A DNA stretch of 64,000 nucleotides from a virus. Below the pieces are notes generated by a model. The model did not search any database. It had not been told where the DNA came from and saw only the letters and a list, made by a program, of their open reading frames with translations. The stretch is from IMG/VR virus record IMGVR_UViG_3300031951_000041, positions 53,857 to 117,856 of that record; one strand, given 5' to 3'. Made by a program: the position numbers and the translations under genes. This document shows positions 1 to 64,000 of the stretch, one piece after another (within the stretch, counting starts at the first letter, position 1; each line of letters begins with the position of its first letter).

Positions 1-127
1 CTCTGGACATTAAGCTTTCAGGTCTAGTACTCGCAAGAACTTTAAGGTTATCGCGATACCATCTAAGTGAGCGATCAAGCTGCTGATTATTTGCTGCTTG
101 ACGAATGTTTTCGAAAGGATTTGCCAT
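1..127 (-). CDS. Partial gene downstream of gp4, possibly gp2-like (DNA end protector)
   Basis: A minus-strand reading frame opens with ATG at 127 and stays open to the window edge, so only the first 42 residues are visible. It begins MANPFENIRQAANN and contains the basic stretch RSLRWYRDNL. I do not recognise it with certainty. Its place directly after gp4 on the same strand matches the T4 cluster of genes 4, 2 and 3, so a gp2 (DNA end protector) or gp3 (tail terminator) identity is inferred from position. A GATAAATA motif lies immediately upstream at 133-140. Confidence 0.5.
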   Translation of the reverse strand, partial: MANPFENIRQAANNQQLDRSLRWYRDNLKVLASTRPESLMSR

Positions 128-132
128 GGTAA

Positions 133-140
133 TATTTATC
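133..140 (-). promoter_or_regulatory. Late-promoter-like GATAAATA just upstream of a start codon
   Basis: On the minus strand the sequence reads GATAAATATTACCATGG. It matches the T4 late promoter element TATAAATA at 7 of 8 positions. The element ends only 5 bases before the ATG at 127, so a transcript starting here would be leaderless or nearly so. The plus-strand site before gp25 has the same arrangement. Confidence 0.4.
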
Positions 141-587
141 CTAACCAATTCCAAGGTCTTTTTCAGTTAACACTAAAAATTTCATTCCTCTATCTTGGCA
201 GAATTCACCAGCGGCTTTCCATTTAGCCTGATTAGTGCCGTAATTAAAAACCTCCTCTATGAATCTTTTGGTTTTACGTTTAGGTATTTCAGGAGGTTTT
301 GTGAATTTTTCCGGTTTAATTTCTATTAAATACTTGGTTACTTTATTGGAAGAATCTCTTATTTTTACATAAAAATCAACAAAATATCTATGTACCTTAT
401 TATCTACTGGTGAGCGATAAGGTATAATAATTGTCTCAGAACCCCATTCCACTACAGCATCATTAAAATCACAATACTTCATGAACCTAAGCTCCCACGA
501 AGATCTGTATATTACTTCCTGTAAGTCTCCACGGTACTTGGAAGGGTTAGAGATACGATAGTAACCTTTGTAGGTTGATTTATACAT
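141..587 (-). CDS. 4: Head completion protein gp4 (TnsA-like nuclease fold)
   Basis: This 148-residue protein matches T4 gp4 (150 residues), a late head protein needed to complete filled heads before tail joining. The family has a TnsA/restriction-endonuclease-like fold. Visible landmarks are YRSSWELRFMKYCD, a VEWGSETIIIPY strand, a VHRYFVDFYVK strand with the acidic residue expected in the nuclease core, LIEIKPEKFTKPP (an E-x-K pair), and C-terminal LVLTEKDLG. The frame extends upstream to 638, but I chose ATG 587 because the exact late promoter at 614-621 lies inside the longer version and homologues begin with an MYKS/Y-rich start. It lies divergent from the baseplate operon. Confidence 0.88.
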   Translation of the reverse strand: MYKSTYKGYYRISNPSKYRGDLQEVIYRSSWELRFMKYCDFNDAVVEWGSETIIIPYRSPVDNKVHRYFVDFYVKIRDSSNKVTKYLIEIKPEKFTKPPEIPKRKTKRFIEEVFNYGTNQAKWKAAGEFCQDRGMKFLVLTEKDLGIG

Positions 588-591
588 ACGA

Positions 592-599
592 GATAAATA
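592..599 (+). promoter_or_regulatory. T4-type late promoter (GATAAATA) for the baseplate operon
   Basis: GATAAATA lies 27 bases upstream of the ATG of the tube-cap gene at 627. Transcription would start near 605. It faces an exact TATAAATA on the other strand at 614-621, so the two polymerase footprints overlap. Confidence 0.6.
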
Positions 600-613
600 T
601 AGTACATTTTCAC

Positions 614-621
614 TATTTATA
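614..621 (-). promoter_or_regulatory. T4-type late promoter (TATAAATA) for gp4
   Basis: The minus strand carries a perfect TATAAATA here. A start site near 608 gives a leader of about 20 bases before the gp4 ATG at 587. This supports that start over the longer upstream reading frame. Confidence 0.72.
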
Positions 622-626
622 ACAAA

Positions 627-1724
627 ATGCCAACACAAGACCGCCCTAGTACCAGCTCAATAAGCAACCTAAAACCAGGTAAAGATGCAAGCACATCAAA
701 AAATAGGTATCAGGCTGGTCCTATTTTTCAGTACCCTGTAGATCTTAATAATAATGAACTTAAGCATTACATAACATTTGAATTGGTTTCGCGTGGTAAA
801 TCTGAGGCTGTAAAAGGTAAAAAAGTACAAGAAATAAGAAACAATCCAGATAGCGCAAATCTATCTAGAGAGCAACTATCGGGTCTAGGAACTGGTGCAG
901 TAGGGGCAGGGGCTGTTACATCTGGTGGTGCAGTTTATGCGCTAACAAAAAAATTATTTGATACTGTAGGTAAAACTGGAGATCAACAAAAAGGCGCACC
1001 TGGTGTAAGTATACCGGGAGTTGTTGCAGGTGGTGTTGCAGGTGTTGCTGTAGGTAAAGCTATGGCTGATTTCTTGACACCTGATGTCAAATACAAGCTG
1101 GAACAAGTAATAGCTTTGTATGTAGACGGGCCTCCTACAGTTCGCTATGGTATGAACTACACAAATAAAGAGCTAGGTAACTTAGCAGGGTTGATTGGTG
1201 GAGCTATCGGGGACACTTATAAAAATTTAAATTCTGCAGAGGCTTTATCTGCTATAGGTCTTCAGGCTGCAAAATTACCAGGTATATTTTCTGGTGTGGA
1301 TATATCTACAGCTGCTCAAAAAGGAGCAGGTGTAGCTCTGAACCCGTTTAAAGAAGTAGTATTTGAATCGGTAGATTTTAGAACATTCCAATTTAAGTAT
1401 AGATTTTTTCCTAGAAGCCCTGAAGAATCCAGAAGAGCAAAAGATATAATTAGCTTATTTAAATACCATATGCACCCGGAGATGTCGGATAATAGGTTAT
1501 TCTTTAAATATCCATCAGAGTTTATAATTACTTACAATTATAATAGCGGGCGTAATACCTATTTTCATAAATTTGCAAACTGTGTATTAGAGACTATGGA
1601 TTTAAGTTATGGTGGTGAACAGTTCTCTTCATTTAGTGATGGCAGCCCTACAGAAATTAACATGAGTCTTACATTCCGTGAAATCGAATTGTTAACTAAG
1701 AAGATGATCGATCAGGGGTACTAA
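627..1724 (+). CDS. 48: Baseplate tail-tube cap protein, gp48/gp54 family
   Basis: This protein of 365 residues matches the length of T4 gp48 (364). The C-terminal third carries the tube-like signature FRTFQFKYRFFPRSPEE, then FKYHMHPE, YPSEFIITY, METMD-type LETMDLSYGGEQF and a final LTFREIELLTK. These are typical of the gp48/gp54 proteins that cap the baseplate and nucleate the tail tube. Residues about 85-150 are unusual: glycine/alanine-rich and hydrophobic, with many small-xxx-small spacings. gp54 is a paralogue, so 48 versus 54 cannot be separated here; length favours gp48. The stop overlaps the gp53 start (TAATG). Confidence 0.8.
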   Translation: MPTQDRPSTSSISNLKPGKDASTSKNRYQAGPIFQYPVDLNNNELKHYITFELVSRGKSEAVKGKKVQEIRNNPDSANLSREQLSGLGTGAVGAGAVTSGGAVYALTKKLFDTVGKTGDQQKGAPGVSIPGVVAGGVAGVAVGKAMADFLTPDVKYKLEQVIALYVDGPPTVRYGMNYTNKELGNLAGLIGGAIGDTYKNLNSAEALSAIGLQAAKLPGIFSGVDISTAAQKGAGVALNPFKEVVFESVDFRTFQFKYRFFPRSPEESRRAKDIISLFKYHMHPEMSDNRLFFKYPSEFIITYNYNSGRNTYFHKFANCVLETMDLSYGGEQFSSFSDGSPTEINMSLTFREIELLTKKMIDQGY

Positions 1725-2215
1725 TGTATTTCGAACAGTTTCCAAAAACGTTTTATTCGTTAGATGACAATAAGAGCGTTCAGCTAGTTACCAATATTTT
1801 CTTACGTGTTATTCTTAGTGACGAGATTAAAAATAATCTCACCTTGTATGAGCTATATGATATAAAAGAAGGGGAGACACCTGAAATTATTGCAGATCAG
1901 TTTTATGGCGATCCAAAATTACACTGGGTTATTTGCCACTTAAATGAGATAATTGACCCTAGATTTGACTGGCCTTTATCAACAAAAAATTTGAAAAGCT
2001 ATTGTGAGACCAAATACGATAATATTTTTGGTATTCATCATTACATTAATTCAGAAGGTTATATAGTAAATAGTACTGTTCCAGGTGCAACTTCAGTTTC
2101 TAATTTTCAATACGAAGAGCAGTTAAATGAAAAGAAGAGAAGAATACGTTTATTAAAACCTGAGTTTATTCGTAATGTAGTTAATGACTTTAAAAATATA
2201 GTGAGTAGTGTCTAA
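1724..2215 (+). CDS. 53: Baseplate wedge protein gp53 (LysM-like)
   Basis: A 163-residue homologue of T4 gp53 (196 residues), a wedge component. The centre holds the LysM-like stretch LYDIKEGETPEIIADQFYG followed by LHWVICHLN, DPRFDWPLS and later FQYEEQLNEKKRRIRLL and LKPEFIRNVV, all typical of gp53. N-terminal YFEQFPKTFY also fits. It is translationally coupled to its neighbours: TAATG with the upstream gene and an adjoining TAATG with the hub gene. Confidence 0.9.
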   Translation: MYFEQFPKTFYSLDDNKSVQLVTNIFLRVILSDEIKNNLTLYELYDIKEGETPEIIADQFYGDPKLHWVICHLNEIIDPRFDWPLSTKNLKSYCETKYDNIFGIHHYINSEGYIVNSTVPGATSVSNFQYEEQLNEKKRRIRLLKPEFIRNVVNDFKNIVSSV

Positions 2216-3573
2216 TGGTAGATAGCGTTCAAAGAGCAGGTGCAGTAGATATTAGAACTTTAAAATTAATTACCACTGAAAATGTTGTAATTAATTTAAA
2301 GGAGTTTTTTGTTGAGCTTAATATTTACGAAGATATCTTTTCACCATGTATGAAAGGTGATATTGTTTTATCTGATAGTAGAAATATTATTGATTTAGGT
2401 AATTTAGTTGGTGAAGAATTAATTAATATCGAATTTGTCACACCATCCTTCGAACATGTAATAAAAAAGACGTTTAGAGTATATCAAATCTCCGATCGCG
2501 CTATTGTAAGAGATAATAATACGCAATTATTTACATTACATTTTGCATCAGTAGAATTTTTTTATGATATTAACCTACCATTATTCAGACCATTTGAGGG
2601 TGAAATAACAGATGTAGTTAAAGAAATATTTGGTCAATACATCGCTACGGGTAGAAATTATGATGCAAACCCTGATGATAAAGGTGCGAAAGAAGAAACC
2701 GAAATAATTACACCACTAGTTATTTTAAACCCCACAACTAATAAAGTTAAATTTATTTCTCCTGGATGGACCCCTTTCAAATGCTTAACCTGGTTAGCCT
2801 CTAAATCTATACCTAAAGAAGGTAAAGCTAAAAATTATTTGTTTTTTGAATCTAATAAATCATTTTACTTTGGATCTTTAGAATATATTTTTAAAGAAAC
2901 ATTACAAAATAAAGAAACTATAGGTACATACTTTAAGTCAGCTGCAAACTTTAAAGAAGGTATGTTAGATTCTACTCATCTAAATCGAGAATATTTTATC
3001 GCTAAAGATGTTACTATGGTTGAAAATATCGACCATATTAAAAATTATACTAACGGGTATCTAGCTAATAGACTGTATTTTTTAGATGTAATGAATAAAA
3101 CCTATGATGTAATTAATTATGATTACGTTGAAGAATATAAGAACCAATGGCATACAGCAGGCTTTGGAGATTATGCCGTACCCATTTTCTCTAAGAATGC
3201 TTTTAGAAATTCAGCTTCACACATTAGTTATTACCCAAAAAATCCTAAACTGTTTGATAATTTTAAAGATAATATTAATGAAAAAATGGGTGAGATATAT
3301 GGAAATAGATTGTCAAGTTTATTGGATTTAACTAACATTAAATTGAATTTAACAATACCAGGAAGAACCGATGTAGAGGTAGGAAAGATGTTATACTTTT
3401 CTTATCCAAGTCTTGGTGGTAAAGATGATAGTAATAACGCTGATCCTTCTAAATCAGAAGATCCCAGTTACTCAGGTTACTATTTTATTACCGCAATTCG
3501 TCATAAACTTAACTTTAACGAACATAACATGACTATGGAATGTGTTAAAGATTCATTATATACTCAGAGCTAA
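2215..3573 (+). CDS. 27: Baseplate hub protein, gp27-like
   Basis: A 452-residue protein directly before the gp5-like spike genes. The N-terminal half reads LKEFFVELNIYEDIFSP then GDIVLSDSRNIIDLG and FRVYQISDR, with LFTLHFASVEF. This is the pattern of the first tube-like domain of gp27/gpD-type hub proteins. The C-terminal part has LTIPGRTDVEVGKMLYF and GYYFITAIRHKLNF, like the second barrel domain of hub proteins. T4 gp27 has 391 residues. Identity rests on these strand patterns and on position next to the spike; sequence similarity to T4 itself is probably weak. Confidence 0.7.
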   Translation: MVDSVQRAGAVDIRTLKLITTENVVINLKEFFVELNIYEDIFSPCMKGDIVLSDSRNIIDLGNLVGEELINIEFVTPSFEHVIKKTFRVYQISDRAIVRDNNTQLFTLHFASVEFFYDINLPLFRPFEGEITDVVKEIFGQYIATGRNYDANPDDKGAKEETEIITPLVILNPTTNKVKFISPGWTPFKCLTWLASKSIPKEGKAKNYLFFESNKSFYFGSLEYIFKETLQNKETIGTYFKSAANFKEGMLDSTHLNREYFIAKDVTMVENIDHIKNYTNGYLANRLYFLDVMNKTYDVINYDYVEEYKNQWHTAGFGDYAVPIFSKNAFRNSASHISYYPKNPKLFDNFKDNINEKMGEIYGNRLSSLLDLTNIKLNLTIPGRTDVEVGKMLYFSYPSLGGKDDSNNADPSKSEDPSYSGYYFITAIRHKLNFNEHNMTMECVKDSLYTQS

Positions 3574-4670
3574 TGCAAAGAATATTCAACAAAGATGGTT
3601 TTAATTGGTGGATAGGGGTTGTTGAAGATAGAAACGACCCTGAAAAAATGGGTCGTTGTAAGGTAAGAATTTTTGGTTATCATACAGAAGTTAAAGAAGT
3701 TTTAGATACTAAAGATCTACCCTGGGCAATTCCAATTCAACCTATTACATCAGCTGCTACTTCAGGTAAAGGATCCTCACCTTTAGGACCTTTACCAGGT
3801 ACTTGGGTCCTTGGTTTCTTTTTAGATGGTACCGACATGCAGCAACCTGCTATGTTAGGTACGATTGCCTCTAGTACCGTGACATCAGGATTTGAAGAGA
3901 CACCAGATCCTGAATATAATACTAACCCTAATGATGGTGTTCTTAGAGATGGAACAGGTAAAGAAGTTCTTGATGAAAAAGGCGAACCGGTTAGATCAGG
4001 TACACCAGATATACCTGGGTGGAAGTTAGGACAGACATCAGAGAAGTATGAAGTAGGATCTGGCGGTCCAGGTACCATAAATGATTACAACGGTGCAGCA
4101 GCAGGAGACTTTGGAGGTGCATCGTATGGTATCTATCAAATGTATTCTGGTTTACCTGTAAGTAGCCCTAGACTTAGCAAGCCAAGAGATGGAAGCGGGG
4201 GTACTGTTAAGTCATATGTTAGAGATCCTAACTGTAAATTTAGAGATAAGTTTGCTGGTTTAACTCCTGCAACTCCTGAATTTGATAGAGCGTGGAGAGC
4301 CTGTGCCTCTAGTAATGCAGCCGCTTTTAGAGAAGATCAACACGATTTTATAGAAAGAACTATCTATAATAAAGCAGTAAATATTTTAAAACGTCTTCAA
4401 CTATGCGATGTAGATAAGTACGGCCCAGCAGTCAAAGATCTTGTATGGTCGACAGCAGTACAATGGGGCCCGGATAGAATTGATGATGCATTTAGAATTT
4501 TAGCAGATAAGAGTGTAATTACAGAAAGAGAAATTGTTGATTTAGTCACTCAACATAAAATTAGCTTAATACCGAGAATGTTTGCAAGAAGTAGTGAAGC
4601 TACAAAAACGGGTGTACGAAACCGTTACATTGCAGAGAAAGCTGACTTATATAAACTTATAAAATCATGA
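3573..4670 (+). CDS. 5: gp5-like spike protein: OB domain plus non-T4 murein hydrolase
   Basis: Residues 10-105 are the gp5 OB-fold domain (WWIGVVEDRNDPEKMGRCKV, then GTWVLGFFLDG and QQPAMLGTI). T4 gp5 continues with a T4-lysozyme domain and a beta-helix; this protein does neither. Residues about 158-365 instead resemble the hydrolase domain found in VgrG-related and phage tail proteins: KYEVGSGGPGTIN, GGASYGIYQMYSG, FDRAWRACASSN, FREDQHDFIERTIY and VKDLVWSTAVQWGP. E160 is a plausible catalytic acid by analogy. The likely job is to locally open peptidoglycan during tail contraction. The beta-helix is encoded by the next gene, whose ATG overlaps this stop. Confidence 0.82.
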   Translation: MQRIFNKDGFNWWIGVVEDRNDPEKMGRCKVRIFGYHTEVKEVLDTKDLPWAIPIQPITSAATSGKGSSPLGPLPGTWVLGFFLDGTDMQQPAMLGTIASSTVTSGFEETPDPEYNTNPNDGVLRDGTGKEVLDEKGEPVRSGTPDIPGWKLGQTSEKYEVGSGGPGTINDYNGAAAGDFGGASYGIYQMYSGLPVSSPRLSKPRDGSGGTVKSYVRDPNCKFRDKFAGLTPATPEFDRAWRACASSNAAAFREDQHDFIERTIYNKAVNILKRLQLCDVDKYGPAVKDLVWSTAVQWGPDRIDDAFRILADKSVITEREIVDLVTQHKISLIPRMFARSSEATKTGVRNRYIAEKADLYKLIKS

Positions 4671-7099
4671 GTAATCCTATTTTTGCTTCACAACTAAAAG
4701 GCATTTTTGAAAATCAAGTTTTTAATGCTATGAATGGTGTTGTCTCTAATATTCCAAATGAGACACTTAGAAAAATTGCTTCTAGAGTAGCTGAGACTAC
4801 CGCTACACAAACCATTAGATTAGTATCTCAAAACGCCAACAAAAACATAACAGATATACCTAAAGCCTTAGTTGGACAATTTAACCCAGTTAATTTAGTA
4901 ACAGGTAATCTAGGTAGCGCGGGTGTATCTAATAATTTAAATAATCTTTTAGGTACACAAGTTACTCAACAAATTAACAATTTAATTATTAATGAGCTAT
5001 CTAGAGAATTAAGAACTATATTACCACCTGGGGTTGGTGGAATAGTTAATACATCAGCTATTGTAGGTCGTATTGCAGAAATACTAGCTCCTACAGTATC
5101 TACGGGTATTACCTCCTCGCTTAAAAACTTTACCGACTCTATTTTTGGTGTAGGAGGCAAAACTCCTGCTACTGTAAATGGATTAACTACAATCTTAAGT
5201 TCAATTACTTCACCTTTCTTAGGTATTTTAGAATCTAACAAAGTCTTTTCTACAAGCATTGCTTTAAAAGGTTTAACTCAATCTAGAAATTTTAATGTAA
5301 ATTCTACCGATAATAAAAACAAGTTAGCTGTTACTAAGCAAGGATTTACAGATCCAACTGCTAACTATCCAACTAAAGAGTATGCAAAAGGACCTGAGAC
5401 TAATAAATTAGCTAGAGGTGAAATTCAAGGTACTATTATACAAAAGAAAAATGACGAACGTATGATAGGTGCCCCTTTACCTAATGGTTCGACATGGGAA
5501 CAACCTATATCTCCTTATAAAGGTGAATACCCTTATAATAAAGTAACTGAAACAGAAGCCGGGCATATTATCGAGGTAGATGATACCCCTGGTGCAGAAA
5601 GAATTCACGTATTTCACAAATCAGGTACGTTTGTAGAAATAGACAATACTGGCTCTTTGGTGCAGAGAATCAAAGGTTCTTCCTACACTATTGTAGATAG
5701 AAATGGAAAGATTTTTATTCAAGGTACCGCGGATGTATCTGTTAAAGGTGCTATTAACGTTTACGTAGCACAAGATGCAACAGTGGAAGTTAAAGGTAAT
5801 GCTAGTATTGCAGTTTATCAAGACATTAATGCAAGAGCCGGTGGTAATGTAAATATATCTGCACAAGATAATCTTAACTTAATATCTGCTAATGTTTACA
5901 TCGAAGCACTAGAAAACTTTAATATTAAGTCTAATGCTCTTCTAAGCATGCATGTATCTAAAGATTTGCATGTTAGATCTAATGCTAACGCATATGTTCA
6001 AGCTACTACTTATTATCAAAATACAACTAACAGTTACAATCAAACCATAGAGAATTCATATGAAAAACATGGTAAGTCCAGGTTTATTCAATCAGCAGAA
6101 AATATTCATGTAAAGAGTACAGGTACATATAATACTCAATCTGGTGGAGTAATGAACTTTAAATCGGGCAGTACATATAACATGCAATCAGCTGCTGCTA
6201 TGAATCTCAAGGCTGGTGGTAATATTAATGAAGATGGTGCGTTGATTTATTTAAATTCCGGTACAGCGGGCACTGCTGGGGATACTACTGACTCTAAAGA
6301 TAGTAAACCAGCAAGAATTGCTGATCGTTCTCTTGCTGGTATGTTGAATACAAAAGTACTTGCTGGTAGTGCTGATGATGTGCTTGCTCCTAATGAAACT
6401 GAAGTAAAAGATCCTGTGGCTGCTAATTTAGGAGACTCCTACTCAGTCTTGTTAGATGAAGAAATTCAAACTTCCAAAGAGTATAACGCTCATAAAGATA
6501 AAATTGTATTATCAGGTATTACTACAAATAGTGATTTTTCAAGAGCACCTGTCGTAGCTAGAAGTGAATCGGTTTCCTCGCAACAAACCAACACTGTATC
6601 TGCAAGTAATGATTTAAAGAGTTACAATGTACTACCAGGCAACTTTAATTTGTCTCCAAACTTTACAGTAGAAATGCTCTCGGATAAAACTAGCTATACT
6701 AAGAGTATAATTAAAACAACTAATAATATTAAGTATGGTACTGTTATATTTAATTTAAGTAGTCTTGCATTAAATATATTAGAACCAATTTTATTAGTAT
6801 ATCCAGATTTGCAAATTGTTTCTGCATATAGAACACCTAACTTGGCACCAGCATCTTCATTACATACACAAGGTAAAGCTGTGGACATTCAGTTCCAAGG
6901 TTTATCCTATGAAGAATATTTTGATAGATCTATTCAATTAGCAAGAGTATTAAACTACGATCAATTTATTTTACATTATTGTAGCTATGCTAAATCACCC
7001 TGGATTCATATTTCATATCAAGGTTCGAATAATAGAAGACAAATATCTACATTCTGGAATAACAAAAAACACTCTTCTGGTTTAAAGGAGCTTAGATAA
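4667..7099 (+). CDS. Spike needle: gp5-type beta-helix with C-terminal M15-like peptidase
   Basis: An 810-residue protein. The N-terminal 200 residues are helical with several hydrophobic/Asn-rich stretches and no assignment. Residues about 290-540 hold the gp5 C-terminal pattern: GHIIEVDDTPGAERI, FHKSGTFVEID, then short repeating strands rich in V, N and A (a triple-stranded beta-helix needle). The last 110 residues look like a peptidase M15 (D-Ala-D-Ala carboxypeptidase-type) domain: SAYRTP, S-x-H-x-x-G-x-A-x-D as SLHTQGKAVDIQF, YDQFILHY and WIHISY. H733, D740 and H781 are the expected zinc ligands. The gene therefore supplies the needle missing from its upstream neighbour and a second cell-wall hydrolase. 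Confidence 0.78.
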   Translation: MSNPIFASQLKGIFENQVFNAMNGVVSNIPNETLRKIASRVAETTATQTIRLVSQNANKNITDIPKALVGQFNPVNLVTGNLGSAGVSNNLNNLLGTQVTQQINNLIINELSRELRTILPPGVGGIVNTSAIVGRIAEILAPTVSTGITSSLKNFTDSIFGVGGKTPATVNGLTTILSSITSPFLGILESNKVFSTSIALKGLTQSRNFNVNSTDNKNKLAVTKQGFTDPTANYPTKEYAKGPETNKLARGEIQGTIIQKKNDERMIGAPLPNGSTWEQPISPYKGEYPYNKVTETEAGHIIEVDDTPGAERIHVFHKSGTFVEIDNTGSLVQRIKGSSYTIVDRNGKIFIQGTADVSVKGAINVYVAQDATVEVKGNASIAVYQDINARAGGNVNISAQDNLNLISANVYIEALENFNIKSNALLSMHVSKDLHVRSNANAYVQATTYYQNTTNSYNQTIENSYEKHGKSRFIQSAENIHVKSTGTYNTQSGGVMNFKSGSTYNMQSAAAMNLKAGGNINEDGALIYLNSGTAGTAGDTTDSKDSKPARIADRSLAGMLNTKVLAGSADDVLAPNETEVKDPVAANLGDSYSVLLDEEIQTSKEYNAHKDKIVLSGITTNSDFSRAPVVARSESVSSQQTNTVSASNDLKSYNVLPGNFNLSPNFTVEMLSDKTSYTKSIIKTTNNIKYGTVIFNLSSLALNILEPILLVYPDLQIVSAYRTPNLAPASSLHTQGKAVDIQFQGLSYEEYFDRSIQLARVLNYDQFILHYCSYAKSPWIHISYQGSNNRRQISTFWNNKKHSSGLKELR

Positions 7100-7326
7100 T
7101 GGCACATGAGTTCGTAGTAATGAGAAATGGGGTACTAGAAACTTATCACAACTATGATGACATACCGGATGATTTTCAACATGTCATTAAATTTATTCCC
7201 GAGGCACCTCCACCTCCCCATACACACGAACAACATGAAGAGTTAGATTCTTGGTTAGGTAGACTTAACAGGCTTATGGAGATAGAAAAGAAAAATGCCG
7301 CTAAGTACTTACGGAACACAGTTTAG
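7099..7326 (+). CDS. Small conserved baseplate-region protein
   Basis: 75 residues, preceded by AAGGAG 8 bases before the ATG. It contains a proline/histidine run (EAPPPPHTHEQHEE) and an acidic-basic helix DSWLGRLNRLMEIE. Similar small proteins follow the spike gene in other marine T4-like phages, as far as I recall, without an assigned function. The His-rich stretch could bind a metal. The last 31 bases overlap the next gene. Confidence 0.6.
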   Translation: MAHEFVVMRNGVLETYHNYDDIPDDFQHVIKFIPEAPPPPHTHEQHEELDSWLGRLNRLMEIEKKNAAKYLRNTV

Positions 7327-7897
7327 AACAATACCAGGTGAAACTGAGACTTTTAATTCTATATCACCTACAGGGGGTGTTGTATTTGTGGATGTAAAAG
7401 TTGACGGTATTGTAATATCTGGGCCTATAGTTACATTAACTTCTATTACACCCGGGCCAGGAGCTCCACCTGCATATTATACCTACCTATTTACATTTAC
7501 AGGTAAGTATTGTACGGATATTGCAACAAACAATACTTTTATAGGTTATAATTCAGTAAACAAGACGACACATACTTACTCTTCAGCATCTGGAGGTGAA
7601 TCGTTATATGCTACTTTTGAAAACGATGTCGGTACTGTATTTGACAAATTAATTAGCTTTCAACCAGATATGTCAGATGAAAAAACAGCCATTTATACTT
7701 TTTTAGTAGATGGTGCACCTACAACAAGATCTCAAAAAATACATCTAATTCCTACTAGGTGGTACGAGAGATTACAATTTATTTGTAATCAATTACATAG
7801 TGGTAGAAATATGGCCGATGGATCTGGTTCTACTATAAATCCAATCGGTTATTACACATCAGACCCAGCTGGCTGGGTCATTCCTTCTAACTGTTAA
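7295..7897 (+). CDS. Unknown virion-type protein between spike and PAAR genes
   Basis: 200 residues, not recognised. The composition is beta-rich (FVDVKVDGIVISGPIVTLTS, YTYLFTFTGKY) with a C-terminal helix-like RWYERLQFICNQLHSG and a final Cys. Its position between the needle and the PAAR tip suggests a baseplate or spike accessory. It starts inside the end of the preceding gene, so coupled translation is likely. Nothing in the sequence indicates an enzymatic site. Confidence 0.55.
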   Translation: MPLSTYGTQFRTIPGETETFNSISPTGGVVFVDVKVDGIVISGPIVTLTSITPGPGAPPAYYTYLFTFTGKYCTDIATNNTFIGYNSVNKTTHTYSSASGGESLYATFENDVGTVFDKLISFQPDMSDEKTAIYTFLVDGAPTTRSQKIHLIPTRWYERLQFICNQLHSGRNMADGSGSTINPIGYYTSDPAGWVIPSNC

Positions 7898-7906
7898 GGA
7901 ACTAAT

Positions 7907-8200
7907 ATGCCTGCTGCAACTAGAATTGGTGATTTAGATATAACCCATTGCTCAACTCCTGCTAGAGCACAAGGAGCAACCAGAACCTATGTAAACGGTA
8001 TTCCGTGGAGTTGCCAGGGGCATATTAATACCCCACATCTTATTCCAAATGATGATCCATGTTCTATTCACGTGGCTGGAATATCGTCTGGCTCTTCTTC
8101 TGTAAAAGTAGAAAACCTAGGAGCCGGGCGAGTTGGTGATTCTATTTCAGGGTGTACCTCTGTAGCAACCGGATCTCCTAATGTTTTTGCAGGCGGTTAA
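7907..8200 (+). CDS. 5.4: PAAR-repeat spike tip protein (gp5.4-like)
   Basis: 97 residues with the PAAR-family pattern: AATRIGDLDITHCSTPARAQG at the start, then TYVNGIPWSCQGHINTPH, a histidine/cysteine set suited to binding one metal ion, and a repeated GS-rich C-terminal strand (VGDSISGCTSVATGSPNVFAGG spans 76-97). PAAR proteins cap the gp5 needle with a sharp metal-bound tip. AAGGA precedes the ATG. The gene sits immediately downstream of the spike genes, as expected. Confidence 0.88.
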   Translation: MPAATRIGDLDITHCSTPARAQGATRTYVNGIPWSCQGHINTPHLIPNDDPCSIHVAGISSGSSSVKVENLGAGRVGDSISGCTSVATGSPNVFAGG

Positions 8201-8213
8201 CGTAAAAATTTAA

Positions 8214-8221
8214 GATAAATA
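8214..8221 (+). promoter_or_regulatory. T4-type late promoter (GATAAATA) abutting the gp25 start
   Basis: The sequence reads GATAAATATTACTATGG. The element ends 5 bases before the ATG at 8227, so the predicted +1 falls on or next to the start codon. Transcription from upstream promoters would also cover gp25. Confidence 0.5.
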
Positions 8222-8226
8222 TTACT

Positions 8227-8625
8227 ATGGCCACCTTAAAAACACATAGAAGATACTCAGATATTAATCTGTTATTTTCGAGACATCCTACAACCGGGGA
8301 TGTTACAAAGAAAACTGATGTCGAAGCTATCAAGGCTTCGGTGCGTAATATTATTCTGACTAAAAATTATGAAAGACCTTTTCATCCGGAAATAGGTTGC
8401 CAAGTACACAGCTTATTATTTGAAAATGTAACTCCGGTTACTATTCAAGTAATGCAAAGAACTATCGCTCAGGCTTTAGAAAAATTTGAGCCTAGAGTAA
8501 CATTAGACAACGTTGTAATTGATCCTGATATTGATAATAATGGAATTAGAGTAGATGTATATTTTACAATTAATAATACACAGGAACCTGTAGTCATAAG
8601 TACAACTCTAACAAGAATAAGATAA
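8227..8625 (+). CDS. 25: Baseplate wedge protein gp25
   Basis: 132 residues, the same length as T4 gp25 (132). It shows the family pattern RYSDINLLFSRHPTTGDV, VRNIILTKNYERPFHPEIGC, LLFENVTP and the EPR core motif (EPRVTLDNV) followed by the C-terminal strands. gp25 joins the sheath-initiating wedge and is conserved in contractile injection systems and T6SS (TssE). The stop abuts the gp6 start. Confidence 0.95.
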   Translation: MATLKTHRRYSDINLLFSRHPTTGDVTKKTDVEAIKASVRNIILTKNYERPFHPEIGCQVHSLLFENVTPVTIQVMQRTIAQALEKFEPRVTLDNVVIDPDIDNNGIRVDVYFTINNTQEPVVISTTLTRIR

Positions 8626-10467
8626 ATGGCAAATTTACGAATTGCAGAGCTTGATTTTGATACTATCAAAACCAACCTAAAAACTTTTCTTCAAAGTCAA
8701 TCTGAATTTTCAGATTACGATTTTGAAGGTTCGGGTCTATCAATATTGTTAGATGTACTAGCTTACAACACTCATTACAATGCTTATTTGGCAAATATGG
8801 TAATGAATGAAATGTTTCTTGATTCAGCTGTCAAAAGAGCATCAGCAGTATCTATTGCAAAACATTTAGGTTATACTCCTACGTCTGTAACAGGAGCGGT
8901 CGCTAAAGTAGATATTGTAGTAACCAACCCGGTTGGATTTCCTGTAACACTTACTCTAGAACGTTATACTCCTTTTACCTGTTTAATAGACGGCTCTCCA
9001 TTCACATTCTTAAATATTGAACCTGTATCTATCTCACCGGTTAATGGTGTTTACTTATTTTCAGATGTTAGTATAAAAGAAGGTAAATTATTAGAATACT
9101 CTTATGTCGTACAAACAGGAAATCCATCAGAAAAATTTGTAATACCTAACTCCGATGTTGATATTTCTACGTTATATGTTACCGTTCAAAAATCTAATAA
9201 TGATGCTACGTTAGAATCTTTTATTCGAGCTACCGACATTTCAAATTATGACGGGGATTCTAATATCTTTTTTATAGAAGAAAATGCACTGGGCAATTAC
9301 GAATTGTTTTTTGGTGACGGTATTTTAGGTAAAAAGCTAGTAGCAGGTAATATTGTAACAATAAGATATCTGGTTAGCTCGGGTACAAATGGAAATGTAT
9401 CTAATGTCATCGATCAATCGTTTACTGCAGCAGCTCCTATAGGTGGTTCCACTACAGTAGCTGTTACTACAGTTCAAAATTCTAATGGTGGTACAGCTAG
9501 AGAATCTATCGACTCTATTCGCTTCAATGCACCTCGAGCTAATTTAGCTAAAGATAGAGCAGTTAATAAATCCGATTATCAAACATTAATAAAAACATAC
9601 TACCCAGGGATTAAATCTGTATCAGTATGGGGTGGTGAGGAAAATGTTCCCCCAGCATATGGTAAAGTTTTTATTACTCTTGCTCCTGAACCTGGGTTTG
9701 TTATTGATACAGGTACAAAAGAAAGTATTAAAAATGATTTGCTCAAAGACAGGCAAATTCTAGTAGTCACTCCTGAGTTTATAGATCCTGAATATACATA
9801 TCTTAATTTAGAAGTTGTTTTAAAATATAATAAAAATTTAACAACTTTACCAGTAACATCTATTGAAAGTCTAGCAAGAACCACTGTTAACAACTTCTTT
9901 GTAAACAATGTTCAAGCTTTTGGTAAAAATTTCTATTACTCACAGCTGTTAGAAGAATTGAATAACTGTAATCCTTCTATTGTTAGTTCTAACGCTGAAA
10001 TAGCCATACAAAAAAGAATTATACCCATATTGAATGTTTCTAATGCATATACTGATGAAAATACTCTAAACTTTAATAATCGACTTCACCCAGGTGAAAT
10101 TGAATCTACGAGATTTTTTATTAGTATAGGTGGCGATCTTATTCCAGTTAGATTGAGAGACGCCCCCGACACTATGCCTCCTAGTTATGATGGAACGGGT
10201 ACCATTGTGATGTATAACCCTATTACTATGGTAACTATTGATACTATTGGAACTGTAAATTATGCAACCGGTGAAATGAAGATTAACGGGTTTACCCCAG
10301 TAGGTTTTCCAACCGGTGTATTTGATATTAGGATAAATGCTAAGCTACAAGAAAATTCCACAGATGTTTCGGTATTAAGAAATCAAGTAATAGATCTGGA
10401 TAATACTGTTGCGTTTGAAGAAGCAAATAGAGTCTCAGGTTTAACCATTCAGGTTACAGCAGTATAA
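8626..10467 (+). CDS. 6: Baseplate wedge protein gp6
   Basis: 613 residues versus 660 in T4 gp6; the gpJ/TssF-type wedge protein that forms the inner baseplate ring. Landmarks are LRIAELDFDTIKTNLKTFL, DYDFEGSGLSILLDVLAYN, THYNAYLANMVMNEMFLDSA and LGYTPTS at the N terminus, then GNYELFFGDGILGK, the SSGTNGNVSN segment and KDRAVNKSDYQTLIKTYYP with IKSVSVWGGEE. The order gp25-gp6-gp7 is as in T4-like phages. Adjacent to gp25 with no gap; its stop overlaps the gp7 start. Confidence 0.93.
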   Translation: MANLRIAELDFDTIKTNLKTFLQSQSEFSDYDFEGSGLSILLDVLAYNTHYNAYLANMVMNEMFLDSAVKRASAVSIAKHLGYTPTSVTGAVAKVDIVVTNPVGFPVTLTLERYTPFTCLIDGSPFTFLNIEPVSISPVNGVYLFSDVSIKEGKLLEYSYVVQTGNPSEKFVIPNSDVDISTLYVTVQKSNNDATLESFIRATDISNYDGDSNIFFIEENALGNYELFFGDGILGKKLVAGNIVTIRYLVSSGTNGNVSNVIDQSFTAAAPIGGSTTVAVTTVQNSNGGTARESIDSIRFNAPRANLAKDRAVNKSDYQTLIKTYYPGIKSVSVWGGEENVPPAYGKVFITLAPEPGFVIDTGTKESIKNDLLKDRQILVVTPEFIDPEYTYLNLEVVLKYNKNLTTLPVTSIESLARTTVNNFFVNNVQAFGKNFYYSQLLEELNNCNPSIVSSNAEIAIQKRIIPILNVSNAYTDENTLNFNNRLHPGEIESTRFFISIGGDLIPVRLRDAPDTMPPSYDGTGTIVMYNPITMVTIDTIGTVNYATGEMKINGFTPVGFPTGVFDIRINAKLQENSTDVSVLRNQVIDLDNTVAFEEANRVSGLTIQVTAV

Positions 10468-12692
10468 TGTCACGAATAAAAGAAAGATTATCGAAACTGG
10501 TAGCAAGTCAGCTACCGGAATTCATCCAGTCAGACTATCCTACCTTCATAGCTTTTTTAGAAGCGTATTATGAATTTTTAGAGCAAGATCAAAATGCTCA
10601 AGAAATTCTACAAAACGCTGTTAGCTATAGAGATATTGATCGTACTACTACAGAATTCATTGAGTATTTTTTAAGAGAATATTGTGATAATATTCCAAGA
10701 GATGTACTTTCTGATAAAACAATTCTAACCAAATATATTAAAGACCTTTATAACTTTAAAGGTAGTGAAAAGTCTTTTTATCTTCTATTTCAATTATTAT
10801 ACAAAGAGAAGGTAAATCTATACTACCCTAGAGATGATATATTAATTCCATCTAGTGGTACATGGCAGCAGTCTACAATAATACAGCTTGAAACTTTAAA
10901 CGGTAACCCTGATACAGCTGTTAATGTACCGGGTGTAATTTTATCTACATCTACAGTAAATCCTATAACTCTTAAGAGTAAAAAAACTGTCACAGCCGTT
11001 ACTAATGTAGTAACTGGTGCTATTAGTACGAGTACTACTATTTTTGATTTTGAAATTGACAGAATAGGAATACCGGTTAATATCGGTGATATTGTTGAAG
11101 TAGGAGGATACAGGGGTAAAGTTCTAGGGGTACCTAGTTCAGTTTCTGTTATTAAGCCAGGTATCGGGTTTAAAATTGGTGATACTTTTGAAGTCAAATC
11201 TTTTCCAAGAGGTATTGGAGCTTATGTAAAAGTTACTTCGGTTGATGAGAATGGTGGTGTTAAGAATGCAGAACTTTTAAGAGTTGGTTCTGGGTATGAC
11301 ATTAATTTTTTTGCCACTATTGTTTCACAGGTATTAATTACCCCGCCCACATTTCTATTTAACACTGCCACAGGCAATGTCTCGATTGTTGACCAATATG
11401 TCGGTCTTTCAGATTTTGGTAGAATAACTAAACCAACCTATGCTGATGGATCATATGTAGCTGGTGATTATTGTGACGAAGTTGTTAGAGTCTTTAATTA
11501 CGGCCCAGTTAATCAAGGTGATATCTATTTCGGTGCAGAAGAAAAATACGAAGCGGTTCTAGATATAAAAGTTGGATCGAGAATTAACTACCCGGGTTAT
11601 TACAAAACAAATAAAGGATTCTTAAGCGATAGTACAATTAATGTAGCTGATGCTAACTATTATACCCCATACACCTATGTAGTAGTTTCTAATAAACGTT
11701 TACAAGACTATAAGAGAGCAATTTTAGATATTCTACACCCAGCAGGCACTAACCTGATTGGTGAATTAAGAATGCTAAATGAAATTGATGCTATTCCGAC
11801 CGTTGGTACTACCTTCGACTTCTTACGTACTACTGTTCTGGATATTTTCAGCACTTCTGATATTGCTACTAAACAAGTAACAAAAGTTCGTAGTTCTAAT
11901 ACTACTCCAAGTGATAATGTATTCTCTAAAGTCTTTGCCAAGGTTCTTACCACTAACCAAACAAGTTTTGCAAACGTAACATTAAGACACTTAACTAGAT
12001 ATCTTGCTAATATATCCAATATTACTGTTAATGTTGAAAATATTATTTCTAACGTTAGCAAAGTTTTAAGCACCGTTAATGCATTAGATGATAATTCATC
12101 TGCTAATATTAATATAATTAGAGGTGATGCAGGTGATTTACTTGTTTCAAATGATCTAGCAATATTTAATATATCAACAGTTTATGAAAGTAACACGACT
12201 GTAGCATCTGCTAATACGATTGCCAACATAATCATAAACCCTGTTTCATTATCATCTCAGGTAGACGAGTTTCTTGCTAATGTAAATAAGGTACTAGGTA
12301 GTAATTCTAGTATAAATGATGATATATTAAAAGATGTAACTATAGTAAAAGGTATAGGTGAGGATGAGGTATTTTCCAACGATTTAGCTACTATAAATTT
12401 TACATCTATTCAGTCTGATAATCAATTTTTACTATCAGAAAATGCAATTTTTACTATAAATGCAGTATTAAATTCTGTCGATCAAGTTTTAGATAATCTT
12501 TCTAGCAACATAAATATTGTCAAGACTAATAATGTTGCTATACAAGATAACCTGGTAGTTTCAGTTGATAGTCTGGTTTTATCTAGTAACGTTAATAACT
12601 CTGATTCTGGTAGTATTTTTCTTTCCAATTACTCTAACATACCTAACGAATATTTTGCAGAGCAGTATGTTGGTGATTTAACAACGTTTTAA
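10467..12692 (+). CDS. 7: Baseplate wedge protein gp7-like, with Asn/Ser-rich C-terminal repeats
   Basis: 741 residues. The N-terminal 130 residues (LVASQLPEFIQSDYPTFIAF, LEAYYEFLEQ, FKGSEKSFYLLFQLLYKE) match the start of gp7-type wedge proteins of marine T4-like phages. Residues 130-460 hold beta-rich domains with VKPGIGFKIGDTF and GSGYDINFFATI motifs. From about 480 to 720 the sequence turns into degenerate repeats rich in N, S, V and D (for example VDEFLANVNKVLGSNSSIND and VDQVLDNLSSNINIVKTNN). T4 gp7 has 1032 residues. Position after gp6 supports the call; the repeats have no T4 counterpart that I know of. Confidence 0.75.
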   Translation: MSRIKERLSKLVASQLPEFIQSDYPTFIAFLEAYYEFLEQDQNAQEILQNAVSYRDIDRTTTEFIEYFLREYCDNIPRDVLSDKTILTKYIKDLYNFKGSEKSFYLLFQLLYKEKVNLYYPRDDILIPSSGTWQQSTIIQLETLNGNPDTAVNVPGVILSTSTVNPITLKSKKTVTAVTNVVTGAISTSTTIFDFEIDRIGIPVNIGDIVEVGGYRGKVLGVPSSVSVIKPGIGFKIGDTFEVKSFPRGIGAYVKVTSVDENGGVKNAELLRVGSGYDINFFATIVSQVLITPPTFLFNTATGNVSIVDQYVGLSDFGRITKPTYADGSYVAGDYCDEVVRVFNYGPVNQGDIYFGAEEKYEAVLDIKVGSRINYPGYYKTNKGFLSDSTINVADANYYTPYTYVVVSNKRLQDYKRAILDILHPAGTNLIGELRMLNEIDAIPTVGTTFDFLRTTVLDIFSTSDIATKQVTKVRSSNTTPSDNVFSKVFAKVLTTNQTSFANVTLRHLTRYLANISNITVNVENIISNVSKVLSTVNALDDNSSANINIIRGDAGDLLVSNDLAIFNISTVYESNTTVASANTIANIIINPVSLSSQVDEFLANVNKVLGSNSSINDDILKDVTIVKGIGEDEVFSNDLATINFTSIQSDNQFLLSENAIFTINAVLNSVDQVLDNLSSNINIVKTNNVAIQDNLVVSVDSLVLSSNVNNSDSGSIFLSNYSNIPNEYFAEQYVGDLTTF

Positions 12693-12702
12693 GGAGATTT
12701 AA

Positions 12703-13152
12703 ATGAGTGGCTTAAATGAGACACTACAATTGAAAGGTACTCTGTTAATTACCAAAACAGATAAAGATGGTAATGTAACAAAAACCGAAGTACCAAATAC
12801 TGTTGTTGCAAATGGTAAAACATTTATTGCATCACGTATGGCTGCTAATACTACACCGGTTATGTCAACTATGGGTATTGGTACATCTTCAACCCCAGCA
12901 ACTACATCAGATACGCAGTTAGGTGCTCAAGTACAATTAAATGCACTTTCACCTGTAGGTGGTTCACCATCAGCAAATACTGTTGTTTATACAGCAACAT
13001 TTTTACCTAATGAACCAGGTACAAGTGCAGCGTTAACTGAAGCCGGTGTTTTTAATTCGGCAAACACAATGCTATGCCGTACAGTATTTCCTGTAATTAA
13101 CAAGCAAACCACTGACACCATTACTATTTCTTGGACAGTATCGTTAATTTAA
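12703..13152 (+). CDS. Virion structural protein, unknown
   Basis: 149 residues with a good ribosome site (AAGGAG). The N-terminal half is LKGTLLITKTDKDGNVTKTE then VVANGKTFIASRM and MSTMGIGTSSTPAT; the second half has EPGTSAALTEAGVFNS and TITISWTVSLI. This pattern (a G-x-GT-S/T-x-x-T motif followed by an EAGVFN motif) recurs in small tail or fibre-attachment proteins of phages. It sits between gp7 and gp8, so a baseplate periphery role is inferred. Confidence 0.65.
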   Translation: MSGLNETLQLKGTLLITKTDKDGNVTKTEVPNTVVANGKTFIASRMAANTTPVMSTMGIGTSSTPATTSDTQLGAQVQLNALSPVGGSPSANTVVYTATFLPNEPGTSAALTEAGVFNSANTMLCRTVFPVINKQTTDTITISWTVSLI

Positions 13153-13155
13153 AAT

Positions 13156-16134
13156 ATGTCAACACTAATTAAACCGCTGCTGCACGGCAGTGTTGCTGAA
13201 TCTTTACTTAATGAAATTAATACACGAGCAGGGAGATACTACTATTTCCTTGGTAAAGTATTAACATGGTCAGATGAAACAGACCCTCCGTTGCCGGTTG
13301 ATAGTGTAGAATATGAAAGAGAAGTAAGAAGAAATATTGTTATTGTTAAAGAAATTAGACCAGGGGATGTTAGTTTAATTATTGATAGAGTTAATTGGAC
13401 ATCTGATACCGTTTATGACATGTATGATGATAGAATTTCTGATGAGTTAGACGGTATCAATTTGGTGTCAGGGGGTACAGGGTATTCTAATAACCCAACT
13501 GTAACTATTTCTGGTGGTGGGGGATTTGGTGCTAAAGCTAATGCACTAACTAACACCGGGATAATTACAAGTATTGTTATGACCGATAGGGGGTATGGTT
13601 ATAATTCTACTCCTACAGTTACTATTACTGATCCTTATGGAAGTAATGCAAATGCAATCGCCGTACTCTCTCGTGCCACTTCTGGGGCTGCTAACCTACA
13701 GTCCTCTAATTTTTATGTTGTCAATGATGAATTTAATATTTACAAATGTTTAGACAATAACAACGGTGGAAGATCAACATTTAAACCAACTGATACAGGA
13801 TTTGATGCCTTCTCTCTGCCAGACGGTTACGTTTGGAAATACATGGGTTCAGTTCCTCCTTCTTTAAGACATAAATTTGCTTCAAGAACAAAAGTACCTA
13901 TTGTTAGAGCCGTAAATGAAGCGTTTTATTCCGGTGGTGAGATTAAAAAAATTAGTATATTAGACACTGGAAATAATTATAATACTGCTTCACTCACCAT
14001 CACAGGTGATGGTTATCTAGCCGGTGATCAGTATTACTTGTCTACATTTACGATAACTAATAGCGGCTCAGGATACTCGACCGCTACGGTTTCTATTGAC
14101 CCTCCTGTATTTGGTTCATCTACATGGTTACCAAATCTCTTAGTGTATGTAGGTACGTATTTAAATTATGATAATAACTATTACATCGTTGTAAATGGAG
14201 GTACAACTTCTACACAACCTCCTGTTCACACGGTAGGTGTAGAAGCCAATGGGTCTACAGGTTTAAAATTCTTAGGCAAGCGTGCAACTGCTAATGCAGT
14301 AATTTCTAGCGGTCAAGTAACCTCTATCGTACCAGATGGTAGTTTAAGATCTATTACTGCTATCGATAGCGGTACTGGATACGCTTATGCTCCAACTATA
14401 TCCTTTACTGGAGGTAGTGGGTCTGGAGCAAATGCATATGCAGTCGTTTCAAATGGATCAGTAGTTTCGTATGTTATAACGAATATTGGTTCTGGATATA
14501 CTTCACCTCCTACGGTTGTGGTAGGGCGCCCATGGGTAGCAAATGCTAAAGTTGAACTTAATGAACAAATTTATAATGGTGAATATCTATACACTATTAC
14601 AGATGTAGATATTGATGGTACTATAAGAGAAGCTAATGTCACATATGGTGGTAGTGGTCTAGCTCTAGGAAATGGTTATATTAAAGCACCTAACGTAACA
14701 TTTGTTGGTGGTGGGGGTAATAACTTATCGGCTTTTGCTCAAATTCATAATAATGCTATTGCAAATATTTTCATAACTAATATTGGTAACGATTATACAT
14801 CAGCACCAACGGTAGTTATTGGAGATCAATGGGCAGCTAATTTAAATGTTATAGCAAATACTCAAATATTCTATTTAAGTAACTTATACACCGTTTTAAA
14901 TACAGGTAACTTAAATACCACAGCTCCATTACATGTATCCGGTACACAACAATTAGGTACTTCCAACTTAAGGTTTGAAGGAAATATTGCTACAGCTACG
15001 GTAAGTTTATATAGATCAAATTTCCTAAACACCACAGCCCCTACCCATGTAGTAGGTACAGTTAAATTAGGTGGAGCTAATGTCACAATAGCTGGTACTC
15101 ACGCCGAAGCTACTGCAGTGTTAAAGTATGGTTCTGGGTATAATTATACTCCTAACTTAACTATTTCCGGTAATGGAACCAACGCTGCTGGCTCAATTGC
15201 AGTTACAAAATCAGAAGCTCTAATTAGACCAATTTTAGATAACGGTAGAATTGTTAGAGTAGCTATAGATGACGGTGGTACAGGATATACATATGCAGTT
15301 ATAAATGTTATTGGTGACGGGTCTAATGCAAAATTCTTCATAGATTTTTCACCTGGAGATCTTATATCACTACAATCTTCTATTGAACTATTAGCTAACG
15401 AGGGCGGCATTCACGCGGCAAAAGTTATATCCGGGGGGTACAGCTACCCTGGTACTACCGCCAATGTTACTATTACTGGAGATGGTACAGGTGCTACCGC
15501 CACAGCGTCAGTGTTAGGTGGTAAGGTAACTAAAATAAACATAATTACCCCGGGCACAGGGTACTCCAAAGCTAACGTTAATATTATTTCAGAAGTTGGA
15601 AGAGGTGCGTCCGCTCGCGCTATTTACCCTCCTAAAGGAGGGCACGGTAAAGATATTGTTCAAGAATTATTTGCAAGAGCTATAGCTTTTTATAGTAATG
15701 TTTCTGACGATACTAATCAAGGGTTTGATGTAGATAACGACTATCGTCAATTTGGTATCATAAAATCTATTTCAAATTATGATGATCCAAGGTATTTTAA
15801 TGAATCTATCGGTTCTGCATGCTGGGTAATTTCGGGAGTGATGAGTCCTAGTGTTTTTGCACCAGATAGAATAATTACTAGTACATTCTCCGGTGGTAAG
15901 TTTCTCATAGTAGCTTCTACTACTACTGGCGTTTTAGTACAAGCATTAGATAATATTGATCCAACTGTGGGTGAAAATTTCTTTACTGACACAGGTGAGG
16001 CCTTTGTAGCCACTGGAATTACTAAACCAGCCGTGGATAAATATTCCGGAGATTTAATGTACATAGACAATCGTCTTGCATTTACCCCTTCTACAGAACA
16101 AGCAGTTTCATTGTTAACAGTATTTACATTCTAA
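13156..16134 (+). CDS. 8: Baseplate wedge protein gp8 with a very large repeat insertion
   Basis: 992 residues against 334 in T4 gp8. Both ends align by eye with T4 gp8: the start has YYFLGKVLTWSDETDPPLPV and LIIDRVNW, the middle DGYVWKYMGSVPP, and the last residues SGDLMYIDNRLAF ... LLTVFTF, which correspond to the T4 ending with YMENR and ILFTF. Two insertions, near residues 95-175 and about 270-835, are built from repeats of the form GSGYTSPPTVVVG / GAxAxAxxxxGxVxxIxIxxxGxGY. These are beta-rich and may fold as stacked solenoid modules on the wedge exterior. The repeats carry thymine/adenine-rich codons like the rest, with no sign of recent import. Confidence 0.85.
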   Translation: MSTLIKPLLHGSVAESLLNEINTRAGRYYYFLGKVLTWSDETDPPLPVDSVEYEREVRRNIVIVKEIRPGDVSLIIDRVNWTSDTVYDMYDDRISDELDGINLVSGGTGYSNNPTVTISGGGGFGAKANALTNTGIITSIVMTDRGYGYNSTPTVTITDPYGSNANAIAVLSRATSGAANLQSSNFYVVNDEFNIYKCLDNNNGGRSTFKPTDTGFDAFSLPDGYVWKYMGSVPPSLRHKFASRTKVPIVRAVNEAFYSGGEIKKISILDTGNNYNTASLTITGDGYLAGDQYYLSTFTITNSGSGYSTATVSIDPPVFGSSTWLPNLLVYVGTYLNYDNNYYIVVNGGTTSTQPPVHTVGVEANGSTGLKFLGKRATANAVISSGQVTSIVPDGSLRSITAIDSGTGYAYAPTISFTGGSGSGANAYAVVSNGSVVSYVITNIGSGYTSPPTVVVGRPWVANAKVELNEQIYNGEYLYTITDVDIDGTIREANVTYGGSGLALGNGYIKAPNVTFVGGGGNNLSAFAQIHNNAIANIFITNIGNDYTSAPTVVIGDQWAANLNVIANTQIFYLSNLYTVLNTGNLNTTAPLHVSGTQQLGTSNLRFEGNIATATVSLYRSNFLNTTAPTHVVGTVKLGGANVTIAGTHAEATAVLKYGSGYNYTPNLTISGNGTNAAGSIAVTKSEALIRPILDNGRIVRVAIDDGGTGYTYAVINVIGDGSNAKFFIDFSPGDLISLQSSIELLANEGGIHAAKVISGGYSYPGTTANVTITGDGTGATATASVLGGKVTKINIITPGTGYSKANVNIISEVGRGASARAIYPPKGGHGKDIVQELFARAIAFYSNVSDDTNQGFDVDNDYRQFGIIKSISNYDDPRYFNESIGSACWVISGVMSPSVFAPDRIITSTFSGGKFLIVASTTTGVLVQALDNIDPTVGENFFTDTGEAFVATGITKPAVDKYSGDLMYIDNRLAFTPSTEQAVSLLTVFTF

Positions 16135-16144
16135 TAGGTAAAAA

Positions 16145-19100
16145 ATGGCAATTGATTTTAATGTAGCTCCTTACCATGATGATTTTTCACCGAGCTCAAG
16201 ATATTATCGCATATTATATAAACCTAGTCGTTCAGTTCAAGCTCGTGAATTAACTCAAATGCAATCGATTCTTCAGAATCAGATTGCAGCAATGGGTACT
16301 AATGTATTCAAAGAAGGAACTATAATTTTAGGTGGTAAAACATTTTTTTACGTTATAGATTATGTAACTATCACAGGGACCTCTACCCCTACCGAATTTG
16401 TAGATAAAGTTATTGTAGGTGTAACTTCAGGTGCGAGAGCTCGAGTTATTCAGGTAACCCCATATGAAGTTTTCGATAGCGTAACATACCCACCTGCCCT
16501 CCATTTTCAATACATTGATGGTACCGAAACATTTCAGGCCGGTGAAGCGATTGTTATTGAGGGAACCACTACCACAGTAACTTTAACTGACAATGCATTG
16601 TTCTCTGGTAAGTCCAAAGTTTACAACATCCAAGATTCTGTTTTTTTTACTAACGGTTTTTTTGTATTTTGCCCTTCACAAACTGCAGTAGTAGGTCGAT
16701 TAACTTCGGTACCTTCAGCAATCATTGGTTTAAAAATAAAAGAGGGTATAGCTAACTCTGACGATGATCCGTCTTTATTAGATCCTGCAGTTGGTTCTAA
16801 TAATTACTTTGCACCCGGTGCAGACCGTTATTTTATTGACTTAGAATTATCTGTTATTAATTTTGATCCAGATGTAGAAGGCTCTGAAGATCAAGAAATT
16901 CCTAACTTTATTCAGCTTGCAAAATGTTACTACGGTGACTTATTAAATCCTCCATTAAAAACAGATTTTAATGAAGTTGAAAGTATGATGGCGCGTAGAA
17001 CTTACGATGAATCTGGTGATTATACAGTAAGACCGTTTATTGCGCAAGTAGTTAATCATAGATACGGAAGTAATTTAGCTCATTCTATTAAAGTATCTAC
17101 AGGTAAAGCTTATGTTCGTGGTTATGAATTTGAAACTACAGCTCCACTTTATTTAACTTTAGATAGAGCATTAGACACAGCAAGAGACTCCGACTTCCCT
17201 GTAGTACTGTCTTATGGTAATTATATACAAATAAATGAACCTACGGGGATGTTTTATCCTACCAAGGCTGAATTAGTTTACTTAAGTAGAAGTACTGCAC
17301 CTAATGTTAGTTATTCAAGCAATGCAGCTTTTCAAGCTAATGTAGTCGGTACAGCCCGAGTAAGATATGTTGACTGGTCCGGTACGGGTAATGTTTATAA
17401 TATGTACCTGTACAACATTGCCATGAAAACAGATAATGTTACCGGCGCTAGTAACGTATTTTCAGAAACTAACAGTATTATTTCAGCCACTATTAGTGGA
17501 GCTTCTGTAACTCCTCTAGCTAATAGTAATGTATTAAGTTTTGGTAATGCTGCTATTATATCACCGCAAAGAGATAATACCTCTTTATTCCTAATACCTC
17601 AGAGATTTGTTAAAACCTTAACACCAAACGCAGTTTCAAATATTTCGTTTTTAGGCGGGACATTATTTGAAGACGTTCAATTTACATCTGTAGGTGGTGG
17701 AAAATCTTCCGGTCAGATTGAGGTTGGTTTACCTAATAGATTTACTGGAACAGGTGAATTATCTGCTACTTTATCTAATTCATACTATCAAGGTGTAGTA
17801 GTTACATCTGCATCTGGTCCTCCGGTAGGTACCAGATTAATATTTGGTGTAACAGGTAAGTCTAATGTCGTGGTATCTTCTACAAGTTCTTTATCCAGAA
17901 GTACGCTTACTGTAACCGATGGTGGGTCGTTCACAGCAAATATTTTTGCTGTTGTAAATTATAGACAAGGCTCGGCTGGTAGTAAATTAAAAAATGCAAA
18001 TACCAGAGTCAAAGTAGTTACGGCAGATCCAGACGGAAACGTTACAGGCAATCTTTTAGCCGTTATTTCTTTAGATTATCCTGATGTATCAGCTATTAAT
18101 AGTGTTATTGATGCCACAGGTAATTCTGCCGCATCCTTTTTTACTTTGGATACAGGTTTGCGTGATGATTATTATGAGCACGCTACTTTAAGAGCTCTTC
18201 CAGGTAATAACATTCCATTACTTAATGTTACAACTAACCCTAATCTTACAATTACTTATACAGTTTTAGAACATACTGATGTAAATCAAACCGGTTATTT
18301 TACTGTCGATTCCTATCAAAATCTTGATTTTGCTGATATACCTACCTACACAAACGCACAAGGTAGAAAAGTAAATCTTTCAGACGTATTAGATTTTAGA
18401 GCAGTGAGATTACCAAATAGCAATACATTTGTTTCACCTGTAGTTCCAGTTCCAGATTCCACATTTACTACAACTGTAGATTATTACTTACCTAGAAAAG
18501 ATAAAATTGTAATTACTAAAGATAGAAAGATGAAGGTCATAAAAGGTGTTCCTGCAAAAACACCTACCTTACCTTCTGATCTAACTGATGCAATGACAAT
18601 TTATACCATCACTCTTGCACCGTATACTGCTAGACCTGAGGATGTAAAGTTAGTATATAATGAGAACAAGCGTTATACAATGCGCGATATAGGTAAATTA
18701 GAAAGAAGAATTAATAAACTAGAATATTATACTGCACTAAGTTTCTTAGAGAAAATTGCAGCTGATGAAAAAGTACCAAGCGCTCTTCCAGGTATCGATA
18801 GATTTAAAAATGGAATTATGGTAGATTCATTTGCTGGTCACTCGGTAAGTGATGTAGGTAATAAAGATCTAAGATGCTCCATTGATTACGAACGTAGATT
18901 ACTACGACCAATGTTCGTAGCTGATTCCTATCTATACTCGGTATTACCTCAATCAAATAATTTTAAGTTAAGTGGTGATATTTTAACAATAGATTATAGA
19001 GAAGCTATTGGAGTTGTGGATCAAACTTTAGCATCCAACACTGTACCACTAATGCCTTTTGCTGTATTCAATTGGGTAGGTACAATGAAGTTAAGCCCTC

Positions 19101-22100
19101 AAACTGACTTCTGGAAGGATACCAAAACTAACCCAGCGGTTATTTTTAATTTAAATGGTGAGAATGATCCGTTTACTATTATTGAACCTAAAAACGGATT
19201 TAATGCCACTGCATCTCAGATGAAATTCTCCAACTGGGAGAACACTGGTATTACAGATTTACAAGTAACAGGTTCTACTGAAGTAAGAGTTGATAACAAT
19301 TTAGAGTTAAAGACCGATGGTCTTAATTTATCAGCGGGGATTACCTCACAAGCCACAGCTACAACTACAGTTAATACATCTTATAAACAAGTTCAAGGTA
19401 GAGTAGGATTAGAAATTAACTCGGCTGAACGTGTTATTAATGCAAGTATAGGTAATAGAATCGTTGATTCTAGTTTATTACCTTATATCCGCCCAAGAAC
19501 TATTGAATTTGTAGCTCAACAGTTAAAACCTAATACTAAATTATTTGCTACTTTTGATAATATAGATGTTTCTGATTATGTTTTCCCTGCTGCGCGTATT
19601 AGAATTAACTCTAATTTAAATAATGCAAACGTACGTTATTTGTCAAACACTATGTCTGGTGGTGGGCTTTATGCAAATGCAAGCGTTATTTTCCAAAGAA
19701 AAGATGGTCCTAATGTTACCGTATTATTTGTAAGACATTCTGGACAATCTAATGTATTTGCTGTAGGTAACGTAGCTACTCTTTACCTAGATACAGGTGT
19801 AACGGCTACTCATGCTGTTACAGGGGTTACCTTCCCGTCCACAGAAGATGGATTAATAACCACTGAAAGAGGGGAAGCTGTTGGTGTATTTGCAATTCCA
19901 AATAATGACGCTATGAGATTTAATGTAGGTGAACGTGCATTTAGACTATCCAATAGTTTGAATAGAGATTTAGAAGAGACAGTAGCAGAAACAATTTATC
20001 TTGCTCAAGGTATTACCCAAACAAGAGAAGAAGCTATAGTTGCTACCCGAGTAAAAGATGTAAGTATTAATCCCGTGTTCCAGACTAAAGCTGGAGCAAC
20101 AGTAAACAAAACTACCTCAACAACAGTTACTGGGCCGGCGACATCCGCTGAATCTAATTCTGTAGCACTACCTGGGGGATCTTCTCGTACTTTATTTTGC
20201 GGTGAAGGAGCTAAAGCATCTGGTGGTATTGGATCCGCTGTCGGAAATCCGAACAACCCTGGTTCCGCCCCAGGGACTGGAATTGGGGTAGATGTAGGTA
20301 CAGGGCAAGGTGTCCATGATTTTAGAATTAATCTTGGTGTAAAAACAGGACTAGTTAGAATTAGATGCTGGCACACTCCAGCAATAATTAATACCTATAC
20401 AACAGGTGTCATGGGTGGTTTTATGAGTTGGACATCAGTTAAGGCTTCTGATTCCGGGCAACCTGAAAAATTTACCGTAAGGTACAGAGGTGAAGAATAT
20501 ACTACAGGGTTTATTGGTAATCGTAATTTTAATCAAAGATTGTTAGATTTAGGTTATGAAGATGTGTTTAGTGCACCTCCAGGGGGATTTGCTGACATTA
20601 CTTTCTTTAAACACGATATAGGTGAAGAGTTTTGTCATATAACAGTTGATGCTCCTATGCCAGGAACAGGGTGGCAATTTGCTGCTATTGCCTGCCCTAA
20701 TACACTACCAGAGACAGCACCAGGTCAATGTTCAATTAGAGCAGCAGATGCACACGCATTCTTTATTGAAGAAGACGCTAGAAGAACTCTTCAAACCGTA
20801 CATGGTATTTCTGGTGTAGTTCTTAGTGAAGTGGACCGTGAGGTTATTAGAACTTCTAGGTCTAAAGGTGATTATAAGTTTACAATTTCTAATCCTTCAC
20901 AAGCTCGAACTTCTAGAACATATAAAGCTGAGGACGATAGCGTCTACACGGATAGATCTATTACTATTAATTCTATTTCTGTAGATACTAGTAAGATGAC
21001 TGCCCTAGATAATTTCTCTTATGAAATTATTACAACTGGAGAATCCAAAGGTAACGACGATGCAGAAGGGCTTAATCCTGATAGAACAGATGCAAGACTA
21101 GGTGGTAGGTGGACCAATACTTTAGGTTCTTTACCAGTTACACTTTTACCTGGTCAATCTAGAACATTCTCTTTAAGACTATTTAAAGATAGCCCTAGAC
21201 CATCTGTAGGTCGCTCAAAAGGGCCTAAAGGTAGATTAATTGTAACCGCTGATGTTGAAGGACCTACCGGCCCGGCAACACTTGCAAAAGTAAATGCAAT
21301 TACAGGTAAACTTGAAATTGATACCGTGGTAGGTAGTTCTGCTAGATCCACAACAGTTCAGTACTATGACCCTGTTGCTCAAACTTTTATCGTTGATGCA
21401 AGATCTTTCCCAGATGGTTACTTCTTAAGCTCAATTGATCTATGGTTCCAATCTAAAGACCCTGTACAACCGGTTCAAATTCAAATTAGACCAGCTATCG
21501 AAGGTAGACCAAGTGCAGATATAGTTTTACCTTTCGGGACTAAAACTTTAGCTGCAGAGGATATTGTAGCTTCAACTACATTTGATCAAAGTAAATTTAC
21601 AAGATTTAAATTTGACACACCAGTATACTTAACACCTCAAGAATACGCTGTAGTTGTTTTATGTATGTCTACTGAAGCCAGACTATACATCTCAACATTG
21701 GGTCAATTTAAACTTGGTACTACTACCCCTGAGAGAATTAGAGAACAGCCGTATCTAGGTGAATTGTTCTTATCTCAAAATGCTCGTTCATGGGTACCTG
21801 AACCATTATCTGATTTAACTATCAGAGTTAACAGAGCTAGATTCTTGACAGAAAATACAGCTAATGTTACAATGGCTTCAACTACACCGGTAGCTAATAC
21901 TGAATATGATCTATTCTATACTCAGGGTGATTTAATTGAATTCGCTGATACATTTACATCCTATGCTTTCTTAACCTCAACACCTAGTTATGATGGTGGA
22001 GGTAATATTATCGGGGCGTTATCTGATATTCAATACTTACGCTATAATTTAGGTACTAATTACCCTCTTAATACTAGAAAAGTGGTATTGAGAGCAAGCG

Positions 22101-22627
22101 GTGAAACATTGAAGCTTAATTTATTAATGGCATCTACAAGTGATTATATTTCCCCGGTAATTGATATGGGTAGATTAGGTTCCGTTCTTGTACGTAACAT
22201 TATTAACAATGATGCAACTGGTGAAGATGGTATAGCAGGAGGAAATGCTCAAGCCCGCTATATCACTAGAAAGGTTGTTTTAAATCCGGACTTCGAATCA
22301 CAAGATATTAAAGTCTATTTAAACGCATTCTTACCTAAGAACTCAAGTATTAAAGTATATTATAAAGTTAATGCTCCAGGTACTACTAACTTTGAGTTAG
22401 AAAATAGATGGACATTGATGTATGAAACAAATAAGGTGGGTAACGAAAGAGAAGGTTTTGCGGAATTTATTTTTGAAACATCACCTACTCTAAATGATCC
22501 ATTTACAACAGCATTACCGGACGGTGCTAAGTTTAGTATTTTCCAGATTAAGATTGTTATGTTATCGGATGATACTACCAAGGTACCGATTATTAGAGAT
22601 TTGAGAGCTATTGCATTCGATGAGTGA
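16145..22627 (+). CDS. Giant DUF4815 virion protein (baseplate/fibre base)
   Basis: 2160 residues, the largest gene here. The N terminus (NVAPYHDDFSPSSRYYRILY, KPSRSVQARELTQMQSILQN, FKEGTIILGG) is the DUF4815 signature seen in structural proteins of cyanophages and other marine myophages. Further conserved blocks are YGNYIQINEPTGMFYP, DYYLPRKDKIVITKDRKMKV, a coiled region around DIGKLERRINKLEYYTALSF and a C-terminal jelly-roll-like region ending in IIRDLRAIAFDE. It occupies the position where T4 has genes 9-12, so it probably links the wedge to the fibres. The stop overlaps the next gene by 8 bases. Confidence 0.75.
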   Translation: MAIDFNVAPYHDDFSPSSRYYRILYKPSRSVQARELTQMQSILQNQIAAMGTNVFKEGTIILGGKTFFYVIDYVTITGTSTPTEFVDKVIVGVTSGARARVIQVTPYEVFDSVTYPPALHFQYIDGTETFQAGEAIVIEGTTTTVTLTDNALFSGKSKVYNIQDSVFFTNGFFVFCPSQTAVVGRLTSVPSAIIGLKIKEGIANSDDDPSLLDPAVGSNNYFAPGADRYFIDLELSVINFDPDVEGSEDQEIPNFIQLAKCYYGDLLNPPLKTDFNEVESMMARRTYDESGDYTVRPFIAQVVNHRYGSNLAHSIKVSTGKAYVRGYEFETTAPLYLTLDRALDTARDSDFPVVLSYGNYIQINEPTGMFYPTKAELVYLSRSTAPNVSYSSNAAFQANVVGTARVRYVDWSGTGNVYNMYLYNIAMKTDNVTGASNVFSETNSIISATISGASVTPLANSNVLSFGNAAIISPQRDNTSLFLIPQRFVKTLTPNAVSNISFLGGTLFEDVQFTSVGGGKSSGQIEVGLPNRFTGTGELSATLSNSYYQGVVVTSASGPPVGTRLIFGVTGKSNVVVSSTSSLSRSTLTVTDGGSFTANIFAVVNYRQGSAGSKLKNANTRVKVVTADPDGNVTGNLLAVISLDYPDVSAINSVIDATGNSAASFFTLDTGLRDDYYEHATLRALPGNNIPLLNVTTNPNLTITYTVLEHTDVNQTGYFTVDSYQNLDFADIPTYTNAQGRKVNLSDVLDFRAVRLPNSNTFVSPVVPVPDSTFTTTVDYYLPRKDKIVITKDRKMKVIKGVPAKTPTLPSDLTDAMTIYTITLAPYTARPEDVKLVYNENKRYTMRDIGKLERRINKLEYYTALSFLEKIAADEKVPSALPGIDRFKNGIMVDSFAGHSVSDVGNKDLRCSIDYERRLLRPMFVADSYLYSVLPQSNNFKLSGDILTIDYREAIGVVDQTLASNTVPLMPFAVFNWVGTMKLSPQTDFWKDTKTNPAVIFNLNGENDPFTIIEPKNGFNATASQMKFSNWENTGITDLQVTGSTEVRVDNNLELKTDGLNLSAGITSQATATTTVNTSYKQVQGRVGLEINSAERVINASIGNRIVDSSLLPYIRPRTIEFVAQQLKPNTKLFATFDNIDVSDYVFPAARIRINSNLNNANVRYLSNTMSGGGLYANASVIFQRKDGPNVTVLFVRHSGQSNVFAVGNVATLYLDTGVTATHAVTGVTFPSTEDGLITTERGEAVGVFAIPNNDAMRFNVGERAFRLSNSLNRDLEETVAETIYLAQGITQTREEAIVATRVKDVSINPVFQTKAGATVNKTTSTTVTGPATSAESNSVALPGGSSRTLFCGEGAKASGGIGSAVGNPNNPGSAPGTGIGVDVGTGQGVHDFRINLGVKTGLVRIRCWHTPAIINTYTTGVMGGFMSWTSVKASDSGQPEKFTVRYRGEEYTTGFIGNRNFNQRLLDLGYEDVFSAPPGGFADITFFKHDIGEEFCHITVDAPMPGTGWQFAAIACPNTLPETAPGQCSIRAADAHAFFIEEDARRTLQTVHGISGVVLSEVDREVIRTSRSKGDYKFTISNPSQARTSRTYKAEDDSVYTDRSITINSISVDTSKMTALDNFSYEIITTGESKGNDDAEGLNPDRTDARLGGRWTNTLGSLPVTLLPGQSRTFSLRLFKDSPRPSVGRSKGPKGRLIVTADVEGPTGPATLAKVNAITGKLEIDTVVGSSARSTTVQYYDPVAQTFIVDARSFPDGYFLSSIDLWFQSKDPVQPVQIQIRPAIEGRPSADIVLPFGTKTLAAEDIVASTTFDQSKFTRFKFDTPVYLTPQEYAVVVLCMSTEARLYISTLGQFKLGTTTPERIREQPYLGELFLSQNARSWVPEPLSDLTIRVNRARFLTENTANVTMASTTPVANTEYDLFYTQGDLIEFADTFTSYAFLTSTPSYDGGGNIIGALSDIQYLRYNLGTNYPLNTRKVVLRASGETLKLNLLMASTSDYISPVIDMGRLGSVLVRNIINNDATGEDGIAGGNAQARYITRKVVLNPDFESQDIKVYLNAFLPKNSSIKVYYKVNAPGTTNFELENRWTLMYETNKVGNEREGFAEFIFETSPTLNDPFTTALPDGAKFSIFQIKIVMLSDDTTKVPIIRDLRAIAFDE

Positions 22628-22847
22628 TCCTGAACAACTTGAAGTTATTGATAGACCTGACTTAGTTAGAGATACTCGTTCTAAAGCTATTTTATCTAGG
22701 GATGTCCAGAAACTACAGGATCATCGTAGAAAAGTAGCTTTAATGAGATCATTAATAAATAACACCAACGATATTAATGAGCTTAAACAGGAAATTTCAG
22801 AAATTAAAGATTTGCTCCGAGAGCTCATAAAAGAAAAAAATAAATAA
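22620..22847 (+). CDS. Small coiled-coil protein
   Basis: 75 residues. I start it at the ATG at 22620, which overlaps the DUF4815 stop (ATGAGTGA); a longer frame begins with TTG at 22611 but has no better support. The sequence is charged and helical: VIDRPDLVRDTRSKAILSRD, then LKQEISEIKDLLRELIKEKN with a heptad pattern at the C terminus. Function unknown; coupling to the fibre-base gene suggests a partner or chaperone. Confidence 0.65.
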   Translation: MSDPEQLEVIDRPDLVRDTRSKAILSRDVQKLQDHRRKVALMRSLINNTNDINELKQEISEIKDLLRELIKEKNK

Positions 22848-22872
22848 TAAATGATTTTAACAAGGTAAACAA

Positions 22873-23409
22873 ATGGCAATTTTAACGCTGCGATTAGTTA
22901 AAGGTACACCACTTACTAACTTAGAAGTGGATAATAACTTTTCTAATCTTCTATCTGATATTAATTCAATAGAAGCAAACTCAGGTGTATTATCACAGCT
23001 AACCACTTTTAATAAATCTAACCTGGTTTCGGCTATTAATGAAATTGCCAGCGAAAGTACCAGTAATGTTACTATTACTGGTGGTACTATTTCCGGGGTT
23101 TCTATTTCGAGTGTTAGCTTAACTAGTAACATTTCCTTAAGAGGTAACATTTCAGACTCTTTTGGTTCTAACGTTACAATAAGTAACTCGACATTAACAG
23201 GTATTACATTACTATCCTCTGTCTTTACGGGTAATGTTATATCATCTAATGTAGAGATTTCAGGTGGAAATATCACTGCACTTACTACCCCTCTACCAGT
23301 ATCTTCAGGTGGTACTGGGGCTACTAACGGAACCCAGGCTCTTTTAAATTTAGGGCTTGATGTAGGAGCTTTTGCAGACCCAATTCCATTCGCTATAGCC
23401 TTAGGATAA
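22873..23409 (+). CDS. Short tail-fibre-like protein
   Basis: 178 residues. The start AILTLRLVKGTPLTNLEVDN followed by NFSNLLSDINS is a common N-terminal pattern of fibre proteins in marine myophages. The middle is a Ser/Thr/Asn/Ile-rich repeat typical of trimeric fibre shafts, and the C-terminal stretch LPVSSGGTGATNGTQALLNL is the SGGTGA motif often found near fibre ends. It is likely a short fibre or fibre-connector. An AAGG ribosome site lies 8 bases upstream. Confidence 0.7.
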   Translation: MAILTLRLVKGTPLTNLEVDNNFSNLLSDINSIEANSGVLSQLTTFNKSNLVSAINEIASESTSNVTITGGTISGVSISSVSLTSNISLRGNISDSFGSNVTISNSTLTGITLLSSVFTGNVISSNVEISGGNITALTTPLPVSSGGTGATNGTQALLNLGLDVGAFADPIPFAIALG

Positions 23410-23421
23410 CAGGAGAAAAAA

Positions 23422-23760
23422 GTGGCTAATATTTTTAATCGCAAACTATCAAATAGTGTAGGGACTGCAAATACTATAATTGGTTCATATACTACTGGTG
23501 CAGGTGTTCGAACAGTTATTATCGGTCTAACCATAGCAAACACATCTGCAGCTTCAATTACAGCAAGTATTATGTTTTCGGATAATACTGCAGGAAACAC
23601 CTATATTGTTAAAGACGCACCAGTTCCAGCCGGAGGTTCTTTAGTAGCCGTAGGTGGGGATCAAAAGATTGTTCTAACAGAAGGTGACAAGATTATGGTA
23701 AGGTCATCAGCTGCATCTTCATTAGATGCAATTATGTCTATACTAGAACAAACACCATAA
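23422..23760 (+). CDS. Small beta-rich structural protein (GTG start)
   Basis: 112 residues starting with GTG at 23422 behind AGGAG. It reads NRKLSNSVGTANTIIGSYTT, VRTVIIGLTIANTSAASITA and IVLTEGDKIMVRSSAASSLD, a single beta-sandwich-like domain. The gene at 29028 has the same length and the same layout (variable N-terminus, hydrophobic strands, then a DxI/Y-x-S-x-A-x-N/S ending), so the two may be paralogues. Such small proteins accompany fibre genes in related phages; the function is unknown. Confidence 0.6.
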   Translation: MANIFNRKLSNSVGTANTIIGSYTTGAGVRTVIIGLTIANTSAASITASIMFSDNTAGNTYIVKDAPVPAGGSLVAVGGDQKIVLTEGDKIMVRSSAASSLDAIMSILEQTP

Positions 23761-23769
23761 GAGGTTGAA

Positions 23770-24231
23770 ATGCCTTTAACTAAACTTAGAAATTTTAGTA
23801 TAGAAGATAACAATATTACTTCAAATAAATTAGCGTCTGTTAATAGAATTATTAGCACAGCTAATATTGTATCTACGGCAGGTATTATTGGTTCCCAAAA
23901 TATTGATGTTTTATCTAACGCTACCTACCTATTTACAGGTACTACCAGTGGTAATGTTACTTTAAATTTAAGAGGTAATTCTACTACAACACTTAATGCA
24001 TCTTTAGCTACCGGTGAATCAGTAGAGATTATAGCTGGAATTACTAACGGATTAACTGGTTATGTCGCTAATGTTGCTATTGATGGTGTTGTTCAAAGTA
24101 CTTTATGGTCAGGTAATACCAGACCTTCAGGAAGCTCATATAACACGGATTTATATCACTTAAGAGTATTTAAAACTGGAAGTGCCACTTATAATGTATA
24201 CGGTGAAAAGGTAAATTTTGGTACCGGTTAA
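23770..24231 (+). CDS. Fibre-associated protein, paralogue of the next gene
   Basis: 153 residues, with GAGG upstream. Residues 1-45 carry the fibre-type SIEDNNITSNKLASVNRI motif. Residues 50-153 (FTGTTSGNVTLNLRGNSTTT, LNASLATGESVEI, TNGLTGYVANVAIDG, then DLYHLRVFKT) repeat almost block by block in the C-terminal domain of the protein at 24252-25028. Both end in FG-x-G. The two are likely alternative or stacked fibre head domains. Confidence 0.62.
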   Translation: MPLTKLRNFSIEDNNITSNKLASVNRIISTANIVSTAGIIGSQNIDVLSNATYLFTGTTSGNVTLNLRGNSTTTLNASLATGESVEIIAGITNGLTGYVANVAIDGVVQSTLWSGNTRPSGSSYNTDLYHLRVFKTGSATYNVYGEKVNFGTG

Positions 24232-24251
24232 TGTTTAACATAGGAATTTAA

Positions 24252-25028
24252 ATGACTTACTTAGGCGCAACAACCGTTTCAGATAAATCGGTTGCAAAGC
24301 TCGATGACATATCGAGTTCATTTGACGGTGTATCTGTCAACTTTACCTTAAGAATTAATGGAACAGAAGTGTTTCCTGGTAGCAGTGTTAGTGTCAATAT
24401 ATCTTTAGATGGTGTATGGCAAGAGCCCTTATCTGCTTACTCTATTAACGGGTCTACCATTACTTTTGATACCCCACCTAGAGCAGGTGTTAAGTTTTTC
24501 GGGGCAGCCACTTACTATGGTGGTTCTGCTTCAGCGGTATCACCTGATGCAGTAAACACAACACAATTAGTTAACAGTGCTGTAACTACGAATAAGCTTG
24601 CTGATGGTGCTGTTACTGCTGCTAAGCTAAGCTCTTTGACTTATTTAATTGAAACAGCTAATGTAATTAACTCTGCTCCTCCTCTACAAGCTAATATCGA
24701 CGTTAAAAATAATTCATTTGTCTACTACACCGGTAATAATCCTGGTACTATAACTATTAACGTACGTGGTGATTCCTCGACAACATTAAATTCGATGCTT
24801 GCTAATGGTCAAATACTTACTTCGGTAGTAGCTTTAACTAATGGAAGTACTGGGTATGGTGTAAATATTAGAGTGGATAATGTTACTCAAACTCCAAGAT
24901 GGTTAGGTAATGTTGCACCTACTGGTGGTAACTCAAATAGTATAGATCTTTACAATATTTCTGTACTTAAAACAGACGTAAATACATATACAGTTCTTGC
25001 TTCACAATCGCAATTTGGAATAGGTTAA
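24252..25028 (+). CDS. Fibre-type protein with a domain shared with its upstream neighbour
   Basis: 258 residues. The N-terminal third (TYLGATTVSDKSVAKLDDIS, SFDGVSVNFTLRINGTEV, VSVNISLDGVWQEPL) resembles the attachment domains of marine phage fibres. A TTQLVNSAVTTNKLADGAVT segment is the L-x-x-x-A/S-V-T shaft repeat also seen at 28773-29018. The C-terminal 110 residues match the upstream protein (NPGTITINVRGDSSTTLNSM, TNGSTGYGVN, DLYNISVLKTD, FGIG). This mix of attachment, shaft and tip suggests a complete short fibre. Confidence 0.65.
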   Translation: MTYLGATTVSDKSVAKLDDISSSFDGVSVNFTLRINGTEVFPGSSVSVNISLDGVWQEPLSAYSINGSTITFDTPPRAGVKFFGAATYYGGSASAVSPDAVNTTQLVNSAVTTNKLADGAVTAAKLSSLTYLIETANVINSAPPLQANIDVKNNSFVYYTGNNPGTITINVRGDSSTTLNSMLANGQILTSVVALTNGSTGYGVNIRVDNVTQTPRWLGNVAPTGGNSNSIDLYNISVLKTDVNTYTVLASQSQFGIG

Positions 25029-25029
25029 T

Positions 25030-28000
25030 ATGCCAGTCTTACAGACACTTGCCTCAGCTTCTGCTAAATCGCTTGGGCAGGTAAAGAATACCTCGAAGAA
25101 TTATTTAGTATCTGTTACATCTACAGAGGATGGTGATCGTTATGTAAACAAGACTATATTTCATTTAGATCCTATTTTTGAGGATGGTACAAACTCCACG
25201 GCTAGTAGAACTGCAAACAACATTGCAATTCCTGATATGGTCCTGACGGTCAGTGGTCGCCCATTTACAGGTACCTTCGGGCCATTAAGCGATCTAGGTT
25301 ATAGTCTTGCTATTCAAAGATATTCTAACGTAGGTTGGGGAGCTAATACCACTGCAGGAGCTCCTTCTGTAATCTATAGCGGAACACATAATAGATGGGA
25401 TCTAGGATCAGGTGATTTTACTATTGAATTCTGGATGTTTGTTAATAGGTTAGATATCGCACGTGCAAATGCTAATGCTCATATCCTATCTTCAGGTACG
25501 TTCGGTTCTGCAAACGGAACTAATTTTTCTATTTCATTATTAGCTAATAATCAAATTAGATTTTTTAATAATGCTTTAGGACCTGTCACTACGTCAGCTA
25601 CCAATGCATTTACACTTAATAATTGGCATCATGTATTAATTACTCGTTCCGGTAACACTATTACTATGTATGTTGATGGTAAAGCTACTGGTTCAACATC
25701 TGGTTCAGTTACCGGGTCTACAACCTACGGTGGTAATACAACACTTGCATTTAATAGATTATTAGATGATTCACCTATTAACTCAAGCGCTTTTAAAGGT
25801 TTTATTAGTGGTTGTAGAATTATAAAAGGACAGGCTTTAGTCAGTGGTAACTTTACTCCATCTACAGTTCCTATTACTGATACAGTCATTGGTCATACAG
25901 GTGTAAACGTCGCCGGGTCAATTACCGGAACTGCAACTACTTGGTTTACTTCACATGGTTCGATGAGCAGTTTTTCGGGAGATGGAATAGAACCACAAGG
26001 TAGATTTTTAGAACCAGTAATTACCGCATTCACTCCTTTCTATAAAGATACTGCAGCTAATGCTAATGTAAAAGCAAGAACCTATAGCATTTACAATGAT
26101 GGAACAACTCGACTTTCCTATGTTGAAACTACATCTAATGTTAGCTTGTTCAGATTCGATAGAGCCTTTACTATTGAAGGTTGGTGTTACATGTCTTCCA
26201 ATGCAGCATCAGTTGGAGCCGTTTTTGAATTAGGACAGTACACCGATGGAATATTATTTAGACCAACTACAGGTGCTGGTGATCTTTGGATTAACAACAC
26301 AAACCGTGGTGAAGCAAATTCAGTAGTTCATTTAAATCAATGGTATCATTATGCAGTTACTAGAGATAATGCAAACATAGCTAATCTTTATATAAATGGT
26401 AGAAGAATTTTATCTGCTACTTTTGCTGGTAATATTAATACTACAGGAGCTCCTTTACGAATTGGTGACGCAAGACACACCACAGGTCAAACAGCTTTTG
26501 CACATCATTCTCAAGTTAGAGTAGTTAGAGGTGACGCAGTTTACACAGGTAATTTTATACCCCCTATTTTAGGGCCCTTGCAGCTAGATGGTGCAAATTC
26601 GGCTGCTAGTTATACTTCTACAGCAAATGTAAACACTACATTTCCTGGATCTAATACAGTACTTTTGTTACATTTTGACAATCCAGATATCATTGATAGA
26701 TCTGGTAATATGAGCATCTCTATTGTAGGTGATGCTAGACCAAAGAGATTTGGACCACTTGATAATACTGTAAACAGTGTATTTGTAAATGGATCTTCTG
26801 GTTCGAGAGTGGAGGTAAAAGCAGCTGGTAATGCTATACCTTTACCTATAGAATGGATGTCTAATGCAAGTTCGTTAGTTGGAAGAATAGATTTTTGGGT
26901 ATATCCATTATCTCTTACCACAGGATTGCCATTTAATACTGCCGAAAGTATTTTATCCGTAGGTCAAACTTTATTAAATGTAGGTATTTACAATAGAAAC
27001 TTAAGTCTTTTTGTTGCACAAAATACAACCTCTAACTCGTTTATTACTGGTTCACGTATAGTACCAGAATATCAATGGACACATGTCTCAGTAATTTTAT
27101 CTGACAGAGATGGTGCAACTAATGCAAGAATACTTCAAGATGGCATAGAAGTGGCTAATGGTAATGTTTCCAGAATGAACTGGGCGCACACCACATCAGG
27201 AAATGCATTATTAATTGGTACAGAATTTTCTAATCAAGCTAATTCAGGATTTAATGGTTACGTATCTGATTTAAGAATAACTTATGGGGATGAAAGACGT
27301 GAAGAGTTAACCGTTCCTACGGCACCTTATCCTCATCACTATTCTGGGTTAGCAGCTAACATTATTAGTAGTGCTACAGGTAATATTACTTCATCTCAAT
27401 CAGAAGTACTGATTGTAGCCGGGGGAGGTGGAGGTGGAGCTACTAATGCTGCTAATACTAGTAGTATTCATGCAACAGGCGCTGGTGGTGGTGGAATTTT
27501 ACATACTACATCCCTTTCCTTACAAAAAGGTACATATACAGTCGTAGTCGGTGCGGGTGGAGCAAGATCTCAATACGGTGTCGATACCACTGCATTTAGT
27601 GAAGCTACAGTAGGTAGACCTAGACGTTCTACAGCAACTAACGGATCAAACTCATATATTATTACCCCTGGTAATGTTACTTACACAGCTATAGGGGGTG
27701 GAAGAGGTACAGGTTCAGATACAGGAACACCGGCTGATGGTGGTTCTGGAGGTGGCGGTAATGCCTTCTCTAATATTTTTGGTTTTAGTAATCAAAATAG
27801 TATCCCTCCTTTTATAGGGTATGGGAACAACGGTAATAATGGAAATATTTTTAGTAGTGGTAGGATTGTAGTATCTGGTGGGGGTGGAGGTGCCGGGGCT
27901 CCTGGTGGTAATAATTTTAATATTGCCGGATTTACAGGTACCGGTCCATTTACTCCCGGTGCTGGAGGAGATGGTAGAGCATTCTTTACCGATGGATTAG

Positions 28001-28359
28001 ATATACCTATTTACTATGGTGGAGGGGGAGCAGGATCGAGTGTTAATGGTGCTGGAACTGTTAGATTATACGGTTTACAACCTGGTGGTCAAGGCGGAGG
28101 GGCTTATACCCGTAATACAGAAACGTATTTTTATTTAACACAATTCGATGGAGAGCCTAACTCTGGAGGCGGCGGCGCCGGATTTACTGGAATTAATAAT
28201 AACTCGGTAGCAGGAGGAGCTGGAGGATCGGGTGTGGTAATATTTAGATACTCAGATCAGTATCCTCGTGCAATAAGCACCACAGGTAGAGTGATTTATA
28301 GACAAAGAAAAGGTTCACACATTTATAAATTCTTAAGTTCAGGGACGATTACATTCTAA
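25030..28359 (+). CDS. Large adhesin: three LamG-type domains plus glycine-rich C-terminal domain
   Basis: 1109 residues. Three concanavalin/LamG-type domains are marked by FTIEFWMFVNR, FTIEGWCYMS and RIDFWVYPLS, each followed about 80 residues later by a WHH/WYH/WTH strand with a Y-V/I-D/N-G motif (WHHVLITRSGNTITMYVDGK). These are carbohydrate-binding-type folds. From about residue 790 the protein is glycine-rich: SEVLIVAGGGGGGAT, GTYTVVVGAGG, and several GGGGG blocks, like the glycine-rich adhesin domains of phage host-recognition proteins. Likely a receptor-binding fibre. The glycine-rich part is the most probable specificity determinant by analogy. Confidence 0.72.
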   Translation: MPVLQTLASASAKSLGQVKNTSKNYLVSVTSTEDGDRYVNKTIFHLDPIFEDGTNSTASRTANNIAIPDMVLTVSGRPFTGTFGPLSDLGYSLAIQRYSNVGWGANTTAGAPSVIYSGTHNRWDLGSGDFTIEFWMFVNRLDIARANANAHILSSGTFGSANGTNFSISLLANNQIRFFNNALGPVTTSATNAFTLNNWHHVLITRSGNTITMYVDGKATGSTSGSVTGSTTYGGNTTLAFNRLLDDSPINSSAFKGFISGCRIIKGQALVSGNFTPSTVPITDTVIGHTGVNVAGSITGTATTWFTSHGSMSSFSGDGIEPQGRFLEPVITAFTPFYKDTAANANVKARTYSIYNDGTTRLSYVETTSNVSLFRFDRAFTIEGWCYMSSNAASVGAVFELGQYTDGILFRPTTGAGDLWINNTNRGEANSVVHLNQWYHYAVTRDNANIANLYINGRRILSATFAGNINTTGAPLRIGDARHTTGQTAFAHHSQVRVVRGDAVYTGNFIPPILGPLQLDGANSAASYTSTANVNTTFPGSNTVLLLHFDNPDIIDRSGNMSISIVGDARPKRFGPLDNTVNSVFVNGSSGSRVEVKAAGNAIPLPIEWMSNASSLVGRIDFWVYPLSLTTGLPFNTAESILSVGQTLLNVGIYNRNLSLFVAQNTTSNSFITGSRIVPEYQWTHVSVILSDRDGATNARILQDGIEVANGNVSRMNWAHTTSGNALLIGTEFSNQANSGFNGYVSDLRITYGDERREELTVPTAPYPHHYSGLAANIISSATGNITSSQSEVLIVAGGGGGGATNAANTSSIHATGAGGGGILHTTSLSLQKGTYTVVVGAGGARSQYGVDTTAFSEATVGRPRRSTATNGSNSYIITPGNVTYTAIGGGRGTGSDTGTPADGGSGGGGNAFSNIFGFSNQNSIPPFIGYGNNGNNGNIFSSGRIVVSGGGGGAGAPGGNNFNIAGFTGTGPFTPGAGGDGRAFFTDGLDIPIYYGGGGAGSSVNGAGTVRLYGLQPGGQGGGAYTRNTETYFYLTQFDGEPNSGGGGAGFTGINNNSVAGGAGGSGVVIFRYSDQYPRAISTTGRVIYRQRKGSHIYKFLSSGTITF

Positions 28360-28763
28360 TGGCACATTTTGCAAGACTTAATAGTGATAACATTGTAACC
28401 GAAGTAGTTGTTGTTGATGATAGTATCATCAGGAATAGCGGTGGTGAGTTTGAAGAAGTAGGTGAAATTTATCTACAAAATCTTTTAAAAACTACTGATA
28501 GATGGAAGCAAACATCTTATAATAATAGAATTAGAAACAAGTTTGCTGCTATTGGTTATAGATATGATGAGGAAAAAGATGCTTTTATAGATCCTTCGCC
28601 TTACCCTTCTTGGATTTTAAACCGCGAAGAGTTAATCTGGGAAGCGCCAACACCTTATCCTATTGACGATAAATACTATTATAATTGGAACGAAGATTCG
28701 CTATCGTGGGAAATTGCTGGTGAAAAAGAAGTTCCTGAACAAAATAACACATTACCGATCTAA
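28359..28763 (+). CDS. Conserved marine-phage tail-region protein
   Basis: 134 residues; the ATG overlaps the upstream stop (TAATG). It reads AHFARLNSDNIVTEVVVVDD, then RWKQTSYNNRIRNKFAAIGY and YDEEKDAFIDPSPYPSW, with SWEIA at the end. I recall the WKQTSYN / DAFI-x-P-x-P-x-SW pattern from small proteins encoded among tail-fibre genes in many marine phages; no function is established that I know of. Aromatic-rich ends would suit fibre capping or assembly. Confidence 0.65.
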   Translation: MAHFARLNSDNIVTEVVVVDDSIIRNSGGEFEEVGEIYLQNLLKTTDRWKQTSYNNRIRNKFAAIGYRYDEEKDAFIDPSPYPSWILNREELIWEAPTPYPIDDKYYYNWNEDSLSWEIAGEKEVPEQNNTLPI

Positions 28764-28772
28764 AGGTTTTAC

Positions 28773-29018
28773 ATGGCATACATAGGATCTAAACCAGCAG
28801 AAAATGTTGTTGAAAACGATAGCATTGATACTGCTAAATTAGCTAATAATTCGGTGACAACAGATAAAATTGCCGCTGGTGCAGTAGCAACTGTTGACTT
28901 GCAAGATCAAGCTATTACCACGGATAAATTGGCTGATAATTCTGTTACAGGGCCTAAACTTAATGGAGGGGCTATCTTTGGTAGATTAACTGCCCTTTCC
29001 GTAATTTTTGGCCAATAA
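28773..29018 (+). CDS. Short fibre-shaft protein
   Basis: 81 residues: AYIGSKPAENVVENDSIDTA then two-and-a-half copies of an L-A-x-N/G-S/A-V-T-T/D-x-K-I/L repeat (KLANNSVTTDKIAAGAVATV, KLADNSVTGPKL). The pattern is that of trimeric fibre shafts. It is far too short for a full fibre, so it is either an adaptor or a remnant of a larger fibre gene broken by rearrangement. Confidence 0.58.
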   Translation: MAYIGSKPAENVVENDSIDTAKLANNSVTTDKIAAGAVATVDLQDQAITTDKLADNSVTGPKLNGGAIFGRLTALSVIFGQ

Positions 29019-29027
29019 GGAGAAATA

Positions 29028-29384
29028 ATGAGTGCGTTAAATATCGCAAATTCTACCGTTATTATAGGTAGAACTAGTGTATCAAATATAACTACCTTAG
29101 CATCTACGGTCGTGTCTAACGCCGGTGATACTAATGCTTTATTAAAAATAAATACTATCTTTGCTCATAATAGAGGTAACTCTGCGGCAGATGTAACGGT
29201 GTTGTTTAATAGAGGGTCTAATACTGTAATTATGGCTAACACCATGACAGTTCCTACTAGAACTACATTAACTTTACTAGCAAAAGACATGTCGATGTAT
29301 CTAGAGGAAAATGACACTATTTCAGCATTTGCTAGTGCAAACAACGCTATTAATATTTTTGTATCATACGAACAATTGAGCTAA
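29028..29384 (+). CDS. Small beta-rich structural protein
   Basis: 118 residues behind AAGGAG. Strands ITTLASTVVSNAGDTNALLK, INTIFAHNRGNSAADVTVLF and a final INIFVSYEQLS. Same size and similar organisation to the protein at 23422-23760, each placed after a short fibre-type gene, so both may form a cap or connector for the fibre encoded beside them. Function not recognised. Confidence 0.58.
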   Translation: MSALNIANSTVIIGRTSVSNITTLASTVVSNAGDTNALLKINTIFAHNRGNSAADVTVLFNRGSNTVIMANTMTVPTRTTLTLLAKDMSMYLEENDTISAFASANNAINIFVSYEQLS

Positions 29385-29385
29385 T

Positions 29386-32300
29386 ATGAGTAGAAAAAAT
29401 GGTGGTTATATCGGGTATCTAAGTGCTGACACTGTAGATAAAGAAGGTGCTTCCGGTGTTTATGATATATCCGATCAATTAGATTATAGTACTTCTGTGC
29501 CCTTCAATCAGCTTGGAGAACAGTTTGGTGCTGCTGTCTGGCCTCAAACAGACACTACTGAAGGTGACGACCCTTACCTAGGTGATGTTGTAGGGGGTAT
29601 ATATTCTCCACATATAGAAAACACCATTTTTACTGAAGCTTCTGGCAACTGGGATGAAGTATTTGATCCAAAAACTGGCCATCAAAATAGATTACCTACC
29701 CCTACTTTTTTACATCAAACCAATAGATACTGGGCTTTAAAATTTTCTACTCATAGAAGAAATGCTATTGCTATAACCAATAAGCCAGAATTTAACTTTG
29801 GTGAAGGTAATTTTACTATTGAATTCTGGTATAAACCAAATACCAGAGGTGACGGTCTCAGTACGAGTCCTCATTTTTATAATAAAACTATTTTAAGTTA
29901 TGGTGAATCAGTTTCGAGTGTTACACGTGGGTGGGAGATTTGCAGAAGATATACTTATGGAAACCAGGTATTTTTTACCGACCTTACAACTTATTACCCA
30001 TTTCATGAAACTTTAACTAGTACGTTATGGAGTTCTTTTGAGTGGGTTCATTATTGCTTCGTACGTGAAAATGGAATTTTAAAATTATACGAAAATGGTG
30101 TTTTAACTAAAAGTGTAGCTAGTACATCGAATGTAACTCCCACAGGGACAGTTACATTAAAAGTTGGTACTAACTATGCAAGTAATACTTCTCATTCTAC
30201 CCATGGTTTATTAACAGATTTAAGAATTAGTAATACTGTGGAAAGAACAGGTCTTACTTTTGCTGTACCTAGTTTACCTATTACAGCTACTCCTAATACT
30301 GTATTGCTACTAGCTAGTGATACATTATGTTATCATACCGGTTCTAATGTTGGTAATGACCAAAACATTGTAATAACAGATCTGAACGCTCACCATCAAA
30401 GATGGCCTGACGTGCCTTACAATTACAAAGAACCTGCTAAAGAAACTGCTTATGGATTCAATTTTCCAGAACTTTATAACACACAATCACATCTCCAGTA
30501 CTTAAGGGCAAATCTATACCCTCTGTTAAATGATACCTCGTTTACTTTAGAAACTTGGTTTATGTCCACAACAATCAGAGAGCGTAATGCTATAGTTCCA
30601 TTAGTTGTCATCTCTAGCGATGAGGATAGTTATTCGTTTGAAACAACGTACAACAGAGGTAAAACGATCGGTTTATATTATAACTACCGTAGTACCGGGC
30701 CTGCAGCAATAGTACCTAATGCTTATAACACAAAAGATATATTAATGGGGTATCTAGCCGGGGGCAATGTTTTAGTTAAGCCAGGTTATCCTAGTTTAGG
30801 TAATGCTACACCTTATTTAGAGACAGGTGAATGGCATCACATGGCTTTAACTTTTGACAAGGATTCAGGAAATATAGCGGTATACGTTGACGGGACATAT
30901 AGAGACGGCACTAATGTAATAGGTGCTGATATGAGCAGGGTCGACCAGAAAATTTTTATAGGTATAAACCCACAAAATATTACACGACATAACGGAGATT
31001 ATTATTATAAAGGTTGCATGCAGGACATTACTATTACAAAAAATGTAAAGTATACTGCTAATTTCACCCCTACAACTAGTGCAATACCGTTAGACAATAA
31101 TATTTTATTTAAAACACTACACGATAATACTTCTTCCTTTAGATATTTTACACCTTCAGGTAATGTTGAGTTTACAGTTAATAATATTTCATCTGCTACA
31201 ATTAATAGAATTACTTATGAAATTGGGGAATCTCGTTCAAGAGAACTCGGACCGGTATATTTTGATGACAAATACATACCTAATTTTATTGAAGAAGAAG
31301 GTGTTAAGAAGTATGAAAGACTAGCAAGTTTACATAATCGTTCTGATTACGGAGTAGTTTATCCTGATTTAAGCCCAAATAATAAATCTTTAGATTTTGA
31401 AACTGGGCCGTTTACTGCAGAGGCCTGGGTTTATGTTGTAGGGGGGGATGGAGATCAAGGAATTATTGGTAAAGGAACTGCTACAACAGGTTGGGGTCTG
31501 TCTGTTGTTAATAACCAGTTAGTATTTGAACATAATAACATAACTATTACAGGATCAGACCCTAGAGTTGAATATGGTTCATGGTGTCATATTGTAGCTC
31601 AAAGAAGTGGTACCGGTGCTAACCTATTTCACATGTTTGTTAATGGGCGACTTGCAAGTGTAGATACAGTCACTAGTAACTTAACCACTACTAGTAGAAA
31701 TCTTTATGTTTTAAATAAAAGAAATCCAGAAACTACAAATAAAAATTTTATTGGTTTAATTAACAACTTAAGATTAAGTAATGTTGCAAGATATCCAGTT
31801 CCAGTAACTAACACTATTGGGACTGTGGCATTTACCCCTTCTATGGGGCCATATAATAATGACGCTAACACTGTATTTCTTGGTTATCAATATATGTGGA
31901 GTGATGCTGAGTCAGGGGGTAAGATTGACTTAGGGTCGCAAATGAACCCTATTACACATAATAGTGTACCTTATCTAAGAGGTGCACCACCAGCTACTCA
32001 TAGAAATTGGAGTTATGTTACTAGAGATGGATCTACAGGGTTAAAATTATATGGAGTTAGTTGGAATGATGGAACGTTAACCGGGGGAAGCCCTCTTACA
32101 TCAGATGATTTTTCTATTGAATTCTTTTTACAACCACATAATAGATTAGTTGGTACAACTGAAACACGTTATATTATAGATGGTAGATGGAATGGAGAAG
32201 GTCCTTCTGCAGATGTAACCTCTTTAGATACTGGTGGGCTTTATATTCGACAAAATCCTTATGGGTATATTGAGGTAGGTTACAATTATGATGCAGGGCA

Positions 32301-34302
32301 GTTCGATGCTGTTGCTTTAGTATCTAGAACTGCAATTGCACAACTACCCGTTTGGCATCATATTTGTGTACAAAGAGTAGATAATAACTGGGCTCTTTAT
32401 ATTAATGGTGTTAAAGAAGCAGAGCATTATTCTAATAGATCAACGTCTTCGCCATATACTTGGACTATATGGGAATCAGGTACGCTTGGATCTCGTACTG
32501 GGCAAGGATGGTATGGTTATTTTTATGGATTAAGAATTTGTAGAAGATCAACAGCCTACGGTACAGCTTCTAGAAGTAATCCAGAAAGAATTCCTGTTCC
32601 AAAAGAACCACTTACTAATATACCTGGGTGTACGTTTTTAGGATTTGATAAACCATTTTTTGCTGACGTTACTACATCTTTAAATGGTAATGATGCAAAC
32701 ACTGGTAGTTTTGTGCCGGTTAAGGTGCATAGAGATCAAACTGTTAATACTGGTAGATGGGAATATGCCCCCTCACAATATACACCGTTTAAACCAGGAC
32801 TTTTAGATTGGAAAAACACTTATTTTAGTTTCGTAAATTCTATTACGACTACATATACAATAGAAAGTGCATTAAAAGACGGTGGGGGCATTGGAGATAA
32901 TTTTTCTTATAATTCCTTATTTCATAAAACTTTTACTATGGAAGGGTGGCACTGGCTCGTTCAGTTTAATTCTCAAAATGTAATCCAAGGTAATTTTAGA
33001 AGCCAAGGTACTACGGTATTTTCCACTTTAAATACTAATACCGCTAACTCTGCTCTTGGTGGTGGCATATTATACACCACGCATTTTTATGACGGAGATG
33101 GTTATGGAGGTGCAGAGGCTTTTGGAAGAGTAGCTTTAAAATGGCATCATATTAGAACTACTAACCCGGGGTTTACTCAAAGATCATTTTTTTATTCTAA
33201 TGATTGGGTAACTAACCCTGGTCATAATTATTCACATTTTATAATACAACATGACGCCGATTCTCATAGACTTACTATATGGGTAAACGGTATTAGAATA
33301 ATGGATACAACAGGTAATTATGGTGCGGATGGACTTTATGTAATAGAAAATTATATTCTAGATGGTGCAATTAAAAGTTTAGAGTACCTATCTGGTTTAG
33401 ACGCATTAAATGTAGAATTCAGAGCTAAATATCCTTTTTCTTTGCGAAGAATTCCAGTTGAAAAATGGAATAAACCTCCAAAAATAAATAAATTTACTGC
33501 ATTGCGAGACACTACAAATGCAGCTGTAATACCAGTGGGTTTCTCATCGACTTATATGCGCCCTCAGGGTTACCCAAAAATTTCTAGAGGAGTAAGAAAT
33601 TTAGGTAGACCAACTATATATCTAAATCAAAATAGTGTTACTGGAGCAGGTGGAGTTTGGACATCTACTACACCACCATGGGGTGCTCAAACAAATACCG
33701 CGTACCAGTTCACTGTTGGCGACGCTAATGATTATAGACTGTTAGGTCCGTCTTATAATGACTTTACTATAGAAGGCTGGTTCGCCTGGGCTGGTGCGGC
33801 TTCACCTAATGATAAATATCTCTGGGAGTTATCAGACAATATTGGGTTAAGAACTGTAAGTGGGGCATACAGTCTACGATTTAATAATGTAGATACGCAG
33901 TCCTATACTAGTTCAGCAAACGTATCTGGAAACAGTTCTAACATTGTTTTTGATCATTTAGTAGTGCAGAGAAATGGTTCGGTATTAACATTATATGTTA
34001 ACGGGGTCGAGCATTTAAGTATACCTATAGGTAATAACGCTACCAAGTACAGCCCTATTGCTCCTGCTACCGAATATAATCTAAACTTAAATTATAATAA
34101 TGCTAGTATATGGGTTGGATCTGACAGTGAAAGAACGGGTAGTAAGAGCTGGTTAGGTTATTTTAGTGATTTTAGAATTACTAGATTGGCTAGATATGAA
34201 ACTGCATTAGTTAATGGTGTAAATACTATGGTTCATAGAGGAACTATAAGACCAGCATTACCAACAGCACCGTTTAAAGTACCAATTACAGAGATAAAAT
34301 AA
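29386..34302 (+). CDS. Giant LamG-repeat adhesin, copy 1
   Basis: 1638 residues. It starts SRKNGGYIGYLSADTV, and the next gene starts with the same RKNGG-x-IG motif. Six LamG/concanavalin-like domains are visible by their F-T/S-x-E opening strand: FTIEFWYKPN, FTLETWFMST, FTAEAWVYVV, FSIEFFLQPH, FTMEGWHWLV and FTIEGWFAWA, each with a later WHH/WCH-type strand and a Y-V/I-N/D-G motif. The final motif MVHRGT-x-x-PALPT-x-PF is shared with copy 2. No membrane segment or protease motif was noticed. Likely a glycan-binding long fibre or fibre-like decoration. Confidence 0.72.
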   Translation: MSRKNGGYIGYLSADTVDKEGASGVYDISDQLDYSTSVPFNQLGEQFGAAVWPQTDTTEGDDPYLGDVVGGIYSPHIENTIFTEASGNWDEVFDPKTGHQNRLPTPTFLHQTNRYWALKFSTHRRNAIAITNKPEFNFGEGNFTIEFWYKPNTRGDGLSTSPHFYNKTILSYGESVSSVTRGWEICRRYTYGNQVFFTDLTTYYPFHETLTSTLWSSFEWVHYCFVRENGILKLYENGVLTKSVASTSNVTPTGTVTLKVGTNYASNTSHSTHGLLTDLRISNTVERTGLTFAVPSLPITATPNTVLLLASDTLCYHTGSNVGNDQNIVITDLNAHHQRWPDVPYNYKEPAKETAYGFNFPELYNTQSHLQYLRANLYPLLNDTSFTLETWFMSTTIRERNAIVPLVVISSDEDSYSFETTYNRGKTIGLYYNYRSTGPAAIVPNAYNTKDILMGYLAGGNVLVKPGYPSLGNATPYLETGEWHHMALTFDKDSGNIAVYVDGTYRDGTNVIGADMSRVDQKIFIGINPQNITRHNGDYYYKGCMQDITITKNVKYTANFTPTTSAIPLDNNILFKTLHDNTSSFRYFTPSGNVEFTVNNISSATINRITYEIGESRSRELGPVYFDDKYIPNFIEEEGVKKYERLASLHNRSDYGVVYPDLSPNNKSLDFETGPFTAEAWVYVVGGDGDQGIIGKGTATTGWGLSVVNNQLVFEHNNITITGSDPRVEYGSWCHIVAQRSGTGANLFHMFVNGRLASVDTVTSNLTTTSRNLYVLNKRNPETTNKNFIGLINNLRLSNVARYPVPVTNTIGTVAFTPSMGPYNNDANTVFLGYQYMWSDAESGGKIDLGSQMNPITHNSVPYLRGAPPATHRNWSYVTRDGSTGLKLYGVSWNDGTLTGGSPLTSDDFSIEFFLQPHNRLVGTTETRYIIDGRWNGEGPSADVTSLDTGGLYIRQNPYGYIEVGYNYDAGQFDAVALVSRTAIAQLPVWHHICVQRVDNNWALYINGVKEAEHYSNRSTSSPYTWTIWESGTLGSRTGQGWYGYFYGLRICRRSTAYGTASRSNPERIPVPKEPLTNIPGCTFLGFDKPFFADVTTSLNGNDANTGSFVPVKVHRDQTVNTGRWEYAPSQYTPFKPGLLDWKNTYFSFVNSITTTYTIESALKDGGGIGDNFSYNSLFHKTFTMEGWHWLVQFNSQNVIQGNFRSQGTTVFSTLNTNTANSALGGGILYTTHFYDGDGYGGAEAFGRVALKWHHIRTTNPGFTQRSFFYSNDWVTNPGHNYSHFIIQHDADSHRLTIWVNGIRIMDTTGNYGADGLYVIENYILDGAIKSLEYLSGLDALNVEFRAKYPFSLRRIPVEKWNKPPKINKFTALRDTTNAAVIPVGFSSTYMRPQGYPKISRGVRNLGRPTIYLNQNSVTGAGGVWTSTTPPWGAQTNTAYQFTVGDANDYRLLGPSYNDFTIEGWFAWAGAASPNDKYLWELSDNIGLRTVSGAYSLRFNNVDTQSYTSSANVSGNSSNIVFDHLVVQRNGSVLTLYVNGVEHLSIPIGNNATKYSPIAPATEYNLNLNYNNASIWVGSDSERTGSKSWLGYFSDFRITRLARYETALVNGVNTMVHRGTIRPALPTAPFKVPITEIK

Positions 34303-34308
34303 TTAGAT

Positions 34309-37300
34309 ATGAAGAATAGAAAAAATGGAGGTTTTATTGGGGTGAATGCCCCTTTAGACACGATTAGACCTGATGGATCGAAGGGTGTATTAAGCACTGA
34401 TGAGTTGCTTACTGCTAGAAGTAAAGGGTTTAATTCTCCTGAATTTATTTCTAGATATCCAGAAACCATATCTACATCTCAGATTCCAGATTCTGAGGAT
34501 CCTTATTATAATTATGTATTTAGTGGATTATATTCCCCTTTGGTTAATACATCTATTGTTACCGATCAAAGTAATAGATGGAATGCTTTTCTTGAACCAT
34601 ATTCAACTGCGAATGGTAGATTTGAAACTGCTACTATGCAACATCAGACCAATACTTTTTGGTCGAATAGATTTACTACTAGAAACCAGCAGGTTGTTAC
34701 AGTAACAGATAGAGCTGACCTAAGGTTCGGTACCGGACCATTTACTATTGAATTTTGGTACAAAAGAACTCATCGTAATGCCGCTAACAGATTTTTCTTC
34801 AACAAAGGTAGCAGTACCGGGCCTACAGGGTGGCAGGTAGGTATTAACTCGTCATTTCAAATATTCTTTTCTGATGTAAATACTACAACAACCGCTGCTT
34901 ATGCATTAAAACATGATCTATGGTATCATGTAGCTATTGTAAGAGAGGGCACAGGGTCTAATCAGTTAAAGATTTATATTAATGGTACTGTGATGGGTGT
35001 TGGTACCTCATCAAGTAACTTTACTCAAACAGAAAATTTAGTTATTGGTCAAGATCGGGCCGGGACAGCTGCTAACCGTCTTGCTGGTTTTATTACAGAT
35101 ATTAGAATGAGTAATGTAGCTGTTTATACCAGCAACACATGCTCCCCTGTTGAGGTGTTAACTAATACAAGTAATACAGTTTTTTCTAGTCTAGCTACAG
35201 ACTTAAATCTTGGATTTACTGGTAATTTATGGCAAGCTCAAGGCCACACAGTTACTGCAACTACAAGTGTGGTTTTTAGATTACCTGACGTTCCGATTAA
35301 GTATACCAATTCAGCATTATACCCATCTCATTTTTTTGATACTGTAAGTCATCACTTTGCAAACACTGCACCTAATGTGTCCAGTCGTTCCTTTACTATG
35401 GAGACTTGGGTACAGACAGATAGTTTTGGTGGTAATACTACGCCTATATTTGTAGTAGGTACTACTGGTGCTGGTAGAAATTATGGAATATTTTTAAATC
35501 ATGGGGGTGCGGGGTTAAGTATTATGACCCCAAATATTACCAACACTGGTAACGTTATTACCGGGGGTCTGGGTGATTTAGGAAATGCAAATGCTCGCGG
35601 AAATTTATGGGTCGGTACTGGTCAACTAACTACCGGAAGTTGGCATCATATTGCATTTACTCATAGTAATGTAAATGGAAACCTAACAGTATTCTTGAAT
35701 GGTAATGTGGTGAGAGAAGCCAATATTGGTTTTGTCAATATGACCCCGGTTCTTACCCAAAACGTTTACATTGGTACAAGTCCAGACACATCAATTAATA
35801 ACTTAAGAGGATGGGTATCTGGTGCCGCAATTACCGAGGGTTTAAAATATACATCTAATTTTACCCCTCTTCGTGAACCCTTCCCAATTGCTGGTAATAC
35901 CTTATTTAATTTAAATTTAAATAATAATGCCAGCTTCACAGCATATATTACACCAGCTAATGTCAGCATTTCTGCTGGTAATGTAGATATTATACCTAGA
36001 GTACCAGGAAGAGCTACCGGGGGATCACCTAGATTAGATGGTTATCATTCACCATTTACTTCTACTCAGTTAAGAGCTAACGTATCTCCTAACATGTATC
36101 ATACGGGTAGAGCAGAAGAAAATGGATTACTATCTTATCAAGGCCTGGCTAGTTACAATAACAGCGGTTTGGATACTGGTCGAATTTATACTACTCTTAA
36201 GCCTTCAGATACTTCTTTAGATTTAGGTACCGACCCCTTTACAATAGAAGCATGGATATATCCAAATAGACAAAATAATGGTTATGGTCTTTGCGGTAAA
36301 GGTTCAACTACTACTGGGTTTAGTTTAGAAGTAGGTACTGTTACTACAAACTTATTGACATTTAGACATGGAAGCTCTGCAATAACAGCAACTACAGGGG
36401 CTATAAGTGTTTATTCTTGGCAGCATATTGTAATTCAAAGATCTAGTACAGGATCTAATGATTTTAGGATGTTTGTTAATGGTAGATTAGCTCATATTGA
36501 TACTCTGTCAACAAATTTAACAGATGTAAATACCATATTCTATTTTCTTACTAATAGAACTAATTCTGGAATGGCTGTTGATGCCAATCTTTACATTAAT
36601 AATTTTAGAATTAGTAAAGTAGCAAGGTATCCTACTACTGATACTATTGGTGCATTAGCCTTCACTCCATCTAGATTACCGCTAACTTCAGACAATGATA
36701 CATCGTTATTATTATTTAATAACTGGTGGACCGATATAACTATGTCACCCTATCTTGACGTAGGTCATCATCATTTTTATGCCCATGATCCTGGTAATGA
36801 AAATAAAACTGTTGGAGCTAATCCGGTCTCTAATAAAAACTGGAGCGTATCATTTAACACTAATGCTGTAGGAATTAGAATTTACAACAGTACAACTAAC
36901 ACTGATGGTTTGAATGCAGATAGTAGTGATTTTGCATTTGGAACCGGTGATTTTACCTGGGAAATATTTGTAGCTAAAAAATCTCGCTTTAATAATGTAA
37001 CTAGTACTACAGAAACAGGCTACTTATGGAATTGTAAAAGAGTTAATACTCCAGATGATGATAGCTTGGCTATCTATGAAAATCACCAAGGAAAAATTTG
37101 TGTTGATTATGGTGATGGTACAAGATCCAGAATAATTCTAAGCTCAAGATCTAGTATAGCTGGTAGTATTGAAAAATGGTACCACATAGTTCTTCAACGT
37201 GTTAATAACAGACTTGCTTTGTATATTAATGGTATAAGAGAAGCAGAGGTGTTGTTCAGCACAGATATGCTATGTAGAAACACCACACCATGTATAGGCA

Positions 37301-39087
37301 CTCAAGGTTCCACAGGTGTAGTCACTCAACAAAATTCAAATTCTTTTAGAGGTTTCATGTCTAATTTACGAGTATTAAAAGGTAAAGCCTTTTATGCTGT
37401 AAATGGTGAAAATCCTATTAGATTCGAAGTACCTTCAGATCCTCTAGCTAATGATCCTGCCTGTGTATTATTAACTTTTAATAACCCTGCATTAATTGAT
37501 CAATCTTTAGGTGGTAAAAATAAAGGTCAAAAATTAATACATGCAGGAGCATTAACTGACGCTACCGCTTTTGTTCATGGGGACTATAGTATTACTGCCT
37601 TTTCTCCTTTTAAAGAGAAACCTAAATCTTGGAGACAATCTCAAGGTATAGTAGCTGGTTATAATTTTAATGGTATTTACGGTTATAGCACGGGCGCTGC
37701 ATCACACGGCTGGCATGGCCATGAGACATATTATCTAGGTATGGGTGAAACTCCATTCACTCTTGAATTCTGGTTCTATCTAGTTAAAGTTGCAGTATCC
37801 GGTAATACAACTTACCCCTATGTTTTCCGTAGTGGGTCCGAAAGCAGTGCATGGAGAGGTATACAGTTAGCTGTCCACTCTGTTGCAGCACAAAATGCAA
37901 ATAGATACGGTGCTGTAAGTCTAAGAACATTCTCTGATACTGCAGCAAATAATATATTATCTGGTAACGAATATTCTATGTCTTTATCAGGTACTTATCA
38001 TCATATTGCTTTGGTTTGTGATCCAGAAGCAACTAATAATAAGTATGCAATATTCGTAGATGGTCAATTAAGGTCTTGGTCGGGGTTAGGTGCTCAATTT
38101 AGTACTGATGACTACGGTGGTACACCATTAGAGTTTAGAGATGGGGCAAACGGTATTGTTCTTACAAGAAGAGCAAAGTACTCTACTTATCAACCAGTAA
38201 TCACTGGTATATTTGATGAAAAACCAATCGAAGCATTTACAGCGTTTCAACCTATCACCACAACCATTCACCCGGTGCCGGGAGTTTCCTCTACTTCTGG
38301 AGCGTATTGTTCTGGTACCAGTGTAAAATATGTTCCTGAAATTGGTAATTTCGGGCGAGGAAGCATAGCAATACAACAACAAAGTGTTCAAAACTCAGGG
38401 GGCTTTTGGAATACTACTACTCCCCCCTATGGGTTTCAAGGTACAGATAGAATATATTTTGGTTGGATAGATAACGATAATATGCCGGAAGATGGTTTTT
38501 CAGGTGATACATATGGAGATTTTACAGTAGAGGGATGGTTTGCCTGGAGAGGTGCAGCTAATCCTAACGACAGATATTTGTTTGAGTTAAGTAACTCTTT
38601 TGCTGTAAGGTTTGGAGGAGGTTCTAGAGGTGGTGAATATAGCATAAGATGGAATAATAATGACGCCTACATGTATAATGTTCCTACTGCTAAAAATGCA
38701 TTCACAACAAGCACAGGATCTAGTATAAATTTTGATCATATAGTGCTTCAAATGCGGGGTGGTAATTTTATGCTATTCCTAAATGGAAGATTAGTTTATA
38801 CCTATTCTGTAAGCAGAGTACAAACTGCATATAACCCTATTGCACCCGCTACAAGTTATACTATGCAAGATGATTATTCTAGTACAGGTGCTTATTTGCT
38901 TCTTGGAGGTGATAACGAACAAACTGGTGCTAAGTCATTTAGAGGATATATACAAGACATCAGATTATCCAGACTTGCAAGATATGATGTAAAAGTTATT
39001 AATGGTGTAAGTGTTATGGTTCATAGAGGTACTAATACACCTGCCCTTCCAACTAAACCGTTCATACCACCTGTTTTAGTAAACTAA
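34309..39087 (+). CDS. Giant LamG-repeat adhesin, copy 2 (tandem paralogue)
   Basis: 1592 residues, six bases after copy 1. The domain order is the same: FTIEFWYKRT, FTMETWVQTD, FTIEAWIYPN, FTWEIFVAKK, FTLEFWFYLV and FTVEGWFAWR. Start (NRKNGGFIGVNAPLDTIRPD) and end (MVHRGTNTPALPTKPF) also match copy 1. Sequence between the conserved strands differs strongly, so the duplication is old or the copies diverge under selection for receptor choice. The two products could form hetero-complexes or be alternatives; sequence alone does not tell. Confidence 0.72.
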   Translation: MKNRKNGGFIGVNAPLDTIRPDGSKGVLSTDELLTARSKGFNSPEFISRYPETISTSQIPDSEDPYYNYVFSGLYSPLVNTSIVTDQSNRWNAFLEPYSTANGRFETATMQHQTNTFWSNRFTTRNQQVVTVTDRADLRFGTGPFTIEFWYKRTHRNAANRFFFNKGSSTGPTGWQVGINSSFQIFFSDVNTTTTAAYALKHDLWYHVAIVREGTGSNQLKIYINGTVMGVGTSSSNFTQTENLVIGQDRAGTAANRLAGFITDIRMSNVAVYTSNTCSPVEVLTNTSNTVFSSLATDLNLGFTGNLWQAQGHTVTATTSVVFRLPDVPIKYTNSALYPSHFFDTVSHHFANTAPNVSSRSFTMETWVQTDSFGGNTTPIFVVGTTGAGRNYGIFLNHGGAGLSIMTPNITNTGNVITGGLGDLGNANARGNLWVGTGQLTTGSWHHIAFTHSNVNGNLTVFLNGNVVREANIGFVNMTPVLTQNVYIGTSPDTSINNLRGWVSGAAITEGLKYTSNFTPLREPFPIAGNTLFNLNLNNNASFTAYITPANVSISAGNVDIIPRVPGRATGGSPRLDGYHSPFTSTQLRANVSPNMYHTGRAEENGLLSYQGLASYNNSGLDTGRIYTTLKPSDTSLDLGTDPFTIEAWIYPNRQNNGYGLCGKGSTTTGFSLEVGTVTTNLLTFRHGSSAITATTGAISVYSWQHIVIQRSSTGSNDFRMFVNGRLAHIDTLSTNLTDVNTIFYFLTNRTNSGMAVDANLYINNFRISKVARYPTTDTIGALAFTPSRLPLTSDNDTSLLLFNNWWTDITMSPYLDVGHHHFYAHDPGNENKTVGANPVSNKNWSVSFNTNAVGIRIYNSTTNTDGLNADSSDFAFGTGDFTWEIFVAKKSRFNNVTSTTETGYLWNCKRVNTPDDDSLAIYENHQGKICVDYGDGTRSRIILSSRSSIAGSIEKWYHIVLQRVNNRLALYINGIREAEVLFSTDMLCRNTTPCIGTQGSTGVVTQQNSNSFRGFMSNLRVLKGKAFYAVNGENPIRFEVPSDPLANDPACVLLTFNNPALIDQSLGGKNKGQKLIHAGALTDATAFVHGDYSITAFSPFKEKPKSWRQSQGIVAGYNFNGIYGYSTGAASHGWHGHETYYLGMGETPFTLEFWFYLVKVAVSGNTTYPYVFRSGSESSAWRGIQLAVHSVAAQNANRYGAVSLRTFSDTAANNILSGNEYSMSLSGTYHHIALVCDPEATNNKYAIFVDGQLRSWSGLGAQFSTDDYGGTPLEFRDGANGIVLTRRAKYSTYQPVITGIFDEKPIEAFTAFQPITTTIHPVPGVSSTSGAYCSGTSVKYVPEIGNFGRGSIAIQQQSVQNSGGFWNTTTPPYGFQGTDRIYFGWIDNDNMPEDGFSGDTYGDFTVEGWFAWRGAANPNDRYLFELSNSFAVRFGGGSRGGEYSIRWNNNDAYMYNVPTAKNAFTTSTGSSINFDHIVLQMRGGNFMLFLNGRLVYTYSVSRVQTAYNPIAPATSYTMQDDYSSTGAYLLLGGDNEQTGAKSFRGYIQDIRLSRLARYDVKVINGVSVMVHRGTNTPALPTKPFIPPVLVN

Positions 39088-39088
39088 A

Positions 39089-39355
39089 ATGGAAGAATAT
39101 TTAATAGTTAGAGATTATTTACTAGAGAGAATGCCGGAGGACTACACTATGTTCACTCCGTATCTTGAACCACTAGAAGCATGTTATCAAAGATATATTG
39201 AAAACAGACTAACAGAAAATTTTGTTAATTTTAATTTTAACCGCATACCTTATTTTAATAATGAGTTAAGATTTATGCCAGAAGGTTTAGAGGATAAAAT
39301 AGATAATATGTATGCACTTTTTTTAGAGAAGGCTAGGGAACAATCTAATGTCTAA
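39089..39355 (+). CDS. Small acidic protein between fibres and neck genes
   Basis: 88 residues, helical and aromatic-rich: EEYLIVRDYLLERMPEDYTM, YLEPLEACYQRYIENRL and LEDKIDNMYALFLEKAREQ. Not recognised. Its last 8 bases overlap gp13, so the two are co-translated. A fibre chaperone or neck accessory would fit the position; this is a guess. Confidence 0.6.
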   Translation: MEEYLIVRDYLLERMPEDYTMFTPYLEPLEACYQRYIENRLTENFVNFNFNRIPYFNNELRFMPEGLEDKIDNMYALFLEKAREQSNV

Positions 39356-40298
39356 TCCATCATCCAGACAGGGTTTAATTGATTACTGCTTAAGAGAGCT
39401 AGGTCACCCTGTTATTGAAATTAATGTTGATGATGATCAGATAGAAGATAGAATCGACGAAGCTTTTCAATTCTACCGAGAGTTTCATTATGATTCGGTA
39501 GAAATGGTTTATCTATCTGAAAAGGTGGTTGCTTCGAACGCTACTGTGTCAGGTAATGCAACAGTATTTACAGGTGGTGAATTAATTACCGGTAACATAT
39601 CTAATGCTACTGCTTTCGTACATCAGGCACCTAACTCCACTCTATTAAATATCTACGATATCACCGGTACATTTACTGATGGTGAATTAATTACAGGTAA
39701 CAAATCAGGTACTATTGCAACTATATCCAACGTCAATAAAAATAATTACGATAACAGATACTTCAATTTAACTGATTTAATTACCGGTGTTTCAAAGGTA
39801 CTGCAGTTGTCCAATAAATCATCTGGTACTAGCATGTTTGACGTTCAGTATCAGCTTATGTTAAATAATATTCAATCTCTAACTAATACAGACATTATAT
39901 ATTATACCCAGCTCAAAACCCATTTTAATCTTATTAATGATTTAATGACCGGTCAAAAACCAGTACGTTTTAATCGTCATATGAATAGATTATTTGTGGA
40001 TATGAACTGGAGAAAAGACATTGCAATCGGTGACCATATCATCGTAGAAGCATTTAGAATTCTAGATCCTAATACCTTTACAGATGTTTACAACGATTAC
40101 TTTTTAAAGAAATACGCTACTGCTTTAATTAAGAAACAGTGGGGATCTAATCTTAAGAAGTTCGAAGGTGTACAAATGCCTGGAGGGGTAACACTTAATG
40201 GCCAGAAAATATACGATGAAGCTGTAGATGAAATAAAGCAACTTCAATTAGACGCTCAATCAATCTATCAGCTACCTGTTGATTTCTTTGTCGGATAA
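39348..40298 (+). CDS. 13: Neck protein gp13
   Basis: 316 residues versus 309 in T4 gp13, a neck component closing the filled head. The N terminus SRQGLIDYCLRELGHPVIEI then NVDDDQIEDRIDEAFQFYRE and the C-terminal YFLKKYATALIKKQWGSNLK and LPVDFFVG are typical of the gp13 family. Two ITG-x-x-S/T-G/N-A/T repeats around residues 60-135 form a beta-insert. It is followed by gp14 and gp15, as in T4. Confidence 0.9.
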   Translation: MSNPSSRQGLIDYCLRELGHPVIEINVDDDQIEDRIDEAFQFYREFHYDSVEMVYLSEKVVASNATVSGNATVFTGGELITGNISNATAFVHQAPNSTLLNIYDITGTFTDGELITGNKSGTIATISNVNKNNYDNRYFNLTDLITGVSKVLQLSNKSSGTSMFDVQYQLMLNNIQSLTNTDIIYYTQLKTHFNLINDLMTGQKPVRFNRHMNRLFVDMNWRKDIAIGDHIIVEAFRILDPNTFTDVYNDYFLKKYATALIKKQWGSNLKKFEGVQMPGGVTLNGQKIYDEAVDEIKQLQLDAQSIYQLPVDFFVG

Positions 40299-40301
40299 AT
40301 A
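40294..40301 (+). promoter_or_regulatory. T4-type late promoter (GATAAATA) for the gp14 operon
   Basis: GATAAATA overlaps the gp13 stop codon and lies 65 bases upstream of the gp14 ATG. The leader would include the hairpin at 40314-40332. Confidence 0.5.
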
Positions 40302-40313
40302 CCTTCAAGGGAC

Positions 40314-40332
40314 CACATATGGATTTTATGTG
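40314..40332 (+). other. Small hairpin in the gp13-gp14 intergenic leader
   Basis: CACATA pairs with TATGTG across a 7-base loop. No T-run follows, so it is not a classic terminator. It would lie at the start of the leader of a transcript from the promoter at 40294. The 6 bp A/T-rich stem is weak, so function is doubtful. Confidence 0.25.
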
Positions 40333-40366
40333 TTAATCAACTAAAAATCAATAGCAGTTTACCAAA

Positions 40367-41107
40367 ATGGCCACAAATCATTATTTTCAATCAGGTAGGA
40401 ACATAGGAAGAGCCTCAGAACAATTTCTGATGGAAGATCTTACTATTGAGTGTTTGAAAATATATGGTTTTGATGTCTTTTATATACCTAGAAAATCAGT
40501 AAATTTTGATAATATTTTTACAGAAGATGCTCTTAATAAGTATGAGCATGCTTATCCTTTAGAAATGTACTTACAAAACGTTACAGGTTTTGAAGGTGAG
40601 GGTGATCTATTATCTAAGTTTGGTGTTGAGATCAGAGACACAGCTACGTTCATTGTAGCAAGACGTCGCTGGGATGAAGTAGTAGCCAGAACTGGTAACG
40701 TACAATTAGAGAAAAGACCTGCTGAAGGTGATGTAATCTATTTCCCTTTAACAAAAGGTTACTTTGAAATTCGTAGAGTAGAAACAAAAGAACCTTTCTT
40801 CCAGGTTGGCCAGTTATATGTTTATAAACTAGAGTGTGAATTAATGCAGTACTCTGGTGAGAGATTTGATACTGGTGATGGAGAAATTGATTCTATTGAA
40901 GAAATCTCATTAGATATTAAATCACATGAGCTATTGTTAGAAGACGGTGGATCATTACAACTAGAATATTTTACTCCTTCTAGTATGATATTAGAGGGTT
41001 ATACTATGGTTAATATAGATCCAGAATCTCAAAACGAGGCATTTTATAATAACATAGATATTCTTGACTTTACAGAACGCAATCCATTTGGTGAGGTAAT
41101 TGCGTAA
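40367..41107 (+). CDS. 14: Neck protein gp14
   Basis: 246 residues against 256 in T4. Conserved start ATNHYFQSGRNIGRASEQFL then MEDLTIECLKIYGFDVFYIP and RARRRWDEV-type VARRRWDEVV; later EGDVIYFPLTKGYFEIRRVE and FFQVGQLYVYKLECEL. gp14 with gp13 forms the neck that joins head and tail. The stop overlaps the gp15 ATG. Confidence 0.92.
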   Translation: MATNHYFQSGRNIGRASEQFLMEDLTIECLKIYGFDVFYIPRKSVNFDNIFTEDALNKYEHAYPLEMYLQNVTGFEGEGDLLSKFGVEIRDTATFIVARRRWDEVVARTGNVQLEKRPAEGDVIYFPLTKGYFEIRRVETKEPFFQVGQLYVYKLECELMQYSGERFDTGDGEIDSIEEISLDIKSHELLLEDGGSLQLEYFTPSSMILEGYTMVNIDPESQNEAFYNNIDILDFTERNPFGEVIA

Positions 41108-41862
41108 TGTTAAACCAAAAATTTTATTGGGGAACTACCCGCAAAGCAATTATTGCTTTCGGCAACATGTTTAATAACATTCATATAGATAGAAGAAATG
41201 CTGCCGGGCAAGTTATTCAAACATTAAAAGTACCTTTATCATATGCTCCTAAGCAAAAATTTATTGCTAGAATTACAGCGCAACCCGGAGACCCGATTCA
41301 AAGGGATCAAGTAGTAATACCTAGAATGGCTTTTGAAATTGTAGGTATTCAGTACGACCCTAATAGAAGAATAAGCCTTGTACAGCAAAACCGTGGTACA
41401 AATAATACAGCAGATACTTTAAATTCACAATACGCACCTACGCCATATAATATTAATATGGCTTTATACTCATATACAAAAAATCAAGACGATGGTTTAC
41501 AAATCGTCGAACAAATACTTCCATACTTTAATCCTGATTTTAATTTATCCCTTAATGCTATTCCTCAGCTCGGAATTAAAAATGACTTACCTATCATTCT
41601 AGATTCCGTATCTTACGAGGATGATTATGAAGGAGACTTTAGAAATAGAAGAGCTATTATTTGGACATTAAATTTTACTATGAAGCTTAACTACTTCGGT
41701 CCGATTAGTAAGCAAGGCATTATACGATCTACAAACGTCAATACATTTTCAAATCCTGAACTTACACAAAGACAGCAAGCATACAACGTTACAGTTACAC
41801 CTAACACAGCTGTTCCAGGCGATACATTTGATTTTGTTGAAACGTTTGAGGATTTTGAATGA
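41107..41862 (+). CDS. 15: Proximal tail sheath stabiliser / tail terminator gp15
   Basis: 251 residues versus 272 in T4 gp15, the hexameric ring at the top of the tail that holds the sheath and binds the neck. Landmarks are FYWGTTRKAIIAFGNMFNNI, VPLSYAPKQKFIAR, VIPRMAFEIVGIQYDPNRR and LPIILDSVSYEDDYEGDFR. The position between gp14 and gp16 matches T4. The start overlaps gp14 and the end overlaps gp16 (ATGA). Confidence 0.93.
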   Translation: MLNQKFYWGTTRKAIIAFGNMFNNIHIDRRNAAGQVIQTLKVPLSYAPKQKFIARITAQPGDPIQRDQVVIPRMAFEIVGIQYDPNRRISLVQQNRGTNNTADTLNSQYAPTPYNINMALYSYTKNQDDGLQIVEQILPYFNPDFNLSLNAIPQLGIKNDLPIILDSVSYEDDYEGDFRNRRAIIWTLNFTMKLNYFGPISKQGIIRSTNVNTFSNPELTQRQQAYNVTVTPNTAVPGDTFDFVETFEDFE

Positions 41863-42263
41863 AAATGGAAAAAAAACTAAATGACCTTTTTAACATTTCC
41901 ATAAAACCTGTTGATGTAGTAGATGTTAAAGAAGGTAAGTCTGAAGATAAAGACGACTTTACGGTTGCAAGAGAAACCTTGCGCGATATGATTACAAAAA
42001 ATGAAGATGTGATTAATGATCTAGTATCTATTGCTAAGCAATCAGAACACCCGAGAGCGTTTGAAGTAGTAGCAGAACTAGTCAAAGCTCAAACAGGTCT
42101 TGCAAAAGAGTTAATGACGCTTCATAAGATTAAAAAAGATGTAGATGGTGAACAGGAACCTTCAAAAATAGGTACTCAAAACAATATTGTATTTGCAGGT
42201 TCCACCGCTGACTTAATGAAAATGATCTCAGCAGAAAGAGCAAAAATAATTGACTCAAAGTAA
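41859..42263 (+). CDS. 16: Terminase small subunit gp16
   Basis: 134 residues (T4 gp16 164). The central helices, ARETLRDMITKNEDVINDLV then AKQSEHPRAFEVVAELVKAQ and TGLAKELMTLHKIKKD, are the coiled-coil oligomerisation core of gp16-type small terminases, and NNIVFAGSTADLMKMI is the conserved C-terminal tail motif. It recognises DNA and regulates the packaging ATPase. The gene overlaps gp17 by 14 bases. Confidence 0.9.
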   Translation: MKMEKKLNDLFNISIKPVDVVDVKEGKSEDKDDFTVARETLRDMITKNEDVINDLVSIAKQSEHPRAFEVVAELVKAQTGLAKELMTLHKIKKDVDGEQEPSKIGTQNNIVFAGSTADLMKMISAERAKIIDSK

Positions 42264-43911
42264 AAATTCTTATAACGGTAACAGGTCGTTAAAGCAGATT
42301 GGTTATGCAATTCCATATACTCAAGAACAAGTATATGAGCTCTTAAAATGTAAAGATGATCCAATCTACTTTATAAAGACCCATTGTAAAATCGTATCTC
42401 TAGACTCAGAGATGCTGGTTCCGTTTGAGCTATACGGTTATCAAGAAAAATTTATTAATATTATTCAAGATAACAGACGAGTAATTAGTATGCAGCCTCG
42501 TCAAATGGGTAAATCCCAAGTGGTAGCTGCTTACATTTTATGGTATACTCTATTCAACAATAATAAAACGGTTGCAATATTAGGTAACAAATCAGATGCG
42601 GCTATGGAAATTCTTGGCCGTTATCAGTTAATGTATGAAAATGTACCTATATGGATGCAACAAGGAATTAAGACATGGAACAAAGGTGATGTGGAACTGG
42701 AAAACGGGTCTTCTGTTTTTACTGCCGCTACTTCTTCTGCTGGTATTAGAGGTAAGTCTGTTAATATACTTTATGTTGACGAAGTAGCTATTATTCCAAA
42801 CAATGTAGCTGAAAGCTTCTTTACATCTGTTTACCCTGTTGTATCTGCTGGTGAAACCACTAAGATTATTCTTACCTCTACCCCGCTAGGTTATAATCAC
42901 TTCTGGAAATTCTGGAATGATGCAGAGAATAATGCTAATGGTTTTGTACCATTAAGAGTAGAATATTGGGAACATCCAAAGCGAGATGCTAAATGGGCTG
43001 AAGAACAAAAACGTATACTTGGTGAGATTAAATTTAATCAAGAAGTCTTATGTGCATTCCTTGGTTCGTCTAATACACTAATTAATGCAGATACAATTGC
43101 AAGATTATCTCCAGTTCCTTATGTATATTCTAAAGAAAATATTGATATACTAGAAGAACCAAAACCAGAACACCTTTACTTTATTACAGTAGATACATCA
43201 AGAGGAGTTGGAGGTGATTACTCAGCCTTCACTGTAGTAGATTGTACAGATTATCCATTTACTGTAGTAGCTAAATATCGGGATAATAAAATTAGTCCTT
43301 TATTGTATCCTAATATTATTCATAAGATTGCTAAGGACTATAACAGTGCATATATTTTAGTAGAAATAAATGATATCGGTCAACAAGTAGCTGATATCAT
43401 TCATAATGATTTAGAGTATGAAAATATGCTTTGGGTAGGTAGTGATCCAAAGTATGGTCAATTTTTATCTACATCAGGAAGAAGCGCAGTTCTTGGTGTT
43501 AGAACTACCAAACAAATTAAACGAATTGGATGCGCATCATTAAAAACGTTAGTAGAAAATAATAAATTATTAGTATTTGATAAGGATATTATATCTGAAT
43601 TTTCAACCTTTATCGAGCATAACGGATCGTTTGAAGCTGATGAGGGTTATCATGATGATTTAACCATGACATTGGTTTTATTTGCGTGGGCGTCTAACGA
43701 TATCTTGTTTAAAGATCTGATGAACGCTAACAATAGAAAGGCGTTGTTCAGCTCGCAAATGAAATCCATCGAAGAGGATTTAACTCCTTTTGGATTCGTA
43801 GATAACGGAATTTTACCAGAAGAAAAAGCTGAAGTTATCGATGGAGACTTATGGTTAACAGACAAATATCATAAAGATTTAAGCGATTTTTTGCGTGATA
43901 GGTCATGGTAA
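42250..43911 (+). CDS. 17: Terminase large subunit gp17 (packaging ATPase-nuclease), TTG start
   Basis: 553 residues versus 610 in T4. The ATPase has Walker A RQMGKS (residues 84-89), Walker B ILYVDE (173-178) and coupling motif TSTP (209-212). The C-terminal nuclease has D315 in FITVDTSRGVGGDYS, IND near 374 and YHDD at 467-470. It powers headful packaging at the portal. A TAA sits directly upstream in frame at 42247-42249, and the conserved region KQIGYAIPYTQEQVYELLKC begins within 15 residues, so no ATG can serve; TTG at 42250 is the only standard start. The gene overlaps gp16. Confidence 0.93.
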   Translation: MTQSKNSYNGNRSLKQIGYAIPYTQEQVYELLKCKDDPIYFIKTHCKIVSLDSEMLVPFELYGYQEKFINIIQDNRRVISMQPRQMGKSQVVAAYILWYTLFNNNKTVAILGNKSDAAMEILGRYQLMYENVPIWMQQGIKTWNKGDVELENGSSVFTAATSSAGIRGKSVNILYVDEVAIIPNNVAESFFTSVYPVVSAGETTKIILTSTPLGYNHFWKFWNDAENNANGFVPLRVEYWEHPKRDAKWAEEQKRILGEIKFNQEVLCAFLGSSNTLINADTIARLSPVPYVYSKENIDILEEPKPEHLYFITVDTSRGVGGDYSAFTVVDCTDYPFTVVAKYRDNKISPLLYPNIIHKIAKDYNSAYILVEINDIGQQVADIIHNDLEYENMLWVGSDPKYGQFLSTSGRSAVLGVRTTKQIKRIGCASLKTLVENNKLLVFDKDIISEFSTFIEHNGSFEADEGYHDDLTMTLVLFAWASNDILFKDLMNANNRKALFSSQMKSIEEDLTPFGFVDNGILPEEKAEVIDGDLWLTDKYHKDLSDFLRDRSW

Positions 43912-43927
43912 TTAAAAATTTTAAAAG

Positions 43928-43935
43928 TATAAATA
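43928..43935 (+). promoter_or_regulatory. T4-type late promoter (TATAAATA) for sheath gp18
   Basis: An exact TATAAATA in the 75-base gap after gp17, 51 bases before the gp18 ATG. A strong AAGGAG ribosome site precedes the ATG. Confidence 0.72.
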
Positions 43936-43986
43936 TCCTAGTAGACAATATTTGTTATGAAATACTAACATCATAAGGAGAATAAG

Positions 43987-45660
43987 ATGGCATTTCAGCT
44001 TTCACCAGGCGTGCTAGTTACAGAGAAGGACCTAACTTCGGTCGTTCCTTCCGTTGCTACTACAGCCGGCGGCTTTGCTGGCGCCTTCCAATGGGGACCT
44101 GCTGAGCAGGTTGTGACCGTAGATTCTGAAAATATGCTTGTAGAGAGATTTGGTGTACCTGACGATAACACGTACGAGTCATTCTTTACTGCTGCAAACT
44201 TCCTATCATACGGTAACAATCTACAAGTGGTTAGAGCAGTTCCTGCTGGCGCACGAAATGCAGTTGCTAATGCATCTGCTACAGCCGTATTAATTAAAAA
44301 CGAAGATCAATATGTTGGATCATATCAAGATGGTGCAGGAAATGTAGGAGAGTTCGCAGCTAAGTATCCTGGTACCCTAGGTAATGGAATTAAAATTTCC
44401 ATGGCTGATGGAGACACATATAGCACCTGGGCATATAAAGATTTATTCGACGCAGCACCTAATGTATCACCTTACGCATCAAGCTTTGGTGCAACTCGTG
44501 ATGAGATGCATATCATTGTTATTGATGCTGATGGTAAGTGGACAGGTCAAAAAGATACTGTTCTAGAAAAATTCCCATTTGTTTCTAAAGCTAAAGACGC
44601 AAAAAGATCAGACGGTACATCTATCTATTACAAGAACGTAATTAACGACCAGTCTAAGTATATTTGGTGGATGGATCATCCAGCTAATATGACTAACTGG
44701 AATACCGCAGCTGATGGTGGTACAGTGTATGATGTTTTAGCTTCTAACGTTACTGTAACATTAAGTAACGGTACTACATCTACCACACCAGTAGATGCTA
44801 ATATTATTTCAGCAATCAATCTATTCAGCAACAGTGAAAAGTTTGACATCTCCTTATTCCCTGTAGGCCCTGCCTCTTCAGCAGTAGCAGCTGCTGCTAT
44901 TGCAATGGCAGAAACTCGTAAAGATTGTATCGTGTTCTTATCACCTGAAAAGTCTGATGTAGTAAACAATATTGGAAGTGAAGCAACAGATTCAATTGCA
45001 TTTAGAAATCTACTCTCATCTTCCTCGTATGCTTCTATAGACTCGGGTTGGAAGTATCAATACGATAGATATAACGATGTATATCGCTGGGTACCATTAA
45101 ACGGAGATACAGCCGGTCTATGTGTAAGAACTGACTTTACTGCTGATCCATGGTTCTCACCAGGTGGGTTTAACAGAGGACAAGTTAAGAATGTTGTTAA
45201 GCTAGCTTTCTCCCCAAGTGCTACTGAAAGAGATAGCTTATACAAAGCAGGAATAAACCCAATTGTTACTTTCCCAGGTCAGGGTACTGTCTTGTTTGGT
45301 GATAAGACAATGCTATCAAGACCTTCAGCGTTTGATAGAATTAATGTACGTAGATTGTTTATCGTACTTGAAAAAGCTATCGCTGTGGCTGCTAAGTACC
45401 AACTGTTTGAATTCAACGATGCGTTCACAAGAGCACAGTTTAGAAATCTTGTTGAGCCATTCTTGAGAGATGTTCAGGGTCGTCGTGGTATTGTTGAGTT
45501 TAAGGTAGTATGCGATGACACAAATAACACTTCGGCAGTAATTGATAGAAATGAGTTTGTTGCTGACATCTTTGTCAAACCAGCTCGTTCAATCAACTTT
45601 ATCCAGTTGAATTTTATTGCAACTAGATCAGGTATTTCGTTCGAAGAAGTTGGAGCCTAA
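43987..45660 (+). CDS. 18: Tail sheath protein gp18
   Basis: 557 residues (T4 gp18 659). The start FQLSPGVLVTEKDLTSVVPS then TTAGGFAGAFQWGPAEQVV is the conserved sheath N-terminus. The C-terminal half has the core fold: FPGQGTVLFGDKTM, SAFDRINVRRLFIVLEKAI, FEFNDAFTRAQFRNLVEPFL and RRGIVEFKVVCDDTNNT, then VADIFVKPARSINFIQLNF. The shorter length compared with T4 comes from the external domains. High expression is implied by the late promoter and AAGGAG. Confidence 0.96.
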   Translation: MAFQLSPGVLVTEKDLTSVVPSVATTAGGFAGAFQWGPAEQVVTVDSENMLVERFGVPDDNTYESFFTAANFLSYGNNLQVVRAVPAGARNAVANASATAVLIKNEDQYVGSYQDGAGNVGEFAAKYPGTLGNGIKISMADGDTYSTWAYKDLFDAAPNVSPYASSFGATRDEMHIIVIDADGKWTGQKDTVLEKFPFVSKAKDAKRSDGTSIYYKNVINDQSKYIWWMDHPANMTNWNTAADGGTVYDVLASNVTVTLSNGTTSTTPVDANIISAINLFSNSEKFDISLFPVGPASSAVAAAAIAMAETRKDCIVFLSPEKSDVVNNIGSEATDSIAFRNLLSSSSYASIDSGWKYQYDRYNDVYRWVPLNGDTAGLCVRTDFTADPWFSPGGFNRGQVKNVVKLAFSPSATERDSLYKAGINPIVTFPGQGTVLFGDKTMLSRPSAFDRINVRRLFIVLEKAIAVAAKYQLFEFNDAFTRAQFRNLVEPFLRDVQGRRGIVEFKVVCDDTNNTSAVIDRNEFVADIFVKPARSINFIQLNFIATRSGISFEEVGA

Positions 45661-45674
45661 TAGGGAGAGAATAA

Positions 45675-46247
45675 ATGACAACATTTAATATAGAGCGTTT
45701 TAAATCTGCTCTTACCAATGGTGGCGCTCGCCCTAATCAGTTTGCAGTTCAGTTATCATACCCTACGTATGTAACTAACCAAAGCTTAGCTGTAGCGCGT
45801 TCACCGTTCTTAGTTAGTGTAGCAGAATTACCAGGTCAGACTGTTAATCCTGCGGTAGTGCAGTATAGAGGTCGTGAAGTTAAGTTTGTAGGTGATCGTA
45901 TCTACGCACCATGGACCATTACAGTTCTAAACGATTCTGAAATGTCCATTAGAACAGCCATCGAGCAGTGGATGGGAGGTATGGAAGACTATGCGTCTAA
46001 GATTGGTCGTATGGAACCTTCTACATACATGCGTGACTTCGATGTATTCCAACTAGATAGAAATGGAAACATTTTAAAGTCATACAAGCTTGTAAATGCA
46101 TTCCCAATTGAATTATCTCCTGTTGGTCTAGACTTCGGTGCTAATGATCAGATCTCGTCCTTTACAGTGACTTGGACTTATCAGCACTTTACCACATCGA
46201 GCAATCCATTGGGTAGCATTATTGATTTTGGTAGAATTTTTAGATAA
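45675..46247 (+). CDS. 19: Tail tube protein gp19
   Basis: 190 residues versus 163 in T4 gp19. Landmarks: FNIERFKSALTNGGARPNQF, VAELPGQTVNPAVVQYRGRE, DRIYAPWTITVLNDSEM and the C-terminal KSYKLVNAFPIELSPVGLDF with SSFTVTWTYQHF. The product stacks as hexamers inside the sheath. It follows gp18 with an AGGGAGAG ribosome site. Confidence 0.95.
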   Translation: MTTFNIERFKSALTNGGARPNQFAVQLSYPTYVTNQSLAVARSPFLVSVAELPGQTVNPAVVQYRGREVKFVGDRIYAPWTITVLNDSEMSIRTAIEQWMGGMEDYASKIGRMEPSTYMRDFDVFQLDRNGNILKSYKLVNAFPIELSPVGLDFGANDQISSFTVTWTYQHFTTSSNPLGSIIDFGRIFR

Positions 46248-46265
46248 TATTTTTTATATAATTTA

Positions 46266-47810
46266 ATGGCTATTACACTATTTGGCTTTACTATTGGTCG
46301 TGACAATAGGCAGCAGGAGTTAAAGAATCAATCTTATATAACTCCTGTTGCTGAAGATGGTGCTTCTACTGTATCTGCAGGGGGCTATTATGGCACGTAT
46401 GTAGATATCGACGCATCTGCGAGATCCGAGTCTGAATTAATAACACGTTATAGAGATATAGCTAACTACCCTGATGTAGATACGGCGGTAGAAGAAATTG
46501 TTGCAGAGGCTATCGCCGCTGTTGACGACGAGCCGCCAGTATCTATTAATATAGATAATTTAGATTTAGATGAAAGTATTAAAGATACTATTAAAGAAGA
46601 GTTTGATGAAATACTAAGCTTACTTGACTTCAATGATAAAGGTCATGATATTTTTAGAAGATGGTATATTGATGGAAGAGTATATTATCAAAAAGTAATC
46701 AATACAGCTCAACCTAAAAAAGGTATTCAAGAGTTAAGATATATTGACCCGCGTAAGATTAGAAAAGTACGTGAGGTACAAAAAGAAAAAACAAAAGACG
46801 GGGTAGAGTTAGTTAAGAAGATCGATGAGTTCTTCGTCTACAACGAAAAAGGAATTAGTGTAACACCTGGTTATGCTCCATCTAACAACCAAGGTGCGGG
46901 TATTAGAATTTCTGTAGATGCTATTGCATTCTGTCCTTCAGGTCTTTTAGATCTAGATAGGAATGTAGTCTTAGGTTATTTGAACAAAGCAATTAAACCT
47001 GTGAATCAGCTAAAGATGATGGCTGATTCTCTTGTCATTTATAGACTAGCAAGAGCTCCGGAAAGAAGAATATTTTATATCGATATCGGTAACCTTCCAA
47101 AGCAGAAGGCCGAGCAGTACATGAAAGATATCATGAATCGATATAGAAACAAAATCGTCTATGATTCTACTACAGGTGAGATTAAAGACGATCGTAAGTT
47201 TATGACCATGTTAGAAGATTTTTGGCTTCCCCGAAGAGAGGGTGGTCGAGGTACCGAGATCACCACTTTACCGGGTGGTGAAAATCTCGGTCAGATACAA
47301 GACATTGAGTTCTTCCAAAATAAAGTTTATCAAGCATTGAATGTACCTGCTTCAAGATTTAAAGAAGGTAATGGTTTTAATTTCGGTCGTCAGGCTGAAA
47401 TTAGTAGAGACGAATTAAAGTTCTCTAAATTTGTAAATCGTCTACGCAAAAAGTTTAATGAGTTGTTTGACGACTTACTTAAGACCCAATTACTTCTTAA
47501 AGGTGTTATTGTAGAAGAAGATTGGCAGACGATAAAAGAAAAAATTCAATATCGTTATGCACAAGATCAGTATTATCAAGAAATGAAAGATGCTGAAAAT
47601 CTTCGCAATAGAATGGACGTATTAAATCAAATGACACCTTATGTTGGTACATATTATAGTATGCAGTATGTACGTAAAAAAGTTTTACGTTTAACTGATG
47701 AAGAGATTGATAATATTAAACAACAAAATATGGAAGAACCTCCATCAGTTATGCCTGGTGCACCAGGTTCAGAACAAGCCGCCGCATTAAGCGGCGAAGT
47801 AAATCAGTAA
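46266..47810 (+). CDS. 20: Portal vertex protein gp20
   Basis: 514 residues, close to T4 gp20 (524). Conserved blocks are YRDIANYPDVDTAVEEIVAE, IDGRVYYQKVI, LRYIDPRKIRKVREVQKEK, YRLARAPERRIFYIDIGNLP, KAEQYMKDIMNRYRNKIVYD, FWLPRREGGRGTEITTLPGG and FGRQAEISRDELKFSKFV. It forms the dodecameric DNA channel, nucleates head assembly and docks the terminase. Standard marker gene for T4-like phages. Confidence 0.97.
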   Translation: MAITLFGFTIGRDNRQQELKNQSYITPVAEDGASTVSAGGYYGTYVDIDASARSESELITRYRDIANYPDVDTAVEEIVAEAIAAVDDEPPVSINIDNLDLDESIKDTIKEEFDEILSLLDFNDKGHDIFRRWYIDGRVYYQKVINTAQPKKGIQELRYIDPRKIRKVREVQKEKTKDGVELVKKIDEFFVYNEKGISVTPGYAPSNNQGAGIRISVDAIAFCPSGLLDLDRNVVLGYLNKAIKPVNQLKMMADSLVIYRLARAPERRIFYIDIGNLPKQKAEQYMKDIMNRYRNKIVYDSTTGEIKDDRKFMTMLEDFWLPRREGGRGTEITTLPGGENLGQIQDIEFFQNKVYQALNVPASRFKEGNGFNFGRQAEISRDELKFSKFVNRLRKKFNELFDDLLKTQLLLKGVIVEEDWQTIKEKIQYRYAQDQYYQEMKDAENLRNRMDVLNQMTPYVGTYYSMQYVRKKVLRLTDEEIDNIKQQNMEEPPSVMPGAPGSEQAAALSGEVNQ

Positions 47811-47818
47811 TATAAATA
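47811..47818 (+). promoter_or_regulatory. T4-type late promoter (TATAAATA) for the prohead core operon
   Basis: Exact TATAAATA directly after the portal stop codon, 25 bases before the GTG of the gp67-like gene, with AAGGAG in between. Confidence 0.72.
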
Positions 47819-47843
47819 TTATATAATTTTTCAAGGAGTTATT

Positions 47844-48077
47844 GTGGAAAACGCAGACATTATTAACAAAATGATTGATGACATCCTTAACGGTGATAAC
47901 GTTGAAGCAGAGCAAGGTGTTAATGCCGTTCTTGCTAGTAAGATTTCAAGTGCATTAGATGACCGTAAGGTAGAAATTGCACAATCAATTTACGGAAAAA
48001 AAGACGATGAAGTTTCGCAGGAAGACTTACCTGAAGAAGAAATTGATGTTGAAGAAGATACGACAGAGGTCGAGTAA
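47844..48077 (+). CDS. 67: Prohead core protein gp67-like (GTG start)
   Basis: 77 residues (T4 gp67 80), starting with GTG behind AAGGAG. ILNGDNVEAEQGVNAVLASK then SSALDDRKVEIAQSIYGKK matches the family, and the tail is a strongly acidic block (residues 52-77 have about 14 Asp/Glu). In T4 gp67 is a core component processed by gp21. The position after the portal is conserved. Confidence 0.82.
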   Translation: MENADIINKMIDDILNGDNVEAEQGVNAVLASKISSALDDRKVEIAQSIYGKKDDEVSQEDLPEEEIDVEEDTTEVE

Positions 48078-48085
48078 AGGCTAAC

Positions 48086-49771
48086 ATGGCAATTAATTTT
48101 CTAAACCTTAGAGCATCGCTGGAAGAAAAAACATTAACACCAGCAGAAAAGAAAAAGCGCGAAGAAGTAGCTAAGGCTATTGAGCGTGAAAATCCAAACA
48201 TGCCTATGGGTATGAAAATGGCTATTGCTACAAAGACAGCCAAGCGTGTTGCAGAAGAGACAAAATATTATTCTTTAGTACATAAAGCTACTAATAAGGT
48301 TTTAAGTACCCATAAAGATCTAGAATCCGCTAAAGACGAACACCGAGGTATGGATCAAGGTGAGCGAGCTCACTATCGTATTGCCACGTCAACTAAAGAA
48401 CCAAAGACATGGAATATGAAAGAAGAGTTAGATGAATTAAATCAAATGACTCTCCAGCGTTATGCATCTAAAGCTTATAGAGTTGGTATGCAAGGTGGTC
48501 CTAAATCAGCTAAGCATTTAGCTGGTGCACAAAGAGCAAAAGAAAAATTAAAGTATGGTGATTATAGCGAAGAAGTTGAACAAGTTGACGAGTTAAAACA
48601 GTCTACTGTTAAAAGTTATATGAACAAATCTATTTCAGACTTTGGTCATCAAAACTTTATGAGCCGTGTTGGTAAAGGCTCCGATAAAGAAACTGCTACC
48701 AGAAAAGCCAAGAATAGATCCCTAGGTATCGAACGAGCAAATAAAAAAGTTGTCGGCGAAGATTTAGAACAAGTCGATGAAGTCTCTAAGAAGACAGCCT
48801 TAAGTTATATTCAAAAGAAAGTATCTCAGATTGCAAAACGGCCTGGTGAAGCTATGTTATATACCACCAAGATGACCGGTAAAGATTATTCGAATTTAAA
48901 AAAAGCATATAAGCGTGCTGGAGTTAAAGAAGAATTTGAAATTTCTGAAGCTTATACTGAAGACGATATTGCCAATGGTGGTACAGTCATATACAAGCAC
49001 CAAGGCAAACATTATATGAGCAAAGTTTCTCATAAAACAGGTGGTGGTGCCGGCACCAAAATTCATACTACATCATCCTTAGGTCATGTAGTACCTTTAC
49101 ATAACGTAGTTTCCACAGACGCTTCAGATTGGAACACTTATAAAAACAGACCTGTTAAAGAAGAATTTGAACTTGACGAAGCCAGTCAGTTTCCATCTAA
49201 AGAGCATGCTATTAAATATGCTAAAGAAAAAGTAAAGACACATAAGGACTCCGACGATGGCATTGAAGTATATTCTATGCCTAGTGGTGGAGCTAGAGTA
49301 GTACATACTATGAATAGTCAAGGCCGTCAACAGGTATTAAAAGGTGGCGGTAAAAAAGTAACTACAGTTACACGCGAACAAGTTGAGTTAGATGAAGCTG
49401 GACCTTTTTCTTATGGTATGAAGCCTCCTAGAAAAGGTACCATAGCTTATAATGCTATGATGAAGCGTAAAGAGCAAGAAAAAGGTAAACAACCTATTGA
49501 ACCAAAAGATCAAATGGTTGGTATAGCTAAAAAATTAACTAAAGAAGAAGACACTCACTATTGTGCCAAGCATGTATACTCAGAGCTGTTTGGTGAAGGT
49601 CAAGTTGTTGAAGGTGATCATGCTGAGCCAAATGAAGACGGTCACGTAGAGTGGTACAACGTACAATTCGAACATGGTATTGAAAAAGTATTTACTGAAG
49701 ATATCGAAATTATGATGGCAGAATATCATGCTAATCATAAACGCAAAAAGAGAATGACAAATGGCAGATAA
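48086..49771 (+). CDS. 68: Modular prohead core / internal head protein (gp68-like position)
   Basis: 561 residues, far longer than T4 gp68 (141). The start has LTPAEKKKREEVAKAIEREN and AIATKTAKRVAEE, seen in core proteins of related phages. Three copies of a helical motif follow: EELDELNQMTLQRYASKAY (113-131), VEQVDELKQSTVKSYMNKSI (164-183) and LEQVDEVSKKTALSYIQKKV (227-246). Three sites match the T4 prohead protease rule (L/I)-x-E before A: EISE288-A, ELDE365-A and ELDE437-A, separating beta-rich modules. The end has a CAKHVYSELFGEG / VEWYNVQFEHGIE domain. I infer a core polyprotein cut by gp21. It overlaps the next gene by 11 bases. Confidence 0.72.
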   Translation: MAINFLNLRASLEEKTLTPAEKKKREEVAKAIERENPNMPMGMKMAIATKTAKRVAEETKYYSLVHKATNKVLSTHKDLESAKDEHRGMDQGERAHYRIATSTKEPKTWNMKEELDELNQMTLQRYASKAYRVGMQGGPKSAKHLAGAQRAKEKLKYGDYSEEVEQVDELKQSTVKSYMNKSISDFGHQNFMSRVGKGSDKETATRKAKNRSLGIERANKKVVGEDLEQVDEVSKKTALSYIQKKVSQIAKRPGEAMLYTTKMTGKDYSNLKKAYKRAGVKEEFEISEAYTEDDIANGGTVIYKHQGKHYMSKVSHKTGGGAGTKIHTTSSLGHVVPLHNVVSTDASDWNTYKNRPVKEEFELDEASQFPSKEHAIKYAKEKVKTHKDSDDGIEVYSMPSGGARVVHTMNSQGRQQVLKGGGKKVTTVTREQVELDEAGPFSYGMKPPRKGTIAYNAMMKRKEQEKGKQPIEPKDQMVGIAKKLTKEEDTHYCAKHVYSELFGEGQVVEGDHAEPNEDGHVEWYNVQFEHGIEKVFTEDIEIMMAEYHANHKRKKRMTNGR

Positions 49772-50153
49772 ACATATTTTAAAAAATACTCGCAGACAAG
49801 CTGCGGTAAAAGTATCTGGCACCGGTAGTGCAACTATCAGTGTCCAAGAACTAGCGTATGGTGATCAAACTATCACTACAGCTAATCTTCAGTTAATGCT
49901 AACCGATGCGTCTTTTATGACATTAGCTAACGGTAATGTTACACGCAACGGTAACTTAATTTTAGTTATGCCAGCCGGTTCTGCTGATACTCTCACATTT
50001 ACAAATGACCTAGGGGTTCATCTTAACGAACAAGCAAATGCTAACGTTGTAGTTAACCTAGGTGCGTCTGAAGGTGTCGTTATTCTTCAATTCTCTAAGG
50101 GTGATGGATACAACGATCCTAACAGACAAAATCAAGGACCAGGCTCACTATGA
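49761..50153 (+). CDS. Unknown beta-rich protein in the prohead operon
   Basis: 130 residues, translationally linked to both neighbours (11-base overlap upstream, ATGA overlap with gp21). It reads KNTRRQAAVKVSGTGSATIS, VQELAYGDQTITTANLQLML and a C-terminal GVVILQFSKGDGYNDPNRQN. The fold looks like one beta-sandwich. Its place between core protein and protease suggests a head surface, decoration or vertex protein; not recognised further. Confidence 0.62.
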   Translation: MADKHILKNTRRQAAVKVSGTGSATISVQELAYGDQTITTANLQLMLTDASFMTLANGNVTRNGNLILVMPAGSADTLTFTNDLGVHLNEQANANVVVNLGASEGVVILQFSKGDGYNDPNRQNQGPGSL

Positions 50154-50797
50154 AACTAATTACTGAAACAGTTCAGGACGTTAAGTTCCTTACCGAAGCT
50201 AGAGAAGACGGTAGAAAGAATTTTTACATCGAAGGTATCTTCGGTCAGTCCGATAAAGAAAATAAAAACGGTAGAATCTATGGCTCTAACTTAATGGAGC
50301 GTGAGGTCGGTAAGTATCAAGACCTTATTAACGAAAGACGTTCATTAGGTGAATTAGGTCATCCTCCTAATCCTTCCGTTAATTTAGATAAAGTATCACA
50401 TTTAATTACCAAGTTAGAAATGAATGGTAAAGATGTGTATGGTAAGGCAAAAATTTTAGAAACTCCTATGGGTAATATTGCTCGTAATCTAATTGAGAAC
50501 GAGGTTCGTTTAGGAGTATCTACGCGTGGTCTGGGTTCATTAAAAGCTAATAAACAAGGCGTTAATGAAGTACAAGACGATTTTCATTTAGTTACAGTGG
50601 ATATCGTTGCTGATCCTTCTGCACCAGATGCTTTTGTACAAGGCATTATGGAGTCTGCAGAGTGGATTTTAGAAAACGGAGTTTGGAAAGCTGTACAAGT
50701 TGAACAAGCTCAGAAGGCGATTAAAAAGGCTTCAAAAACCGAATTAGCAGATACAAAATTGCGTGTTTTTGAATCATTTTTAAGAACTATCAAGTAA
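50150..50797 (+). CDS. 21: Prohead maturation protease gp21
   Basis: 215 residues against 212 in T4. A serine protease of the herpesvirus-assemblin-like S78/U9 type, with the catalytic His in LGELGHPPNPSVN (H71) and Ser in RLGVSTRGLGS (S124). Also FYIEGIFGQSDKENKNGRIY near the start and VDIVADPSAPDAFV. It cuts the core and capsid proteins during head maturation; candidate substrates here carry the (L/I)-x-E rule (gp23, gp68-like). Confidence 0.95.
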   Translation: MKLITETVQDVKFLTEAREDGRKNFYIEGIFGQSDKENKNGRIYGSNLMEREVGKYQDLINERRSLGELGHPPNPSVNLDKVSHLITKLEMNGKDVYGKAKILETPMGNIARNLIENEVRLGVSTRGLGSLKANKQGVNEVQDDFHLVTVDIVADPSAPDAFVQGIMESAEWILENGVWKAVQVEQAQKAIKKASKTELADTKLRVFESFLRTIK

Positions 50798-50805
50798 CTA
50801 ATCTT

Positions 50806-50813
50806 TATAAATA
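50806..50813 (+). promoter_or_regulatory. T4-type late promoter (TATAAATA) for scaffold gp22
   Basis: Exact TATAAATA in the 49-base gap after gp21, 33 bases before the gp22 ATG, with AGGAG in between. Confidence 0.72.
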
Positions 50814-50846
50814 TTAATTGTTAAAACAAACTCTTAGGAGATCAGG

Positions 50847-51950
50847 ATGTCAGTCGAAGCTAAAATTAAAGAATTGCTATCTCGTGCAAACGAGCAGAAG
50901 CAATTGACTGAAGAGTCTGCAGAAAACCTAAATGCAGCTGGCTATGGTGATGCCGGCAGCAAAGCAGCTAGTAGCGCGAAGAAAGACACTTCTAAAGCTG
51001 GTCAGGCTGCCATTGCTGGTGATACCACTCAACCTAAGCAAGGTTCATCTGAAGATCCTTCCATGGAAAAACTAGACGATTTAGAGCCAGGTAAAACTGC
51101 TTCTTCTAAAATGTCTAAAGAGCCAAACACTCTTAACACAAAGGGTGATGCTAAGTCTGTAAAGACTCAAGCAATGGAAGAAGAAGAACATGACGAAGAA
51201 GTTATCGTTGAAGAAGAGGAAGAAGCACTAGATGTTAGTGCTGAACTAAACTCTATCTTCGGTGAAGAACTATCAGAAGAATTTAAATCAAAAGCTACTT
51301 CTATTTTCGAAGCAGCAGTTATTGCAAGAGTTAATTCCGAAATGGATAAAGTAGTTGCAAAGCTAGAAGAGCAAGCAGCTGCTGAATTAGCAACATTTAA
51401 AGAGACAATCGTTGAGAAGGTTGACGGTTATCTTAATTATGTTGTTGAGCAATGGATGGAAGAAAACCAAGTTGCTATTGACTCTGGTTTAAGAACAGAG
51501 ATTGCTGAAGACTTTATTTCTGGTCTTAAGAACTTATTTGTTGAACATTACATCGAAGTACCTGAAGAGAAGTATGATGTGATGGATGAACTTCAGACTA
51601 AGACTGAAGAACTAGAAAGCAAGTTAAATGAATCTATTGATGCAAATATTGAGCTCGCAAAAGAATTAGAAGAACTAAAAGCTTCTAAGATTTTTGAAGA
51701 GCAAACCAAAGGTTTAGCCGACACTGAAGTTGCAAAACTTAAGAAGTTAGTGGAAGGTATTGACTTTGGTTCAGAAGATCTCTACCGTGAGAAAATTTCA
51801 GTTATTAAAGAAAATTATTTCCCTAAAGCTGCAAAGAATTCTCCAGAGAAAATGCTCGTTGAAGAAAGTGGTACAACACCTACTTTCAACAGTAACGATC
51901 CAATGGCTAAGTACGTTCAGAGCTTATCAAGAACCGTCAAGTCACGTTAA
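50847..51950 (+). CDS. 22: Prohead scaffold (core) protein gp22
   Basis: 367 residues versus 269 in T4. Start SVEAKIKELLSRANEQKQLT is typical. Residues about 35-105 are Ser/Lys/Gly-rich and disordered, then a Glu block (120-132), and residues 135-300 are long acidic helices (ELNSIFGEELSEEFKSKATS, ETIVEKVDGYLNYVVEQWME, coiled coil ELQTKTEELESKLNESIDAN). The C-terminal FNSNDPMAKYVQSLSRTVKS tail is the segment that contacts the shell in such scaffolds. It assembles inside the prohead and is degraded by gp21. Confidence 0.92.
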   Translation: MSVEAKIKELLSRANEQKQLTEESAENLNAAGYGDAGSKAASSAKKDTSKAGQAAIAGDTTQPKQGSSEDPSMEKLDDLEPGKTASSKMSKEPNTLNTKGDAKSVKTQAMEEEEHDEEVIVEEEEEALDVSAELNSIFGEELSEEFKSKATSIFEAAVIARVNSEMDKVVAKLEEQAAAELATFKETIVEKVDGYLNYVVEQWMEENQVAIDSGLRTEIAEDFISGLKNLFVEHYIEVPEEKYDVMDELQTKTEELESKLNESIDANIELAKELEELKASKIFEEQTKGLADTEVAKLKKLVEGIDFGSEDLYREKISVIKENYFPKAAKNSPEKMLVEESGTTPTFNSNDPMAKYVQSLSRTVKSR

Positions 51951-51952
51951 TT

Positions 51953-51960
51953 TATAAATA
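51953..51960 (+). promoter_or_regulatory. T4-type late promoter (TATAAATA) for major capsid gp23
   Basis: Exact TATAAATA three bases after the gp22 stop, 29 bases before the gp23 ATG, with AAAGGAG close to the start. Confidence 0.75.
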
Positions 51961-51989
51961 ATAAAACATTTCCATAAAAGGAGAAGGTA

Positions 51990-53321
51990 ATGTACCTATC
52001 AGAACAACTTCAGGAAAAGTGGGGCAAGATCCTAAACCACGAAGATCTTCCTGAAATTAAAGATCAATATAAGAAGTCGGTTACCGCCGTTCTTCTTGAA
52101 AACCAAGAGAAAGCTCTTCGTGAAGAGCGTGCAATGTTGCAAGAAGCAGCACCTGCAAACAACATTTCTGACACAGCTGGTATCGACAAGTATGACCCAA
52201 TTCTTATTGGTCTAGTTCGTCGTGCAATGCCTAACTTAATGGCATATGACATTTGCGGTGTTCAGCCAATGACTGGTCCTACAGGTCTAATTTTTGCAAT
52301 GCGTTCCGTATACGGTAACGTTCGTACAGATTCAGGTCTAACTGAAGCTCTATACAACGAAGCTGATACCGACTTCTCGTCTTCAGGTTACGATACAGCA
52401 TACGCTGGTACAGCTAAGAACGGTTCACACACTGGTTCAAACCCAGTTGATGGTTCTTACACAACTGGTGGTGGTATGACCACAGCTGAAGCAGAAGCTT
52501 TAGGTGATGCTTCTACTAACAACTTCGGTTCAATGGCATTTGCTATTGACAAGACAACTGTTACAGCTCGTTCACGTGCTCTAAAAGCTGAGTACACTCT
52601 AGAATTAGCACAAGACTTAAAAGCAGTTCATGGTCTTGACGCTGAGTCAGAGTTATCAAACATTCTTTCACAAGAAATTATGTTTGAAATCAACCGTGAA
52701 GTAGTTCGTACAATCTACAAAGTTGCTAAGCCAGGTTCACCTGCTACAGCAACAGCTGGTACCTTTAACCTAGATGTTGACTCAAATGGCCGTTGGTCTG
52801 TTGAGCGCTTCAAGGGTCTCTTATTCAACATCGAGCGTGATGCTAATCACATCGGTCAAGACACCCGTAGAGGGAAAGGTAACTTCATCGTATGTTCAGC
52901 TGACGTAGCTTCTGCATTGTCAATGGCTGGCGTACTTGACTACGCACCTGCTCTATCAACTAACTTAAACGTTGATGACACAGGTAACACTTTTGCTGGT
53001 ATCCTAAACGGTCGTTATCGTGTCTACATCGACCCATATTCAGCTAACCTAGGTGCTGCATCGCAGTTCTACGTTGTTGGTTATAAGGGTACTTCACCAT
53101 ATGACGCAGGTATGTTCTACTGCCCATATGTTCCTCTACAGATGGTTCGTGCAGTTGATCCTAGCAGCTTCCAGCCAAAGATTGGCTTCAAGACTCGTTA
53201 CGGTATGATTGCTAACCCATATGTAACAACTAACGCTAATAGTGCAGTTGCAGATACAGATACATTTACTGCAAACCGTAACCAGTACTATCGTCGTACT
53301 AAGGTTGTAAACTTAATGTAA
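51990..53321 (+). CDS. 23: Major capsid protein gp23
   Basis: 443 residues versus 521 in T4, HK97 fold. Conserved blocks are QEKWGKILNHEDLPEIKDQY, YDPILIGLVRRAMPNLMAYD, CGVQPMTGPTGLIFAMRSVY, EYTLELAQDLKAVHGLDAES, LSQEIMFEINREVVRTIY and MVRAVDPSSFQPKIGFKTRY. A maturation site LQE52-A53 matches the gp21 rule, so a 52-residue propeptide is predicted (65 in T4). No separate gp24 vertex gene follows. The codon choice is more C-rich than in the fibre genes, as expected for a highly expressed gene. Confidence 0.97.
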   Translation: MYLSEQLQEKWGKILNHEDLPEIKDQYKKSVTAVLLENQEKALREERAMLQEAAPANNISDTAGIDKYDPILIGLVRRAMPNLMAYDICGVQPMTGPTGLIFAMRSVYGNVRTDSGLTEALYNEADTDFSSSGYDTAYAGTAKNGSHTGSNPVDGSYTTGGGMTTAEAEALGDASTNNFGSMAFAIDKTTVTARSRALKAEYTLELAQDLKAVHGLDAESELSNILSQEIMFEINREVVRTIYKVAKPGSPATATAGTFNLDVDSNGRWSVERFKGLLFNIERDANHIGQDTRRGKGNFIVCSADVASALSMAGVLDYAPALSTNLNVDDTGNTFAGILNGRYRVYIDPYSANLGAASQFYVVGYKGTSPYDAGMFYCPYVPLQMVRAVDPSSFQPKIGFKTRYGMIANPYVTTNANSAVADTDTFTANRNQYYRRTKVVNLM

Positions 53322-53341
53322 TCTAGCTCTGCGGGGCTAGA
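53322..53341 (+). other. Hairpin directly after gp23
   Basis: TCTAGC pairs with GCTAGA across an 8-base loop (TCTGCGGG). It starts right after the stop codon and lacks a T-run. It may protect the 3' end of the gp23 message or assist the terminator at 53366. Confidence 0.4.
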
Positions 53342-53365
53342 AAGTAACCGACATAGATCGGGTTT

Positions 53366-53392
53366 AAGAGGGCCTTCGGGCCCTCTTTTTTT
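53366..53392 (+). terminator. Rho-independent terminator after the head operon
   Basis: GAGGGCC-TTCG-GGCCCTC is a perfect 7 bp G/C-rich stem with a stable TTCG tetraloop, extendable by flanking AA/TT pairs and followed by seven T residues. It ends the capsid transcript and separates the head cluster from the following genes. Confidence 0.92.
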
Positions 53393-53395
53393 ATG

Positions 53396-53403
53396 GATAA
53401 ATA
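53396..53403 (+). promoter_or_regulatory. T4-type late promoter (GATAAATA) after the terminator
   Basis: GATAAATA lies 4 bases after the terminator T-run and 32 bases before the ATG at 53436, which has a GGATGG ribosome site. It restarts late transcription for the tube-like gene. Confidence 0.55.
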
Positions 53404-53435
53404 TATAAAAGTACTAAAAAGGATGGATTTTTTTC

Positions 53436-54023
53436 ATGTTTACTACTAATATAGCAGAGTTAAAAGAGTCTATTAGTTCCGGTCCTCCGGTAGTATATAA
53501 TTACTTACGTCCTAATGCGTTTAGATTCGTAATTAAGGATTTACCCAGAGTGGCTTACACTTGTCAATCGGCTAATTTACCGCAACTGGCATTAGGTTCA
53601 GCAATTCAACCTACACCTTTTGTAGACGTTCCTGTTTTTGGTGATAAGTTAGGTTACGGTGATTTTGCTATTAGGTTCCTAATTGCAGAAGATATGTCAA
53701 ATTATCTGGAATTATTGGAATGGATGATTGCACTTGGCTTCCCTAACAACTATAATGATTATAGTGCATTTGTAGGTGAAAGGCTAAACCGTTTTCCATT
53801 TGTTTCAGCAGATGGTACTAGATCAACTGGAGGTATAGCTTATTCTGATGCAACGTTAACTATCTTAGATAGTAATAATATACCAAAAACAGAAATATTA
53901 TTTAAGGACACATTCCCAGTTTCAGTTGAAGCATTAGATTTTGATATAACGTCGAGTAGTGTAGAATATTTTGTAGGAATCGCTTCATTTAAATATACGA
54001 CATTTGAAGTGAAAACACTTTAA
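53436..54023 (+). CDS. Second tail-tube-like protein (gp19 paralogue)
   Basis: 195 residues: FTTNIAELKESISSGPPVVY, LRPNAFRFVIKDLPRVAYTC, QSANLPQLALG, GDKLGYGDFAIRFLIAEDM and SNYLELLEWMIALGFPNNY. This is the tube-fold pattern of gp19/gp48/gp54-like proteins, with a full-size domain and its own late promoter. Related phages carry such a gene close to gp23 (from memory). It may be the tube initiator (gp54 equivalent), since only one gp48/54 gene is found in the baseplate cluster. Confidence 0.72.
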   Translation: MFTTNIAELKESISSGPPVVYNYLRPNAFRFVIKDLPRVAYTCQSANLPQLALGSAIQPTPFVDVPVFGDKLGYGDFAIRFLIAEDMSNYLELLEWMIALGFPNNYNDYSAFVGERLNRFPFVSADGTRSTGGIAYSDATLTILDSNNIPKTEILFKDTFPVSVEALDFDITSSSVEYFVGIASFKYTTFEVKTL

Positions 54024-54041
54024 TTTTTTATTGGAGTTATT

Positions 54042-54953
54042 ATGGAAGTAGAAAATATGAGTAAGAATCAAAGACAAATTCAGATCAACGTTGAAGAATT
54101 GCGTAAGAATAAATTCTTCATCGCCACTCCTTGTTATGGTGGTCAGTTAAACGAACCGTACTTCCGTTCTGTCATCAAGATGATGACATTCTTTAATCAG
54201 CATCAAGTACCTCTAGCATTTGGTACTATTGCTAACGAATCGCTAGTAACACGCGCACGTAATGTGCTAGTAGCTTACTTCCTTAACTCCGATTATACAC
54301 ATCTACTCTTCATCGATGCTGATATTGAGTTTCAAGTAGAAGATGTTCTTAAACTATACTACCATGATAGAGATGTAGTGGTTGGTGCTTATCCTAAAAA
54401 GGGTGTTGCATGGCAGCGTATTAAAGAAACCATGCAGGATAGTAATTTTAAAGACAAGCAATTGTCTGATAAAGAGATTGCTGCCTTTGGTTCTGACTAT
54501 GCTATTAACTTCAAGTTTGTAGATAAAGAGGCAAAGTCTGTTGCTGTAGATCGTGGAGTAATTAAACTACATGATGCAGGGACCGGCTTTATGATGATTA
54601 AGAGAGACGCAATTCTTAAAATGATCAAAGCCTATCCTGAGCTAAGATACAACAACGATGTTGCTCTAGGTAATACTGATCTAGGTGATAATTTCTATGC
54701 CTTATTCGATACTATGATCGATCCTATTGATCGTCGTTATCTATCAGAAGATTATACCTTCTGTCGTCGTTGGCAAGAACTAGGTGGTGATATCTGGCTT
54801 GACCCTTCTATCTCGCTTAACCACTATGGTCACTTCTGCTTCCAGGGTAATCCTCAGGCTATCATTCAATTCGGGCCTCCTATTGAGACAACACAACCTG
54901 TTCGTCAAGATATTAAGACCATTGACCTCCCTGACGAGCTAGAGCGCGCTTAA
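54042..54953 (+). CDS. Glycosyltransferase-like protein (GT-A fold)
   Basis: 303 residues, ATG behind TTGGAG. FFIATPCYGGQLNEPYFRSV, then ANESLVTRARNVLVAYFLNS and HLLFIDADIEFQVEDVLKL (D-A-D at 92-94, the metal/nucleotide-sugar motif), VVGAYPKKGVAWQRIKE and the acceptor-side LHDAGTGFMMIKRDAILKM and YLSEDYTFCRRWQELGGDIW. These form the GT-A pattern of glycosyltransferases common in T4-like cyanophages. Acceptor unknown: virion protein, DNA or host surface. Lying between capsid/tube genes and uvsY, it gives no strong hint. Confidence 0.72.
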   Translation: MEVENMSKNQRQIQINVEELRKNKFFIATPCYGGQLNEPYFRSVIKMMTFFNQHQVPLAFGTIANESLVTRARNVLVAYFLNSDYTHLLFIDADIEFQVEDVLKLYYHDRDVVVGAYPKKGVAWQRIKETMQDSNFKDKQLSDKEIAAFGSDYAINFKFVDKEAKSVAVDRGVIKLHDAGTGFMMIKRDAILKMIKAYPELRYNNDVALGNTDLGDNFYALFDTMIDPIDRRYLSEDYTFCRRWQELGGDIWLDPSISLNHYGHFCFQGNPQAIIQFGPPIETTQPVRQDIKTIDLPDELERA

Positions 54954-54967
54954 TAACACCTTATATT

Positions 54968-55408
54968 ATGAAATTAAGTGAATTACAAGAAGAGTGGAAA
55001 AGGGACTCTGTTATAGATGAACTTAATCTAGGTAGAGAATCTACTAAGGTTCCCACTCTTCACTCCAAATATATTACCTTTCTATCTAATGCGAAATTAA
55101 AACTTCGCAAAGCTGAGTCAGAGTATTATAATACCCGAAGAATGAAGTATCGTTATTATCGAGGTGAGCTATCGCAGGAAGAACTCATCCAGTATGGTTG
55201 GGAACAGTGGCAAGGTAATAAACCACTTAAAAACGAGATGGACGAGTTTCTTAACTGTGATAAAGATCTTATAGAATTTGAAGATAAAATAGAATACTTT
55301 AGAACTATAGTGTATACGTTAGAACAAATTATTCGTTCACTTAACTCTAGAACTTGGGATATAAAATCGGCTATAGAATGGCATAAGTTTTCTAATGGTA
55401 TGATTTAA
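54968..55408 (+). CDS. uvsY: UvsY recombination mediator
   Basis: 146 residues (T4 UvsY 137). Conserved start LSELQEEWKRDSVIDELNL, then STKVPTLHSKYITFLSNAKL, LRKAESEYYNTRRMKYRYYR and the C-terminal RTIVYTLEQIIRSLNSRTW, DIKSAIEWHKFSNGMI. UvsY loads the UvsX recombinase on gp32-coated single strands. Its stop overlaps the uvsW start (TAATG), so the two recombination genes are co-expressed. Confidence 0.92.
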   Translation: MKLSELQEEWKRDSVIDELNLGRESTKVPTLHSKYITFLSNAKLKLRKAESEYYNTRRMKYRYYRGELSQEELIQYGWEQWQGNKPLKNEMDEFLNCDKDLIEFEDKIEYFRTIVYTLEQIIRSLNSRTWDIKSAIEWHKFSNGMI

Positions 55409-56895
55409 TGTCGGTAATCAAATTAATAAAGAAAAATGATGTATACTTAAGTGTGCATACAGATCCTTCTACATCACAGGAGATATCTGATCATTTTACT
55501 TTTGAAGTACCTGGCGCTAAATTCAGTCCATTATACAGAAACAAGATGTGGGATGGAAAGATAAGATTATTTTCTATGCTAACTCGAGAGTTATATGTTG
55601 GGTTAAAATCTTATCTAGAGCATTTCGCGCAAGTAAACGGTTATACTGTAGATAACTCTGAATATGTAGAGACAAGCGATAGTGTTACATACGAGATAGT
55701 TGAAAAGTTTTGTAAAGAGTTAGATTTATCTTTACCTGGCAATGAGACTATTCGAGACTATCAAATCGACGCAGTATTCAGAGCTATACAAGACGGAAGA
55801 CGTTTACTCCTATCACCTACCGGGTCAGGTAAATCTCTAATCATATATTGTCTTCTTAGATGGAATGAGTTGTTTAAAAGAAAGCAGCTCATTTTAGTTC
55901 CTACTACATCTCTAGTTGAACAGATGTATTCAGACTTTCAATCCTATTCAAAGAATAACGAATGGAAAGTATCTAGACATTGTGCAAAGATATATTCAGG
56001 GTTTGAGAAGTCTAATGAATCAGAGATAGTTATATCTACTTGGCAGTCAGTATATGAACTTCCTAAGCAATTCTTTGCCCCATTTCAAGTAGTCTATGGT
56101 GACGAAGCACATACATTCAAGGCTAAGTCGTTAACTAGTATTATGCATAAGATGGTTAACTCCCCTTATAGAGTTGGAACTACAGGTACACTAGACGGCA
56201 CAAAGACACACAAGTTAGTTCTAGAAGGCTTGTTTGGACCGGTATATAAGGTCACAACAACTAAAGAGCTCATGGATCGTGAGCAATTGGCAGAACTAAA
56301 AATCAAAGGTATTGTTTTACAGTATGAAGATAGTATAAGAAAACAATGCAAAGAATATACTTATGCAGAGGAAATGGAGTTTTTATGCACGTTTCCCCCT
56401 AGAAATAAGTTTATTCGCAACCTAGCTTTAGCACAGACAGGAAACACACTAGTACTATATCAATTCGTAGAAAAACACGGTAAAATACTGAATGATTTAA
56501 TTCAAGCAAAAGCTCAAGATAGAAAAGTATTTTTTGTCCATGGTGGTGTAGAGACTCAAATTAGAGAAGATATTAGGAAGATTACAGAAGAGGAAACAGA
56601 TGCTATTATTGTAGCTTCTTACGGTACATTTTCCACAGGGATAAATATAAGAAACCTACACAATGTTATATTTGCATCACCTACCAAGTCAAGAATTCGA
56701 AATCTTCAATCTATAGGTAGAGGATTAAGAAAAAGTGATACTAAGAATACCTGTACACTCTTCGACATTGGTGATGATTTAACCTGGAAGACAAGGAAGA
56801 ATTATACTCTACTACATATGATTGAAAGAGTCAAGATTTACAATGATGAGCATTTTGAGTATAAACTTATAAAGGTAGATATTAATGCAATGTAA
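55408..56895 (+). CDS. uvsW: UvsW recombination DNA/RNA helicase
   Basis: 495 residues, near T4 UvsW (about 500). Superfamily 2: Q/motif I LLLSPTGSGKSLIIYCLL (GSGKS 139-143), motif II GDEAH (231-235), motif III GTTGTL, motif V YGTFSTGINIRNLHNVIF and motif VI QSIGRGLRKS. The N-terminal 100 residues match the UvsW substrate domain (HFTFEVPGAKFSPLYRNKMW). It unwinds R-loops and branched DNA and shifts origin use to recombination-dependent replication. The stop overlaps the next gene. Confidence 0.95.
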   Translation: MSVIKLIKKNDVYLSVHTDPSTSQEISDHFTFEVPGAKFSPLYRNKMWDGKIRLFSMLTRELYVGLKSYLEHFAQVNGYTVDNSEYVETSDSVTYEIVEKFCKELDLSLPGNETIRDYQIDAVFRAIQDGRRLLLSPTGSGKSLIIYCLLRWNELFKRKQLILVPTTSLVEQMYSDFQSYSKNNEWKVSRHCAKIYSGFEKSNESEIVISTWQSVYELPKQFFAPFQVVYGDEAHTFKAKSLTSIMHKMVNSPYRVGTTGTLDGTKTHKLVLEGLFGPVYKVTTTKELMDREQLAELKIKGIVLQYEDSIRKQCKEYTYAEEMEFLCTFPPRNKFIRNLALAQTGNTLVLYQFVEKHGKILNDLIQAKAQDRKVFFVHGGVETQIREDIRKITEEETDAIIVASYGTFSTGINIRNLHNVIFASPTKSRIRNLQSIGRGLRKSDTKNTCTLFDIGDDLTWKTRKNYTLLHMIERVKIYNDEHFEYKLIKVDINAM

Positions 56896-57325
56896 ATTTT
56901 TAAAGCTAACTAATGGTGAGGATGTTATAGCTATGGTGAGTGATGATTATTTACCCGGTGCTACTATCTCCTTTATACAAATACAAGACCCTGTACTGAT
57001 TAGATCCGCAAGATTTCCTCGGGGTAATATGGTAATTGAAACTTATATTATGCAACCATGGATTAAGATATCTAAATCTAACATCATGGTTATACCTACT
57101 TCTTCTATACTAACTGCTGTAGATATTACGGATAGTGCTGTAGAGCAGTATAATGAGTTTTTACAAATGAAACACGATCAAGAATTTCAAGAGAGTCAAG
57201 AAGCATCACCTGAAGCTTTATCAGAAAGTGACATCTTGCAACAATTAATGGAAGCAGTATCAGCTCGTGATGAGTTGTATGATGAAGAGGAAGAAGATGA
57301 TGGAGCAACAAGAACATACCACTGA
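56885..57325 (+). CDS. Conserved unknown between uvsW and gp55
   Basis: 146 residues. The first 85 form a small beta-barrel-like domain: MQCKFLKLTNGEDVIAMVSD, YLPGATISFIQIQDPVLI, VIETYIMQPWIKISKSNIMV and IPTSSILTAVDITD. It resembles Sm/LSm-type folds (an Asn-Gly-Glu strand followed by membrane-free strands), but this is only impression. The C-terminal 60 residues are acidic with EEEEDD. Genes with this layout sit before gp55 in cyanophages. It overlaps the start of gp55. Confidence 0.62.
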   Translation: MQCKFLKLTNGEDVIAMVSDDYLPGATISFIQIQDPVLIRSARFPRGNMVIETYIMQPWIKISKSNIMVIPTSSILTAVDITDSAVEQYNEFLQMKHDQEFQESQEASPEALSESDILQQLMEAVSARDELYDEEEEDDGATRTYH

Positions 57326-57875
57326 ACAAAAAAAGGTTCCTGCTCATTACGTAGATAACAAAAAATTTTTTGAAGCGCTAGTTGAGTATAAGAAGCAGGT
57401 GGATCACGCAGTAGCTAATGGTTTAGAAAAGCCTAGAGTTAGTAATTACTTAGGAGAATGTTTTTTAAAAATTGCAACTCACTTATCCTATAAAGCTAAT
57501 TTTATAAACTATTCCTACAAAGACGATATGATATCGGACGGTATCGAAAATTGTCTTACTGCTGTAGAAAAATTTGACCCTACTCGATCTACAAACCCAT
57601 TTGCATATTATACACAGATTATTTACTTTGCGTTTGTAAGGCGTATTCAGAAAGAAAAGAAACAACAAGCAACAAAATATAAGTTACTAGAAAATATTGA
57701 CTTTGAACAGTTACTTGAACATTCTTCGGATAACGAAGAATATACAAATCACATTATAGAACTTATGCGTAAACAAGTAGATACTATAGAGCCTGAGCGA
57801 AGAGAAGTAACTACTAAAAAGAAAAAGAAAGAAAAAGAAGAAAATATACCAAACTTTCTTGATGATTTAGAATAA
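57297..57875 (+). CDS. 55: Late-transcription sigma factor gp55
   Basis: 192-193 residues (T4 gp55 185). The start is one of two ATGs at 57297/57300, placed just after GAGG; the frame is open from 57267 but has no ribosome site there. Sigma-2-like helices are FLKIATHLSYKANFINYSYK, DDMISDGIENCLTAVEKF, DPTRSTNPFAYYTQIIYFAF and VRRIQKEKKQQ. The end is basic (KKKKKEKEEN) then NFLDDLE, a hydrophobic/acidic tail like the sliding-clamp-binding epitope of T4 gp55. It directs host RNA polymerase to TATAAATA late promoters, matching the motif seen across the window. Confidence 0.92.
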   Translation: MMEQQEHTTEQKKVPAHYVDNKKFFEALVEYKKQVDHAVANGLEKPRVSNYLGECFLKIATHLSYKANFINYSYKDDMISDGIENCLTAVEKFDPTRSTNPFAYYTQIIYFAFVRRIQKEKKQQATKYKLLENIDFEQLLEHSSDNEEYTNHIIELMRKQVDTIEPERREVTTKKKKKEKEENIPNFLDDLE

Positions 57876-57903
57876 ATAATATATTATATCATGTACGTGT
57901 GAT

Positions 57904-57921
57904 CGGGTGCCCTTCCACCCG
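57904..57921 (+). promoter_or_regulatory. Leader hairpin upstream of queE
   Basis: CGGGTG-CCCTTC-CACCCG forms a 6 bp G/C-rich stem with a 6-base loop. It ends 11 bases before the AGGAG ribosome site of queE, with no T-run. It could be a regulatory leader element or an RNA processing site. It does not fit the preQ1 class I pattern. Confidence 0.35.
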
Positions 57922-57941
57922 TCATCTAACTAGGAGCATTA

Positions 57942-58775
57942 ATGTCAAAGATTAAAGTCGCGGAGTTATTTTACTCCATTCAAGGTGAAGGTCGCTATAT
58001 GGGCGTACCTTCTGTCTTCCTAAGAACCTTCGGATGTAACTTCAAATGTGAAGGTTTCGGTATGCCTAAAGGTGAAAGGACCGATGAGTATCTTAAAGTT
58101 AACCCTGATAGTTACAAATCTTACCAGGATCTTCCTCTTGTATCTACTGGCTGTGATTCTTACGCTTCTTGGGATCCTCGCTTTAAGCACTTATCCCCTG
58201 TTCTGGATAGTGAAGCAATTGCACAAGCCATTATCGAAATGCTTCCGCATAAAAGATGGAAAGATGAACATCTAGTTATTACTGGTGGTGAGCCTCTATT
58301 AGGATGGCAAAAAGCTTATCCTGATTTACTAAGCCATAGACTTATGTTAGGTCTTAAAGAAGTTACTTTTGAGACTAACGGTACTCAAGAGCTGTCTAGC
58401 GAGTTTAGAAAATATCTAACTAACTCTTTTAATTACGACGAAATAACTTTTTCAGTTTCACCTAAACTATCTGTATCAGGTGAGAAGTGGGAAGAGGCTA
58501 TCAAGCCAGAAGTTGTTCGTGAATATGAAAAGGTTGGTTACACCTATCTTAAGTTTGTCGTTGCTACAGAAGAAGACGCGGAAGAAGCGCAAAAGGCTGT
58601 CTTCCAATATCAAAGTGCAGGTTTTAGTGGCCCGGTTTATTTAATGCCTGTAGGTGGTGTAGAATCTGTATACCACATGAATAATAGAAAAGTAGCTGAA
58701 TTAGCTATGAATAAGGGTTTTAGGTACTCAGATAGATTACAGGTACCTCTTTTTAAAAATGAATGGGGTACATAA
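57942..58775 (+). CDS. queE: QueE, 7-carboxy-7-deazaguanine synthase (radical SAM)
   Basis: 277 residues. QueE converts 6-carboxy-tetrahydropterin to 7-carboxy-7-deazaguanine. Visible: AELFYSIQGEGRYMGVPSVF, LRTFGCNFKC, VITGGEPLLGWQ, FETNGTQ and FSVSPKLSVSG, with a C-terminal LMPVGGVESVY. The iron-sulfur motif is unusual: C32 and C36 are close, but the third ligand is C71 (STGCDSYASWD), so 34 residues are inserted where CX3CX2C is canonical. AGGAG lies 5 bases before the ATG. First gene of the 7-deazaguanine cluster. Confidence 0.9.
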   Translation: MSKIKVAELFYSIQGEGRYMGVPSVFLRTFGCNFKCEGFGMPKGERTDEYLKVNPDSYKSYQDLPLVSTGCDSYASWDPRFKHLSPVLDSEAIAQAIIEMLPHKRWKDEHLVITGGEPLLGWQKAYPDLLSHRLMLGLKEVTFETNGTQELSSEFRKYLTNSFNYDEITFSVSPKLSVSGEKWEEAIKPEVVREYEKVGYTYLKFVVATEEDAEEAQKAVFQYQSAGFSGPVYLMPVGGVESVYHMNNRKVAELAMNKGFRYSDRLQVPLFKNEWGT

Positions 58776-58960
58776 TGTCAGAGACACATAGAAGGACTAT
58801 AGTAAGAGCTATTACATGGCGAATTGTTGCTACTTTGGTAACAGCTGTATGGACAGGTTTGTCGGGAGCTATCATAATTAATATCTTCATGACAATAGCT
58901 CATTACATACATGAAAGAGCTTGGTTAAAAATTAAATGGGATACGGAAACGGAGAACTAA
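58775..58960 (+). CDS. DUF2061-like small membrane protein
   Basis: 61 residues from the ATG that overlaps the queE stop (TAATG). It reads RRTIVRAITWRIVATLVTAV then WTGLSGAIIINIFMTIAHYI and HERAWLKIKWD. This is the DUF2061 pattern: a charged R-T-I-V-K/R-A-I-T-W-R start, two hydrophobic segments and an H-E-R-x-W ending. Predicted inner-membrane protein; role unknown. The stop abuts folE. Confidence 0.7.
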   Translation: MSETHRRTIVRAITWRIVATLVTAVWTGLSGAIIINIFMTIAHYIHERAWLKIKWDTETEN

Positions 58961-59638
58961 ATGTCATTACAAGTCGGTAAAACAGATCCAGAGCTAGGTT
59001 ATAAGATTGAGGAATATCTTCGTGAGAAGGGTGTACATACACCTACTATCATCGATAAGCTTAATGTAAAAGAAAAGTCGAAGATTAACAAGATCGAAAA
59101 GCACTTTGCTGCTATTATGGATATTCTTGGTCTTGATCGTGAAGATGACTCATTGACTGATACTCCTCTGCGAGTAGCTAAGATGTATGTAAATGAAATC
59201 TTCTGGGGTTTGAAACCAGAGAACTTTCCTAAATGTACTGTCATCGAGAACAAGATGGGGTACGATGAAATGGTTATCGAGAAGGACATTACACTAATGT
59301 CTAACTGTGAACACCATTTTGTTACTATTGATGGTAAGGCCCATGTGGCTTATATTCCTAAAGGTAAAGTATTAGGTTTATCTAAACTTAATCGTATCGT
59401 TGAATATTTTGCACGTAGACCTCAAGTACAGGAACGTATTGCAGAACAAATCTATCATGCACTAGCGTTTATTCTGGGTACAGATGATATTGCTGTTGTA
59501 ATTGAAGGTACACACTACTGTGTAAAGAGCAGAGGTGTAGAAGATCATTCGTCTTATACCTACACAGCTAAGCTTGGTGGTTGTTTTAGAAGTGAACCAG
59601 AAGCACGTGCTGAGTTTATGACCTTGATTAAAAAATAA
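58961..59638 (+). CDS. folE: FolE, GTP cyclohydrolase I
   Basis: 225 residues. It converts GTP to dihydroneopterin triphosphate, the first step toward 7-deazaguanines and folate. Landmarks: [24 protein letters not shown] (116-119, zinc Cys and catalytic His), [30 protein letters not shown] and [12 protein letters not shown] (C187, second zinc Cys). The zinc and substrate residues of type I enzymes are intact. It directly follows the DUF2061 gene without a gap. Confidence 0.95.
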
Positions 59639-59640
59639 TT

Positions 59641-60009
59641 ATGAATCGATATATGAGGGGTGCTAAGATATACTTAGCAGAATTCACCGATAAGGTAAAT
59701 GGTGATACATTTTTAAAATTTGGTTACACAGGTTATAAAGATGCTGCTGATAGATTTCGTTTTGAGCCAGAGCAATACTCAAAGTGGGATATACGTATTC
59801 TTTGCACCGCTTATCATCCAGACAAAAGTGTTATTGAGCAAACAGAAGAGAGATTGAAGAAAAAATATCCTAAGAATTTTTGGTTAGAAGAAAAAATTGT
59901 AGGGGTAACTGAAATAGTTAAGATGAGCAAATCTACTAGATACGCAGCTATTCAGGAAGTTCGTAATCTTAATGAGCAATGGAAAAAAATATATGTTAAT
60001 CAGCCATGA
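59641..60009 (+). CDS. Small protein with possible GIY-YIG/T5orf172-like fold
   Basis: 122 residues. KIYLAEFTDKVNGDTFLKFG then YTGYKDAADRFRFEPEQYSK, WDIRILCTAYHPDKSVIEQT and EERLKKKYPKNFW. The order of a short strand, FG-x-T, a D-A-x-x-RF helix, a second strand and an E-x-x-L helix is reminiscent of GIY-YIG or T5orf172 nucleases. The canonical GIY and YIG triplets are not clear, so this is tentative. Its 3' end overlaps the TGT-like gene. Confidence 0.5.
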   Translation: MNRYMRGAKIYLAEFTDKVNGDTFLKFGYTGYKDAADRFRFEPEQYSKWDIRILCTAYHPDKSVIEQTEERLKKKYPKNFWLEEKIVGVTEIVKMSKSTRYAAIQEVRNLNEQWKKIYVNQP

Positions 60010-60787
60010 AGTACCACTATCTTTACTAGGAAAATCTATAGCATTTAATGATTATGACTATGCTCTAGTTCATCTGTTTGAAACAGAGCCACTATACTAT
60101 AAGTTTTTTGAGGAGTCACTAGCTCAAGGAAGAAAAGTTATCTTAGATAACTCGGTGTTTGAATTAGGTGAAGCTTTTAACATGAATACGTTTGCAAAAT
60201 ATGTTAACCAGCTTAAACCTACAGAGTATATTATACCAGATGTTCTAGAGAATATGGAAAGAACAATTGGTAATGCTATGATGTTTAAAGAGCTATTCCC
60301 TGATCTACCAGGAAAATCTATTGGTGTCGTTCAAGGCAAAAATTATAGGGATCTAGTTACATGTTATGAGGAACTAGATATACTAGGTGTAGATAAAATT
60401 GCTTTTTCATTTGACTATAGTTATTATGAAGATTTATATAAGCACCCTAACAAATGGATGTCCTTTACACTAGGTAGAGTACAAACACTAACGAGAATGT
60501 TAAATGAAGGAATTATTAACAAGGATAAACCACATCACCTACTGGGTTGTTCACTACCTATCGAATTCTTGTTTTATAGACAAGGGTTCGAATGGATTGA
60601 GACCATGGATACTTCCAGCCCTGTGGTTCATGGGCTTCTTAATACTCTTTACGAGCCTGGTGGTTTGGTTGATAAGCAGTCCATTAAACTGGTCGACTTA
60701 TTATATTCCGTACCCGATCATGAGCAGATGAGTTTTATTCAAGCAAACATTAATTACTTTAGATCGTATGTAAAAGGTACAGAGTAA
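59993..60787 (+). CDS. TGT-like / DpdA-type base-exchange enzyme
   Basis: 264 residues from ATG 59993, which has GGA 9 bases upstream; ATG 59972 is also in frame (271 residues) but without a ribosome site. The TGT TIM-barrel landmarks are in order: VILDNSVFELG (DNS 52-54, where TGT has DSGGF), IIPDVLENM (D83), IGVVQGKNYRDLV (where TGT has GIVQGG-x-Y-x-DLR), IAFSFDYS, HHLLGCSLPIEF (where TGT has YLMGVGKPEDL) and ETMDTSSPVVHG (D206 at the position of the TGT nucleophile). The zinc Cys/His motif of tRNA TGT is absent, as in the short phage DpdA type. Predicted to exchange guanine in DNA for preQ0/preQ1. Confidence 0.72.
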   Translation: MLISHEVPLSLLGKSIAFNDYDYALVHLFETEPLYYKFFEESLAQGRKVILDNSVFELGEAFNMNTFAKYVNQLKPTEYIIPDVLENMERTIGNAMMFKELFPDLPGKSIGVVQGKNYRDLVTCYEELDILGVDKIAFSFDYSYYEDLYKHPNKWMSFTLGRVQTLTRMLNEGIINKDKPHHLLGCSLPIEFLFYRQGFEWIETMDTSSPVVHGLLNTLYEPGGLVDKQSIKLVDLLYSVPDHEQMSFIQANINYFRSYVKGTE

Positions 60788-61350
60788 TGTACTGGATTGC
60801 TTTTTTTAGTCAAACAGGATCAGAGATAGTTCATCTATCTAAAGAACTAGGTCGCTCACCTGATTTAATTCTTACTAATAACAAAGATGTTTCAACATAT
60901 CACCCTGATATGGTACTTCTAAGTATACCAATGTACGTAGCAGGGCATGATGGTCTAATGCAATTTCTTCGTGATAATTATAATAACCCTAAAGAAGTAC
61001 TGATTACTCTACACGGGTATTTAAGAATTATACCACCAGACGTTTGTGAACGATTTGAAATCTATAACGGCCATCCCGGCTACATTACAGCATACCCTGA
61101 ACTTAAAGGTAAAGACCCACAAGTAAAAGCTTGGGAAGCCAGGCATCGTTGGGTAGGTTGCGTTATACACAAAGTAACAGCAGGTGTAGATGAAGGTCCT
61201 ATTGTCGACCAGACAGGCGTACCGAATACAGCTAATTCATTAGACGAATTGTATAGCCTATTAAAGAGAAAATCGCTATACTTATGGGAAAAGTTTATGT
61301 GGGGAAAGTTAAATGAAAATAGCGATAAGCGGCGCTCAATCAGTAGGTAA
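60787..61350 (+). CDS. Formyltransferase (PurN/Fmt-like)
   Basis: 187 residues, overlapping the TGT-like stop (TAATG). LITLHGYLRIIP, then YNGHPGYITAYPELKGKDPQ, GCVIHKVTAGVDEGPIVDQ. These are the formyl-transferase N-terminal-domain motifs: catalytic N94 and H96 in NGHPG, and D135 in VDEGPIV, with the GKDPQ loop. The donor would be 10-formyl-tetrahydrofolate. In this operon the acceptor is likely the aminomethyl of preQ1 base or nucleotide in DNA, as reported for a formylated 7-deazaguanine in another phage (from memory). Methionyl-tRNA or sugar formylation cannot be excluded. Confidence 0.78.
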   Translation: MYWIAFFSQTGSEIVHLSKELGRSPDLILTNNKDVSTYHPDMVLLSIPMYVAGHDGLMQFLRDNYNNPKEVLITLHGYLRIIPPDVCERFEIYNGHPGYITAYPELKGKDPQVKAWEARHRWVGCVIHKVTAGVDEGPIVDQTGVPNTANSLDELYSLLKRKSLYLWEKFMWGKLNENSDKRRSISR

Positions 61351-61870
61351 GACTACATTAATTAATGCTTTACGTTCTGAAGAAGCATTAAAGCAGTATA
61401 CCTTTTGTACCGAAGTGACTAGACGTGTTAAGGGTTATGGGTTAAACATAAATGAAGAAGGTGATGACATTACGCAGAGATTGATAATGCAAGAACATAT
61501 TGTTAATGTCTTTATGAACGACAATATGATATCAGATAGATGTGCATTAGACGGTATTGTTTACTCTCACTACTTAGCAGAAAATAAAAAAATAACTCAG
61601 AAGACATATGATTTTGCTGATAACATATTCAACAAACTCATGCCAAAGTATGACCTAGTCTTTTATATTCCACCAGAATTTGAAATAGAAGATGACGGAA
61701 CAAGAAGTATTAATAGGCATTTTAGAGATAGAATTGTAACATTATTTGATAGTTATATTAAAGAAAAACAATTAACTACCGTCTACCTAGTAGGTTCAGT
61801 TAGAGAAAGAGTAGATACGGTACTTAAATATATAAAGGATGTTGAGCATGAGCAATCAAGAAGAACTTAA
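61313..61870 (+). CDS. P-loop kinase-like protein (AAA_28/NadR-like)
   Basis: 185 residues starting within the end of the formyltransferase gene, behind GGGGAAAG. IAISGAQSVGKTTLINALRS is a Walker A (GAQSVGKT, 7-14), followed by TEVTRRVKGYGLNINEEGDD, ISDRCALDGIVYSHY (DR motif), a DLVFYIPPEF strand and RDRIVTLFDSYIKEKQLT. This is the layout of AAA_28/NadR-type or thymidylate-kinase-like small kinases. It may phosphorylate a nucleoside or nucleotide in the pathway or in general nucleotide supply; the substrate is unknown. Confidence 0.68.
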   Translation: MKIAISGAQSVGKTTLINALRSEEALKQYTFCTEVTRRVKGYGLNINEEGDDITQRLIMQEHIVNVFMNDNMISDRCALDGIVYSHYLAENKKITQKTYDFADNIFNKLMPKYDLVFYIPPEFEIEDDGTRSINRHFRDRIVTLFDSYIKEKQLTTVYLVGSVRERVDTVLKYIKDVEHEQSRRT

Positions 61871-62771
61871 TAAGCTAGTATCAGTTCACTTAGGTAAGGC
61901 AGGTGACGGTACGGTTGTAAAACCTTATGTTACACCTGACGATGTAGATCCTACTCTACTAGTAGCTGTACCAAGACATTTAAACAGGACGCAATATGAT
62001 ATTCAAGAAGATGACTTACCGTTTGTGGGAGTCGATGCGTGGAACGCTTATGAGTTCTCAACTCTTTTGGATAATGGTTTTCCCGTCTCTGGTTGGCTTA
62101 AGTTTGTCTATGATTCTGATTCCCCTAATATTGTGGAGTCTAAATCAGTAAAGCTATACCTTAACTCTTATAACATGGCGCGTCTCATTACATCTACATC
62201 TGACTTCTGGATGGTAGAAGATAGGATTGCCAGAGACTTGAGTGATGCTACCGGTGGTGAAGTAGAAGTATATGCGTTCTTTGGAGATGTAGATACTACA
62301 AGACCTATTAGTAGTGATTTTGTATCTCTCGAATCTTACTGTAATGTAGAAAAAATGCAGTTTACAGACTATAATGAGTCTGCCAGTATTTTAGAAGTTG
62401 TTCCTTCTATTGGTCGTTATGAAAGATGGCGTTCACATTCTCTACGTTCAAATTGTCGAGTAACTAATCAACCGGATTGGGGTGATGTGTATGTACATAT
62501 TAAAGGTGATAAGGCAGTTACTCCAGAATCTCTATTGCAATATATTGTTAGCATGCGCAAAGAGAACCACTTCCACGAAGAAATTTGTGAATGTATTTAC
62601 AAACGTTTGTGGGATCTATTACAACCCGAGGAACTATTCGTGGCATGCCTCTATACTCGGAGAGGTGGTATTGATATTAACCCTGTACGAGCTTCAAGCC
62701 ATGATGTGCTCTACACGTACGGTAACATAGCCAGTTCAATTACAGCATGTACTAAAACAGCTAGACAGTGA
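61848..62771 (+). CDS. queF: QueF, NADPH-dependent preQ0 reductase (long form)
   Basis: 307 residues from the second ATG (61848); ATG 61839 lies directly against AAGG and would have no spacing. QueF reduces the nitrile of preQ0 to the aminomethyl of preQ1. Landmarks match the E. coli long form: YEFSTLLDNGFPVSGWLKF, SPNIVESKSVKLYLNSYNM (ESKS 97-100), LRSNCRVTNQPDWGDVYV (catalytic C203, D210), LLQYIVSMRKENHFHEEICE and YTRRGGIDINPVRAS. Its presence points to preQ1 rather than preQ0 as end product. It overlaps the kinase gene by 23 bases. Confidence 0.93.
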   Translation: MSNQEELNKLVSVHLGKAGDGTVVKPYVTPDDVDPTLLVAVPRHLNRTQYDIQEDDLPFVGVDAWNAYEFSTLLDNGFPVSGWLKFVYDSDSPNIVESKSVKLYLNSYNMARLITSTSDFWMVEDRIARDLSDATGGEVEVYAFFGDVDTTRPISSDFVSLESYCNVEKMQFTDYNESASILEVVPSIGRYERWRSHSLRSNCRVTNQPDWGDVYVHIKGDKAVTPESLLQYIVSMRKENHFHEEICECIYKRLWDLLQPEELFVACLYTRRGGIDINPVRASSHDVLYTYGNIASSITACTKTARQ

Positions 62772-62778
62772 GGATATT

Positions 62779-63249
62779 ATGGGATTAGTTGCCTATGCAG
62801 AAAATGAATTAGATCGTATCGGTATGACCGATGACGGAGATATGAATGGTATTATGCGTAAACATCTCCTTCATATGGTACATGAGTTCGCTGAAGAAGG
62901 TCACTCTGGGTTTTCAGCCAGTTATGCCTTACAATGTCTTAAAAAACTTCTTAACTTTAAACCACTATCACCATTGACAGGTGAAGATGATGAATGGTCA
63001 GAAGTTACACAAAGGAGTGGATACCCACATTTCCAAAATAAACGTTGTGGTTCTGTATTCAAAGATGGTAAGAATGGTGAAGCATATGACATCGATGGTA
63101 AGGTATTTTGGGAATGGTATATTGATAAAGAAACTGGTGAAAAACAAAAATCATACTATACCTGTTTTGAATCTAGAGTACCTGTAACTTTTCCTTATGT
63201 AGTGCCCGACGAGCCAATTTATGAATATAGAGAAAGTGGTGCAGAATGA
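62779..63249 (+). CDS. Conserved phage protein, unknown
   Basis: 156 residues. LVAYAENELDRIGMTDDGDM, then HMVHEFAEEGHSGFSASYAL, LKKLLNFKPLSPLTGEDDEW and a C-terminal beta region WYIDKETGEKQKSYYTCFES. The GHSGFSA and PLTGEDDEW motifs recur in small phage proteins of unknown function. It sits between queF and the MazG-like gene, and its stop overlaps the next ATG. Not recognised. Confidence 0.65.
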   Translation: MGLVAYAENELDRIGMTDDGDMNGIMRKHLLHMVHEFAEEGHSGFSASYALQCLKKLLNFKPLSPLTGEDDEWSEVTQRSGYPHFQNKRCGSVFKDGKNGEAYDIDGKVFWEWYIDKETGEKQKSYYTCFESRVPVTFPYVVPDEPIYEYRESGAE

Positions 63250-63458
63250 AGTCACCAGATAATAATGTAAATGAAATATGTGAACAGTTTGTAACTCGTT
63301 CGCAACATGGGTTTAATAAGTACGGGGTAACTACTGAACGTACTGACTTAGACTTTGATCAATGGATACAGCATCTGAAAGAAGAACTTATGGATGCTGT
63401 AGTTTATATTCATCGTATACAAAAAGAAAGAACTAAGTACAGAGATGACATTAAATGA
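63246..63458 (+). CDS. Small MazG-like / NTP-pyrophosphatase-type protein
   Basis: 70 residues. VTRSQHGFNKYGVTTERTDL, then DFDQWIQHLKEELMDAVVYI. The helical EEL-x-DA-x-x-Y core resembles MazG/all-alpha NTP pyrophosphohydrolases. Only one helical pair is present, so it would need to work as an oligomer or be a regulatory remnant. The stop overlaps queC. Confidence 0.5.
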   Translation: MKSPDNNVNEICEQFVTRSQHGFNKYGVTTERTDLDFDQWIQHLKEELMDAVVYIHRIQKERTKYRDDIK

Positions 63459-64000
63459 CGCCCTAGACCTTTTACCAGATACTTCCGGATGTGTAGTTAT
63501 TTTATCCGGTGGTATGGATTCTACTATTGCTATGAGATTGGCTGTAGAAAAATATGGTAGTAAAAACGTATCTGCCTTAACTTTTGATTATGGTCAAAAG
63601 CAATCAAAAGAGATTACTATGGCAGGTATTTCAACTGCTATACTTCGTGTTACTCATAAAGTAATAGATGCTTCGTTCTTAGGTGATATATCTAAAGGCT
63701 TTTCAGCCAATGTAGATAAAGATATCGCCATGCCAACGATTAAAGAAGTGTTAGGTGATCCTAGACCAAAGACATATGTACCTAATCGTAATATGATCTT
63801 AATGTCTATTGCAGCAGCCTATGCTGAAACGAGAAACGTAGATACTATTCTTTGTGGCTTACAGGTACATGACGAGTATGGTTATCATGATACTACTCAA
63901 AGGTGGGTTAATAAAGTAAACGATCTACTATCAGAAAATAGAATTATAAAAATTAAACTGGTAGCACCGTTTAGTAAACTATCCAAGTATGATGAGTTAC
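63445..64000 (+). CDS. queC: QueC, 7-cyano-7-deazaguanine (preQ0) synthase, 3' end cut off
   Basis: The first 185 residues are in the window. QueC turns 7-carboxy-7-deazaguanine into preQ0 using ATP and ammonia. VVILSGGMDSTIAMRLAVEK carries the PP-loop SGGMDS (21-26), followed by NVSALTFDYGQKQSKEITMA, KTYVPNRNMILMSIAAAYAE and TILCGLQVHDEYGYHDTTQR. The C-terminal zinc cysteines lie beyond 64000. It overlaps the MazG-like gene by 14 bases. Confidence 0.93.
   Translation, partial: MTLNDALDLLPDTSGCVVILSGGMDSTIAMRLAVEKYGSKNVSALTFDYGQKQSKEITMAGISTAILRVTHKVIDASFLGDISKGFSANVDKDIAMPTIKEVLGDPRPKTYVPNRNMILMSIAAAYAETRNVDTILCGLQVHDEYGYHDTTQRWVNKVNDLLSENRIIKIKLVAPFSKLSKYDEL

Follow-up and report, generated by a model that had tools for sequence, protein, structure and literature searches.

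A predicted preQ1 formyltransferase gene overlapping a DpdA3-type transglycosylase gene in an uncultured phage

Genes at the locus

The window, by which we mean the whole stretch of DNA analysed, is the final 64 kb of a 117,856-base virus record, and one of its strands carries, in this order, genes for QueE, a DUF2061-type small protein, FolE, a small ORF, a transglycosylase, a formyltransferase (FT), a P-loop kinase, QueF, a Tad3 homologue and QueC. Megablast of the 57.9-64 kb region against 50,697 phage records gave no match, so no close isolate is known. The features that bear on the function of the FT are as follows.

57942..58775, + strand: QueE, 7-carboxy-7-deazaguanine synthase (PHROG QueE-like, E 2.8e-54)
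58961..59638, + strand: FolE, GTP cyclohydrolase I (Pfam, E 2e-60)
59993..60787, + strand: DpdA3-type DNA-guanine transglycosylase (start set by homology; longest ORF from 59972)
60785..60789, + strand: TAATG stop/start overlap joining the transglycosylase and FT genes (seen in the sequence; 20 of 70 loci alike)
60787..61350, + strand: FT, presumably of the DpdN kind, 187 aa, a proposed preQ1 / dPreQ1 N-formyltransferase (Formyl_trans_N match, triad, model, tree)
60823..60825, + strand: E13 codon, in place of PurN N13 of the GAR-phosphate loop (E in 47 of 47 FTs; N in 28 of 30 PurN-type sequences)
61066..61074, + strand: N94-G95-H96 codons, catalytic N and H (aligned to E. coli PurN N106/H108; 47 of 47)
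61105..61122, + strand: KGKDPQ motif, K107-Q112, family-specific and located after the catalytic N-x-H (invariant or almost invariant among FTs)
61189..61191, + strand: D135 codon, catalytic Asp (aligned to E. coli PurN D144; 47 of 47)
61313..61870, + strand: P-loop kinase of the NadR / deoxynucleoside-kinase type (AAA_28; conserved beside DpdA3)
61839..62771, + strand: QueF, preQ0-to-preQ1 nitrile reductase, two-module type (Pfam QueF_N and QueF above cut-off)
63445..64000, + strand: QueC, preQ0 synthase (Pfam, E 1.5e-37; truncated where the contig, and with it the window, ends)

The FT gene is an ATG-initiated ORF whose product matches Pfam Formyl_trans_N (PF00551) at 41.4 bits (cut-off 26.1, E 1.7e-10). 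Comparison with an 80%-identical copy (locus L008) indicates purifying selection (dS 0.860, dN 0.142), and from the dN/dS of about 0.17 we conclude that the gene is maintained. The initial annotation had claimed that the FT is coupled through TAATG to a TGT-like gene, and this is what we see: the transglycosylase stop codon TAA occupies 60785-60787 and has one base in common with the FT ATG (junction sequence ...GAGTAATGTAC...). Among the 70 loci in which both starts could be placed, the same 1-nt overlap recurs in 20, and in 64 the FT starts no more than about 35 nt from the transglycosylase stop, which argues that the coupling is not due to chance.

No Pfam match was obtained for the window transglycosylase, no NCBIfam family was found for it, and its profile matched nothing among PDB sequences; its link to TGT and DpdA came from fold comparison only. 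The top PDB folds for its model (pLDDT 95) are 7nq4 (TGT), 6rkt (TGT) and 7ui4 (a solved DpdA), and they include human and bacterial TGT. With the annotated DpdA of Flavobacterium phage immuto the protein shares 48% identity, and with a Campylobacter phage protein of the same PHROG (19058) it shares 43-45% over 90% of its length. We take the transglycosylase of the Campylobacter CP220 group to be DpdA3.

The two-module QueF of the window keeps ESKS, C206, D213 and H246-E247, all invariant across the 27 relatives aligned, and these residues correspond to the catalytic Cys and Asp and the NADPH motif of bacterial QueF; the score against NCBIfam TIGR03138 is 234 bits, under the equivalog cut-off of 293. 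Since the nitrile-reductase residues are kept, the enzyme should yield the primary amine preQ1, in agreement with the earlier proposal that the steps preceding the FT yield this amine. A QueF match in Bacillus phage BSP7 was discounted because it falls inside the FolE gene of that phage. QueD was not found within the window and is present in two other contigs whose FT protein is identical to that of the window.

Three further ORFs deserve mention. Between QueF and QueC, at 62779-63249, lies a homologue of Tad3 (PF25185, E 9e-40), which inhibits type I Thoeris defence, so that anti-defence and DNA-modification genes adjoin. The small ORF between FolE and the transglycosylase (59641-60009) has a weak match to the endonuclease family phrog_681 (E 2e-5), and an ORF within the structural gene region (54042-54953) has weak glycosyltransferase similarity (Anp1, E 5e-5, under the cut-off).

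Residues, fold and phylogeny of the formyltransferase

Alignment with E. coli PurN places FT residues N94, H96 and D135 at N106, H108 and D144, and all three are invariant in the 47 family members, as expected of the catalytic residues named in the initial annotation. Also retained are the folate-side loop (G87, M/L89 and R90 in E. coli PurN numbering) and H137 and G146 (same numbering). The substrate side, in contrast, has been exchanged: N13 is replaced by E and A86 by H in all 47 FTs, E173 by S in 46 and G9 by Q in 44. In PurN, N13 holds the GAR phosphate together with G11-S12. A further difference is the KGKDPQ segment, the first three residues of which (KGK) form an insert that is absent from 29 of 30 PurN-type sequences. 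Retention of the catalytic and folate residues combined with replacement of the acceptor side is what one would expect of a transferase that has changed its acceptor, and the conserved Glu at the PurN phosphate site might accommodate either an amine or a guanine analogue through its Watson-Crick edge.

The AlphaFold model of the FT (pLDDT 93) finds its best PDB folds among PurN enzymes, followed by ArnA, sugar enzymes and PurU. Phylogenetic comparison with PurN, Fmt and sugar formyltransferases, the check suggested at the outset, favoured the initial annotation. An IQ-TREE analysis with 94 sequences groups all 47 FTs in a single clade (support 100/100). This clade lies toward PurN and PurU in the tree but is distinct from bacterial PurN, from the cyanophage PurN clade, from PurU and from the Fmt/ArnA/sugar enzymes.

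This position bears directly on the possibility that the FT is a phage PurN that formylates GAR and boosts purine synthesis. The GenBank label of the immuto homologue ('phosphoribosylglycinamide formyltransferase'), the rank of PurN as both the best-scoring NCBIfam family and the top fold, and the occurrence in cyanophages of genes annotated as PurN all speak for such a role. The FT nevertheless scores 43.6 bits against the PurN equivalog TIGR00639, far below the cut-off of 150.1, branches away from both bacterial and cyanophage PurN, has lost the GAR-side residues N13 and E173 in essentially all members, and lies inside a preQ1/DpdA block in all but fragmentary loci, so that GAR formylation appears very improbable.

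We consider it just as improbable that the FT acts on an amino sugar (of a surface glycan or a DNA sugar) or on Met-tRNA. The protein ends after the catalytic domain, thus lacking the C-terminal part of Fmt and the sugar enzymes, and it does not cluster with them, although it belongs to the same superfamily and is weakly similar to sugar formyltransferases such as VioF and PseJ. A DegT-type aminotransferase, which could point to an amino sugar, is encoded by immuto and by a contig with an identical FT; in that contig, however, about 122 kb separate the DegT gene from the FT, and no such gene was found in 8 of 12 other phage records (82-230 kb) bearing FT or DpdA3.

The FT might instead hydrolyse formyl-THF, or bind preQ1 without being a transferase, and so tune folate or shield the amine; the fold that it has in common with PurU-like enzymes would allow this, transferase activity itself being a prediction. 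Against such a role, which we regard as highly unlikely, the FT has no ACT domain of the PurU kind, falls outside the PurU clade and carries the full triad in 47 of 47 members. The median pI of the FTs is 6.3, that is, not strongly basic; this neutral value lends no support to direct binding of DNA, and the charge argument decides nothing.

Distribution and association with QueF

A profile scan of IMG/VR found at least 563 stretches related to the FT among the first 599 candidates of the matches listed. The same kind of scan over 84,980 bacterial and archaeal genomes gave one match, in a contig of a Clostridiales MAG; since DNA polymerase and tail-type genes are found on it too, this contig most probably belongs to a phage. 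The family is thus effectively viral; a search of plasmids returned only partial matches of the PurN/PurU type. On the MAG contig, which is a fragment (locus L171, 786-2196), the transglycosylase and FT genes are followed by DNA polymerase I, and neither QueF nor the kinase was found nearby, a point against preQ1 as the acceptor, if one from an incomplete contig.

We scored gene content with profiles built here at loci reached through either the FT or the transglycosylase, counting the 121 that contain the transglycosylase and at least 3 kb downstream of it. The block transglycosylase-FT-kinase-QueF is complete in 113 of these 121 loci, a count that does not represent independent cases since the loci are partly redundant and stem from a restricted set of phage lineages; clustering at 88% left 46 FTs. 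FT and QueF occur together in 116 loci and are jointly absent from four, with one locus having FT alone and none QueF alone. Three loci have FT and QueF without the kinase (L074, L077 and L084, where the transglycosylase is kept and the kinase was not found in the stretch examined), four loci, all from Campylobacter phages, have only the kinase beside the transglycosylase, and the fragment L171 has only the FT beside it. In one phage lineage (L060:8550-8903, L057 and L049) the FT is longer by a C-terminal extension of about 100 residues, and this part matches PHROG 1485, of unknown function; a Pfam search of the extension in L060 and L049 was empty.

Isolated phages offer points of comparison. 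One is Flavobacterium phage vB_FspM_immuto_2-6A, whose FT (QQO91746) and DpdA (QQO91744) are 48-50% identical to the window proteins and which has the order DpdA-FT-kinase-QueF as in the window; it differs in that a small ORF parts DpdA from FT, the FT starting 156 nt past the DpdA stop, whereas the window has TAATG. With immuto as the positive control, the FT was not found in Dp-1 or HVTV-1, both of which have measured, unformylated dPreQ1. Campylobacter phages of the CP220 group, which are reported to contain the amide base dADG (PMC6884629), resemble the window in the 43-45% identity of their transglycosylase and in the adjoining kinase, but the complete CP220 genome was found to have neither QueF nor FT, unlike the window, which has both.

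The co-occurrence of FT and QueF across loci indicates that the FT tracks preQ1 production in phages of the DpdA3 type, and Dp-1, HVTV-1 and CP220 indicate that it is missing from phages whose known end product is plain preQ1 or the amide. Together with the separate clade, these patterns favour the suggestion in the initial annotation of a working transferase for the amine of preQ1, as far as comparison of genes can. As to the narrower part of that suggestion, dedication to the product of the neighbouring gene, the acceptor could be preQ1 in DNA, the free base or a nucleotide.

Proposed formylation of preQ1 and the order of steps

We propose that the FT is a 10-formyl-THF-dependent N-formyltransferase that caps the amine of preQ1 and so gives rise to 7-(formylaminomethyl)-7-deazaguanine in phage DNA, a reading to which we assign a probability of roughly 85%. 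In this pathway GTP would be converted to preQ0 by phage FolE, QueD, QueE and QueC, and QueF would reduce preQ0 to preQ1 (7-aminomethyl-7-deazaguanine). The adjacent DpdA3-type transglycosylase would put the deazaguanine in place of guanine, and the FT would formylate the primary amine of preQ1 with 10-formyl-THF as the formyl donor, leaving 7-(formylaminomethyl)-7-deazaguanine as the end product in DNA. We infer catalysis by the FT, preQ1 as its acceptor and protection from host nucleases; the formylated base in phage DNA probably acts as camouflage against bacterial defences.

Such a formylation step is not a new idea but one already published. Cui and colleagues reportedly described in 2023 a formylated base, fdPreQ1, in phage DNA, named a predicted dPreQ1 formyltransferase DpdN and defined DpdA3; DpdN is reportedly a phage formyltransferase encoded together with DpdA and QueF. 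The FT of the window is likewise a phage gene within a DpdA and QueF pathway, and it fits the description of DpdN in every feature tested, so that we regard it as of this known kind, likened by description and not by sequence. We accordingly take the FT to be a probable DpdN and its predicted product to be fdPreQ1. No difference from DpdN and fdPreQ1 as described was seen; the window gene comes from an uncultured phage lineage. To our knowledge, formylation of dPreQ1 by such a gene is a prediction, and we know of no in vitro reconstitution. The literature that we searched, outside which Cui et al. 2023 and a 2024 review lie, contained no mention of DpdA together with formyl. What is added here is the residue-level case against GAR, the near-exclusively viral distribution, the finding that FT and QueF almost always occur together or not at all, and the conservation of the kinase. 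The residues, phylogeny and co-occurrence support formylation as a step in the 7-deazaguanine DNA chemistry of phages; the step would be common, with more than 560 viral contig stretches among the matches listed, and almost exclusively viral.

At which level the amine would be formylated bears on how the block works. The tight link between the FT and the transglycosylase fits action on the product of the latter, and we would give about even odds to preQ1 already in DNA as the acceptor. The same operon also holds QueF and the kinase; we view the free preQ1 base on the one hand, and a preQ1 nucleoside or nucleotide on the other, as equally tentative candidates, each distinctly less than an even bet.

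The kinase, of the NadR / deoxynucleoside-kinase type, stands beside DpdA3 in nearly all relatives, including the Campylobacter phages that have no FT or QueF, and its substrate could be a modified deoxynucleotide. One conceivable route therefore runs at the nucleotide level and not after replication: DpdA3 would swap the base on a free deoxyguanosine nucleotide, the FT would cap the amine, the kinase would rebuild the triphosphate and the phage polymerase would insert it. We think this route unlikely; what keeps it alive is that the kinase goes with the transglycosylase also in phages that have neither FT nor QueF. According to PMC6884629, a route through modified dGTP was proposed earlier for Campylobacter phages in work cited there. 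The fixed block with its kinase makes the order of the steps (base, nucleotide or DNA) directly testable. The three loci with no kinase nearby (L074, L077 and L084) argue against a strict requirement for this enzyme.
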